Under the pieces are notes generated by a model that ran no database searches, was not told where the DNA came from, and saw only the letters and a list, made by a program, of their open reading frames with translations. A stretch of 36,419 bases of DNA from a virus. Shown in pieces: positions 1 through 36,419 of this stretch; the stretch's first letter is position 1, and the number at the start of each line of letters is the position of its first letter. Location of the stretch: the IMG/VR virus record IMGVR_UViG_3300003823_000001, positions 416 to 36,834 of that record; one strand, 5' to 3'. The translations under genes and the position numbers were made by a program.

Positions 1-28
1 ACTGTGATACTGAATCAGGATTAGCCAT
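1..28 (-). CDS. 5' end of a structural gene cut by the window edge
   Basis: Only the first nine codons are visible (MANPDSVSQ), running off the left edge. The start is supported by a good ribosome binding site (AAGGGG, six bases before the ATG) and by its position ten bases after the stop of the upstream minus-strand gene. It is therefore the next gene of the head operon after the capsid and small head gene. It could be the same gene as the truncated C-terminus at the other window edge, but a direct end-to-end join is out of frame and creates a stop, so that remains an inference. No function can be assigned. Confidence 0.55.
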
Positions 29-38
29 TTATTGCCCC

Positions 39-380
39 TTAACTGTTAAAAGTGCCAGATACAGGAGAACCACCATTTACAGTCACTAATTGCACTGTAG
101 CGTTAGTAGTAGCCAATAACTGTACATTCGTACCGTCAGAAATAACCATACCGCCAGAGTTAACAGGATACACATTTGACCATGTAGCCACATTAGAGGT
201 GGTGTTGTAATTTGTAACAGTTTGAATGACCACATTGGATGTACTAACTACTAGATAAGTTCCAGCAGGTACGACATTACCAGCGGTGGTTGCAGCGATA
301 TTTGCTTGCGCTTGAAAATACGAACCAGGCGTATTTTCGTATGTACCAGCAATGAGGATTTTATTTAAACCGAGTGCCAT
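39..380 (-). CDS. small Ser/Thr/Asn-rich head protein, possible decoration protein
   Basis: A 113-residue protein with no cysteine and a beta-rich, Thr/Asn/Val-rich composition. It directly follows the major capsid gene and has a strong ribosome binding site (AGGAG before the ATG at 380). Small beta-rich proteins in this position are often capsid decoration or head-stabilising proteins, which is the inference here. Its composition resembles two other small genes on this strand (21192-21542 and 29139-29465), which share a VYITPG[ED]G ending that this one lacks. It could equally be an unrelated virion protein. I do not recognise a named family. Confidence 0.6.
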   Translation of the reverse strand: MALGLNKILIAGTYENTPGSYFQAQANIAATTAGNVVPAGTYLVVSTSNVVIQTVTNYNTTSNVATWSNVYPVNSGGMVISDGTNVQLLATTNATVQLVTVNGGSPVSGTFNS

Positions 381-392
381 GACTATATCTCC

Positions 393-1403
393 TTATAGTG
401 AAATTGAGTTATAGCCAGAGACACGGGTCATTGACTTAGGTTTGGTGCTCACTAATTCAGCGATCATCAAAACTGCGCCAACATAACCGATCTGCCAGTT
501 TGGAAGTGTCGATTCAAAACCAGTAAATACAAAAGAACCCTGATCATGAATATACAGGCTTAAGTAATTGCTGTTAATGAAGTAAACAGTGCCTTCTGGA
601 CAGTATGGGTCTGGATAAACGGGAACACCAGCAACCATCAAAGCACGGAAAGCTGCTTGTGGGCCATTGGAGTCGCTATCAAAGCCATGTCCTGGGGTAA
701 TAACATATTGCTCTTGACCAACATAGTCTTGAGCTAAAAGAGTCCAAGTTCCAAAACCGCAAACACCAAAAGTAGGAACTTCTGCACCGTTTTTCACAGT
801 TCCAGAAATGTACTGAAGAATGTTCTGACGAGTTGGATTAACTGAACCAGCGTTGTAAACCTTAGACTTCCACCATGTATAGGTGCTACGGTTAATGTTT
901 CCGTAGGTAGTCATGTTTGTACCATCATCAATAGCACCAGGCAGTCCAATGAACTGTTGAGTGTTAGTGTAGTTGTTGTACAAAGCGGTTGCCATTGCGT
1001 CCATCATCACATTGGTCGCGTCATTCATACGAGCTTCAATCAATGGGATGATAGCGTAATCTTGCTGAACTGCACCTTCCATACCAAGGAACGGTACAGG
1101 AGAAATCATCAGCTTAAGGTTAAATTCAGCATTGAAAGCACCTTGCTGAACTGACGGCTGGTTAAAAGAACCAGAATAGTCAGACCATTGGGCGTTAACA
1201 AACTGCGCACCTTGTACGGGTACGGTTACTTGGGATACACCACCTGATGCCTGTTGACTGTTTGCAATCAAAGCAGCCATTAAGGGTGTGCTGTTGTAAA
1301 GCTGTACGACCAGCTTGGGGATAAACGCGCGGCGAGTTACATAAGTAAGTTCGTTATATTGCGATGATCCTGACGCTGGAACTATTCCGCCACCTATTGG
1401 CAT
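393..1403 (-). CDS. major capsid protein (probable)
   Basis: A 336-residue protein, the usual size for a small phage capsid subunit, placed after portal and scaffold candidates and before small head genes. The N-terminal part (about 1-60) carries the text typical of capsid subunits, with a short arm, then RRAFIPKLVVQLYNSTPLM and a Gly/Ser/Gln stretch. A helix-rich middle region around 110-150 (VMMDAMATALYNN) and a C-terminal sheet region follow. Such features fit an HK97-like fold, but this was not modelled. The ribosome binding site (GGAG) is good, and a 7-bp hairpin lies just upstream in the mRNA, which may stabilise or process this highly expressed message. The call rests mainly on order, length and texture. 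Confidence 0.8.
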   Translation of the reverse strand: MPIGGGIVPASGSSQYNELTYVTRRAFIPKLVVQLYNSTPLMAALIANSQQASGGVSQVTVPVQGAQFVNAQWSDYSGSFNQPSVQQGAFNAEFNLKLMISPVPFLGMEGAVQQDYAIIPLIEARMNDATNVMMDAMATALYNNYTNTQQFIGLPGAIDDGTNMTTYGNINRSTYTWWKSKVYNAGSVNPTRQNILQYISGTVKNGAEVPTFGVCGFGTWTLLAQDYVGQEQYVITPGHGFDSDSNGPQAAFRALMVAGVPVYPDPYCPEGTVYFINSNYLSLYIHDQGSFVFTGFESTLPNWQIGYVGAVLMIAELVSTKPKSMTRVSGYNSISL

Positions 1404-1419
1404 AATAATTCTCCATTAA

Positions 1420-1440
1420 AGTAAATATCCCCTATTTACT
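1420..1440 (-). promoter_or_regulatory. hairpin in the leader of the capsid gene
   Basis: AGTAAAT and ATTTACT pair as a perfect 7-bp stem around a 7-base loop (AGGGGAT in the RNA), between the scaffold candidate and the capsid ribosome binding site. There is no T-run after it, so it is not a typical terminator. It may protect the 5' end of capsid mRNA or mark a processing site; this is inference. Confidence 0.4.
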
Positions 1441-1445
1441 GCGTT

Positions 1446-1988
1446 TTAATAACCTATTGGTCTTGCGTTTTTGCGCAATTCCGTTAGTGCTTTTGCTGCT
1501 TCATCCCTTGCACCCATTTGTGGGTTTTTCCAATATTTAGAAAGGTCAAACTTGCTAAGTGCGCTTGGGTTATATCCCATTGCCGAATTAGGCGTAGGAG
1601 TTGCAGCTTGTTTCATCCAATCAAAATACTCAGCTGCAGTTTCGTGATTGGAAATGTTTTTTTCTAACATGATTTTTTCAATCTCATCAATGTCTGCCTC
1701 ATCGCGAGCCAAACCTTTTTTAATCAAATTATCACGCCGAGATTTTAATTCTTCTCTTGCATCTTTTTCACGCAATTTTGATTCCAATTGCATTACCCGT
1801 TCTTCGGCAGCGGAAATCTTACCATTGGTAAAATCTTCGATTTCGAGTTCTGGAATAGGCATATTTGGACGCAATCTCTTGGTGAGACGCAATGTTTCTT
1901 TGCGAGTATCTGGGTTGTCAGCTAACTCTTTCATCAAGAGAGCCAATTCGTCCCGTTGCTCTAAACTTATATCTTCTAAGGATGCCAT
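1446..1988 (-). CDS. probable scaffolding protein
   Basis: A 180-residue, highly charged and largely helical protein without cysteine. Residues about 60-110 are rich in Glu, Lys, Arg and Leu in heptad-like spacing (VMQLESKLREKDAREELKS), which suggests a coiled coil. Position just upstream of the capsid gene, small size and charged helical character are the usual signs of a capsid scaffold, which fills the procapsid and leaves before packaging. The C-terminal third (Tyr/Asn/Pro-containing, then basic) could be the capsid-binding part. GGGG before the ATG at 1988 gives a clear ribosome binding site. No protease motif is seen, so I do not propose a protease fusion. Confidence 0.6.
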   Translation of the reverse strand: MASLEDISLEQRDELALLMKELADNPDTRKETLRLTKRLRPNMPIPELEIEDFTNGKISAAEERVMQLESKLREKDAREELKSRRDNLIKKGLARDEADIDEIEKIMLEKNISNHETAAEYFDWMKQAATPTPNSAMGYNPSALSKFDLSKYWKNPQMGARDEAAKALTELRKNARPIGY

Positions 1989-2006
1989 GATTTATCCCCT
2001 TTCCTT

Positions 2007-2192
2007 TTAGATAACTTTTTTAGTGTCGCCTGGCTTAGACATAGACATCATGTTCTTGTAGCCAGCTTTAGTTGCACCAGTTAAGCCACCAAACTCTGAA
2101 TAGCGTGGAGTATTGATAACTTGGCCGTTTTTCTGATTGTTATCAGTTGGTCTGCGTGGGCTTTGTGAGCCGCGTGGTTTAAACAGTTCCAT
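2007..2192 (-). CDS. small hypothetical protein of the head operon
   Basis: A 61-residue basic, Gly/Pro/Asn/Lys-rich protein, probably largely disordered, between the two scaffold-like genes. It is short but keeps the tight spacing of the operon (9 bases after the upstream stop, 18 before the next start), which supports it being translated. No motif is recognised. It may be a minor head or scaffold accessory protein, judged only from position. Confidence 0.55.
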   Translation of the reverse strand: MELFKPRGSQSPRRPTDNNQKNGQVINTPRYSEFGGLTGATKAGYKNMMSMSKPGDTKKVI

Positions 2193-2201
2193 AGTAATTC
2201 C

Positions 2202-2717
2202 TTACATTTGTGGAGTTAAAGAAGGTGCGCCAGCACCAGGAGGCATTCCACCGCCGCCTGGAGGGGCTGGTGGAGGCACTTGGGCAGACATACCTGGGAT
2301 TGTTGGTGCTTGAGCCATTGCTTTGCCTTCTGCTGTAGCACCGCCAGCTTGGGGTAATGTTTGAAGCATTTGCATAATTTCGTTTGGCTGCAATTCGTTG
2401 GTCTTAGCTTTCTTAGGCCCGATGACTGTTGTCATAGTACGAAGTGCAGATAATACTTTTTGACCCTCTGGAGATTCGCTTCCAAGGGCTGGTAAAGTTT
2501 GTTCCAATAAATCCATCGCCATTGAAATGTTAATCATCGCGGCTTCGCGATTTCCCATTTTTGGTTCTGGAGTGGACATTGGAGAGCCCATTGGTGGGGC
2601 TGAAGTGTCTGACATACCCACGGATGGGTTATCAGGCATAGGTGCTGCGCCAGCGGGTGTTGCACCATCCCGTTGGGATTTAATCATTTGCATCAACTGG
2701 TCTGATGGTACGCCCAT
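2202..2717 (-). CDS. Pro/Gly/Met-rich head-region protein
   Basis: A 171-residue protein with a helical centre (about 55-120) flanked by low-complexity arms rich in Pro, Gly, Met and Ala. The N-terminal arm has many SDTSAPPMG-like stretches and the C-terminal arm has PPPAPPGGGGMPPG. Such arm-core-arm proteins between portal and capsid are often scaffold or head-assembly accessory proteins. It could be a second scaffold component; nothing in the sequence gives a specific activity. It follows a block of three small hairpins and two tiny basic reading frames. Confidence 0.6.
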   Translation of the reverse strand: MGVPSDQLMQMIKSQRDGATPAGAAPMPDNPSVGMSDTSAPPMGSPMSTPEPKMGNREAAMINISMAMDLLEQTLPALGSESPEGQKVLSALRTMTTVIGPKKAKTNELQPNEIMQMLQTLPQAGGATAEGKAMAQAPTIPGMSAQVPPPAPPGGGGMPPGAGAPSLTPQM

Positions 2718-2794
2718 AAACTATTCCTATCAAAATTAACGCTAGGTTAATCATAAACTATCAAAAGTCAAGTGGGGGGCATTATTTTCTATTC

Positions 2795-2845
2795 CCTCCC
2801 CCCATAGGGAGGTTTAGCGGTCAATCGCTAGAATCCTTGCGGATT
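2795..2845 (-). promoter_or_regulatory. three consecutive short hairpins between portal-side and scaffold-side genes
   Basis: In the minus-strand RNA three stems follow each other: AATCC-GCAA-GGATT (2832-2845, a GNRA tetraloop), TAGCG-ATTGAC-CGCTA (2815-2830) and CCTCCC-TATGGG-GGGAGG (2795-2812). The first overlaps the stop codon of a 12-residue frame. None is followed by a T-run, so RNA processing, a partial transcription stop or a translational control element are all possible. With 2718-2794 this is the largest gap in the head operon. Confidence 0.35.
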
Positions 2846-2882
2846 ACTTGCGACCTTTACGACCTTTACGACCTTTACGCAT
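2844..2882 (-). CDS. 12-residue Arg/Lys/Gly peptide frame
   Basis: A tiny reading frame encoding MRKGRKGRKGRK, made of three tandem copies of a 9-base unit for Gly-Arg-Lys. It would be ignored for its size, but it is preceded by GGAGATTTAAATG, an excellent ribosome binding site. The same 16-base block (gcatttaaatctccta on the plus strand) precedes a second tiny basic frame 129 bases upstream in the transcript. The duplicated start region and shared MRK beginning argue for real translation. A basic peptide could bind DNA or RNA in the capsid; this is speculation. Confidence 0.45.
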   Translation of the reverse strand: MRKGRKGRKGRK

Positions 2883-3023
2883 TTAAATCTCCTATACGCA
2901 GGCGGCCACCTATTTATAGGGTAAGGCAGCCATAACCCTTTTCCTCATCGTGTGAAGGAACGAGAAAATTTATCTCCGTGACTTGCGTGATTTTTTATGT
3001 GACTTGCGCATTTAAATCTCCTA
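2879..3023 (-). repeat. duplicated 16-bp ribosome binding/start block
   Basis: The plus-strand 16-mer gcatttaaatctccta occurs perfectly at 2879-2894 and 3008-3023. On the minus strand each copy gives a GGAG ribosome binding site and the ATG of a tiny basic reading frame. The 113 bases between hold the second frame and a further weak MRK-starting frame (MRKRVMAALPYK) without a good ribosome binding site. Confidence 0.7.
2970..3011 (-). CDS. 13-residue Arg/Lys/Ser peptide frame
   Basis: This tiny frame encodes MRKSHKKSRKSRR, nine of whose thirteen residues are basic. It has the same ribosome binding/start block as the 12-residue frame downstream and lies 18 bases after the stop of a 54-residue gene. 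The two tiny frames look like a diverged duplication. Possible roles are condensing DNA or binding portal, scaffold or RNA. There is no direct evidence of expression beyond the strong ribosome binding site. Confidence 0.45.
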   Translation of the reverse strand: MRKSHKKSRKSRR

Positions 3024-3029
3024 AGTGAA

Positions 3030-3194
3030 CTATCCCCTAACTGTACGACCATAATTACGCGTTTTTGAACTTCTGTCAAAACTTTTTATACCTTGAGTAC
3101 GATATTGCAAATTAGGGCTTGTGTCACTCCGTTTTAAATTTTCGGTAGTAACTCTGGGTTGGTCAGCTTTGGGCTGTACATTACCTGTTGCCAT
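3030..3194 (-). CDS. 54-residue basic hypothetical protein after portal
   Basis: The protein starts MATGNVQPKADQP and ends NYGRTVRG. Its ATG overlaps the portal stop codon as TAATG, the same coupling seen between several other genes on this strand, which strongly supports translation. It is hydrophilic, basic and probably disordered, rich in Arg, Thr, Ser, Asn and Gln. No family is recognised. The position between portal and scaffold suggests a minor head protein. Confidence 0.6.
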   Translation of the reverse strand: MATGNVQPKADQPRVTTENLKRSDTSPNLQYRTQGIKSFDRSSKTRNYGRTVRG

Positions 3195-4813
3195 TATTCG
3201 CCTTTCGGTTCTTTTTTCGGTTTAGCCTCAGGCGCAGCTTGCGGTTGCGATGCTTGCTGCTTTTCCCGTTGCTTTAATTTATCTTTCAATAATTGTTTCA
3301 TCGGTGGTTCTGTTAAGTCAAGCAAAGATTCCGCATCAATGGCTTTTGCTTTAAATAAATTAAATGCCAATTGTTTCAAATCTTCTGTAAAAATTGGGCT
3401 GTTAGAGTGAGCATCTACTTTTACCACGTAATCTTTAGTAAATTGTTCGGCAATAAACGGCATATCTTCTGTGTCGTTAAAATGCGTTGGGTCATACGAT
3501 TGAATGAGCTTCAAATACAAGGTAGCGACCTTTTCTAAGCTATCTTCTACAATTAAAGCGCGTTTTTTCGCGCGTGAGCTTCCAAGACGGGCTAATTGGC
3601 TTGCATGGCCAGTCGATCTGACTCCAGCTTCTCCTTTACCGCTCAACACATTGGAAATGCCCGATACTTCGGCAAACATCGCATCAATTTCGTGGATTAC
3701 TTCAAATAAGTCAGGTGGCATCTCTGGCGCAAGGCGATCTACCTTTGCTCCTGGCATATCGGTAGCAATCATTGAGCCAGCACGTTGCATAGCAAAGTAT
3801 TTCTCGTCTGTGATACCTGAGAAGCCGCTAAAAGTGGTTGGTGGAGATACTTGCTTGCTAAGAAGGTCAAGAATCTCGGTCATGCGAGTGTTACGCAGCT
3901 GCTGAAGCAAGATCAATTGTTGACACTCGGATGCACCCCAATAGTAATCGTATAAAGGATTAGGACAAATCTGAATAAAAGGACATTCACCTTTAAGGAA
4001 TAAAGATTCGCCTGGTCGGTCATACACAATCACATCGGGCGCGGCCATAGTAACTACTTGATAGTCCTCGGTGTCATCATTCCACACCCAAAGCTCGGTC
4101 ATTTCAATAGTTTCTTCGGCTACACGGGACTTATAACGGTTCATACCGTATAAATCTAAGTTCACATTACCGTAGATGGTTGGGTTGGTCTGACTCATCA
4201 CAATGCGGTTGACCGCTTCTGGGATGTCTGACTCGGATACTTTTGTTCCTGTGCTGACGCGTGAAACAATAGCATCTCTCTTAGGATGGGAATACAGACG
4301 GGCGTAGAGTTCCGATTTGGTCATGTAGTAGGTTTGAACTATGGCCTCTTGCCTGTCTGTATAGGGCGTGTCCTCCCGCAGCACACCAATTGCGGAAGGT
4401 TCAATCATGTAAGGATGAATACCGTTGTTGTACACCAGCTTGATAAAGGTACTGTTGTAAACCAATGACCAAGTTAATGCGGTAGAGAATACTTGGTCGG
4501 CATTGGAGTTTAGCCACTCATCATTTAACGCTTGGGTTAATGAAGGGGTCTTACGGTGTTCCATTTGGTTAACCGCCGCGCCCAATGCAATCGAAAATCG
4601 GGTGGTTTCTGCGGAATATAAAAAGCTAGTAAGCTGATCTAAATGCGGATGAATCTTGTTGAAATACGCTGGCGGGGATTCTGGATCATTACCAAAAAGA
4701 TAGAAAGATCGCAAAGTCGTATAGTCTCCGCGTCTTTCTTCTCTTGACACCATACATTTTGCAATGATGTCTAAATAAAAATCTTCTCTCGATTCTCCGC
4801 TAGGTATTCTCAT
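3194..4813 (-). CDS. portal (head-tail connector) protein
   Basis: A 539-residue protein of the right size for a podovirus portal, placed downstream of the terminase and upstream of scaffold and capsid genes. Portals form the dodecameric ring at one capsid vertex through which DNA is packed and ejected. The N-terminal part (about 20-130) has the typical FNKIHPHLDQLTSFLYSAE region. The middle has a long sheet-rich wing, and about 330-430 holds a helical stem and crown region with Gly/Ser turns (SGISNVLSGKGEAGVRSTG). The C-terminal 40 residues are very Lys/Gln/Pro-rich. The start overlaps the upstream gene's stop as ATGA, so the two are translationally coupled. Confidence is high from context, moderate from motif. 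Confidence 0.85.
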   Translation of the reverse strand: MRIPSGESREDFYLDIIAKCMVSREERRGDYTTLRSFYLFGNDPESPPAYFNKIHPHLDQLTSFLYSAETTRFSIALGAAVNQMEHRKTPSLTQALNDEWLNSNADQVFSTALTWSLVYNSTFIKLVYNNGIHPYMIEPSAIGVLREDTPYTDRQEAIVQTYYMTKSELYARLYSHPKRDAIVSRVSTGTKVSESDIPEAVNRIVMSQTNPTIYGNVNLDLYGMNRYKSRVAEETIEMTELWVWNDDTEDYQVVTMAAPDVIVYDRPGESLFLKGECPFIQICPNPLYDYYWGASECQQLILLQQLRNTRMTEILDLLSKQVSPPTTFSGFSGITDEKYFAMQRAGSMIATDMPGAKVDRLAPEMPPDLFEVIHEIDAMFAEVSGISNVLSGKGEAGVRSTGHASQLARLGSSRAKKRALIVEDSLEKVATLYLKLIQSYDPTHFNDTEDMPFIAEQFTKDYVVKVDAHSNSPIFTEDLKQLAFNLFKAKAIDAESLLDLTEPPMKQLLKDKLKQREKQQASQPQAAPEAKPKKEPKGE

Positions 4814-5361
4814 TTTTTGATCTGTAAGTTTTGTGGGTCTCTCATTGTAGAGCTAGGATCAATTACAGGACCAGTTTTAATACCAGCTTGTCCTGGTGTC
4901 AAGCCCACTTGCTCATCTCTGATTGGCTTAATCATTCCACCCAATACGGATTGCATATTCATACCTTGGAATCCGCCGCCCCAGATTGCCGAGTCACCTG
5001 GGCGGGATTCTTTTTGAGCTGCCTCTTGCGCCACAGGTTTGATTCTGTCTTTGTTAACTCCTTTTTTACGGGTAGCGAACTTTTCTGCGTCTGCGTATTC
5101 TTTTTCGGTGAACTTGTTTCTTTTGGTAAGGAAGCCTTGTTGGTGCTCGCCTTCGCGCGTGGTTTTGATGTCTGACATACCGAACTCGATGGCAAGTTGC
5201 TTGGTACTTTTGTCTGTAAAGGTAGTTTTCGCACTAACGAGGTTAGGTGCTTGCAAAAATACGACCATAACTTCTTCATCACAATCCTTCATAGGACATT
5301 GAGCCTTGCGGCTTTCGAAGTATCCATGTTTAGGACACTTATAATCGTTAACTACTGCCAT
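4810..5361 (-). CDS. zinc-ribbon-like protein between packaging genes and portal
   Basis: A 183-residue protein starting with a probable zinc site: a Cys-Pro-Lys-His-Gly element near residue 9 and a Cys-Pro-Met-Lys-Asp-Cys element near residue 22. The rest is hydrophilic, Lys/Glu-rich, then Gly/Pro-rich, with GGGFQGMNMQSVLGGMIKP near residue 130-150. The ribosome binding site is strong (GGGGAG). Its stop overlaps the portal start as ATGA. A zinc-binding head or packaging accessory protein is plausible, but I do not recognise a named family. Confidence 0.6.
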   Translation of the reverse strand: MAVVNDYKCPKHGYFESRKAQCPMKDCDEEVMVVFLQAPNLVSAKTTFTDKSTKQLAIEFGMSDIKTTREGEHQQGFLTKRNKFTEKEYADAEKFATRKKGVNKDRIKPVAQEAAQKESRPGDSAIWGGGFQGMNMQSVLGGMIKPIRDEQVGLTPGQAGIKTGPVIDPSSTMRDPQNLQIKK

Positions 5362-5363
5362 TG

Positions 5364-5765
5364 TTATCTCCCCTTCAATTGTTCGTCAAGTGTTAAATCT
5401 GAGTAATCGTATTTAGGCTTGACCCCTAAATTGACTTTAAATTGACCGTTTTCCAGTTTTAAGCCCATACCGCGTTCCATTACGGGCTTGGCTTCCTTGC
5501 GATATTGCACAAATTTAGTGTTATCTTGGTTTTGCATAATGGCTACTTCACCGCCAACCCATGCTTTATAAGCCTTGTCCACTCTGCGCTGGATGTATTC
5601 GGTAAGGGGCGTGATTTCGTCTAGAAACACATCGCGTAGATGGTCTTGATTGATTCCCGCCAATTCAGCAAATAAAGCGACAGAAATACCCCTGTCCTTA
5701 TCCCGTAAGAACTTTTTAACAATTCTTCGTAATTCAGACTTGGGGTATACCCTAGCATTTACCAT
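5364..5765 (-). CDS. helix-turn-helix protein next to terminase, possible small terminase
   Basis: A 133-residue protein when started at the ATG at 5765, which has AGGA nine bases upstream; longer starts to 5807 lack this. Residues about 26-70 (from GISVALFAELAGINQDHLRD) read as a Cro/C1-like helix-turn-helix followed by helices, and the C-terminus is basic then acidic. The start overlaps the end of the large terminase by 14 bases, so the two are probably made together. Small terminase subunits bind DNA by such domains, but they usually precede the large subunit. The role is therefore a guess, and a regulator or head protein is also possible. Confidence 0.55.
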   Translation of the reverse strand: MVNARVYPKSELRRIVKKFLRDKDRGISVALFAELAGINQDHLRDVFLDEITPLTEYIQRRVDKAYKAWVGGEVAIMQNQDNTKFVQYRKEAKPVMERGMGLKLENGQFKVNLGVKPKYDYSDLTLDEQLKGR

Positions 5766-7518
5766 AAACACCAATCCTTTTGAGATAGTCAGATACATTG
5801 CGTCCAACTGTCAATTGTTCTGGGGTGAAATCGTCTTGTACACGCGACACGTTGCGGGTAATCTTTTGAGCAATCAATCTAGGCTGGACTTGTTCGGCAT
5901 AAGCAGCGCACGCTAAAGCAGCAGCAATCACCCGATCATCTTTGTTACGGCCAGACGCTTCAATTGAGCCGCCGTCTCGAATGGTGGTTTTCATTTCTTC
6001 AATGGTGTCCATATCCCAAATGTCCATCATGCCGCGTTCAAAGTAATCTTTCATGTAAGTAAGCATTCGCTCTTTGGTGGCTGCCGTAGTCATCCAGCCA
6101 ATAGAGTTAGACACCCCTCCAAGAGTATCGTTCCTACGCCAAATGTAATTTTGCATATTGCCGTACACATCTAAGAGGTCTTTTCCTAAAGCCGTACCCA
6201 TAGAAGCGGCTTGACGCTTAAGGTTACGCAATTCATTGATGACGGCTTGTCCTGGACCATTGATTTCCAAGTTCAGCGTGGAGTTCTTGTACGCACCCGC
6301 TAAGTGAGCAATAATCCAAGCGAACTGATAAGTATTGAGTTCGGAAGTCGCAAATGAAGCCACTTGTTCAAGTCCATCGGCATATACCCGAAATACTTGG
6401 ATACAAAAGCGATCAGCCCAATCGCTAGAACCGTAAGCTGGGTCAGCACCAATAACATAGTAAGCAGTATCAACAGGTTCTTCCCATATTTTAAGGGTGG
6501 CAAGTCTTTCTGTAGATTTAAGAACTTCTGTATCTTGGAAATTAACGCCAAAACTATAGCGATAGGAATCAAAAGAAATTTTCTTAAGTCTTTTAACGGC
6601 ATCTGTACACCTCGCATTAGAAAAGAACGACTGCCCCGTCATTACAAAGGCGTAGTCCTCGGTGGGCGGAAACTCCTGATACATCAGGCTATCATCTTTG
6701 ATACCTTCGTACAACTTCCACCGCCACCACGCTATCTGGCGAGAATTGATCTCTACCCCATAGAGTTTTTTAATGTCCCGTACCCATTCCTTTTCTTCAC
6801 CGGTGAGCTTGCCATCCCAATACACGTTGTAGGTCTGACCTTTAGGATCTAGGCTATACATCTCATTTCGCCACCAACCGCAGAAAATAGCTTTCTGGGT
6901 GCGGGCGCGTTTAGCGGTGGTGTACATATCGTGAAACATATTAAAACCGCGAGCTGTCGATTCAAAGGTATACAAGCGGTCTGGGTTGGTTTCCGCAAGG
7001 GAAGCTAACAAGGAAGCTAGTCCTTCTTCGTCTCCCCAAGAACTCGTCTCCGTTCCATGAAGGAAGGTGATACCTTTACCCCGACCGAGACTTCCTTTGG
7101 CTCTAAGCCCAGCGACCTGATAAAAGAGACGGCTTCGGTTCTTGAGGGCCAGCGCGTTTCGGTTGTGAGTAAGGATCGGGATTTTGTACTCTTTGGGTAA
7201 ACCATCCATATACATTGCGAGGGTGCTTCGGAACATATCTCGGTTTTCTTCTGTGTCCGTTGTAAGCGTTCCCTGTAGTCCTGGGTGTGTAAAGTGCCAG
7301 TAGAGATCGAGTGCGAGTGAAATAGTAGTGATTCCAAGTTGCCGTCCTTTTAAGATTACAAAAAAATGAACTCCCTCAGATAGCCCTTTTGCCATTTCAT
7401 TCATGACATAAGTTTGACTACCCATCAGACTGTCCAATTTGCGTAAACCTTGCTCCTTGGTTTCAATCTTTAACTGCTTACAAAAATGATAAAAGTGATT
7501 TAGATTAAAGTCACTCAT
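5752..7518 (-). CDS. terL: terminase large subunit (packaging ATPase and nuclease)
   Basis: A 588-residue motor that cuts concatemeric DNA and pumps it through the portal. The N-terminal ATPase has the Walker A-like KGRQLGIT at residues 57-64, followed by a sheet with LTTDTEENRD (85-94) and a probable Walker B region near ITFLHGTETSSWGDEEG (150-166). The C-terminal RNase H-like nuclease shows YYVIGADPAYGSSD (353-366) with D359, the LEINGPG segment with E418, and DDRVIAAALA with D527/D528, the three places where acidic metal ligands are expected. I chose the ATG at 7518 because it overlaps the upstream stop as ATGA; an in-frame ATG at 7530 is possible. Confidence 0.93.
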   Translation of the reverse strand: MSDFNLNHFYHFCKQLKIETKEQGLRKLDSLMGSQTYVMNEMAKGLSEGVHFFVILKGRQLGITTISLALDLYWHFTHPGLQGTLTTDTEENRDMFRSTLAMYMDGLPKEYKIPILTHNRNALALKNRSRLFYQVAGLRAKGSLGRGKGITFLHGTETSSWGDEEGLASLLASLAETNPDRLYTFESTARGFNMFHDMYTTAKRARTQKAIFCGWWRNEMYSLDPKGQTYNVYWDGKLTGEEKEWVRDIKKLYGVEINSRQIAWWRWKLYEGIKDDSLMYQEFPPTEDYAFVMTGQSFFSNARCTDAVKRLKKISFDSYRYSFGVNFQDTEVLKSTERLATLKIWEEPVDTAYYVIGADPAYGSSDWADRFCIQVFRVYADGLEQVASFATSELNTYQFAWIIAHLAGAYKNSTLNLEINGPGQAVINELRNLKRQAASMGTALGKDLLDVYGNMQNYIWRRNDTLGGVSNSIGWMTTAATKERMLTYMKDYFERGMMDIWDMDTIEEMKTTIRDGGSIEASGRNKDDRVIAAALACAAYAEQVQPRLIAQKITRNVSRVQDDFTPEQLTVGRNVSDYLKRIGVYGKC

Positions 7519-8234
7519 GTGATGATCCATGGAAGTTTGCCGTTAAAGCGTTTGAGCATTTCCAAATTACCTTGTTCAAAGAACTCTTTTTGTACGGAAT
7601 ACTCATTGCCACCCAATCTAAAGCAAAAAGTATGCCTACCTGTTCCTGTGAACTTAGGGAATATGTGCTTGGCGTTGTTATAGAAAGTACGATCTATACC
7701 CCACCCCTTGTTTGAGAATATGCTAGAGATTTGCTTTAAGCAATCGGTTTTCATACCCCACATACACCAATCTACAAAATGATGGCCATCGGCTACCCAA
7801 ACGGGGGATGCTTCGCCAAGGGCTTCGCAATTATCAGGAAAAAGAAAATTGCCTTCCTTATCAAATACCTTGCGAAAAGAGTACGCCCAGTCATTCCCTT
7901 CTTCGATCTTCTCCATAATGGTTTGTACATGGTTTTCCTCGTACCAATCGTCATCGTTGCAAAAGAATGTCACATCCTCATTGATAAGGTGAGGCGCGGC
8001 GGCCAGCCACCTTCTACCTTCTAAATCTTTGCCGCCAATCGGTTTAGGCCAATAGCAAAAGTGCAAATCTTTATCGTAGTAATCGTAATCATTGTGAAAA
8101 CGATCTGGGTTCATTCCGTCTACCAAAACATAGTGCTGGCAAGGATAGGTTTGGGCTTTTACAGAAGCAATACACTTAGCCAACTCCAAAAGGCGCTTGC
8201 CATTGGTAACTGTCACTACGGCTGCGGTTTTCAA
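7515..8234 (-). CDS. family 2-type glycosyltransferase (GT-A fold)
   Basis: A 239-residue enzyme expected to transfer a sugar from a nucleotide-sugar donor. It begins with the usual beta strand and loop (VVTVTNGKRLLELAKCIASV), followed by a VLVDG strand near residue 36-40. The metal/donor motif is CNDDDWYEENH with D94-D96. A C-terminal region rich in aromatic residues and His probably binds the acceptor. The start codon is TTG, overlapping the upstream stop as TTGA; no better in-frame ATG lies near it. It is set directly before the terminase, an unusual place, so the gene is probably cargo within the packaging operon. The target could be virion, DNA or host surface. Confidence 0.8.
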   Translation of the reverse strand: MKTAAVVTVTNGKRLLELAKCIASVKAQTYPCQHYVLVDGMNPDRFHNDYDYYDKDLHFCYWPKPIGGKDLEGRRWLAAAPHLINEDVTFFCNDDDWYEENHVQTIMEKIEEGNDWAYSFRKVFDKEGNFLFPDNCEALGEASPVWVADGHHFVDWCMWGMKTDCLKQISSIFSNKGWGIDRTFYNNAKHIFPKFTGTGRHTFCFRLGGNEYSVQKEFFEQGNLEMLKRFNGKLPWIIT

Positions 8235-8479
8235 TTATGTTTCCCTAATCGTTTTGTTTCAAAATCAGGTAAATCCCAATACGCCACCTTGAGCCGAGCC
8301 GTATGGTTCTTGGCTAAAGCAATCAAGCTGTCATAAGTCATTGGACTATACTTTTCGCGCCATTCGCCCGCCAAGGCAATCTTTTGCCTCTTGGTGCGGC
8401 AAACTATCGCCTTTAGCATCTCCGCTTTGTACAAAAGCCTCTCTTTCGAGAGTTTTTCAATGTCTGATGTCGCCGTCAT
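8231..8479 (-). CDS. 82-residue basic helical hypothetical protein
   Basis: A helical, Lys/Arg/Leu-rich protein of 82 residues. Its stop overlaps the glycosyltransferase start (TTGA), and its start overlaps the end of the upstream gene by 23 bases, so the small genes form one coupled unit. There is no zinc or catalytic motif. It sits two genes upstream of the large terminase, so it is one of several candidates for the small terminase subunit; nothing beyond position supports this. Confidence 0.6.
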   Translation of the reverse strand: MTATSDIEKLSKERLLYKAEMLKAIVCRTKRQKIALAGEWREKYSPMTYDSLIALAKNHTARLKVAYWDLPDFETKRLGKHN

Positions 8480-8687
8480 CTTGATTCACAAGATGGTTAA
8501 GACGATCAATCTCTGACTGGGCTTGCAAGAGAAGTTTTGCGCTCTCGCCTTGTACGCGCATGACTTCATGGAATAACTGATCCTTAGTCATCGCCCAGAT
8601 ACGGGTCATGTACGACTTCTTGGCGTCATCGCCAGCTTTCTCGATTAAATCTAATACGCTAATCTGTGTAGTTCCGTTTTCCATCAT
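8457..8687 (-). CDS. 76-residue coiled-coil-like hypothetical protein
   Basis: A 76-residue protein with a helical C-terminal half (about 38-68) containing heptad-like Leu/Val/Ala spacing. Two adjacent ATGs (8687 and 8684) could start it. The first overlaps the upstream stop as ATGA, and the second has better spacing to the GGAG. It is acidic to neutral. It may be an oligomerising partner of the neighbouring small genes or a small terminase candidate. No named family is recognised. Confidence 0.6.
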   Translation of the reverse strand: MMENGTTQISVLDLIEKAGDDAKKSYMTRIWAMTKDQLFHEVMRVQGESAKLLLQAQSEIDRLNHLVNQDDGDIRH

Positions 8688-8863
8688 AAATCTCCTGGGG
8701 CGGTCATATACGCCAATATTTGTTTAGCAGCTGCGTTGACTTGCTCGTCTTGTTTTGATTCAACTGTCAAGGCAATAATGTCTTTCATACGCCAAATAAC
8801 ATATTGATCCATTACATCAAGAAACAAGTCCTCTTCATGAAATTTGATTATTCCGTTCTCCAT
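8684..8863 (-). CDS. 59-residue acidic hypothetical protein
   Basis: The protein starts MENGIIKFHEEDLFLDVMDQ and ends YMTAPGDL. Start and stop both overlap neighbouring genes: 16 bases with the upstream gene and an ATGA with the downstream one. Such overlaps favour a real gene despite its small size. The first residues (MENG) resemble the start of the next protein (MENGTTQISV), possibly a trace of duplication. No domain is recognised. Confidence 0.6.
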   Translation of the reverse strand: MENGIIKFHEEDLFLDVMDQYVIWRMKDIIALTVESKQDEQVNAAAKQILAYMTAPGDL

Positions 8864-9063
8864 ACGCGTACACCGTTTCCTTCTCGTCTGGCCACGAACT
8901 TGCGTTCATGGGTTTTACCAGCGCGGTAATTGTTGTTGCACACAGTCCTAATGCTCACTTCGGGAATAAAGAAGCTGTCACCTATATCCATGGATTTGTA
9001 GGGATAACTATTACGCTTCTTGATGTCGGGTGGGGGAATATTTCTTTCTATTGCTATACTCAT
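8848..9063 (-). CDS. small conserved phage protein, DUF7303-like (unchecked)
   Basis: A 71-residue protein with the pattern Tyr-Pro-Tyr...Met-Asp-Ile-Gly-Asp-Ser-Phe-Phe-Ile-Pro in the first half and Arg-Val-Trp-Arg at the end. This is the layout of a small protein common in many tailed phages, which I believe is catalogued as DUF7303. Its function is unknown. It has the strongest ribosome binding site here (AAAGGAG) and is the first gene of the leftward operon, 24 bases after a probable sigma70 -10 element. It may be needed early. The family name is from memory and should be checked. Confidence 0.75.
   Translation of the reverse strand: MSIAIERNIPPPDIKKRNSYPYKSMDIGDSFFIPEVSIRTVCNNNYRAGKTHERKFVARREGNGVRVWRTE
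9052..9060 (+). promoter_or_regulatory. possible extended -10 promoter for the rightward gene at 9100
   Basis: TGC-TATACT matches an extended -10 element, but no good -35 hexamer sits 16-18 bases upstream. It would give a short leader before the ATG at 9100. It lies inside the start of the minus-strand gene. Weak. Confidence 0.3.
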
Positions 9064-9087
9064 ATCGTCACTCCTTTGTTTAACCTA

Positions 9088-9116
9088 ATAATACACAACA
9101 TGATACACACATACAA
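9088..9116 (-). promoter_or_regulatory. sigma70-like promoter of the leftward operon
   Basis: Read on the minus strand, TTGTAT (9111-9116) and TATTAT (9088-9093) are separated by exactly 17 bases. The ATG of the first leftward gene follows 24 bases after the -10. It overlaps the start codon of the rightward gene at 9100, so the two transcripts may interfere. No operator is obvious. Confidence 0.6.
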
Positions 9117-9816
9117 CGAATATCACTTAGGCGATCAGTTGGTTCATTTGAACTACTTACGCCAGGTCTGCAAAGAAAACCCCCATTTGGAGTTTACGCA
9201 TCATTGTAATGAGCAACATCATGCGCAGCTGCTACCACTATGCGAAGGTGTGCCTATTAGCTTGCAAGGGTTGAGTATCCCGCCTGGCGCAATTAACGCG
9301 TGGATAGGGCGCGATAACTACTTCTACAACCATCCGTTGCGGGAAAACTGGGTGGCCTTCCATCTGGATTGGTTTGATCACCTTTCCGATCTGCTAGAGA
9401 TTGCCAGTCCCATAGCAAGCCGAGATGATTTGCTATTTGATTACCCCGCGCTCAATGTGCCAATCCCAATCACATTCGATTACCTGATCATCAATTCCCC
9501 TCCCCTGTCTAACCAGCTGCCTAGCTATGACCCCGAATTCTTTAATAAACGGGTTAGAAAGTTATTAAATGAAGGCAAAAGCGTCATTACCACCCACCCT
9601 ACAGGCATGGGAATGAGCACCCTAGAGATGAAATTAGATGTCTCAGGCATTGGCGCACTTTCAAAGTATTGCAAGCACATAGAGGGCGTGGCTACAGGGC
9701 CAATGTGGACAACCTTCAATATCTTCAATAAACACAAGGTGTTAAGCCGCATTTTCTATTGCGCGCATCAAACGGTGAACTTAACGGACTCTACGATCAC
9801 GCTGCATAGCCTATAG
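9100..9816 (+). CDS. orphan protein, possibly a GT-B-like glycosyltransferase
   Basis: A 238-residue protein if started at the ATG at 9100; the longer frame from 8908 would lie within the opposite-strand gene and its residues look random. It begins MIHTYNEYHLGDQLVHLNYL, resembling the GDxxxxxP-like first loop of heptosyltransferase-type GT-B proteins, and has several short sheet-turn-helix units afterwards (FDYLIINSPPL, SVITTHPTGMG). No diagnostic motif is complete, so the assignment is weak. It has no obvious ribosome binding site and stands alone between the leftward operon and the AT-rich noncoding block. A sugar-binding or transfer role would fit the other glycosyltransferases. Confidence 0.55.
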   Translation: MIHTYNEYHLGDQLVHLNYLRQVCKENPHLEFTHHCNEQHHAQLLPLCEGVPISLQGLSIPPGAINAWIGRDNYFYNHPLRENWVAFHLDWFDHLSDLLEIASPIASRDDLLFDYPALNVPIPITFDYLIINSPPLSNQLPSYDPEFFNKRVRKLLNEGKSVITTHPTGMGMSTLEMKLDVSGIGALSKYCKHIEGVATGPMWTTFNIFNKHKVLSRIFYCAHQTVNLTDSTITLHSL

Positions 9817-9897
9817 CAAAAACACGTTTTTTTTCTGGGGGGAGCTGCGAGAGGGGCTCCGCCTTTCGGGTGTCCAGCCCATAATAAAAATCCAAAC

Positions 9898-9925
9898 GAT
9901 TATCGAAGATTATCGAAAGATAATC
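9898..9925 (+). repeat. ATTATC repeat cluster with a GAAA-loop hairpin
   Basis: GATTATCGAA occurs twice in tandem (9898-9907, 9908-9917). The second copy pairs with GATAATC (9919-9925) as a perfect 7-bp stem with a GAAA tetraloop. More ATTATCC/ATAATCC units follow to about 9949. This could be a protein-binding array (operator or iterons) or a structured RNA element at the end of the orphan gene's transcript. Confidence 0.45.
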
Positions 9926-10012
9926 CGGCCCATTATCCATATAATCCATTACGAATACGCGTATACATAACCCTGATAATGCCCATTAATATATTGGGCG
10001 CGTACCCTATAC

Positions 10013-10198
10013 GAATATATAATATATTCTGTATAGATAGTGTAGGTTATATCTCACCATATCCCCATATCGTATTACCTATATATACGATATATATATT
10101 ACCTGTATATATATATACTTCATATATACATATATACATATATATTTATATACATTATATATAATAGATATTATATATTATATATATATAGACTATAG
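10013..10198. other. AT-rich palindromic tract
   Basis: This is almost pure A/T, dominated by TATATA runs from about 10079. Two clear palindromes are visible: GAATATAT-A-ATATATTC (10013-10029) and a 10-bp stem around GA (10157-10178). It encodes only low-complexity Ile/Tyr frames. It could unwind easily or form cruciforms, so a replication, recombination or transcription-boundary role is possible. The rest of 9817-10012 is noncoding with a weak hairpin at 9841-9860. Confidence 0.5.
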
Positions 10199-10205
10199 GC
10201 GATCT

Positions 10206-10304
10206 ATGTATTCACGCGGCTCACCTATTGAGCTATACCGCCAAAACGCATTAAAACGCGCTATACGCCGTTTTTGTCTTTTCCTTTGTATTGGTATCAA
10301 TTAG
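10206..10304 (+). CDS. possible 32-residue basic/hydrophobic peptide
   Basis: A short frame starting MYSRGSPIELYRQNALKR with a hydrophobic end (FCLFLCIGIN). It directly follows the AT tract. The ribosome binding site is poor (AGGCGATCT). A leader peptide or small membrane peptide is possible, but chance is equally likely. Confidence 0.2.
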   Translation: MYSRGSPIELYRQNALKRAIRRFCLFLCIGIN

Positions 10305-10417
10305 ACAATTACTCTAGTAATCCAATAACCATAAGGGTTTGCAGTCTGTTTGTGTTTGTCATTCTGTATGTAATTACACACCTATACATACATACAATTT
10401 TATGAGAAGATCGAAGC

Positions 10418-10435
10418 GGGCAATTTTGCCCTTTT
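10418..10435 (+). terminator. attenuator-like hairpin before the amidoligase gene
   Basis: GGGCAA and TTGCCC (10418-10423, 10426-10431) form a stem directly followed by TTTT, 19 bases before the ATG at 10455. This looks like a weak intrinsic terminator in the leader, so expression of the amidoligase operon may be controlled by antitermination or readthrough. A promoter upstream is not clear. ATTACT-CT-AGTAAT near 10308-10321 is an operator-like palindrome. Confidence 0.5.
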
Positions 10436-10454
10436 CCTAAACGAGGTATACAAC

Positions 10455-11780
10455 ATGGCTTACAACATCATGGCAGGACGGCAGGACGGCGCGAGTCTGG
10501 CTCGCATACGCGACAACATGCGTCGCAACATTGAAGGCAACAATCGCAATTGGCGCGACCAGCGATCACCATCGCGCTTACTGCAAACGCAACAACGGCG
10601 GGACGCGCTCGCGGCAGTATTGCGCGAGGCTTTAAGAAGCGACGACGAATGCGACGCGATCTCAGGTCTTAACGAATACGACGACGTGCGCGGCTCTTAT
10701 AGCGATTGGGTAGATTGGCTGGACGAACACTTCAGCGGGCAATTTTTTAAATGTTACGACTGCGACGTGTTAGGGACGGACGACGATAGTTACAACGTGC
10801 GCGACGACTATTCCGTGTGCAGTGATTGTGTGAGCAATTATTTTTACAGTGAGCGTAATTCGTATTACGACGACAGCGAGGACGACGACGACGACCGCGA
10901 CCGCGAGGAAGAGCATATCGGCTCTTATCATTCGTCGCGGCATCATCTTGGCCATATCGCGAGCGCATACGACCAGCGGCGGCCGCGCGTGTTGTTGGGT
11001 CTCGAGTTGGAAATGGAGATCAATAGCGAACACGGACGCAACGAGAAGGCGGGCGAATTGCTCGAGGGATTGGGAGAGCGCGACGACGGGCAACAATACG
11101 CGTTGATCGAGGGCGACGGCTCACTTAATCGCGGCTTTGAATTGGTAACGGCGTACACGGGTCTGGACGTGCATGCCGCGCAACTTGCGTTTTTTAAGGG
11201 CGGATTTCGCGGCGCAAAATCGCACAATACGACGACATGCGGATTACACGTACACGTGTGTAAAGCCGACATGACTATGTTGCATGCCGCCAAAATGATT
11301 CTCTTTATCAACGACACAAACAACCAGTCTTTAGTAAAAGCAATCGCGAGGCGGGACGCGAGCGGGTACGCAAAATTCCAAGATAAAAGCGCGGATAAGA
11401 CGTGGCTGCGCGACGCGTTACGCTGCGGCGACACGAAGGCGCGGCAGCTGCGCAACATCAATCAAGATCGTTATGAGGCTCTGAATTTTCAGAATGACAA
11501 AACAATCGAATTTAGATTATTTAAGGGCACGCTCAAATATCAAACGATTATGGCTTGTTTAGAGTTTGCGTTTATTACGTGGTTTTTTGCGCGCGACACG
11601 TCGCAACAACAACTCAACACGGAGAATTTTTTGCAATACATTTGCTTAGAAAATAATCGCCGCGACACGCCGCATTTGCGCGCTTACTTGTTAGACAAGG
11701 GTTTTAAAGTGCCGTACACACACAAGGCACGACCAGCGGCATTCGGCGGCGTATCAACAACCACAATCGGAGAAATATAA
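10455..11780 (+). CDS. amidoligase-family enzyme (COOH-NH2 ligase fold) with Cys-rich N-terminus
   Basis: A 441-residue protein. The C-terminal half carries the motifs of the phage/bacterial amidoligase group related to glutamate-cysteine ligases: GLELEME (182-188), EGDGSL (219-224), GFEL (227-230), CGLHVHV (262-268), RYEALNF (339-345) and TIEFRLFKGT (350-359). These enzymes use ATP to join a carboxylate to an amine. The N-terminal half has a zinc-ribbon-like CYDC (100-103) and CSDC (122-125), then an acidic Asp/Glu/Arg stretch (about 139-154). The next gene is a glutamine amidotransferase, a known partner type. Codon use (GAC, GCG, CGC-rich) differs visibly from neighbours, suggesting transfer. 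The substrate is unknown. Confidence 0.85.
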   Translation: MAYNIMAGRQDGASLARIRDNMRRNIEGNNRNWRDQRSPSRLLQTQQRRDALAAVLREALRSDDECDAISGLNEYDDVRGSYSDWVDWLDEHFSGQFFKCYDCDVLGTDDDSYNVRDDYSVCSDCVSNYFYSERNSYYDDSEDDDDDRDREEEHIGSYHSSRHHLGHIASAYDQRRPRVLLGLELEMEINSEHGRNEKAGELLEGLGERDDGQQYALIEGDGSLNRGFELVTAYTGLDVHAAQLAFFKGGFRGAKSHNTTTCGLHVHVCKADMTMLHAAKMILFINDTNNQSLVKAIARRDASGYAKFQDKSADKTWLRDALRCGDTKARQLRNINQDRYEALNFQNDKTIEFRLFKGTLKYQTIMACLEFAFITWFFARDTSQQQLNTENFLQYICLENNRRDTPHLRAYLLDKGFKVPYTHKARPAAFGGVSTTTIGEI

Positions 11781-11782
11781 TT

Positions 11783-12802
11783 ATGTGTTTACTTATCACT
11801 CAATCGGAACAATCGCCAAAATTATCGAATGCGTGGCTCGAAGATTTTTACGATTACAACGGCGACGGCGTCGGCGTTATGTTTGTGGAAAATGGCTCTC
11901 TTATTATCGAGAAGTGTTTACCTAAAAACGCCGCTCAATTTGTCTCGTTTTACCGCGCGCATATCGAAGGCAAAAATTGCGCTTTTCACTTGCGTATGCG
12001 CACACACGGCGCAACTGATTTGGAAAATTGCCATCCCTACGAGGTCTTAAATAGAAAAGATCACGGCATTGATTTATGGCTTATGCACAACGGCATTTTG
12101 AGTACAGGCAACGCCGCCGACACTACAAAATCGGACACGTGGCATTACATACGCGACTATTTGCGACCTATGTTGTCGGCAAACCCTGATTTTGCTTTCC
12201 ATCCAGCATTTGCGGCAATTGTCGGCGATCACATCGGCGCAAGTAATAAATTTGTGTTGATGGATGACGCGGGACGTCTGGCAGTTGTAAACCAAAAAAG
12301 CGGCGTGTATTGGGCGGGTTTATGGTTATCCAATACATACGCGTGGACTGCGAGCAGTAACGCCGCCAAAACGCCGATTAAGGGCTATAAAAAGCAATTG
12401 AAACAAGCGACAGAGCGACCAGAGATCAGAGCGTATAAATACGCCAATTATGGTTATGGCAAAACGGCGATTGGGTACGTGGACGGCAACGAGTACGAGT
12501 ACGAGTACGAGGACGGCGGCGACAACGTGCGCGACCATTACGACGACGTCGCCATGCTCTTAGATGAGATGGAGAATGCCAATATGCAAAAGGCGGGCAG
12601 TATCTCCGTATCGGCGTGTATGGAATTTATTGAGCAATTCGGTCTGGAATCGTTTTACGAGGTCTCGTACATGTTGCTGGACGGCAATATCGGAGAAGAT
12701 TGGTTTGTCAAAATAATGACGGACGACGTTGCGGCTCGCGAGGCTTTTCCGTGGCTGGAACGCGCCGCTTACGCCAATACAGGGAGAGAATATGCCGAGT
12801 AA
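11783..12802 (+). CDS. class II glutamine amidotransferase domain protein
   Basis: A 339-residue protein of the Ntn-hydrolase type that releases ammonia from glutamine. It begins Met-Cys, so after Met removal Cys2 would be the N-terminal nucleophile. Further family motifs are YNGDGVGVMF (25-34), LRMRTHG (70-76) and MHNGIL (101-106). It starts three bases after the amidoligase stop. Amidoligase and amidotransferase genes are found together in phages and bacteria and are thought to make amide-modified peptides or metabolites. The C-terminal third is unassigned, with a Tyr/Glu/Asp-rich stretch encoded by three GAGTAC repeats. The shared GAC/GCG-rich composition with the amidoligase suggests both were acquired together. 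Confidence 0.88.
   Translation: MCLLITQSEQSPKLSNAWLEDFYDYNGDGVGVMFVENGSLIIEKCLPKNAAQFVSFYRAHIEGKNCAFHLRMRTHGATDLENCHPYEVLNRKDHGIDLWLMHNGILSTGNAADTTKSDTWHYIRDYLRPMLSANPDFAFHPAFAAIVGDHIGASNKFVLMDDAGRLAVVNQKSGVYWAGLWLSNTYAWTASSNAAKTPIKGYKKQLKQATERPEIRAYKYANYGYGKTAIGYVDGNEYEYEYEDGGDNVRDHYDDVAMLLDEMENANMQKAGSISVSACMEFIEQFGLESFYEVSYMLLDGNIGEDWFVKIMTDDVAAREAFPWLERAAYANTGREYAE
12491..12508 (+). repeat. (GAGTAC)3 tandem repeat inside the amidotransferase
   Basis: Three perfect copies of GAGTAC encode Glu-Tyr three times. The run lies in an acidic, aromatic linker of the C-terminal region and could vary in copy number by slippage without a frameshift. Confidence 0.8.
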
Positions 12803-12875
12803 TCATCCTACGCCAAACGACATTTGGTGCGCCGTGTTGTTGATCGGTTTAATTGTCATCTTGTGTATGTTTTAA
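12792..12875 (+). CDS. 27-residue single-span membrane peptide
   Basis: The peptide has a hydrophilic N-terminus (MPSNHPTPNDIW) and one strong membrane segment (CAVLLIGLIVILCMF) to its end. The ATG overlaps the amidotransferase end by 11 bases and has GGGAG five bases upstream, so coupled translation is likely. The operon's terminator begins 19 bases after its stop. It may anchor the amidoligase system in the membrane or act as a small toxin-like peptide; neither can be shown. Confidence 0.55.
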   Translation: MPSNHPTPNDIWCAVLLIGLIVILCMF

Positions 12876-12893
12876 ATACGTTTTAAAACCCTT

Positions 12894-12918
12894 AAAACCC
12901 GCTTAGGCGGGTTTTTTT
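12894..12918 (+). terminator. strong rho-independent terminator of the amidoligase operon
   Basis: AACCCGC-TTAG-GCGGGTT forms a GC-rich 7-bp stem with flanking A and T runs that extend pairing, followed by seven T residues. It lies just after the small membrane peptide gene and closes the three-gene unit. Confidence 0.9.
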
Positions 12919-12954
12919 ATGCCCTAGAATACCATTACACCAAAACAATGAAAA

Positions 12955-13013
12955 ACGTCTTAAATCAACGATTACACGTCTTAAAATTGAAAACCCTATA
13001 AAATCAAGGGTTT
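12955..13013 (+). repeat. direct repeats and hairpin at the left of the origin-like block
   Basis: ACGTCTTAAA occurs at 12955-12964 and 12976-12985, 21 bp apart (two helical turns). A one-mismatch copy (ACGTTTTAAA) lies at 12878-12887 before the terminator. AAACCCT (12991-12997) and AGGGTTT (13007-13013) form a 7-bp stem. Phased repeats of this kind may bind a protein. Confidence 0.45.
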
Positions 13014-13024
13014 GCTACAAATAA

Positions 13025-13076
13025 ACGCGCATACGCGCGCACACGCACACACGCGCGCGCCCGCGCGCACGCGCGC
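13025..13076. other. alternating purine-pyrimidine tract, Z-DNA candidate
   Basis: Thirty-six consecutive bases (13025-13060) alternate purine and pyrimidine strictly, mostly CG and CA steps with one AT. A second alternating run covers 13062-13076. Such tracts can adopt left-handed Z-DNA under negative supercoiling. It is sharply more GC-rich than the AT-rich DNA around it and is flanked by repeats and DnaA boxes. Confidence 0.75.
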
Positions 13077-13240
13077 CTGGACACGTGCATGGCATTCGTT
13101 TTGTAATAGGCCAAGCTTTTTTAAAATTTTAAAAATCAAAAAGTCAAAATTTTGTCAAGGCTGATGAGTAGGTCACGCTTAAGGGGCATCCCTCGTTAAA
13201 TAGAAGATAGAAATAGAATAGACAAGTTCTACGATAGTAA

Positions 13241-13261
13241 ATAACTTACTTCGTAAGTTAT
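13241..13261. repeat. 9-bp inverted repeat in AT-rich DNA
   Basis: ATAACTTAC-TTC-GTAAGTTAT is a perfect 9-bp hairpin with a 3-base loop, directly followed by a TATATATATA run. It lies 44 bp before the first DnaA-box-like site. It may be a cruciform, an operator or part of an unwinding element. Confidence 0.65.
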
Positions 13262-13304
13262 ATTATATATATATAACATCTATGTATCCCCTTCCATCCC
13301 ATAG

Positions 13305-13346
13305 TTATACAAAGTTATCCACAGGTTATCCACAGACTTATCCACA
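13305..13346 (+). other. DnaA-box array, putative replication origin
   Basis: Three perfect TTATCCACA boxes sit at 13315-13323, 13326-13334 and 13338-13346, and a one-mismatch box (TTATACAAA) at 13305-13313. All are in the same direction, with start-to-start spacing of 10, 11 and 12 bp, close to one helical turn. The AT-rich DNA at 13260-13285 is a likely unwinding region. This fits recruitment of host DnaA to start phage replication, consistent with the lack of a phage polymerase, primase or helicase here. It could alternatively be a DnaA-regulated promoter region, as a promoter follows. Confidence 0.75.
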
Positions 13347-13396
13347 GGCAAATTGTCAAAAAAACATCAAGAATGATGAGAAGGTTAAAAAAGTAT

Positions 13397-13424
13397 TTGC
13401 ATATCTTTTGTAATCGTCTATACT
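13397..13424 (+). promoter_or_regulatory. sigma70-like promoter of the recombination operon
   Basis: TTGCAT (13397-13402) and TATACT (13419-13424) are separated by 16 bases. The first gene starts at 13469 after a GAGAGG ribosome binding site. The DnaA boxes end 50 bp upstream, so DnaA binding could influence this promoter. Confidence 0.7.
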
Positions 13425-13468
13425 GATCTCGCAGTACACATTTAATCCTAAACATGAGAGGACAATTT

Positions 13469-13669
13469 ATGAATCAAGAACACTTGCTTAATGTGTTAAG
13501 CCACCTGGCACAAGAGGTGCGCAAAGAAGTACCTACCACTTACATCACCATGCCCTTGCTATTTGCTTTGCAAGATGCCGAGCACATGGTTGGTGTTATG
13601 AATGATCCCCAGCCGTATGACGAGAGCTTGGACGATTTAACAACCATACCTTTTGGGAGACAAGCATGA
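13469..13669 (+). CDS. 66-residue hypothetical early protein
   Basis: The start at 13469 (MNQEHLLNVL) is chosen because GAGAGG lies seven bases upstream; an in-frame ATG at 13454 lacks this. The protein is acidic with a helical N-terminal half. Its stop overlaps the exonuclease start as ATGA. It is the first gene after the DnaA boxes and promoter, so it is likely early. It may help the exonuclease or inhibit a host function, but no family is recognised. Confidence 0.65.
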   Translation: MNQEHLLNVLSHLAQEVRKEVPTTYITMPLLFALQDAEHMVGVMNDPQPYDESLDDLTTIPFGRQA

Positions 13670-14565
13670 ACGATCGTGAAGATTTTGCGCCCGCAGTACG
13701 CAATTCAGCTATCTGGTCAGGTGACAGTCGTAAGGTTGCTAATGGCAAGGCCGTGGATGTCATCCTTGAAAAGCAAGGTAAGAAAGAGTTACCAGACTTA
13801 TCAGGGGTTGAGGCCGTGCAGATGGGTCATACCATGCAGCCTTTGATTGGTCGCTTGGCTCAAGATCGTCTCAAAATTGAGTTAAAGGAAGCTGATTATG
13901 TTATTGCCCACCCAGATCACTCTTGGTTTAAGTCTCATTTCGACTTCATTTCTGCTGATGGTTCTACTCTTGTTGAGGTTAAGAACTACAACGCCGCAGT
14001 TCGTAATAAGTTTGATCCCGACAGTAATCGGATTCCTGATGCTGATTTTGCCCAGCTTATCCACGAAGCAGCTTGCCACAATGTTCACCATATCTATCTT
14101 GCTGTTTTGTTCGGTGGTCAAGAGTTTCAGACCTTTGAATTTCAGATTGGGGATATTGAAAAAGATGAACTTATCAAAAAGATGGCGGAAGTATGGGGGT
14201 ATTGCCAATCTGGTAATTTGCCGTCAGCGGAAACAATCGAGCAAACCAAAATCATGTTCCCGCAAAGTTCTACAAGTGTCGTTACGGCAACGCGTCAGGT
14301 TGAGATGGCTATTGCTCAATTGCGTGATATTAAGACTCAAATTAAGCATCTTGAAGCTACTGAGGAGCAAATCGAAGTAGCCATTAGAAACTTAATGGGT
14401 GAATCGCAAGAGGTTCGGACAGTAGATGGCCAGACTTTGGTCACTTGGAAGTCTAGCAAGAGTTCTAGCCGATTTAGCGCGGATTTATTTAAACAAGCGA
14501 TGCCTGATATTTACGAGACTTTTATCGTAGAAACCCCAGGCTCACGCCGTTTTTTGGTTAAGTAA
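13666..14565 (+). CDS. YqaJ/lambda-exo-type recombination exonuclease
   Basis: A 299-residue protein with the PD-(D/E)xK nuclease core: HFDFI with D93, then STLVEVKN with E104 and K106, and a helix with Q130 (DADFAQLIHEAACHN). Lambda-exo-like enzymes degrade one strand from a double-strand end so that the paired annealing protein, here RecT two genes downstream, can join single strands. The upstream helix has QMGHTMQPLI, where the family usually has Gly...Glu; here the position reads Gln58, which is odd. Residues about 200-245 are probably coiled coil and the last 50 are beta-rich. It overlaps the upstream gene by ATGA. Confidence 0.85.
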   Translation: MNDREDFAPAVRNSAIWSGDSRKVANGKAVDVILEKQGKKELPDLSGVEAVQMGHTMQPLIGRLAQDRLKIELKEADYVIAHPDHSWFKSHFDFISADGSTLVEVKNYNAAVRNKFDPDSNRIPDADFAQLIHEAACHNVHHIYLAVLFGGQEFQTFEFQIGDIEKDELIKKMAEVWGYCQSGNLPSAETIEQTKIMFPQSSTSVVTATRQVEMAIAQLRDIKTQIKHLEATEEQIEVAIRNLMGESQEVRTVDGQTLVTWKSSKSSSRFSADLFKQAMPDIYETFIVETPGSRRFLVK

Positions 14566-14574
14566 GGGGGATAT

Positions 14575-15372
14575 ATGTTAAACATGAAAGTAGAAAGAAT
14601 TACGCCAACCATGGCGGCTGAATACCTTAAAAATAACACCGATAACCGCAAATTGCGTCCATGGTGGGCTACATCATTGGCTGGTGCAATCGGTCGTGGT
14701 GAGTGGATTTTGACCCACCAAGGCGTAGCATTTGACAGTACAGGCAAGCTGATAGATGGTCAGCATAAGCTACACGCCATTATTCAAGCGGGTAGTGCTG
14801 TGGAAGTAGCAGTTTATCGTGGTATTTCCCCCGAAGCATTTAAGGTTCTAGATGTCGGTTTAAAGCGTACTTATTCTGATATTACAGGCTTATCACAAAA
14901 GACTGCCGAAGTTTGTCGTGCGATTGCAGCCACTATTTTGATGGGTAATAACACGCCTACTGCAGACCAATTGCTTGATGTAGCTAATTGCGGAGTAGCT
15001 GATTTGCATGAATCTTTGATAGAGCATTGCGCTTCAAATGCAGCAATTGTTTCATCTGCGCCTGTCAGGATGGCGGCAACAGTCATGATGCTTAATGGTC
15101 ATAGCCAAAAGTACATCAAAGACTTGTATGGCAATTTGATTCATCAGAACTACAACGAGTTGCCAATTATTGGTCAATCCTTTTTAAAACAAGCTAACAA
15201 GAAAACAATTACTCCTAACAACAAGTCCGACATTATTGCTAGAGCCGTAAAAGTTTTTAATCCGAAATGCGCAGATATTGGCAAATTGACTGTATCAGCA
15301 CAGGAAATGGAGTTGTCCTTGTCTTTTTTAAGAAAAGTAGTTCGTAAAGCGATGGGAGTCCCAAATGAATAG
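14575..15372 (+). CDS. ParB/DndB-like DGQHKL-motif protein
   Basis: A 265-residue protein whose N-terminal third contains LIDGQHKLHAII (residues 63-74), the signature of a ParB-like/DGQHR fold found in phage and DNA-modification proteins. The middle and C-terminal helical regions have no known catalytic motif. GGGGG lies before the ATG. Position between exonuclease and RecT suggests DNA metabolism. ParB-like domains can hydrolyse CTP or bind DNA, but which applies is not visible. It could also relate to DNA modification, as DndB has a related DGQHR motif; family assignment needs a profile search. Confidence 0.65.
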   Translation: MLNMKVERITPTMAAEYLKNNTDNRKLRPWWATSLAGAIGRGEWILTHQGVAFDSTGKLIDGQHKLHAIIQAGSAVEVAVYRGISPEAFKVLDVGLKRTYSDITGLSQKTAEVCRAIAATILMGNNTPTADQLLDVANCGVADLHESLIEHCASNAAIVSSAPVRMAATVMMLNGHSQKYIKDLYGNLIHQNYNELPIIGQSFLKQANKKTITPNNKSDIIARAVKVFNPKCADIGKLTVSAQEMELSLSFLRKVVRKAMGVPNE

Positions 15373-15454
15373 CATTGATATAGCAGTTTGGATTATGGCT
15401 GCAAGTTCAGTCATTGACACTATTTACACCTTATCGGAGATTATTCATGTCTAA
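15365..15454 (+). CDS. possible 29-residue hydrophobic peptide
   Basis: The peptide MNSIDIAVWIMAASSVIDT... overlaps the end of the upstream gene by eight bases and the start of RecT by eight bases. It has GGGAG six bases before its ATG. The junction sequence at the RecT start (ATGTCTAAC) is repeated at the RecT/SSB-like junction, so both junctions are built alike. It may be a coupling device rather than a functional peptide. Confidence 0.35.
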   Translation: MNSIDIAVWIMAASSVIDTIYTLSEIIHV

Positions 15455-16268
15455 CATTGTCAGTTTTAACGAAATGGATCAGATGGCGGGTGCTATTGCT
15501 GCCTCTGGTTTGTTTGGTATGAAGGATAAAAACAGCGTTCTTGCGCTGATGGCGGTTGCACAAGCAGAGGGTTTACATCCCGCTACAGCTGCAAGAGACT
15601 TCCATATTATTCAAGGTCGCCCAGCACTCAAAGCAGATGCAATGCTGGCGCGTTTTCAAAATGCTGGTGGAAAAGTAGATTGGAGTGTGTACACAGATGA
15701 AAAAGTTACAGGCGTATTTACCCATCCCAACGGTGGCAGCCTTGCAGTCACTTGGACTCTTGAGCAAGCACAAAGAATCGGCTTGGTCAAACCAGGGTCA
15801 GGCTGGCAAAAATTCCCTCGCGCAATGCTCCGTAGCCGCTGCATTTCGGAAGGCATTAGATCGGTATTCCCAGGATCGGTTACAGGATTCTATAGCCCAG
15901 AAGAAGTCCAAGACTTTGACGACAAACCAGTAGTTAAAGCTGCTAAAGACATGGGTTCTATCATTCCTACAGTAGTGGATTTGTCGGCCATTCCTGACAG
16001 CATCATTGATGACGCTATTCCGCTTTATGTGCCAGGAACAACCGAGCCGTATGCAAGATACCTATGCACAGACGACTGGATTGATGGTTTTGCAGAAATG
16101 CACGCCAAGATTCATGAGTCAAACAAATATTCACCAGAAGAAAAGGCAGAAAAAATTGCTATGTTTAGAGAGGTAAACAATGAATTTACCAAAGGGTTCG
16201 ACGGCAACGCTACTGCAAAGTTTTTATCCAAGTTGGCACTCCACAGAAAGGAAATCAAAAATGTCTAA
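15447..16268 (+). CDS. recT: RecT-family single-strand annealing protein
   Basis: A 273-residue protein started at MSNIVSFNEM, with CGGAG before the ATG; the earlier ATG at 15414 lies in the coupling frame region. Family text is clear: KNSVLALMAVAQAEGLHPATAARDFHII, then GRPALKADAMLARF, with GGKVDWSVYTDEKVTGVFTHP and FPRAMLRSRCISEGIRSVFP later. RecT proteins coat the single strands exposed by the exonuclease and promote annealing and strand exchange, useful for repair, concatemer formation and gene swapping. Residues after about 160 form a less conserved acidic end. Its stop overlaps the next gene's start by eight bases. Confidence 0.93.
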   Translation: MSNIVSFNEMDQMAGAIAASGLFGMKDKNSVLALMAVAQAEGLHPATAARDFHIIQGRPALKADAMLARFQNAGGKVDWSVYTDEKVTGVFTHPNGGSLAVTWTLEQAQRIGLVKPGSGWQKFPRAMLRSRCISEGIRSVFPGSVTGFYSPEEVQDFDDKPVVKAAKDMGSIIPTVVDLSAIPDSIIDDAIPLYVPGTTEPYARYLCTDDWIDGFAEMHAKIHESNKYSPEEKAEKIAMFREVNNEFTKGFDGNATAKFLSKLALHRKEIKNV

Positions 16269-16524
16269 CGGACACATCGCTCAAATGGGCAAAGGCGTAC
16301 TCTTCATGAATGAGAAGAGGACAAATGAAAAATCACCTGATTGGAAAGGCACTATATTGCTTTCAGAGGATTACAAAGCTGGTCAAGTAGTCAAGTTGGC
16401 TGGGTGGACTAAAAACACCCCCAAGGGTCAGTTAATCAGCTTATCGGAAGATAACTGGAAACCACCAGCAGCAGCCGCGGGAACTTACCCCCGCGAAGTT
16501 AACGATAACGATGTACCCTTTTAA
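16261..16524 (+). CDS. SSB-like single-strand DNA-binding protein
   Basis: An 87-residue protein started at 16261 (MSNGHIAQMG) with AAAGGAAAT upstream. A small OB-fold-like beta core (about 5-68: GVLFMNEKRT...DWKGTILL...KLAGWTKNT...LISLSEDNW) is followed by a Pro/Ala linker and the acidic end NDNDVPF. The DDxPF-like tip is the protein-interaction tail typical of SSB proteins. The position between RecT and RusA fits a role in covering single strands during recombination and replication. Confidence 0.75.
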   Translation: MSNGHIAQMGKGVLFMNEKRTNEKSPDWKGTILLSEDYKAGQVVKLAGWTKNTPKGQLISLSEDNWKPPAAAAGTYPREVNDNDVPF

Positions 16525-16893
16525 ATGATTCATTTGAACCTACCTTACCCGCCCTCAATCAATAACTACTGGATTGCAAGTGGGCATCGTAGGTTCATTA
16601 GCCAACGCGGGAGAGATTTTAAAAATGATGTGGCAGCTTATTGCAAGGAATACCGAGTACCCAATTATGGAAACAGCCCAGTATGGGTTGACATCATTCT
16701 TAGACCACGGTCAAAAAAACTTATGGACATTGACAACTGTGTCAAGCCAATATTGGACTCACTTATCGGCATCGTATATACAGACGATGTTAGCGTTCAA
16801 CGAATCACTATTGAACGTGGTTTACCCATCAAAGGTGGCGGTTGTGTCGTCATGATTGGACAGTTCGAAGAAGTTGTACCTCCGCAAGTCTAA
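16525..16893 (+). CDS. rusA: RusA-family Holliday junction resolvase
   Basis: A 122-residue endonuclease that cuts four-way junctions produced by recombination. It shows the family's PYPPSINNYW start (residues 7-16), then DIDNCVKPILDSL (68-80) with D68, D70 and K74, and YTDDVSVQRITIE (85-97) with D87/D88. These are the acidic residues expected to bind metal in the RusA dimer. Length matches the family (about 120). It begins immediately after the upstream stop (TAAATG). Resolving branched DNA may be required before packaging. Confidence 0.93.
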   Translation: MIHLNLPYPPSINNYWIASGHRRFISQRGRDFKNDVAAYCKEYRVPNYGNSPVWVDIILRPRSKKLMDIDNCVKPILDSLIGIVYTDDVSVQRITIERGLPIKGGGCVVMIGQFEEVVPPQV

Positions 16894-16910
16894 ATGTGGT
16901 TTAGGAAGAT

Positions 16911-16940
16911 GCGCCAGCCATCTATTTAGGCAGCTGGCAC
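16911..16940 (+). promoter_or_regulatory. hairpin between RusA and the winged-helix gene
   Basis: GCCAGC (16913-16918) and GCTGGC (16933-16938) form a six-pair stem, with one further outer pair past a mismatch, and a 14-base loop. There is no T-run. It may separate expression of the recombination block from the cassette behind it. The rest of this 68-base gap has the ribosome binding site for the next gene. Confidence 0.35.
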
Positions 16941-16961
16941 TTACCTAATGAGAGAGGACAT

Positions 16962-17234
16962 ATGACAGTCGCACAAACATCAATAAAAGCTTACAAAGAA
17001 CATAGGGCCAGCGGTCTGGTTGGCAAACAGGCGCAAGCCATTCTTGATTTTATGACTCCTGGCGTGTCTTACTCCAGGCGCGAACTTGCACGAAAAATGG
17101 GTTTAGACCTAAGTTCGGTTTGCGGGCGCGTTAATGAGTTATTAGAAATAGGGATGTTGACCGAGGGCTCAAAACGTAGATGCACGATTACGCACAAGAC
17201 CATTGTTCCTGTTATTAAGGATTCATTATTTTGA
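16962..17234 (+). CDS. winged helix-turn-helix protein
   Basis: A 90-residue protein with a helix-turn-helix in the middle (about 36-64: YSRRELARKMGLDLSSVCGRVNELLEIG), followed by a wing (MLTEGSKRRCTI). It is of the MarR/ArsR-like winged type common in phages. GAGAGG provides the ribosome binding site. Its stop overlaps the TTG start of the next gene as TTGA, so it is translated with the TPP-enzyme genes and could regulate them. A structural DNA-binding role in recombination is also possible. Confidence 0.75.
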   Translation: MTVAQTSIKAYKEHRASGLVGKQAQAILDFMTPGVSYSRRELARKMGLDLSSVCGRVNELLEIGMLTEGSKRRCTITHKTIVPVIKDSLF

Positions 17235-17851
17235 AAAACGCTACTAAAAAAGAGCTTATTCAGTTTGAACAAGATGTGGCTTCCCATTGGGAAGAAGGTG
17301 ATTTGCCTTATTTGATTCACCTATCAGGTGGAAATGAAGATTTCTTGATTGATTTATTTAACGAGGACATCAAAAATGACGACTGGATATTTAGCACTCA
17401 CCGTAATCATCATCATGCTCTTTTATCTGGAGTTCCCAGACATGAGCTTCTTGCAAAAATTCTTGCTGGCAAGTCTATGTTCGTGTTTGATGCTGCTCGT
17501 AACTTTTATACTTCTAGTGTGTTGGGAGGCACTTGCGCTATAGCAGCGGGTGTTGCTTACGCGCTAAAAGAAGAAGGCAGCCCTAATTGGGTTTGGTGTT
17601 TTTTGGGCGATGGCGCGGAAGAACAAGGGCATTTTTACGAAGCGGTGATGTTTGTGCAAGGACACGATTTGCCTTGTATGTTTGTTATTGAAGATAACAA
17701 CCGCAGCGTTGACTCCACTATAGAAGAAAGGATGCCAACAAATTTTCGTATGGAATGGCCATCTTGTGTCATGAGAAACCGCTACACCGCTACTTATCCT
17801 CATGCTGGCAACGGCACTAAGAAACACATTATTTTCAAGGATATTAAATGA
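17231..17851 (+). CDS. TPP-dependent dehydrogenase E1 alpha-like subunit
   Basis: A 206-residue protein matching the core of E1 alpha subunits of 2-oxo-acid dehydrogenases. It has an STHRNHHHALLSGVP loop, GKSMFVFDAARNFYTSSVLGG, and the TPP/magnesium motif GDGAEEQGHFYEA ending in IEDNN, the classic GDG...NN. It is much shorter than the usual ~330-360 residues, stopping shortly after the TPP motif, so the later helical region is missing. It would bind cofactor only with the beta-type protein encoded next. The start is TTG in a TTGA overlap. Short split TPP enzymes occur in sugar or secondary-metabolite gene sets. Substrate unknown. Confidence 0.85.
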   Translation: MKNATKKELIQFEQDVASHWEEGDLPYLIHLSGGNEDFLIDLFNEDIKNDDWIFSTHRNHHHALLSGVPRHELLAKILAGKSMFVFDAARNFYTSSVLGGTCAIAAGVAYALKEEGSPNWVWCFLGDGAEEQGHFYEAVMFVQGHDLPCMFVIEDNNRSVDSTIEERMPTNFRMEWPSCVMRNRYTATYPHAGNGTKKHIIFKDIK

Positions 17852-18372
17852 GCTACAAAGAAGCGTTAATTCGGCAAAACACGCTTTTAGGGCAAAACAC
17901 TAAATCGCGGTTTATTGGCTATGGTTTGAAAAAAGGTCGCGCTATGGGAACTTTAAAAGATGTATCCGATGAGCAAATCATCGAAATGCCTGTAGCAGAG
18001 AATTTAATGATAGGTTGCGCTATTGGCTTGTCTTTAAAAGGTTTGCTTCCCATTGTGTTTATAGAGCGAATGGATTTTGTTTTAAACGGATTGGACGCGA
18101 TGGTGAACCATTTGGACAAAGCCAAAGAAATCTCAGATGGTGAGTTCGCGCCCGCGGCCATTATTCGCTGTGTAGTAGGAAATACGACTAAACCGCTTTA
18201 TACGGGAGTTACCCATACGCAAGATTTTTCAGAAGCGTTGATGAATATGGTCAGTTTTCCTGTTTTACAGATGAAAAGTGATGAAGAAGTGAATGCTTTT
18301 TACCAAATTGCCTTCTTAAACTGGGTAAAAGGGCGGTCTACTTTGTTAATTGAATACAAGGATTTAGTATGA
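17848..18372 (+). CDS. TPP-dependent enzyme beta-like subunit (pyrimidine domain only)
   Basis: A 174-residue protein equal to the pyrimidine-binding domain of E1 beta or transketolase. It includes RFIGYGLKKG, the region IIEMPVAENLMIGCAIGLSLKG with the glutamate that activates TPP, and ERMDFVLNGLDAMVNHLDK. Normal E1 beta proteins (~320 residues) have an extra C-terminal domain that is absent. With the alpha-like partner it should form a minimal TPP enzyme that forms or breaks carbon-carbon bonds next to a carbonyl. The two genes overlap as ATGA and are coupled to the radical SAM gene likewise. No lipoyl E2 or E3 partner is seen, so it is probably not a true dehydrogenase. Confidence 0.82.
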   Translation: MSYKEALIRQNTLLGQNTKSRFIGYGLKKGRAMGTLKDVSDEQIIEMPVAENLMIGCAIGLSLKGLLPIVFIERMDFVLNGLDAMVNHLDKAKEISDGEFAPAAIIRCVVGNTTKPLYTGVTHTQDFSEALMNMVSFPVLQMKSDEEVNAFYQIAFLNWVKGRSTLLIEYKDLV

Positions 18373-19463
18373 AAAGTAACAAATATAGCGATTTTAAGAT
18401 ATTTCATTACCCAGAAAAGCTAAATTCTTTTGTGGCGGGGGAGGTTAAAGCACCGCTATATGTTCGCGTCAAGCCAATCAACCTTTGTAATCACGGTTGT
18501 TTCTTTTGTGTGTATAGCACGGGATTTCGAGTAAAAGACGGCGGTGATGAAGAGCACATTCAAAGCGGTATGCATCAGGACATGAAAGAAGATGACATCA
18601 TTCCTACGCCAAAGATGTTTCAAATCTTAGAAGATTTTTGGAAGATGGGTGTTAAAGCAGTAACTTACTCTGGTGGTGGTGAGCCATTGATGCACCCAGA
18701 CATTGTGGAGATCATGCAGGCCACGCTTGATTACGGAATAGGTCTATCCATTATCACCAATGGTCAAAATTTAGCCAAGGAACGTGCCTCTGTGTTGCGA
18801 TCAGCTAAATGGGTAAGGGTCAGCATGGATTACACCAACGGCGAGGAAATGAAGCGTTTTAGGAATGTTTCTGAAAAGAGCTTTGATAGCGTAATTCGAA
18901 ATATGGAGCAGTTTGCCAAGATCAAGAATGCAGATTGTGATTTAGCGGTTAATTATATTGTGCATCGCAACAATTACAAAAATCTTGGGGGACTAACCCA
19001 GTTATTAAAAGATAGCGGTGTTGAAAATGTGCGGTTCAGTCCAATGTATGTACCAGATTTCTACGAATACCATAAACCGATAGCAGAGGAAGTCAATGAA
19101 CAACTCAAAAACATTCAATCAATATGTGATGATCGCTTTACTGTTAACAGCACTTATAACATCACTCCTGGGAGTAGCCATTCTCATACTAGAAGCTATA
19201 ACAAGTGCTTCATTATGCAAACCGTACCTGTAGTGGGCGCGGATTTAAAGGTATACGCTTGCCATAACAAGGCTTATGACAATACGGGCTGCATAGGATC
19301 AATCAAGGATCAATCCTTTAAAGAGCTATGGTTCTCCGATGCTACCAAGGAATACATGGGTAGCTTTAACGCTAAAACAACTTGTATGCACGAATGCTCT
19401 AACGACCGCAAAAACATACTGATTAACGAAGTAGTAAATGCTAGTACCGACAACTTTATTTAA
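18369..19463 (+). CDS. radical SAM enzyme with SPASM-like C-terminal cysteines
   Basis: A 364-residue protein. CNHGCFFC (C40, C44, C47) is the radical SAM Cx3Cx2C motif for a 4Fe-4S cluster; GGGEPLMHPDI shortly after is the SAM-binding GGE-type motif. The C-terminal part has cysteines at 280, 298, 308, 339 and 343 (KCFIM, VYACHNK, TGCIGSI, TTCMHEC), the spacing expected of a SPASM or twitch auxiliary cluster domain. Such enzymes modify peptides, sugars or other small molecules by radical chemistry. It overlaps the TPP beta gene as ATGA. With a glycosyltransferase next, synthesis and attachment of a modified sugar or side chain is plausible. Target unknown. Confidence 0.9.
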   Translation: MKSNKYSDFKIFHYPEKLNSFVAGEVKAPLYVRVKPINLCNHGCFFCVYSTGFRVKDGGDEEHIQSGMHQDMKEDDIIPTPKMFQILEDFWKMGVKAVTYSGGGEPLMHPDIVEIMQATLDYGIGLSIITNGQNLAKERASVLRSAKWVRVSMDYTNGEEMKRFRNVSEKSFDSVIRNMEQFAKIKNADCDLAVNYIVHRNNYKNLGGLTQLLKDSGVENVRFSPMYVPDFYEYHKPIAEEVNEQLKNIQSICDDRFTVNSTYNITPGSSHSHTRSYNKCFIMQTVPVVGADLKVYACHNKAYDNTGCIGSIKDQSFKELWFSDATKEYMGSFNAKTTCMHECSNDRKNILINEVVNASTDNFI

Positions 19464-19471
19464 GGAAAATC

Positions 19472-20251
19472 ATGGCAACTAAAAAGAAAGCAGCACCTAA
19501 AGCACCCGTACAACCAATTATTTTTATTGCTACCCCTATGTATGGCGGTATGTGTGCTGGCTTTTACACTCAGGCCATATTGCAGTCTATTAGCGTATTG
19601 AGCCAGGCTGGAATTCAAACTCAGTTTAGTTTTATGTTTAACGAAAGCCTTATTACTAGGGCTAGAAACGCTTTAGCGCATACTTTCTTAAAGTCTAACT
19701 CTACTCATCTGATGTTTATTGATGCCGACATCAAATTCAGACCAGAGGACATTGTGAGAATGATTCAAGCTGATAAAGACATTATTTGCGGTATCTATCC
19801 TAAAAAAGAGATTAACTGGAATAGCACCAAGCAAGCAATGGATGCGGGTGTGCCAAATGACCAGTTAAAAAGCCATACAGGTAGCTTTGTAGTCAATTTA
19901 GTGGACTATGCAGGTGAGGTCACTGTTCCCATAGATCAACCAGTAGAGATCTTTAATGGCGGTACTGGATTTATGCTGATTAAACGCAAGGTGTTTGAGA
20001 AGCTCAAGAAAAAAGTACCTTCTTACACCAATGATGTAGGAGATCTCTCAGGTCAATTAAATCAAGCAGAGCAAATTCACGAATATTTTGCCACTTCAAT
20101 TGAGCCTGGCACTAATCGCTTGCTTTCAGAGGATTATCACTTTTGCCGTATTTGGAGATTAGCGGGTGGAAAAGTGTATGCAGCGCCTTGGGCTAATTTA
20201 GGACATTTAGGAAGCTATTTGTTTGAAGGTCAGCTTACTCCAGCACCTTGA
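19472..20251 (+). CDS. glycosyltransferase-like protein (GT-A, DxD)
   Basis: A 259-residue protein starting with a Lys/Ala/Pro-rich tail, then IIFIATPMYGG (16-26), a nucleotide-sugar-binding-type start. Residues 79-86 read HLMFIDAD, where D84-A85-D86 is the metal-binding DxD. Later parts have IFNGGTGFMLIKR and LSEDYHFCRIW, typical of this type of phage glycosyltransferase, where the ED pair may be the catalytic base region. It starts nine bases after the radical SAM stop with a ribosome binding site (AAGGAAA). It may transfer a product of the upstream genes. Its 3' end overlaps the convergent membrane protein gene by 17 bases. Confidence 0.85.
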   Translation: MATKKKAAPKAPVQPIIFIATPMYGGMCAGFYTQAILQSISVLSQAGIQTQFSFMFNESLITRARNALAHTFLKSNSTHLMFIDADIKFRPEDIVRMIQADKDIICGIYPKKEINWNSTKQAMDAGVPNDQLKSHTGSFVVNLVDYAGEVTVPIDQPVEIFNGGTGFMLIKRKVFEKLKKKVPSYTNDVGDLSGQLNQAEQIHEYFATSIEPGTNRLLSEDYHFCRIWRLAGGKVYAAPWANLGHLGSYLFEGQLTPAP

Positions 20252-20444
20252 TTTTTAACCAGATGCGTTCATGTAACCAATATAGGGCTATTTTGGTAAA
20301 TAGCTCTATAAAGGCTATGCTAAACGCTAGGTTTACTTGACCTGTGACTATCCAAGACAACACAAAGGTATCAAGACTGCCTGTAACGCGCCAAGTGACC
20401 GCCTTTAATAGAGACTTGTAGTGTGAATCTATCTGCAACCCCAC
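20235..20444 (-). CDS. DUF2061-like small membrane protein
   Basis: A 69-residue protein with two membrane segments (about 21-36 and 38-56) and the family pattern KAVTWRVTGSLDTFVLSWIV, then AFSIAFIELFTKIALYWLHE and RIWLK. This matches DUF2061, a short bacterial and phage membrane family of unknown function. It uses GTG as start codon and overlaps the end of the upstream gene by 16 bases. It is the last gene of the leftward structural operon, next to holin-like and secreted genes, so a lysis or envelope role is possible. No terminator is visible at this convergent end. Confidence 0.85.
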   Translation of the reverse strand: MGLQIDSHYKSLLKAVTWRVTGSLDTFVLSWIVTGQVNLAFSIAFIELFTKIALYWLHERIWLKIKVLE

Positions 20445-20653
20445 CTTCTTCTAGCAGCTTTACCACGCTCACCTTTCCATTTTCTTGACCTAGCACAAAA
20501 TGATTTATGCCGAGGCCCTGATTTCGTTGGTGCTTTTAATTTGCTTCCTGTTGCTCGGTTGTATTTTTTTCTGCCTTTTTTTGTTAATCCACCGCCTTGG
20601 GATACTGAAAGCTTTTCTCCACGACCTACTGAAAGGTTGGTACTTTTAGGCAT
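20429..20653 (-). CDS. small basic phage protein, DUF6321-like
   Basis: A 74-residue very basic protein with the pattern GGLTKKGRKKYNRATGSKLK followed by HKSFCARSRKWKG. This pattern is common in short phage proteins catalogued, as I recall, as DUF6321. It is rich in Lys/Arg/Gly with one Cys in SFCARS. Such proteins are widespread in phages; their role is unknown, possibly nucleic-acid binding in the virion. It overlaps the DUF2061-like gene. The family name is from memory. Confidence 0.75.
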   Translation of the reverse strand: MPKSTNLSVGRGEKLSVSQGGGLTKKGRKKYNRATGSKLKAPTKSGPRHKSFCARSRKWKGERGKAARRRWGCR

Positions 20654-20655
20654 GA

Positions 20656-21195
20656 TTAGGGAGCATTACCGCCAACACCAAAGCTAGTATTGGCAGGTGA
20701 TTGAGTAAATCCAGTTTGTCCTGGCTTGGGATGATCGTGTGTCCAAGGGCTTTCATTCAATGGTCCATAGCAACTAGCCAAAGTTACGCCATTGACCTTC
20801 TCAGGTTGAATCTGACACAGGTATGACCACATATTGCTGATCTGAGTTTGTGGAGTAGTGCCAATCACGAATGAACGGAAGGCCGCGGGTTGATTAGACC
20901 AATCAGGTGCTTGTGGATAGCTTGATTGTTGGCTAAACAATGACCATACAGTGCCTGGTTTAGCATCACAAGAACCATTCATCAAATCTAGGTCAGCAAT
21001 AGATTTACCAGTTAATACTGGGCATACTGCCATGCCTTCTTGAAAGGTTTTTCCGTTAATCACCATTGTTTTGCCCGTTGGGTTTGCACCACTAGCAGCG
21101 CATAAGGCATATTGACCATTGCAGATAGCTAAAGTATGCGCTATGCCTGTTCCAGCGACTACCAAACCAAACACAAATATCAATATTTTTTTCAC
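20656..21195 (-). CDS. secreted/periplasmic Cys-containing protein of the lysis area
   Basis: A 179-residue protein with a classical signal peptide: MKK, then the hydrophobic ILIFVFGLVVAGTGIAHTLA, with likely cleavage near residue 20-24. The mature part holds six cysteines (about 25, 32, 58, 76, 127 and 142) that could form disulphides in the periplasm, and is Pro/Ser/Asn-rich towards the end. The start is GTG in a GTGA overlap with the upstream gene. It could be a host-envelope factor, superinfection-exclusion protein or part of lysis. No peptidoglycan hydrolase motif is seen. Confidence 0.7.
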   Translation of the reverse strand: MKKILIFVFGLVVAGTGIAHTLAICNGQYALCAASGANPTGKTMVINGKTFQEGMAVCPVLTGKSIADLDLMNGSCDAKPGTVWSLFSQQSSYPQAPDWSNQPAAFRSFVIGTTPQTQISNMWSYLCQIQPEKVNGVTLASCYGPLNESPWTHDHPKPGQTGFTQSPANTSFGVGGNAP

Positions 21196-21542
21196 AAACC
21201 TTCTCCAGGAGTAATGTAAACAGAAGCGTTTGCTGCATCGCCAATTACTCTAGCGTACACATTTCCTGTTTGACTTACTTGTGGACCAGTGATTACTTTG
21301 TAAGCATAGGGTGGCAAAGGAATTACATAGACAGGACCATTATCAGGTAACGCCACATTAAAGCTGTTTGTAGGGTTTATCCATACATAAACAGCATTAT
21401 TTACATCGGCATTAGATAAAAAATACTGGTTTGATGGACTATCAGAGGTAATGGTAAACACATTGGATTGCGTATTAGCAGCTCCTGTAACAGCTACCTT
21501 TACCGTTTTCCCCATTGGTTGGAAAGCGATATTGTTAGCCAT
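21192..21542 (-). CDS. small beta-rich virion-type protein, paralogue of 29139-29465
   Basis: A 116-residue Asn/Thr/Val/Ala-rich protein ending VYITPGEGL, almost identical in style to the end of the gene at 29139-29465 (VYITPGDGV). Both probably share a small beta-sandwich fold used in phage structural parts. Its stop overlaps the secreted protein gene. It may be a head or tail decoration protein, although the location near lysis genes is unusual. No stronger assignment can be made. Confidence 0.65.
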   Translation of the reverse strand: MANNIAFQPMGKTVKVAVTGAANTQSNVFTITSDSPSNQYFLSNADVNNAVYVWINPTNSFNVALPDNGPVYVIPLPPYAYKVITGPQVSQTGNVYARVIGDAANASVYITPGEGL

Positions 21543-21797
21543 TTAGAAAATGTCCTTGCCACCAGCGTTGCGAGGTTTGGTTGTAGCGGAGTTTTTGGTG
21601 TTTTTATTACCATCAAAATTCCATACAGAAACATACCCTGCTGGCATTTTTCCAGTTAAGGTAGTGTTGATTCCATCCATAGATCCATCTCTAGGTAATG
21701 GAGGGCGCACAGCAGTAGATGTTTGCTGGTTTTTTGACTGTTCTCTTTTATGAGGTGTACCACCTGTACTGCCTTTAGTTGTCGGTTTTAGGCTCAT
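21543..21797 (-). CDS. 84-residue hydrophilic hypothetical protein
   Basis: A Gly/Thr/Asn/Lys-rich protein with no hydrophobic segment, probably disordered for its first 45 residues; a later stretch (MPAGYVSVWNFDG) may be ordered. It overlaps the end of the holin-like gene by 23 bases. No motif is recognised; position suggests a lysis- or virion-accessory protein. Confidence 0.55.
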   Translation of the reverse strand: MSLKPTTKGSTGGTPHKREQSKNQQTSTAVRPPLPRDGSMDGINTTLTGKMPAGYVSVWNFDGNKNTKNSATTKPRNAGGKDIF

Positions 21798-21990
21798 TTT
21801 GTTTCCTCTCTTTTACATTGACTATAAGGTAACTGAATACTACAAATATTGCTAGTGTCACCACTCTTTCCCACATGGGATTCCACATTGTCCAACCGCA
21901 CATCACGCTGGATGCTATTAACGCTAAAATCGTTATCAAGCGGTCTGAGATGATTTTTAATGCTAGGCGAATGATAGTTACTGCTTCCAT
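21775..21990 (-). CDS. putative holin (two membrane spans)
   Basis: A 71-residue protein with two hydrophobic segments (about 18-36, ITILALIASSVMCGWTMW, and 42-59, RVVTLAIFVVFSYLIVNV) and a charged C-terminus (KERKQNEPK). Size and topology match class II holins, which open the inner membrane at the end of infection. It lies close to ejection and secreted genes. No endolysin was found nearby, so the lytic enzyme may be atypical or located outside the window. The overlapping frame at 21794-22021 is a shadow. Confidence 0.6.
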   Translation of the reverse strand: MEAVTIIRLALKIISDRLITILALIASSVMCGWTMWNPMWERVVTLAIFVVFSYLIVNVKERKQNEPKTDN

Positions 21991-22024
21991 GATTTATCCC
22001 CGTAAAAGTTAAACAATTCATAGT

Positions 22025-22231
22025 TTAACCCTCATCATCATCTACTGCAATAAACCCACTACCCCATTCATCATCGCTAATTTTTTGTTTTAATTTTTCA
22101 ATATTGACAGCGCGGTCAATAACCTTGCATTTATCAGTCAAAGACGCCATATCGTCAGCCATAACTTGCTTAAGCAGCGTGCTAACAGCTTCTTCGAGAT
22201 CGGGGTTTACGCCTTTGGATTTTTTGCTCAT
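22025..22231 (-). CDS. 68-residue acidic hypothetical protein
   Basis: A helical protein with a Lys-rich start, a Leu/Val/Ala helix (LEEAVSTLLKQVMADDMASL) and an acidic tail (AVDDDEG). Its ATG overlaps the stop of the large upstream gene (TAATG), so it is translated with the ejection-protein genes. No family is recognised. Small acidic proteins in this place may be chaperones or regulators of lysis; that is speculative. Confidence 0.6.
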   Translation of the reverse strand: MSKKSKGVNPDLEEAVSTLLKQVMADDMASLTDKCKVIDRAVNIEKLKQKISDDEWGSGFIAVDDDEG

Positions 22232-24630
22232 TAGAAAGGTGCGAGTTGGGTTAAAGAATTAAGTCCACTAGCTGTTTTACTTGATGCCACAGAAGTAAAC
22301 CAACCATTTAATAATTTTTCTAAAATTCTTAAGTCTCTAGTAGCATCTACGCGCCGAGATAACTCATTGATTTGTTGCGGAGTATATAGACCAGAGCCTT
22401 CTAAAGCATATTTAATACGGGTGTAATACAAGTCTTTTAACGCACTCTTTGGCACTCTGGCCATGGTGCTAATGACTGCATCTTGGAATGCTTTAGGGCC
22501 ATCTGGCGATCTAGCCACAAATTCAGCAGCTTTTTTAATATTGGCTGGAGCGTTTTCAGAAATAACATAGTTAGCAAACTCATCAACTGGTGATTTTTTC
22601 TGATTAACAATGCTTTGTAGTTTTGCAGCCTCTTCTTCAAATGGTCGTGCAGCTTTACCAGCAGCGGTTTCAATTTGAGTAGCAGCTTTTTCTCCAGGCA
22701 GAGCTTTGACAGCTGCGCCAGCTTCTTTTTCAATTCCCCTGACTTTACGTTCAGCGGTTTTCTCAATAGGCGCGCCTTCAATGCGGGCAGAAACACCAAT
22801 AGCTTTTTTGGAATAGCGTTCTGCTTCTTCCATGCCGCTAATGTAACTATTGATTTTTCCTTTAAGACTTGGCAAAACTGATAGCCAATCACTATTTGCT
22901 TTGTTGTTGTACCAATTGCGCATTTCTTGAGCTGATCTCATATCACGCAAAGTACGCGCTACATAATCACCAGCCATGTTTTCAACATATTTTTGATCAC
23001 CCGTCAATTCAATTAAGTCTTTGACTTTATCGGGAGTTTTAAAGTAATAGCCAGGAATAGCTTGAGTATCAGAGGCAAACTTTCCTTCCATCCAATCATC
23101 AAGAGCGGTTGCTTTCTTACCCGCTTTAGTACCAAAAATATCTAATTCTCTAGAAGCAGCTTCGTAATTAGTAATAAAGGTTTTGTGGGCTTTAGAGTAA
23201 TCACCCATGATTTTAGACAAGCGGAAATACAAATCACGCGCAGTATTGGCATCAATGGCCTCGTATCCTACGGGTGGTTTACCTTTAAATACTTCACCAA
23301 AGTTACGGCGAACTTGATCAATTGCTTCAAATGAAGGGGGAATAATTTGCTTTCTACCACCAACCACAATTGGCTTGCCCTCTAGACCAATCAAAATATC
23401 ATTTAGATTTTTAATTACTCCAGGATCGGTAACGGGTGCTTCTTTAGGAATTCTGGTGAAATCCATTAAAAGCTTGTTTTTTATTTCTTTTACAATATTT
23501 TTGTATTCAGCGTTGTCACTAACTAATTTTCCCTTGGCAACTTGATCTGCAATCTCTTTATTGCGTTCTGCAACATCAAATTGTTTTTGAGCCGTTCTAG
23601 CATCGGTGGCTGCTTGCTGCCTATTTAAAATGGTTTGGCGAAGATCAGTACCAATTTCGCTTACTTCGGCTGGATAACCAATTTGATTAAGTTTTTCTTT
23701 GGCAGTTTCGACTTGCTTTTCACCAGCTTGTAGGACATTAACCCTACGGCTAACTGCCGCTTTCATGCGGTTATCAGCGTTTTGCATGACTTGAGCAGCC
23801 TTGCGATTAGCTTCTGCTTGAATAGATTGGGCTTTAGAAACATCGGTAGCGCGTAATGCGTCTGCTGATTTTTTGCCATCTTCAATAATTTTTGCTGCTT
23901 GATTGTTGGCAGCGGTCATGTCTTGCAAGGCTTCTTTACCAATTAAGGCATAAACCTTTTCCATTGTGCCTTGTTCGTATTTATCACCACCAAGGGCTTT
24001 GGCCATGCGGTCAAGAGTCTTTTTTTCTTGATCTCCTAATTCGCTAACGGCTTTAGATACATCCAAAGCAAAGTTACGAGCATCATAGCCACCAATACTT
24101 CTAGCAAATTTAGAAATAATATACTTATCAACAAATTTACTTAGCCCTGGAACAGTACCAACACCTAATTCCACTAAAAAACGACCAGATGGTGGCAATC
24201 CTAAGTAAATTTCTGAACCTTGACCAGCAATATCAGATGCCGCGCCCAGAGTTGTTCCACCTAATACACGACTTGCAGCTGGCACGTTTTCCATAACGCG
24301 CCCTGTTTCTTCTAATACTCTTCCCCCTCGGCCAAGCCAGCCAGGAGCTTTTTCTAAAGCGCCGCCAACAGTTTTTAATACTTTGGGAGCAACTGCGCTA
24401 ATTGCGCCGCCAGTAATTCCAGACTCTCCCACCTCCATTGGTGAAAATTCTTTAATTGGCATGGTTAAAGGTTCTGGAGCACCAGCCTCTAACGCACGTT
24501 TATCTTTTTCAAATGAGGGATAAAAAATAGCGGGTTTATCGCTCAATAAATCTCTTACGCCTTCTGGGGGAGCAGATGTTTTAGGCGCAGATGGTTCTGC
24601 AAGGAGATCTCTTGGTTTTGGATCAGCCAT
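22231..24630 (-). CDS. large internal virion/ejection protein (probable)
   Basis: At 799 residues this is the largest gene in the window. The first 65 residues are Pro-rich and probably flexible. About 70-160 is Gly/Ala-rich and hydrophobic (GITGGAISAVAPKVLKTVGGALEKAPGW), with potential to insert into membranes. About 190-380 and 590-690 are long charged helices rich in Ala, Lys, Glu and Gln, consistent with coiled coil. This architecture fits podovirus internal proteins that leave the capsid with DNA and form a channel across the host envelope. No lytic transglycosylase motif is seen. It joins its neighbours by TAATG overlaps on both sides. Confidence 0.65.
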   Translation of the reverse strand: MADPKPRDLLAEPSAPKTSAPPEGVRDLLSDKPAIFYPSFEKDKRALEAGAPEPLTMPIKEFSPMEVGESGITGGAISAVAPKVLKTVGGALEKAPGWLGRGGRVLEETGRVMENVPAASRVLGGTTLGAASDIAGQGSEIYLGLPPSGRFLVELGVGTVPGLSKFVDKYIISKFARSIGGYDARNFALDVSKAVSELGDQEKKTLDRMAKALGGDKYEQGTMEKVYALIGKEALQDMTAANNQAAKIIEDGKKSADALRATDVSKAQSIQAEANRKAAQVMQNADNRMKAAVSRRVNVLQAGEKQVETAKEKLNQIGYPAEVSEIGTDLRQTILNRQQAATDARTAQKQFDVAERNKEIADQVAKGKLVSDNAEYKNIVKEIKNKLLMDFTRIPKEAPVTDPGVIKNLNDILIGLEGKPIVVGGRKQIIPPSFEAIDQVRRNFGEVFKGKPPVGYEAIDANTARDLYFRLSKIMGDYSKAHKTFITNYEAASRELDIFGTKAGKKATALDDWMEGKFASDTQAIPGYYFKTPDKVKDLIELTGDQKYVENMAGDYVARTLRDMRSAQEMRNWYNNKANSDWLSVLPSLKGKINSYISGMEEAERYSKKAIGVSARIEGAPIEKTAERKVRGIEKEAGAAVKALPGEKAATQIETAAGKAARPFEEEAAKLQSIVNQKKSPVDEFANYVISENAPANIKKAAEFVARSPDGPKAFQDAVISTMARVPKSALKDLYYTRIKYALEGSGLYTPQQINELSRRVDATRDLRILEKLLNGWFTSVASSKTASGLNSLTQLAPF

Positions 24631-25898
24631 TATTCGCCTTTAATTTTGTAACCTTTAGCTTTTAAACGCTTTTTAGCTTCATCTTCACTAATATTGTAAG
24701 TGTCAGCTGCGTATTTCACTTCTTCTGGAGTGGCAACCATATCAGTATCTCCACCAGCTGCTTGAGTTACATTGCTTCTAACAGTTGGAGTTCCAAAAAA
24801 ACCAGGATAATACTCTTGAATTGAGTTTATGTTTCTGTCAGCACGTTCAATACCAATTTTAAGTTTGGTATCCATACCCGCTGCGGAATCAGATGGCTGA
24901 ATCACCGCACCAAAGTTTCTCAAGGCTTCGCTACCCGTAACGGCTTTACCAGACATATCAAGATAAGTTTTATTACGAATAATCTTGACCAAAGTAGCAA
25001 ATTCACGAACATCGGCTGGAATTTTTTGTTGCAAAATTTGTTCAATTGCCGTGCTTTGCTCACCAAACCAATTTTGAGCACGATATTGATCTAATTTTTT
25101 ACGTAATTCTGGGTCTTTGAGTTTGTCTTGCAACATGGACATATCATCGCGCAACATTTTGGTATCTAAGAAATGGGATTGAGTCGTTTGTCCTGGTTTT
25201 AGACCTTGTTGATGCGCTTGTTTTTTAAGCATCACATCTTCTTTGTGAGCCAGCATTTTTTCAACGCCACCCAAAATCTCTACCGCGCCTTCAATGTCCA
25301 TTTGCTTAACTTTGGCAGCAATAACGGAATCGCTACCCGCTTTACGGATAATTTCTTCTAATTTGAGAGCCGCAGCTTCTTTTTGATAAGGTGCAAGTTT
25401 GTAATAATCATCAAAATCTTTACGAAGGTCGTCACGAATATTTTTAATTCGCACCATGTTTTCATCGTAAACTTTTTTTTCTTTTTCAAAAAGGTCTTTA
25501 CGACCACTTTGCCAACCTTTAAGCATACCGCCCATTGCGTTCATCGCATTGAGCCCTGAGAGCTTTCCTGAGCTTCCTAGCATAACCCCCATAGTAGCGA
25601 TCATGCTGAATAAACCACCTAGATCAGCTACATTGTCTTGAGTGGGGTGAAACTCTGGATAAGGAAAGTCTAATTCTTTTTGAGTAAGTTCTTTTTTCTT
25701 TTCGGAAAGACCTTGATAAGTTTGTTCAGCTGCTTGGGCTTTTGCACCAACCAACTCGTTTTGCATTTTGGTTTCAGCTTTTAAAGTCTCTCCAGCCGCC
25801 TCTGATCTTTGGGGAATAAGCTCGGCTTGCTTTTGAAAAGCTTGTTCTGGCGTTTTTATCTGGCCAATATTCAAACCCAAAGTATCGTTTAAAGCCAT
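24630..25898 (-). CDS. helical internal virion/ejection protein candidate
   Basis: A 422-residue, Lys/Glu/Gln-rich helical protein. About 85-125 is hydrophobic and Gly/Met-rich (LFSMIATMGVMLGSSGK), suggesting membrane contact; 130-270 is a long charged helical region (KEKKVYDENMVRIKNIRD). The C-terminal 40 residues resemble a short helix-turn-helix (SEDEAKKRLKAKG). It sits between two other ejection candidates and overlaps the next as TAATG. Together they probably form the ejected set; the exact role is inferred. Confidence 0.6.
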   Translation of the reverse strand: MALNDTLGLNIGQIKTPEQAFQKQAELIPQRSEAAGETLKAETKMQNELVGAKAQAAEQTYQGLSEKKKELTQKELDFPYPEFHPTQDNVADLGGLFSMIATMGVMLGSSGKLSGLNAMNAMGGMLKGWQSGRKDLFEKEKKVYDENMVRIKNIRDDLRKDFDDYYKLAPYQKEAAALKLEEIIRKAGSDSVIAAKVKQMDIEGAVEILGGVEKMLAHKEDVMLKKQAHQQGLKPGQTTQSHFLDTKMLRDDMSMLQDKLKDPELRKKLDQYRAQNWFGEQSTAIEQILQQKIPADVREFATLVKIIRNKTYLDMSGKAVTGSEALRNFGAVIQPSDSAAGMDTKLKIGIERADRNINSIQEYYPGFFGTPTVRSNVTQAAGGDTDMVATPEEVKYAADTYNISEDEAKKRLKAKGYKIKGE

Positions 25899-25899
25899 T

Positions 25900-26952
25900 T
25901 TAAGTCCTTAAAGTAACTGTTTGACCGCCAATACTGCCGCCAGCCGCCAGACTAGCCAATTGAGTATAGAAATTAGTAGTGGCTTGGTTAAGCGTTTGAT
26001 CCAATTGCAAGCCAGTTCTAATAGCACCCAGAGAAATATTGTCACCAATCTGAGCAATTTGCAAGCCATAAGTGTATTGGTTATTAAGCAAAGTATTGTA
26101 AATATTGGCTAATTGATTAGCAGATTGTTGTTGTCCTACACCACCACGATTGGCGACACCTTGATTGATTTGCGCTTGTGCAGCTTGATAAGCTTGTTGA
26201 GACTGAGGGCTTAATTCACCGCGTTGTGCTTGGCCAATCAATTGTTGACCTTGTTGTTGATATGGCGCGGCAATGGCTTGTTGTTCACCAGTAGCAGCCA
26301 CATTTTGCGCACCCGCTTTACGAGCTTGACCAGAACCAAAAGCACCCAATCCCGCTACTAAACCTAGTTTTGCAAGGTTGCCAGGAGTAAGAGCGGCCTT
26401 AAGCTGTTCAGAAAAATCTTTAGGAGCATTTGGATCAGTTTTAGCGGGTGCAGCTGCTTGTTGTTCTGGGCTTACAACGCCAGGACTTGTAGGAGTAATT
26501 GTTGGAGATACCGCTCCAGTAGGAACTATTTGTTGTAATGGAGTGCTAAAAGTTTGACCAACAGTTTGTCCAGAAGAGGTTAAAGTGTCATACCCTGCGT
26601 TTCCAGCAGGACTTACAGATGGAGCATACGCATCACCACCAGGCTGATAAGAAGGACCTACTTGTATAGGCACACCAGTATCAGCTTGTGTAGGAGTAAA
26701 TTGACCTTGTTGATTTACAACATCATAAGTTGGAGAAACGGGAGCTGGAGCGCTATAGTCATAAGAACCAGAATCTTCAAACTCAGGAAGTCCAGTATCA
26801 GGATTAACACTACCTGATCCACCCCGTCTTTTAAGAAGGGCGGCTTCTTTAGGGGTAATGTGGGCAAGCATAGTGTCTTTGCCACGCCCTTTAGCCCGTA
26901 GCATTTCAGCCAATGCTGGCAAATCCATCTTTAGAGATTTTTCAATAGCCAT
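25900..26952 (-). CDS. Pro/Gln-rich ejection-region protein
   Basis: A 350-residue protein with three parts: a short basic helical start (about 1-45); a long Pro/Thr/Gly/Ser-rich disordered part (45-185); then a hydrophobic Gly stretch (GNLAKLGLVAGLGAFGSG) followed by Gln/Ala-rich helices (215-345) typical of internal virion proteins. It is separated by one base from the upstream gene and overlaps the next by TAATG. Probably a virion internal or ejection component. No enzymatic motif is seen. Confidence 0.6.
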   Translation of the reverse strand: MAIEKSLKMDLPALAEMLRAKGRGKDTMLAHITPKEAALLKRRGGSGSVNPDTGLPEFEDSGSYDYSAPAPVSPTYDVVNQQGQFTPTQADTGVPIQVGPSYQPGGDAYAPSVSPAGNAGYDTLTSSGQTVGQTFSTPLQQIVPTGAVSPTITPTSPGVVSPEQQAAAPAKTDPNAPKDFSEQLKAALTPGNLAKLGLVAGLGAFGSGQARKAGAQNVAATGEQQAIAAPYQQQGQQLIGQAQRGELSPQSQQAYQAAQAQINQGVANRGGVGQQQSANQLANIYNTLLNNQYTYGLQIAQIGDNISLGAIRTGLQLDQTLNQATTNFYTQLASLAAGGSIGGQTVTLRT

Positions 26953-27716
26953 TAAGCACTCCCTGTTTCATCTTTAGTTCGTAATGATGCTTGATTCCAC
27001 ACATTTGGAGTAGTTTTTTCTCCACCGCCAATGTTTACTGGTGGGCTAATATCACCACCACCTAAATTTAATGCTTGTCCTAAAGCCGCGCTTCCTGGAG
27101 TTGCACCAGCTTGGCCTGTTGTAGTAATGGTTGATGCTGGTTGACCAGGAGTGCTACCGCCGCCTGGAGAAGCTGGAGCGGGATTAAACAAATTGGATAC
27201 ATTTTGACCAATAAATGCACCGCCTAAAGCTCTTGCTAATTTATCGGATTCTGTAGGGGTATTTCCATCACTAGAGCCAAATATTCCTTGAGTTAAGCCA
27301 GCGGTAGCTCCGCCAATTTCGGCTTGTTTGGTAGCGTTTTGTAAATTTGAGCCAGATAGTTCTGCTTTGGTAAATGCGCCTGATGCGCCACCAGCAGTTG
27401 CTCCAGCAACAGATGATTCTGTAGCCCCGCCAACCGCTCCGCCAACTTCTGAGCCAACTGCACCGCCAACCGCGCCTACGCCAGCAGCCTCTAAAATCTT
27501 TGTGGGATCGCCCGATTTCTGAGCTTCTGTAATTGCACCCGCAGCCGCGCCCGAAGCAGCTGCTCCAACCGCAGACAAAGTAGCCACGCTATAGCCAGCA
27601 GAAACGGCCTCAATGGCATCTCCATAACCTAATATGGCTGCGCCCATCTCAGGACCAGCAACCACGGATGCAGCTACGGCAACAACGGCAATAATTACAG
27701 GAGCAGCAGAACCCAT
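26952..27716 (-). CDS. Ala/Gly-rich glycine-zipper protein, ejection candidate
   Basis: A 254-residue protein with a strongly hydrophobic start (APVIIAVVAVAASVVAGPEM) and many Gly/Ala zipper repeats (GAVGGAVGSEVGGAVGGATE) to about residue 170, then a Pro/Gly/Ser-rich tail. Glycine-zipper proteins insert into or line membranes, and phage ejection sets commonly contain one. It overlaps both neighbours at TAATG-type junctions. A lysis-pore role is less likely because of the tail. Confidence 0.6.
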   Translation of the reverse strand: MGSAAPVIIAVVAVAASVVAGPEMGAAILGYGDAIEAVSAGYSVATLSAVGAAASGAAAGAITEAQKSGDPTKILEAAGVGAVGGAVGSEVGGAVGGATESSVAGATAGGASGAFTKAELSGSNLQNATKQAEIGGATAGLTQGIFGSSDGNTPTESDKLARALGGAFIGQNVSNLFNPAPASPGGGSTPGQPASTITTTGQAGATPGSAALGQALNLGGGDISPPVNIGGGEKTTPNVWNQASLRTKDETGSA

Positions 27717-28099
27717 TATATTTTTCCTTCTTTTAACAATTCTTGCGTTAATTTTCCAGCAGTAATTCCATTAGCTAATAATTGATAATCTATTCCTGGA
27801 CCTTTAGGAACTTGATCTTGAGTCAAAATGCCATTTTTTACAGCAATTTCAATAGCCATTGGATACATTTCTGGTTTTCTTAAGGCTTCCATTGCGTATT
27901 TACCAGCCAAAATAATTTTTTGCGGGTCTGCGCCTGATGTTTTAATAATTTTTAACAAACGATCTTTAGTTTGTTGTATTTCTGGTTGCGATTTTGGTTG
28001 TCCTTTGTTTGCTACCAAATCCATTACATCCTGATTGATTGGCTGTGTTTGTTGCGGTGCAGCAATTTGATTTGGTGGGGGAGTGGATATGTTTGTCAT
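27716..28099 (-). CDS. 127-residue protein at start of ejection block
   Basis: Started at the ATG at 28099, which overlaps the previous stop as ATGA; the longer frame to 28156 is not preferred. The first 45 residues are Pro/Gln-rich and flexible. The rest is helical (KDRLLKIIKTSGADPQKIIL...GKYAMEALRKPEMYPMAIE), with alternating hydrophobic positions. It may be a small virion or chaperone protein for the ejection set. No family is recognised. Confidence 0.6.
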   Translation of the reverse strand: MTNISTPPPNQIAAPQQTQPINQDVMDLVANKGQPKSQPEIQQTKDRLLKIIKTSGADPQKIILAGKYAMEALRKPEMYPMAIEIAVKNGILTQDQVPKGPGIDYQLLANGITAGKLTQELLKEGKI

Positions 28100-28437
28100 A
28101 ATAAGTTCAAAGAGGCCGCGATTTGTTGGTGAATGTACAAATGAGAAGCGATCCAATCGTAAAAATCGGACTCATTATTAAAGTCAACATCAAGCATATT
28201 GAACGGATTATTTAATCCTAACAAGCCAGCAAACGACTGATGTTCTACTTGATGAGCAAGTAACCAGTCATCTAAATTGTCTGTATCAGCGTCTGTAATT
28301 GGGTATGCGGGTACAGAAATGCCCGCATCAAAGAAAGTATCTCTAAAAAGCTGGTGTTGCTGGCCGTTTACAAACAAAAACTCTCCCAAAGAGTCTTTAT
28401 CTCCAAATTTGACAATAGAAAGAGTATCAAAATCCAT
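28096..28437 (-). CDS. His/Asp-rich triple-repeat phage protein
   Basis: A 113-residue acidic protein with three similar segments: FLFVNGQQHQLFRDTF, DWLLAHQVEHQSFAGLL and DWIASHLYIHQQIAASL. The repeated pattern is a hydrophobic/aromatic pair, then His-Gln or Glu-His, then a short helix. I have seen similar short repeat proteins in tail regions but cannot name a family. It may be a tail or baseplate small protein, and the conserved His could bind metal. It is translationally coupled to the next gene by ATGA. Confidence 0.6.
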   Translation of the reverse strand: MDFDTLSIVKFGDKDSLGEFLFVNGQQHQLFRDTFFDAGISVPAYPITDADTDNLDDWLLAHQVEHQSFAGLLGLNNPFNMLDVDFNNESDFYDWIASHLYIHQQIAASLNLL

Positions 28438-28440
28438 TAG

Positions 28441-29136
28441 TTACACCGCATAGTAAGGAATTTTGACATTAACACCGTTTAAGTTAATGATTAAGTAGTT
28501 AGCGGGAATCAGCATCATGGTTGCAGAGCTAAATGTAGCGTTAGAACTAATGTTTGAAGTGCTGTTAATAATGGTGACATTCATTGTTCCGCTAGGAATA
28601 GTCACATTGGCTAAAGTAAGGTTTCCAAGGCTTGTAGCCGTATTACCCAAACCAATTGTGGTGTTACCAAGGGTAATGTTTCCACCCGTAATAGCTGTGT
28701 TAGCAATAGCGATTGCCACATTAGATGCAGCAGTTAACCTACCTTGAGAATCAACAGTAAATATTCCGTTAATGCTGGCATTGCCGTAAGTTCCAGCCGT
28801 TACCGTAGTGTTGGCAATATTAGCTGTGACATTGGTAGAGCCATTAAAGCTAGTGCCAGTAAGACCAGTGCCTAAAGTTAGGATACCTGTAGTGTTAGCC
28901 GTTACAGTCGTTGTTTGACCTAAATTAACAACTGATCCGTTAATAGTTACATTGCTGTTAACAAGCTGATTGTTTTGTATGCTTCCTAAAGTACCGCCAA
29001 GAGTAAGATTTCCAGAAGTCGTGACATTGCCAGTAAGCGTAATGCCGTTGACAGTACCGTTACCGCCTACTTGCGTGACTGTACCGTTACTACCACCGCC
29101 ACCACCCGTTCCGCTTGATACGACCTTGAGAACCAT
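28441..29136 (-). CDS. Asn/Thr/Gly-rich fibre protein with fibre repeat modules
   Basis: A 231-residue, low-cysteine protein with a Gly linker near the start. It includes the common fibre segment FTVDSQGRLTAASNV (126-140) and, at 153-184, the module ITLGNTTIGLGNTATSLGNL plus LANVTIPSGT. Two further copies of that module are found in the gene at 32418-33008. Tail fibres of this style are trimeric and bind host surface sugars. The C-terminus (LIINLNGVNVKIPYYAV) may be a trimer foot or knob. Confidence 0.7.
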   Translation of the reverse strand: MVLKVVSSGTGGGGGSNGTVTQVGGNGTVNGITLTGNVTTSGNLTLGGTLGSIQNNQLVNSNVTINGSVVNLGQTTTVTANTTGILTLGTGLTGTSFNGSTNVTANIANTTVTAGTYGNASINGIFTVDSQGRLTAASNVAIAIANTAITGGNITLGNTTIGLGNTATSLGNLTLANVTIPSGTMNVTIINSTSNISSNATFSSATMMLIPANYLIINLNGVNVKIPYYAV

Positions 29137-29138
29137 TT

Positions 29139-29465
29139 TTAAACTCCATCGCCAGGGGTAATATAAACGACTGCATTAGCCGTACTTGTTCCAGTAAAGT
29201 AAGCATTGGGAGCAAAGGTCAGAATCTCATCTGTACCCGCTAACAATGGAAAAGCTGTACCGCTAGTGGTTACATTGGCTGAGTTGGTAGTGGCATTAGC
29301 AGCATCTACGCCATAACCCAAAAACACAATAGTAGTACCAGAGTTAATAATGCGATATTGATTACCACCCAAAGTAGTAGATGAACACTGAACAGGCGTT
29401 GGAGCAGCTACTCCAGCCGTAAAAGTAACGGTATTGCCTGTTTTGCAGAAAGCGTTAATTCCCAT
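29139..29465 (-). CDS. small beta-rich fibre-associated protein
   Basis: A 108-residue protein between two fibre genes. It has the ending VVYITPGDGV shared with the protein at 21192-21542, and is rich in Thr, Asn, Ala and Val. Its fold may be a beta sandwich used as a fibre tip, cap or attachment part. Its start region overlaps the end of the upstream gene by 11 bases. No enzymatic sign is visible. Confidence 0.6.
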   Translation of the reverse strand: MGINAFCKTGNTVTFTAGVAAPTPVQCSSTTLGGNQYRIINSGTTIVFLGYGVDAANATTNSANVTTSGTAFPLLAGTDEILTFAPNAYFTGTSTANAVVYITPGDGV

Positions 29466-29988
29466 TTTGAACCTCCGTTGCTACTTGGCTTGGTGATTTA
29501 GCCCATGCAATATTGCTCATAATGGTTTGTACGGCATCTACATCGGATGCACCAGTAATAGCAGTGCGAGTGGAATCAGCAGTTGCACGAATGGAAGCTC
29601 TCCATGCGTTCCAATCAGGGTTTACAGGAGTTGAAGTTTCAATACCTTTTACGACCATCCAATCAGATGGTTGCAAGATTGAATAAGCCGTATCGTTAAT
29701 TGTATTAAGAGCATTGGCTTTTACAGTAGTTAAGTCTTTTGGAGTATTAGTAAAACTAATATCCACTTGATTGGTCTGTGCGTTATATACAGGATCATCT
29801 TGCTGAACCCAGTAATACTGATCGTTAGCGCTTTGACCATAAACCACATCTACCATGCCAATAGCAGCTTTTTCTTCTGGGGAAGATAGATTTACCCAAT
29901 TAGGAGGGTAATCAATACCATCCCAAGAAAACTGACTGCCCGCAGGAATCAGTAATTGAATTATTCCGTTTTGTACGATTGCAAACAT
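29455..29988 (-). CDS. possible tail-fibre assembly/accessory protein
   Basis: A 177-residue protein starting with a small beta region (MFAIVQNGIIQLLIPAGSQF). A later helical part with Trp residues (about 115-160: SDWMVVKGIETSTPVNPDWN) is the typical pattern of tail fibre assembly proteins or their fusions. It could be a chaperone that folds the neighbouring fibres. It overlaps the next gene by 11 bases. The family match is from memory, and it may also be structural. Confidence 0.55.
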   Translation of the reverse strand: MFAIVQNGIIQLLIPAGSQFSWDGIDYPPNWVNLSSPEEKAAIGMVDVVYGQSANDQYYWVQQDDPVYNAQTNQVDISFTNTPKDLTTVKANALNTINDTAYSILQPSDWMVVKGIETSTPVNPDWNAWRASIRATADSTRTAITGASDVDAVQTIMSNIAWAKSPSQVATEVQNGN

Positions 29989-29990
29989 AA

Positions 29991-31037
29991 TTACCTCGCT
30001 AAAGAATATTTAAAAGGGTTTTCGGCAAATGCGGCGTAAATAAATGTTCCACCATTTGCATTATCACTTGAATCTGTGCTTCTAATTTTAAATCCATTAG
30101 ATATAATATCTATTGGATATGCAGTATCTTCAGCATTTGATAAGTTAGGATATAAAGCAGCAGCAGTTACATTGTATGTAGAACGAGATGTATCCTCTAA
30201 AATCCAATTTCCAGTACTATCAGATCGTTTAATCAATACAAATCTAGGTCTAAACCCAAGATACACAAAAGGACCATCAGTAGAACCATTACCTGTATAG
30301 CTACCAAATGCAGAATAACCAGCTATTTGTGACCAGCAGTAGGCTACATAAGTTGAGCCACTATTATTTACACCGCCATTAGTACCAATACTAAATACTG
30401 AAGATGTAGGTTGTGTTGAATTAAACAATGTTGGTCTGCTTGCAGCAGCACCAGTATCAGGAAGTAACATTGTATAGTTTGCACCTGATGTAGCCCACAT
30501 AGCACTTTGATATACACACCAGTAAGTGCTTGCATCGCTTCTTGATTTAACAATTACCATGCTAGGAGCAACACCAAGACCATGACCTACAGTAGCGTTA
30601 GAGCCTGTGCCTGTATAAGTAACAACACTAAATCCGCTTGTTGTGTTTGCGCTTACTTGGCTGGTAATTGAACCTGCTGTGTTGCTGACGGCTGCGCCAC
30701 CTGCTTTCCATTGCCAAACTACTTGTGTTTGTCCAGCATAATTTACACCCCTACTAGCATCTACACCAACCGTAACACCATTGCTATTAAATGATAATAC
30801 TCTGTCAGTTACTGTAGCCTCTGCGTTTGTAGTAGAACTAAATAAATCTTGATTAACACCCCTAACAGAATCTACCCATATATGTTCATTTACAGCATTA
30901 CGGCTTTTAAACCATGTAAAGTCAGGCTGAAAAGATTGACCTGCGACACCATTTATAACATCTTGAACTGCTCCTGTACCTGTATAGGTAGTAGCGTTCA
31001 TGTACAAATTGCCAGCTGGGATTGTTGGTGTACTCAT
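29991..31037 (-). CDS. phage tail protein, DUF7483-like
   Basis: A 348-residue Ser/Thr/Gly/Asn-rich protein with the recurring elements FTWFKSRNAVNEHIW near 40-54, FSVVTYTGTGSNATVGHGLG near 135, and the strong segment GPFVYLGFRPRFVLIKRSD near 257-275. This text is characteristic of phage tail or receptor-binding proteins catalogued as DUF7483. Its N-terminal and C-terminal repeats share a common beta pattern, so it may be a domain duplication. It is expected to be part of the fibre or tip. The DUF name is not checked. Confidence 0.7.
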   Translation of the reverse strand: MSTPTIPAGNLYMNATTYTGTGAVQDVINGVAGQSFQPDFTWFKSRNAVNEHIWVDSVRGVNQDLFSSTTNAEATVTDRVLSFNSNGVTVGVDASRGVNYAGQTQVVWQWKAGGAAVSNTAGSITSQVSANTTSGFSVVTYTGTGSNATVGHGLGVAPSMVIVKSRSDASTYWCVYQSAMWATSGANYTMLLPDTGAAASRPTLFNSTQPTSSVFSIGTNGGVNNSGSTYVAYCWSQIAGYSAFGSYTGNGSTDGPFVYLGFRPRFVLIKRSDSTGNWILEDTSRSTYNVTAAALYPNLSNAEDTAYPIDIISNGFKIRSTDSSDNANGGTFIYAAFAENPFKYSLAR

Positions 31038-31041
31038 AGTC

Positions 31042-32418
31042 TTATATGTTGTAAGTGTTAAGGGCTACGAAGCCAGATGGAGGTGTGTAGACAAATGGCT
31101 GTTGGCCGAAGTTCACATTTGCGGTTTGTGACGAAACGCTAGTGGAATTTAAAAAGAATGGAAAATAATTAACACCAGTTGTTTTTGTATAAGACTGTGC
31201 CGTTCCGTATGTTGAACCATTTTTATAATATTGCATACTATTTGTATCTGCGTTCCAAGCCATGCCTAAAACATCGCCTGTTGTATAACCAGCTAGCCCT
31301 GATTGTGCCGATGAACCATTAGTATAAATTCCTGAACCATCAACACGAATATTGGTTTCTGAACCTGATGGATATTCCGAATAACTAGGAGATATACCAG
31401 CACTTATATTTGCTGATTGCAAAGTACATTCCCAATACCATTTACCGCTAGACGGAACAATAAAAGTTGATGTAACACCACAATAACCACCTGTACCCCA
31501 AGCAATGTTTAGATTTCCGTTAGTAAATGTTTTACTTACAGAACTACTATTAAAAGATGGAACACCACTAATTTGTAATGGATTTAAAACCGAATAGTTA
31601 GCCGTAGTTGCACTTGTCAATGTAGGCACATCTGTCATTGAATCGTAAGTGCTACCAGCAGTTAGACTTAAATTATTAGTAGTCCAGTTATTGCTATTGC
31701 CGCTAAAGTCGTAGCCTAATGTCGTTGTGCTTGTAGTGTTGGTAAATGGCAAATAAAAGCCATTAGTGCCGTAAGTGCCTGTGTATTTAGCTGGTTGCCA
31801 TACGCCAGTAGTAGCGTTTGTAGAACCAAAAGATGATGGGGTAAGGGCTTGACTGTCAATGAAATTGACTTCTGTTTGGTAACCGTCAAAATACCACGAT
31901 GAGTTTCCACTACTACGTCTGCCAATTACAGAAGCAGTAGAACCAGCGTTCCATTCAAATACATAGTTTTGCGCTGGATATGTGGCAGTTGAAAATGATG
32001 TAACTTGTGAGCCGTTAACGTATAGTTTTACACGATTTGTTGAAGTTGCTTGAGTTGTATCAATTGCCAAAACAAAATGATACCAAGCTGATGAGTCACG
32101 GAATACTTGAGTTGTAATTAAATTATAACTACCTACGTTTGCATCACGAAGTTCAATTAAATCGCCAGCGTTGTTTGTAGTTATTCCAAAACCAAAAGTA
32201 TCTTGTTGGGAAGAAGCACCGCCTATTAAAGTTTCAAAAACAGATGGATCGGTAATAATTCCACGTTTTACCCACATTGAAATAGTAAAGATTTTATTGT
32301 TAGTTGGGCTTGCTACACTTGTTCTATTCAAATAAGCAGAAGCACTACTTCTAAACCTTAAAGATTTAGTTAAGTTATAGCCTGTAGAAGGCGCAGCAGT
32401 TTTGCGTGAGCTAAACAT
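31042..32418 (-). CDS. LamG/SPRY-containing tail or adhesin protein
   Basis: A 458-residue protein. The first half (about 20-200) reads as a concanavalin A-like LamG domain (FTISMWVKRG, SAWYHFVLAIDTTQ, NRVKLYVNGSQVTSF, YFDGYQTEVNFIDSQAL). The C-terminal part (about 295-455) matches a SPRY-like sandwich (GKWYWECTLQSANISAGI, GDVLGMAWNADTNSMQYYKN). Both kinds bind carbohydrates or proteins, so it is probably the host-recognition part of the tail. It is coupled to the upstream fibre gene by a one-base overlap. No lyase or endosialidase motif is seen. Confidence 0.8.
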   Translation of the reverse strand: MFSSRKTAAPSTGYNLTKSLRFRSSASAYLNRTSVASPTNNKIFTISMWVKRGIITDPSVFETLIGGASSQQDTFGFGITTNNAGDLIELRDANVGSYNLITTQVFRDSSAWYHFVLAIDTTQATSTNRVKLYVNGSQVTSFSTATYPAQNYVFEWNAGSTASVIGRRSSGNSSWYFDGYQTEVNFIDSQALTPSSFGSTNATTGVWQPAKYTGTYGTNGFYLPFTNTTSTTTLGYDFSGNSNNWTTNNLSLTAGSTYDSMTDVPTLTSATTANYSVLNPLQISGVPSFNSSSVSKTFTNGNLNIAWGTGGYCGVTSTFIVPSSGKWYWECTLQSANISAGISPSYSEYPSGSETNIRVDGSGIYTNGSSAQSGLAGYTTGDVLGMAWNADTNSMQYYKNGSTYGTAQSYTKTTGVNYFPFFLNSTSVSSQTANVNFGQQPFVYTPPSGFVALNTYNI

Positions 32419-33008
32419 TAGAAATTCTGTCCGTAAACCGCACCATAGGTGACATTACCGTCTTGATAAAAGTTAAATATGTCCACTTTTCCAGTAGCAG
32501 CAGTAGCCGTTGGAGTAGTGTTTCCAGCCCACTTAATTGCTGTACCACCTGCCCAAGCCACAGTGCTATTGCTTGTGTAATAGGTTTGGACAGTAAAGCT
32601 CTTACCCGCTACAGAAGCTGGCAAAGTAATTGTGGTAGCTGCGTTGACATTGATGTTTTGGTAAGTACCACCCGTCAAACTAATGGTCACATTACCTGTC
32701 TGACTGACATAAGTTTCGGTGTAGTTGGTAACGGTAGTATTGGTTAGCGTTAAATTACCAACTGTGGTGGCAGTATTTCCCAAGCCAATAGTAGTGTTAC
32801 CAATAGTTACATTGCCAGAAGCAGCAATATTGCTTGTGCCGCTAACAATCGTGACATTGGTTAGTGTTAAGTTACCAAGAGTAGTAACGGTATTTCCTAG
32901 TCCAACGCTAGTATTTCCGATAGTTAACGGGGTGTTAAAGTCGGCATCTAAGTTAGTTAACGGTATGCTCGTTGTAGCATTACCAAATATAAACGGAACT
33001 CCAGCCAT
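32418..33008 (-). CDS. short fibre protein with duplicated GNTTIGLGNTA module
   Basis: A 196-residue Asn/Thr/Gly/Val-rich protein. Module copies lie at 28-59 (LTIGNTSVGLGNTVTTLGN...) and 67-94 (VTIGNTTIGLGNTATTVGN...), about 39 residues apart, and match the module in the fibre at 28441-29136. A later part (TATAATGKVDIFNFYQDGNV) resembles the collar/end of short fibres. These repeats could form a beta-helix or beta-prism. The module suggests intragenic duplication and swapping between fibre genes. Confidence 0.7.
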   Translation of the reverse strand: MAGVPFIFGNATTSIPLTNLDADFNTPLTIGNTSVGLGNTVTTLGNLTLTNVTIVSGTSNIAASGNVTIGNTTIGLGNTATTVGNLTLTNTTVTNYTETYVSQTGNVTISLTGGTYQNINVNAATTITLPASVAGKSFTVQTYYTSNSTVAWAGGTAIKWAGNTTPTATAATGKVDIFNFYQDGNVTYGAVYGQNF

Positions 33009-33009
33009 T

Positions 33010-35013
33010 TTAGAACCTCACTCTCAATTCATGTTCAAATTCAAAAGTGTTAACCACAAAACTAGCTGAGTTTGATGTTTGTGTTAACCCTAAATATTTA
33101 CCCCATTGTTGCGCATCTGATTTGTACAGGGTATATCCCGTACCGCCTAACCAAGATATTACTGTAGAACTTACATTTGTCCAAGGGATAGTAACTCCCG
33201 CAGAATTAGTCCAATAAACATAATTTCCCAAGGTATAGCTTGGACTAGACCCATTTTCTGAATCTACCGTTACATTTAAAATGCCACCTTGAGTCAAAGT
33301 TGCTTCAATACCAAACTTTAAAGCCTGTTTAGTACGGATTGGATCGGTTAATGGTAGTAACGCAGTTTGAATACGACTTGTAATTGCGCTAGTTGCATCC
33401 ATATATAGCTCATAAAGGTTTGTGCCAGCAACGCCAAACATTTGTATTTTTCCACCAACGGGGATCGAGGTGACATAAGCTAGGCTATTATTTTGGCTAG
33501 TGATGAACCATTTTTTTTCAAAAAACACCGCTTGGATATAGCGGTAACTTTGAGTAAAAGCGGCATCGTAATAGCGGAAATTAAAAGCCGCGCACAAAAT
33601 GTTATTCAATAGCACCTGACCGCCATAAACAGGGCTAGCAAAGTCGATATTGGAAAACATTCCGTCAAGACTGTCAGAAAGTTTAGAGGTAGTTGATCCG
33701 ACCAGGGCGTATACCCCATAGTCATTCATAAATAAAACAGAACGGAAATACGGAAAAATAGCGTAAGGTCGTTTTGAACCTACCGATGCGCTTACGTTGG
33801 TATTAGTAAATAAAGTAGTACCACTAGTAGTAACCCTAACATCTGAAAAAACATTGATCGAATCATCGCCAAAAATATACAAAAAGTTATTAGCAGAAAG
33901 AAGTTGCTGTATGTTGCCATGTAATGTTGAGTCCGTTAGGGTGACAGAACCCGCTGAAACGCTTGTAAAGTCGCTGTACGACCCCGCAGCAGAGTAATAG
34001 ATAGTTCGCCCTTGGGCAATCCAAACGCGTCCTGAGAAGGTCGCTATGCCTACATTTTGGTTGGTAGAAACAAATCCTTGCAAAATAGCGTTATTGGTCG
34101 CCCCACCACCCGAAATGGTTACTGTCAGATTGGCAGAATTGGTGTAATTAGAACCCGCATTGGTCATGATCACATTGGTGACAACATTACCGCTAACAAT
34201 GGCCTGACCAGCTGCTCCCGTACCACCACCACCAGAGAATGTAATTGAGGTATTGGCTGCGTTGGTATAGCCAGCACCGCCGTCAATGACTGATACCGAT
34301 ACCGTTCCTGTGGAAAAAGTGGTAATTCCCGCTATTGCAGTAGCTCCCGTACCGCCACCGCCACCAATAAAAGTAACGCTTAAGTTAGCCCCGTTGGTAT
34401 ATCCCGTACCCGCATTGGTTAAGTTAACCGAAGAAACGGTATTGGCTGTACTAATTGTTGAAGTTGCATTAGCCTGTTGTCCACCCGTCTGATTGGGCGC
34501 GGAAATAATTACGGTGGGCGCGGAAGTATATCCAGAGCCTGTATTGGTTATTCCAATAACACCAACAGAACCGATGGTTATCACATTATTGCCATCCCAG
34601 CTAGAATAACCCTTATTAGGGTCTAGGATCAACATTCTGTCGTTGTACCATTGGGTTGTGTTCATCCCAGAAGTAGAAAAAGTACCCGCTGGTGCTACAT
34701 TTCCAAAAGTTGCATCTTGAATGCAATAATATTGCGCAGACCCGTCAGACAAAAACGATACGGCGTAATCTTTAACACCAATATTGACAGAAGATAAATA
34801 AGTAGTGGTATTAGAAAATACAATTGCATTTCCACCAGAATCTTTTACAGAAACATAGGTGGGAACAATTTTAATGTTTCCAGAGCCAATTGGCTGGGCG
34901 TTTTCAAGCCAAGAAAATTCATCTTCGCCAATGGCAGTACGGTTAGCTTTAGTATTAAGCCCTTTAAATTGCTTAATAACTTGATACGATTTTTTCTGTT
35001 CGGCAGCTGCCAT
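33010..35013 (-). CDS. gp10-like tail hub/propeller protein with GYT repeat insert
   Basis: A 667-residue protein next to the adaptor gene. Start (VIKQFKGLNTKANRTAIGED) and later blocks (GRVWIAQGRTIYYSA near 328-342, LYIFGDDSINVFSDV near 390) match the beta-propeller tail hub proteins related to P22 gp10, which close the tail and stabilise packaged DNA. Between about residues 150 and 310 an insert carries four imperfect repeats with Tyr at 162, 205, 249 and 290 (GYT/NYT followed by hydrophobic and Gly-rich strands, e.g. GGGGTGATA). The C-terminal part is again propeller-like. The insert may protrude as a beta-helix arm. Confidence 0.75.
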   Translation of the reverse strand: MAAAEQKKSYQVIKQFKGLNTKANRTAIGEDEFSWLENAQPIGSGNIKIVPTYVSVKDSGGNAIVFSNTTTYLSSVNIGVKDYAVSFLSDGSAQYYCIQDATFGNVAPAGTFSTSGMNTTQWYNDRMLILDPNKGYSSWDGNNVITIGSVGVIGITNTGSGYTSAPTVIISAPNQTGGQQANATSTISTANTVSSVNLTNAGTGYTNGANLSVTFIGGGGGTGATAIAGITTFSTGTVSVSVIDGGAGYTNAANTSITFSGGGGTGAAGQAIVSGNVVTNVIMTNAGSNYTNSANLTVTISGGGATNNAILQGFVSTNQNVGIATFSGRVWIAQGRTIYYSAAGSYSDFTSVSAGSVTLTDSTLHGNIQQLLSANNFLYIFGDDSINVFSDVRVTTSGTTLFTNTNVSASVGSKRPYAIFPYFRSVLFMNDYGVYALVGSTTSKLSDSLDGMFSNIDFASPVYGGQVLLNNILCAAFNFRYYDAAFTQSYRYIQAVFFEKKWFITSQNNSLAYVTSIPVGGKIQMFGVAGTNLYELYMDATSAITSRIQTALLPLTDPIRTKQALKFGIEATLTQGGILNVTVDSENGSSPSYTLGNYVYWTNSAGVTIPWTNVSSTVISWLGGTGYTLYKSDAQQWGKYLGLTQTSNSASFVVNTFEFEHELRVRF

Positions 35014-35015
35014 AA

Positions 35016-35933
35016 TTACATTGGGCTACTGTAAACGCTAGGAACACGGCGAGTATAAACGGTGTTAATCACCGAGTTAATGTGCTTGGTGTACTCCTGT
35101 TTATAAATCTCCGATTCTCCGTAGCTTTGTTCATAATATTTGGCTAAATAAGCTGCATAGAACTGTACGCAAGTATTGTAAGGATCATTGATTGTGTCGG
35201 TGGCATTAGGTGTATTTAAAGATAGCTCTAATGGCAATACAACACAATCAAGTTCAATTTGATAAATCTGATCTGGTACTGGGCCAAGATAAATTTGACC
35301 TTGACCATAAATACTAAATGCCAATGGGCGACCAATGTAGTTTTGCCAAAAACGCAAACGAGCATTGAAATCACTCCAGGTCAAATAATCTAAAGGAACG
35401 CGCGTATTACCCCAGTAAAGGTTGATATTGATAATATCGAGCACGGTATTACCGCTAGAAGGCGATAAAGGCGTGCTTCCCATTAACTGAGTTAAAGCTG
35501 AATAATTAACATTTTCACAATTACCAACATAAGTTAATCCACAAGAGCCATTTAAAAATTGAGTGGTCGGTGGGTAATTGCTGTAATTATTGGTATTGCT
35601 AGCTGGGTAAGGTGGTGCGGTGGAATCTGTTGTTCCCGCTTGCGTTACTTGATAAATAAAAATATTGCTAAATAAAAAAGTGTTTAGCGCGTAATAAGTT
35701 GAGGCCGCCCACGCTACTGGGTTGGATGGAGTTACACTGCCAATTGTGGCTGATGGTGGAACTTGGCAAGGGGTTTGCGTAACAATGATTTCACGCAATG
35801 CGCCCGTGTCTCTAACAACCCTTTCACGGGCTGAGTTAATGTAATCCGTTAACTGTGCTTGAGTATAAAAGTTATTGTTGGCATCATGCAGCAACCTTTG
35901 TACTTGCGTAAGGTAGGTGTTAAGAGTTGCCAC
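35016..35933 (-). CDS. P22 gp4-like adaptor (head-tail connector) with inserted module
   Basis: A 305-residue protein. The helical start (LNTYLTQVQRLLHDANNNFY...LTDYINSARERVVRDTGAL) and end (YNTCVQFYAAYLAKYYEQSYGESEIYKQEY) match adaptor proteins that sit under the portal. Between them, residues 74-115 carry WAASTYYALNTFLFSN followed by IYQVTQAGTT, the pattern of a small carbohydrate-binding-like module often seen in phage tail proteins. A module of this sort in an adaptor is unusual. The gene follows the head completion gene and precedes the propeller, as expected. Confidence 0.78.
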   Translation of the reverse strand: MATLNTYLTQVQRLLHDANNNFYTQAQLTDYINSARERVVRDTGALREIIVTQTPCQVPPSATIGSVTPSNPVAWAASTYYALNTFLFSNIFIYQVTQAGTTDSTAPPYPASNTNNYSNYPPTTQFLNGSCGLTYVGNCENVNYSALTQLMGSTPLSPSSGNTVLDIININLYWGNTRVPLDYLTWSDFNARLRFWQNYIGRPLAFSIYGQGQIYLGPVPDQIYQIELDCVVLPLELSLNTPNATDTINDPYNTCVQFYAAYLAKYYEQSYGESEIYKQEYTKHINSVINTVYTRRVPSVYSSPM

Positions 35934-35950
35934 AAATTACCTTTCATAAA

Positions 35951-36286
35951 TCATGCTACCGCCTGTAGGACTTTTCCCCCTACCCTTTTCGGAGGTAGGG
36001 GTACTCTTTCCACCAACGGGGATAACGATTGGTTCTTGCTTGGAGGTTCGGTGGATAAATTCCATTGAGAAAGAATTTTTAAACCCTCGCTCAATTCATT
36101 TTGAGTTTTAATCCAACCTAGCCTAGCCAAATAAGGTTCTTTTTTGTCATCTTTATAACCAAAAATATGACGGGCCACCTCTTCTGGTATTTCTACCGTC
36201 TTTCCTTGAGGGAAATCATAAAACACTCCAGCCAAACCATCGGTTAAAGTTTTTTCTGAATTATTGGTTACGAAGATAGTTGACAT
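35951..36286 (-). CDS. small head completion-type protein
   Basis: A 111-residue protein with a beta-rich first half (FVTNNSEKTLTDGLAGVFYDFPQGKT) and a helical middle (VARHIFGYKDDKKEPYLARLGW), followed by a Pro/Ser-rich tail. Proteins of this type and place, between small head genes and adaptor, are common in podoviruses. The exact role is uncertain. A GC-rich hairpin (CCCCTACC/GGTAGGGG, 35976-36002) lies within its 3' coding end and may also affect the transcript. Confidence 0.6.
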   Translation of the reverse strand: MSTIFVTNNSEKTLTDGLAGVFYDFPQGKTVEIPEEVARHIFGYKDDKKEPYLARLGWIKTQNELSEGLKILSQWNLSTEPPSKNQSLSPLVERVPLPPKRVGGKVLQAVA

Positions 36287-36287
36287 A

Positions 36288-36419
36288 TTAGAAACTCACT
36301 ACATCGCCATATACGGCAATGGTTGCAGTGTTAGCGACATTACCGCTACCAGTGTTCACATTGACATACAGAGCTTGGGTTGTAAAACCAGTAATAGCAG
36401 AACTGCTGTTATACGGACT
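36288..36419 (-). CDS. 3' end of a structural gene cut by the right edge
   Basis: Only the last 43 residues are present (SPYNSSSAITGF...YGDVVSF), with no internal Met, so the start lies beyond the window. The composition (Asn/Thr/Val-rich, beta type) suits a head protein. It directly precedes the head completion gene. It may be the rest of the gene starting at position 28 if the genome is circular, but a direct join is out of frame and gives a stop, so two bases (plus a multiple of three) would be missing between the ends. Confidence 0.6.
   Translation of the reverse strand, partial: SPYNSSSAITGFTTQALYVNVNTGSGNVANTATIAVYGDVVSF

Follow-up and report, generated by a model that had tools for sequence, protein, structure and literature searches.

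The AviB1/AviB2, Pau11/Pau12 and Plm8/Plm9 proteins are pyruvate dehydrogenase (PDH) E1-like pairs reported to add a two-carbon unit to a ketosugar, and the AviB and Pau pathways serve avilamycin and paulomycin biosynthesis in actinomycete antibiotic clusters (PMC4425429, PMC4802897). The viral pair described here resembles the AviB1/AviB2 type in that E1 alpha and beta stand alone next to glycosyltransferase genes, with no E2/E3 described, but Pau11 (325 aa) and Pau12 (345 aa) are full length, compared with 206 and 174 aa for the viral subunits. It also differs in being accompanied by a radical SAM enzyme (rSAM) or a Zn-alcohol dehydrogenase (ADH), and its two-carbon activity is predicted. 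The cyanophage 'transketolase central region' protein (PHROG 34187; S-SM2, P-TIM68) belongs to the same family, with about 50% identity to TPPa, but is a single fused chain of about 400 aa and has no rSAM. A Zn-ADH accompanies it in a large LPS-type cluster, and S-SM2 and P-TIM68 both have genes for a kinase, an isomerase and a nucleotidyltransferase there. BtrN, the twitch rSAM dehydrogenase of butirosin biosynthesis, has one four-Cys auxiliary cluster and performs a two-electron alcohol oxidation. An NAD-dependent ADH performs the BtrN step in other 2-deoxystreptamine pathways.

The window analysed here is a stretch of 36,419 nucleotides from a lake phage, in which TPPa, TPPb, the rSAM and a glycosyltransferase (GT) form one gene block on the plus strand:

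16962..17234, plus strand: wHTH-like small protein (weak HTH matches; phrog_1123, 9e-16)
17231..17851, plus strand: TPPa, E1-alpha-like diphosphate-binding subunit, 206 aa, TTG start (E1_dh, 6e-20)
17848..18372, plus strand: TPPb, E1-beta-like pyrimidine-binding subunit, 174 aa (Transket_pyr, 5e-5, sub-threshold)
18369..19463, plus strand: predicted twitch-type radical SAM enzyme, 364 aa (Radical_SAM, 8e-18; SPASM, 1e-6)
19472..20251, plus strand: GT-A-like glycosyltransferase, 259 aa (Anp1, 2e-6, sub-threshold; phrog_1574, 9e-48)
20235..20444, minus strand: DUF2061 membrane protein, convergent with the GT gene (PF09834, 1.7e-20)

A preliminary description of the locus had listed the five plus-strand reading frames, linked by 4-base overlaps except for the GT gene, which follows after 8 bases, and all of this is confirmed. 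The cassette is a real conserved unit and not a chance arrangement, since the order TPPa-TPPb-rSAM-GT recurs in dozens of related contigs and all four genes are under purifying selection (dN/dS = 0.03–0.16). The wHTH gene, which the same description had placed in the cassette, falls outside it because its Pfam matches are all sub-threshold and only 17 relatives carry it; in this genome its translation is coupled to that of TPPa, but among relatives it varies. Recombination genes (RecT-, SSB- and RusA-like) adjoin the cassette, and the DUF2061 gene is a conserved neighbour found in many relatives. Literature searches found no paper describing this gene set in phages, and the preliminary description was likewise aware of no such phage pathway.

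TPPa-TPPb-rSAM behaves as an accessory block, absent from some relatives, whereas the GT is a core gene of the phage group and is retained in relatives without TPP or rSAM genes. Three types of relative are seen, with the GT alone, with the GT and a putative FkbM-like methyltransferase (a name given by eye from the sequence), or with TPP-TPP-rSAM and the GT. An obligate partnership of GT and TPP was rejected because at least six distinct contigs whose RusA-to-GT sequence is intact carry the GT but no TPP/rSAM. In other phages the arrangement is TPPb-rSAM-TPPa. As order varies between phages it is uninformative on reaction order, and the earlier reading of the genes as build, modify and attach is not supported.

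The recognition of TPPa as E1 alpha-like and of TPPb as E1 beta-like with the pyrimidine domain only holds, the sole Pfam match of the 174-residue TPPb being to Transket_pyr (23.4 bits, below the 27-bit cut-off). H30, R58, the GDG motif (126–128) and N156 of TPPa are equivalent to H63, R90, D167 and N196 of human E1 alpha, and these positions are near-invariant among 66 aligned relatives. The catalytic Glu and His of TPPb (equivalents of E59 and H128 in human E1 beta) are kept in 65 of 65 sequences. Judged by these residues, TPPa and TPPb together constitute a predicted minimal yet complete PDH E1-type active site. No site geometry was drawn from the structure model of the fused TPP protein, which is only moderate (pLDDT 73) and is weak near the alpha loop and linker (below 50 at 153–215). 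The N-terminal half of phrog_34187 matches TPPa (6e-71) and its C-terminal half TPPb (8e-48). The best PDB match of TPPb is the PDH E1 beta-type protein 1ik6 (1e-9). PDH E1 outscores transketolase by profile (96.6 vs 33.8 bits) and is also the preferred PDB match, although the 96.6 bits to the NCBIfam equivalog TIGR03182 are far under its cut-off of 393.85. The viral pair has the fold and the catalytic residues of PDH E1 in both subunits and differs from it in lying below equivalog cut-offs, in the absence of the C-terminal transketolase_C domain from TPPb and in its company: no E2/E3 or lipoyl gene was seen among annotated neighbours, covering most window genes and the inspected relatives. 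The pair is minimal and no E2/E3 partner was seen, as had been noted at the outset.

In the rSAM, the CX3CX2C motif (C40, C44 and C47) and the five C-terminal cysteines reported earlier (C280, C298, C308, C339 and C343) are all present, but the five do not act as a set of cluster ligands by conservation. C308 is found in 29% of viral homologues, whereas C40, C44, C47, C280, C298, C339 and C343 are conserved at 97.7–100% and no further C-terminal cysteine is. Because just four C-terminal cysteines are conserved, one auxiliary cluster is predicted and not two; the protein is, on this evidence, a twitch-type rSAM with a single four-Cys auxiliary cluster. A full SPASM domain with Aux I and Aux II was rejected since C308 is not conserved, although PF13186 scores 29.4 bits. 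The profile matches the auxiliary-cluster region of BtrN (1e-9). The overall fold (model pLDDT 87) is nearer to DesII and BlsE, sugar-substrate rSAM enzymes that are the best Foldseek and PDB sequence matches, at 16–19% identity only; DesII catalyses deamination/oxidation and BlsE decarboxylation. The GT does contain a DxD motif (DAD), as the preliminary description had it, but its family assignment is weak [Anp1 27.9 vs a cut-off of 28.8 bits, Glycos_transf_2 17.8 vs 23.3], and a search against PDB sequences gave nothing useful.

The strongest fact, and one beyond what could be seen from this sequence alone, is a near-exclusive exchange of rSAM and ADH. Among 60 non-redundant viral loci the partner near TPP is the rSAM in 24, the Zn-ADH in 35, both in one (L190, within 6 kb) and neither in none; for 56 clusters obtained from TPP-only scans the numbers are 20, 35, one and none. 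One locus (L030) that seemed partner-less proved to be an ORF-calling artefact, resolved by six-frame search. The partner changes five times on the TPPa tree, and the same slot can be seen swapped between GT2-GT9like-TPPb-rSAM-TPPa (L158) and GT2-GT9like-TPPb-ADH-TPPa (L282 and L164). Fusion of the TPP chains was discarded as the reason for ADH pairing, with split chains beside ADH in L155, L164, L261, L265 and L282 and a fused chain beside rSAM in L204. The ADH is nearest to class III/NDMA-type enzymes and not to any known sugar dehydrogenase; some ADH loci also contain an SDR, none being detected in about two thirds. The exchange parallels the replacement of BtrN by an NAD-dependent ADH, and suggests that viruses make unusual sugars with a TPP enzyme by interchangeable chemistry.

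Viruses account for most of the TPP family (at least 569 viral contigs, few cellular). A captured common host operon was rejected: seven cellular contigs exceed 40% identity among the matches listed, and a TPP-type locus occurs in one of 395 sampled genomes from the phylum of a Desulfobacterales MAG that carries one. In that MAG the locus (L088) lies alongside LPS-export genes (LptA, an LptB-like ABC protein) and RpoN. Neighbours of TPP genes include heptose-type kinases and, in unrelated phages as well as in bacteria, glycosyltransferases; GT9-like (heptosyltransferase-type) genes adjoin TPP in 17 of the 60 viral loci, and in other phages the module is surrounded by capsid and tail genes and additional GTs. 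ADH-type clusters often contain PfkB/HldE-like kinases, nucleotidyltransferases and phosphoheptose isomerases, and an HldE homologue is present in L091. The preliminary description had considered that the cluster might be a known cell-surface sugar locus with defined chemistry; surface-polysaccharide settings are indeed found (S-SM2, the Desulfobacterales MAG), defined chemistry is not. A role in carbohydrate chemistry agrees with the GT and heptose-type neighbours, with the nearest rSAM folds being sugar enzymes and with the AviB1/AviB2-type precedent.

We tentatively favour, at a little short of an even chance, TPPa-TPPb-rSAM as a phage-borne sugar-tailoring module that supplies the adjacent GT. 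The twitch rSAM would oxidize a secondary alcohol on an activated sugar or glycan to a keto-sugar, a dehydrogenase role modelled on BtrN, which acts on an aminocyclitol; in other phages the NAD(P)-type Zn-ADH would perform this oxidation. TPP would bind at the TPPa/TPPb interface, where a 2-oxoacid, probably pyruvate, would be decarboxylated; the resulting two-carbon carbanion would attack the keto carbon to form a sugar that is branched or C2-extended. This is the reaction proposed for AviB1/AviB2 and Pau11/Pau12 (PMC4425429, PMC4802897). The GT would then move the product onto a host-surface or virion glycan, or would already have placed the acceptor sugar there. We infer the substrates, reaction order, dehydrogenase role and glycan site. 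No recognized nucleotide-sugar gene (dehydratase, epimerase or nucleotidyltransferase) is present among the window genes searched, therefore host sugars must be used. This counts against the reading, as do the L190 locus with its rSAM and ADH together, the distance of the ADH from known sugar dehydrogenases and the weak parts of the TPP model. It is possible, though we hold it with less confidence, that viral minimal E1-type TPP enzymes in general supply phage-controlled glycans with sugars that are branched or C2-extended, taking the keto-sugar from a twitch rSAM or an unrelated Zn-ADH.

The HldE and heptose-isomerase company of ADH-type clusters counts against the sugar-tailoring module in that a transketolase-type role would explain it as well. 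The TPP pair would then be a minimal transketolase lengthening a sugar phosphate (heptulose, octulose) for HldE-like activation, with rSAM or ADH tuning redox or stereochemistry. The kinases and nucleotidyltransferases of those clusters and the GT9-like neighbours speak for such a role, but the profile and PDB preference for PDH E1, the near-invariance of the E1-specific H63 and R90 equivalents and the lack of recognized kinase or heptose genes in window-type phages make it unlikely. Somewhat less probable still is that the rSAM is a NeoN/HygY-type sugar epimerase with a Cys donor, the ADH (in some loci with an SDR) reaching the same epimer by oxidation-reduction and TPP making a separate acyl or ketol substituent. 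C190, conserved in 96.5% of viral rSAM homologues, might serve an epimerase as hydrogen donor, which counts against the dehydrogenase reading, and a title cited in PMC10991966 describes HygY as an epimerase of twitch type in which a dehydrogenase activity is latent. However, cellular homologues do not conserve C190, L012 retains the whole cassette without it, and the SDR accompanies ADH in some loci but goes undetected in most.

The family-level annotation as PDH E1 and the occurrence of the GT without TPP/rSAM would also agree with an auxiliary metabolic takeover unit acting on central pyruvate/acetoin metabolism, the GT being an unrelated neighbour. We regard this as very unlikely, since every inspected neighbourhood is without an E2/E3 or lipoyl partner and glycosyltransferases repeatedly adjoin TPP genes, both in phages that are unrelated and in bacteria. 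Least probable of all is that the cassette hypermodifies the bases of the phage's DNA, to which the GT would add sugar; some DNA hypermodification pathways do include radical SAM enzymes and GTs, and the RecT-, SSB- and RusA-like genes adjoin the cassette, but the window genes searched give no base hydroxymethylase or thymidylate-synthase-like match and in other phages capsid and tail genes, together with more GTs, surround the module.

As rSAM and Zn-ADH replace each other slot for slot and almost exclusively, the function of this so far unassigned rSAM family becomes directly testable by an ordinary dehydrogenase assay. If the sugar-tailoring module is correct, it assigns a function to a TPP family found on at least 569 viral contigs and is relevant to how phages modify the host surface or their own coat. 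E1-like TPP enzymes that make branched sugars are known from a handful of antibiotic routes; should phages share this chemistry, they would form a large reservoir of rare-sugar enzymes that has yet to be tapped.

The five plus-strand genes lie where the preliminary description had placed them, with the claimed 4-base overlaps and 8-base gap confirmed; they are listed with their family-search matches and the convergent genes that follow.

16962-17234, plus strand: winged-helix gene
17231-17851, plus strand: TPPa, E1-alpha-like; E1_dh match
17848-18372, plus strand: TPPb, E1-beta-like; Transket_pyr match, under cut-off
18369-19463, plus strand: rSAM; Radical_SAM and SPASM match
19472-20251, plus strand: GT; GT-A-like transferase, score slightly under cut-off
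20235-20653, minus strand: DUF2061 membrane protein and very basic DUF6321 protein, convergent with GT, kept in many relatives

The window covers nearly the whole 36.8-kb IMG/VR virus record and encodes a major head protein, portal, terminase and tail genes, as well as RecE/RecT/RusA-like genes. TPPa, TPPb, rSAM and GT have dN/dS values of 0.03-0.16 against relatives (wherever computable), so these proteins are under selection. Elsewhere in the window, an Amidoligase_2 protein (1.4e-8) and then a GATase_4-like protein (6.6e-5, slightly under cut-off) at 10455-12802 (plus strand) resemble an amidoligase/glutamine-amidotransferase pair, and a second glycosyltransferase (GT2, 2.5e-8; 7515-8234, minus strand) overlaps the end of the terminase large subunit gene.

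Close viral contigs share the order SSB-RusA-(variable genes)-TPPa-(0 to 2 small genes)-TPPb-rSAM-GT, and DUF2061 and DUF6321 often come next on the opposite strand; the winged-helix gene, previously counted in the unit, does not belong to it, being found in just 17 relatives. Among relatives sought via RecT or RecE and extending 6 kb or more downstream, TPPa, TPPb, rSAM and GT are all present at 15 loci and GT alone at nine, the latter on at least six distinct contigs; locus counts from collection scans (at most 80 loci per motif) are lower bounds biased toward the query. Because GT-alone relatives exist as well as four-gene loci, GT is a core gene and TPPa-TPPb-rSAM an accessory, putative tailoring module. 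In three GT-alone loci the next gene after GT encodes a protein of 240-243 aa, by eye FkbM-type methyltransferase-like. In relatives such as L014 and L365, small genes carrying repeated 'PLYTHPVK' motifs form a recurrent small family, located either between TPPa and TPPb or in the RusA-GT interval.

PDH E1 subunits are the best matches for TPPa, TPPb and their fused relatives. Positions aligned with human E1 H63, R90, D167 and N196 (alpha, 66 TPPa sequences) and E59 and H128 (beta, 65 TPPb sequences) are nearly invariant, and TPPb lacks the C-terminal beta domain. In rSAM, C40/C44/C47 and C280/C298/C339/C343 are conserved at 97.7-100%, C308 in 29%, and C190 in 96.5% of viral members while unconserved in cellular ones; this pattern amounts to a single auxiliary cluster with four Cys ligands, like that of BtrN (PMC9012708), whose auxiliary region the rSAM profile also matches. 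The predicted rSAM structure (pLDDT 87) has DesII as its nearest fold and BlsE as its second. Two rSAM paralogues accompany a single TPP pair in L262 (around TPPa), L088 (7547-10932) and L091 (8696-10877), possibly acting at two positions. In a Manatee Spring podovirus (L005, 9989-14652) a homologous rSAM without TPP immediately follows the major capsid gene and precedes GT, PhyH, methyltransferase, NodB-like and GT genes.

The gene partnered with the TPP pair is exchanged among viral loci. Collapsing these loci at 90% TPPa identity left 60 clusters; with partners scored within 6 kb (simple ORF caller, six-frame search as check), 24 have rSAM only, 35 a Zn-alcohol dehydrogenase (Zn-ADH) only, one both (L190) and none neither (Fisher p 7e-16). 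For the 56 clusters found via TPP-based scans the figures are 20, 35, one and none. Since kinship among loci inflates p-values, a tree was needed: on the TPPa tree, partner type takes 5 changes vs 20.8 in shuffles, at least two being forced by well-supported branches. Both unusual combinations, split TPP genes with ADH and fused with rSAM, are found. The clearest case of the swap is in the same slot, GT2-GT9like-TPPb-rSAM-TPPa (L158) vs GT2-GT9like-TPPb-ADH-TPPa (L282; L164 has one additional inserted gene), the flanking GTs sharing 33-39% identity between L158 and L282/L261. In L158 and L261 the cluster follows the major head protein gene.

TPPa relatives occur on at least 569 viral contigs; among the matches listed, just seven cellular contigs exceed 40% identity, and within one phylum a TPPb match at E <= 1e-20 turned up in one of 395 genomes. 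Some of these cellular contigs could in fact be of viral origin. In a Desulfobacterales MAG the order GT2-rSAM-rSAM-TPPa-TPPb-rSAM lies shortly upstream of LptA, an LptB-like ABC ATPase and RpoN, and a contig from a Nanoarchaeota MAG carries HldE-like, rSAM, flavin oxidoreductase plus SDR, TPPa, TPPb, rSAM and rSAM genes. A 735-kb metagenomic phage has the order TPPb-rSAM-TPPa. In cyanophages S-SM2 and P-TIM68 a fused TPP protein adjoins Zn-ADH within large sugar clusters, the S-SM2 LPS cluster having been noted before (PMC3037559).

An NAD-type ADH and a twitch rSAM that replace each other would most simply share an alcohol oxidation. The BtrN step is performed in other 2-deoxystreptamine pathways by an NAD-dependent dehydrogenase. 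BtrN itself is a twitch rSAM able to oxidise an alcohol (PMC9012708). On these grounds we propose that rSAM or ADH would oxidise the substrate, the TPP pair would add a C2 unit and GT would transfer the product. C190 would also fit an epimerase role for rSAM, and the heptose-type neighbours a transketolase role for the TPP pair. The module of the proposed oxidation, C2 addition and transfer adjoins recombination genes in the window group and sits among capsid and tail genes in other phages, and the glycan site may be on the host or the virion.
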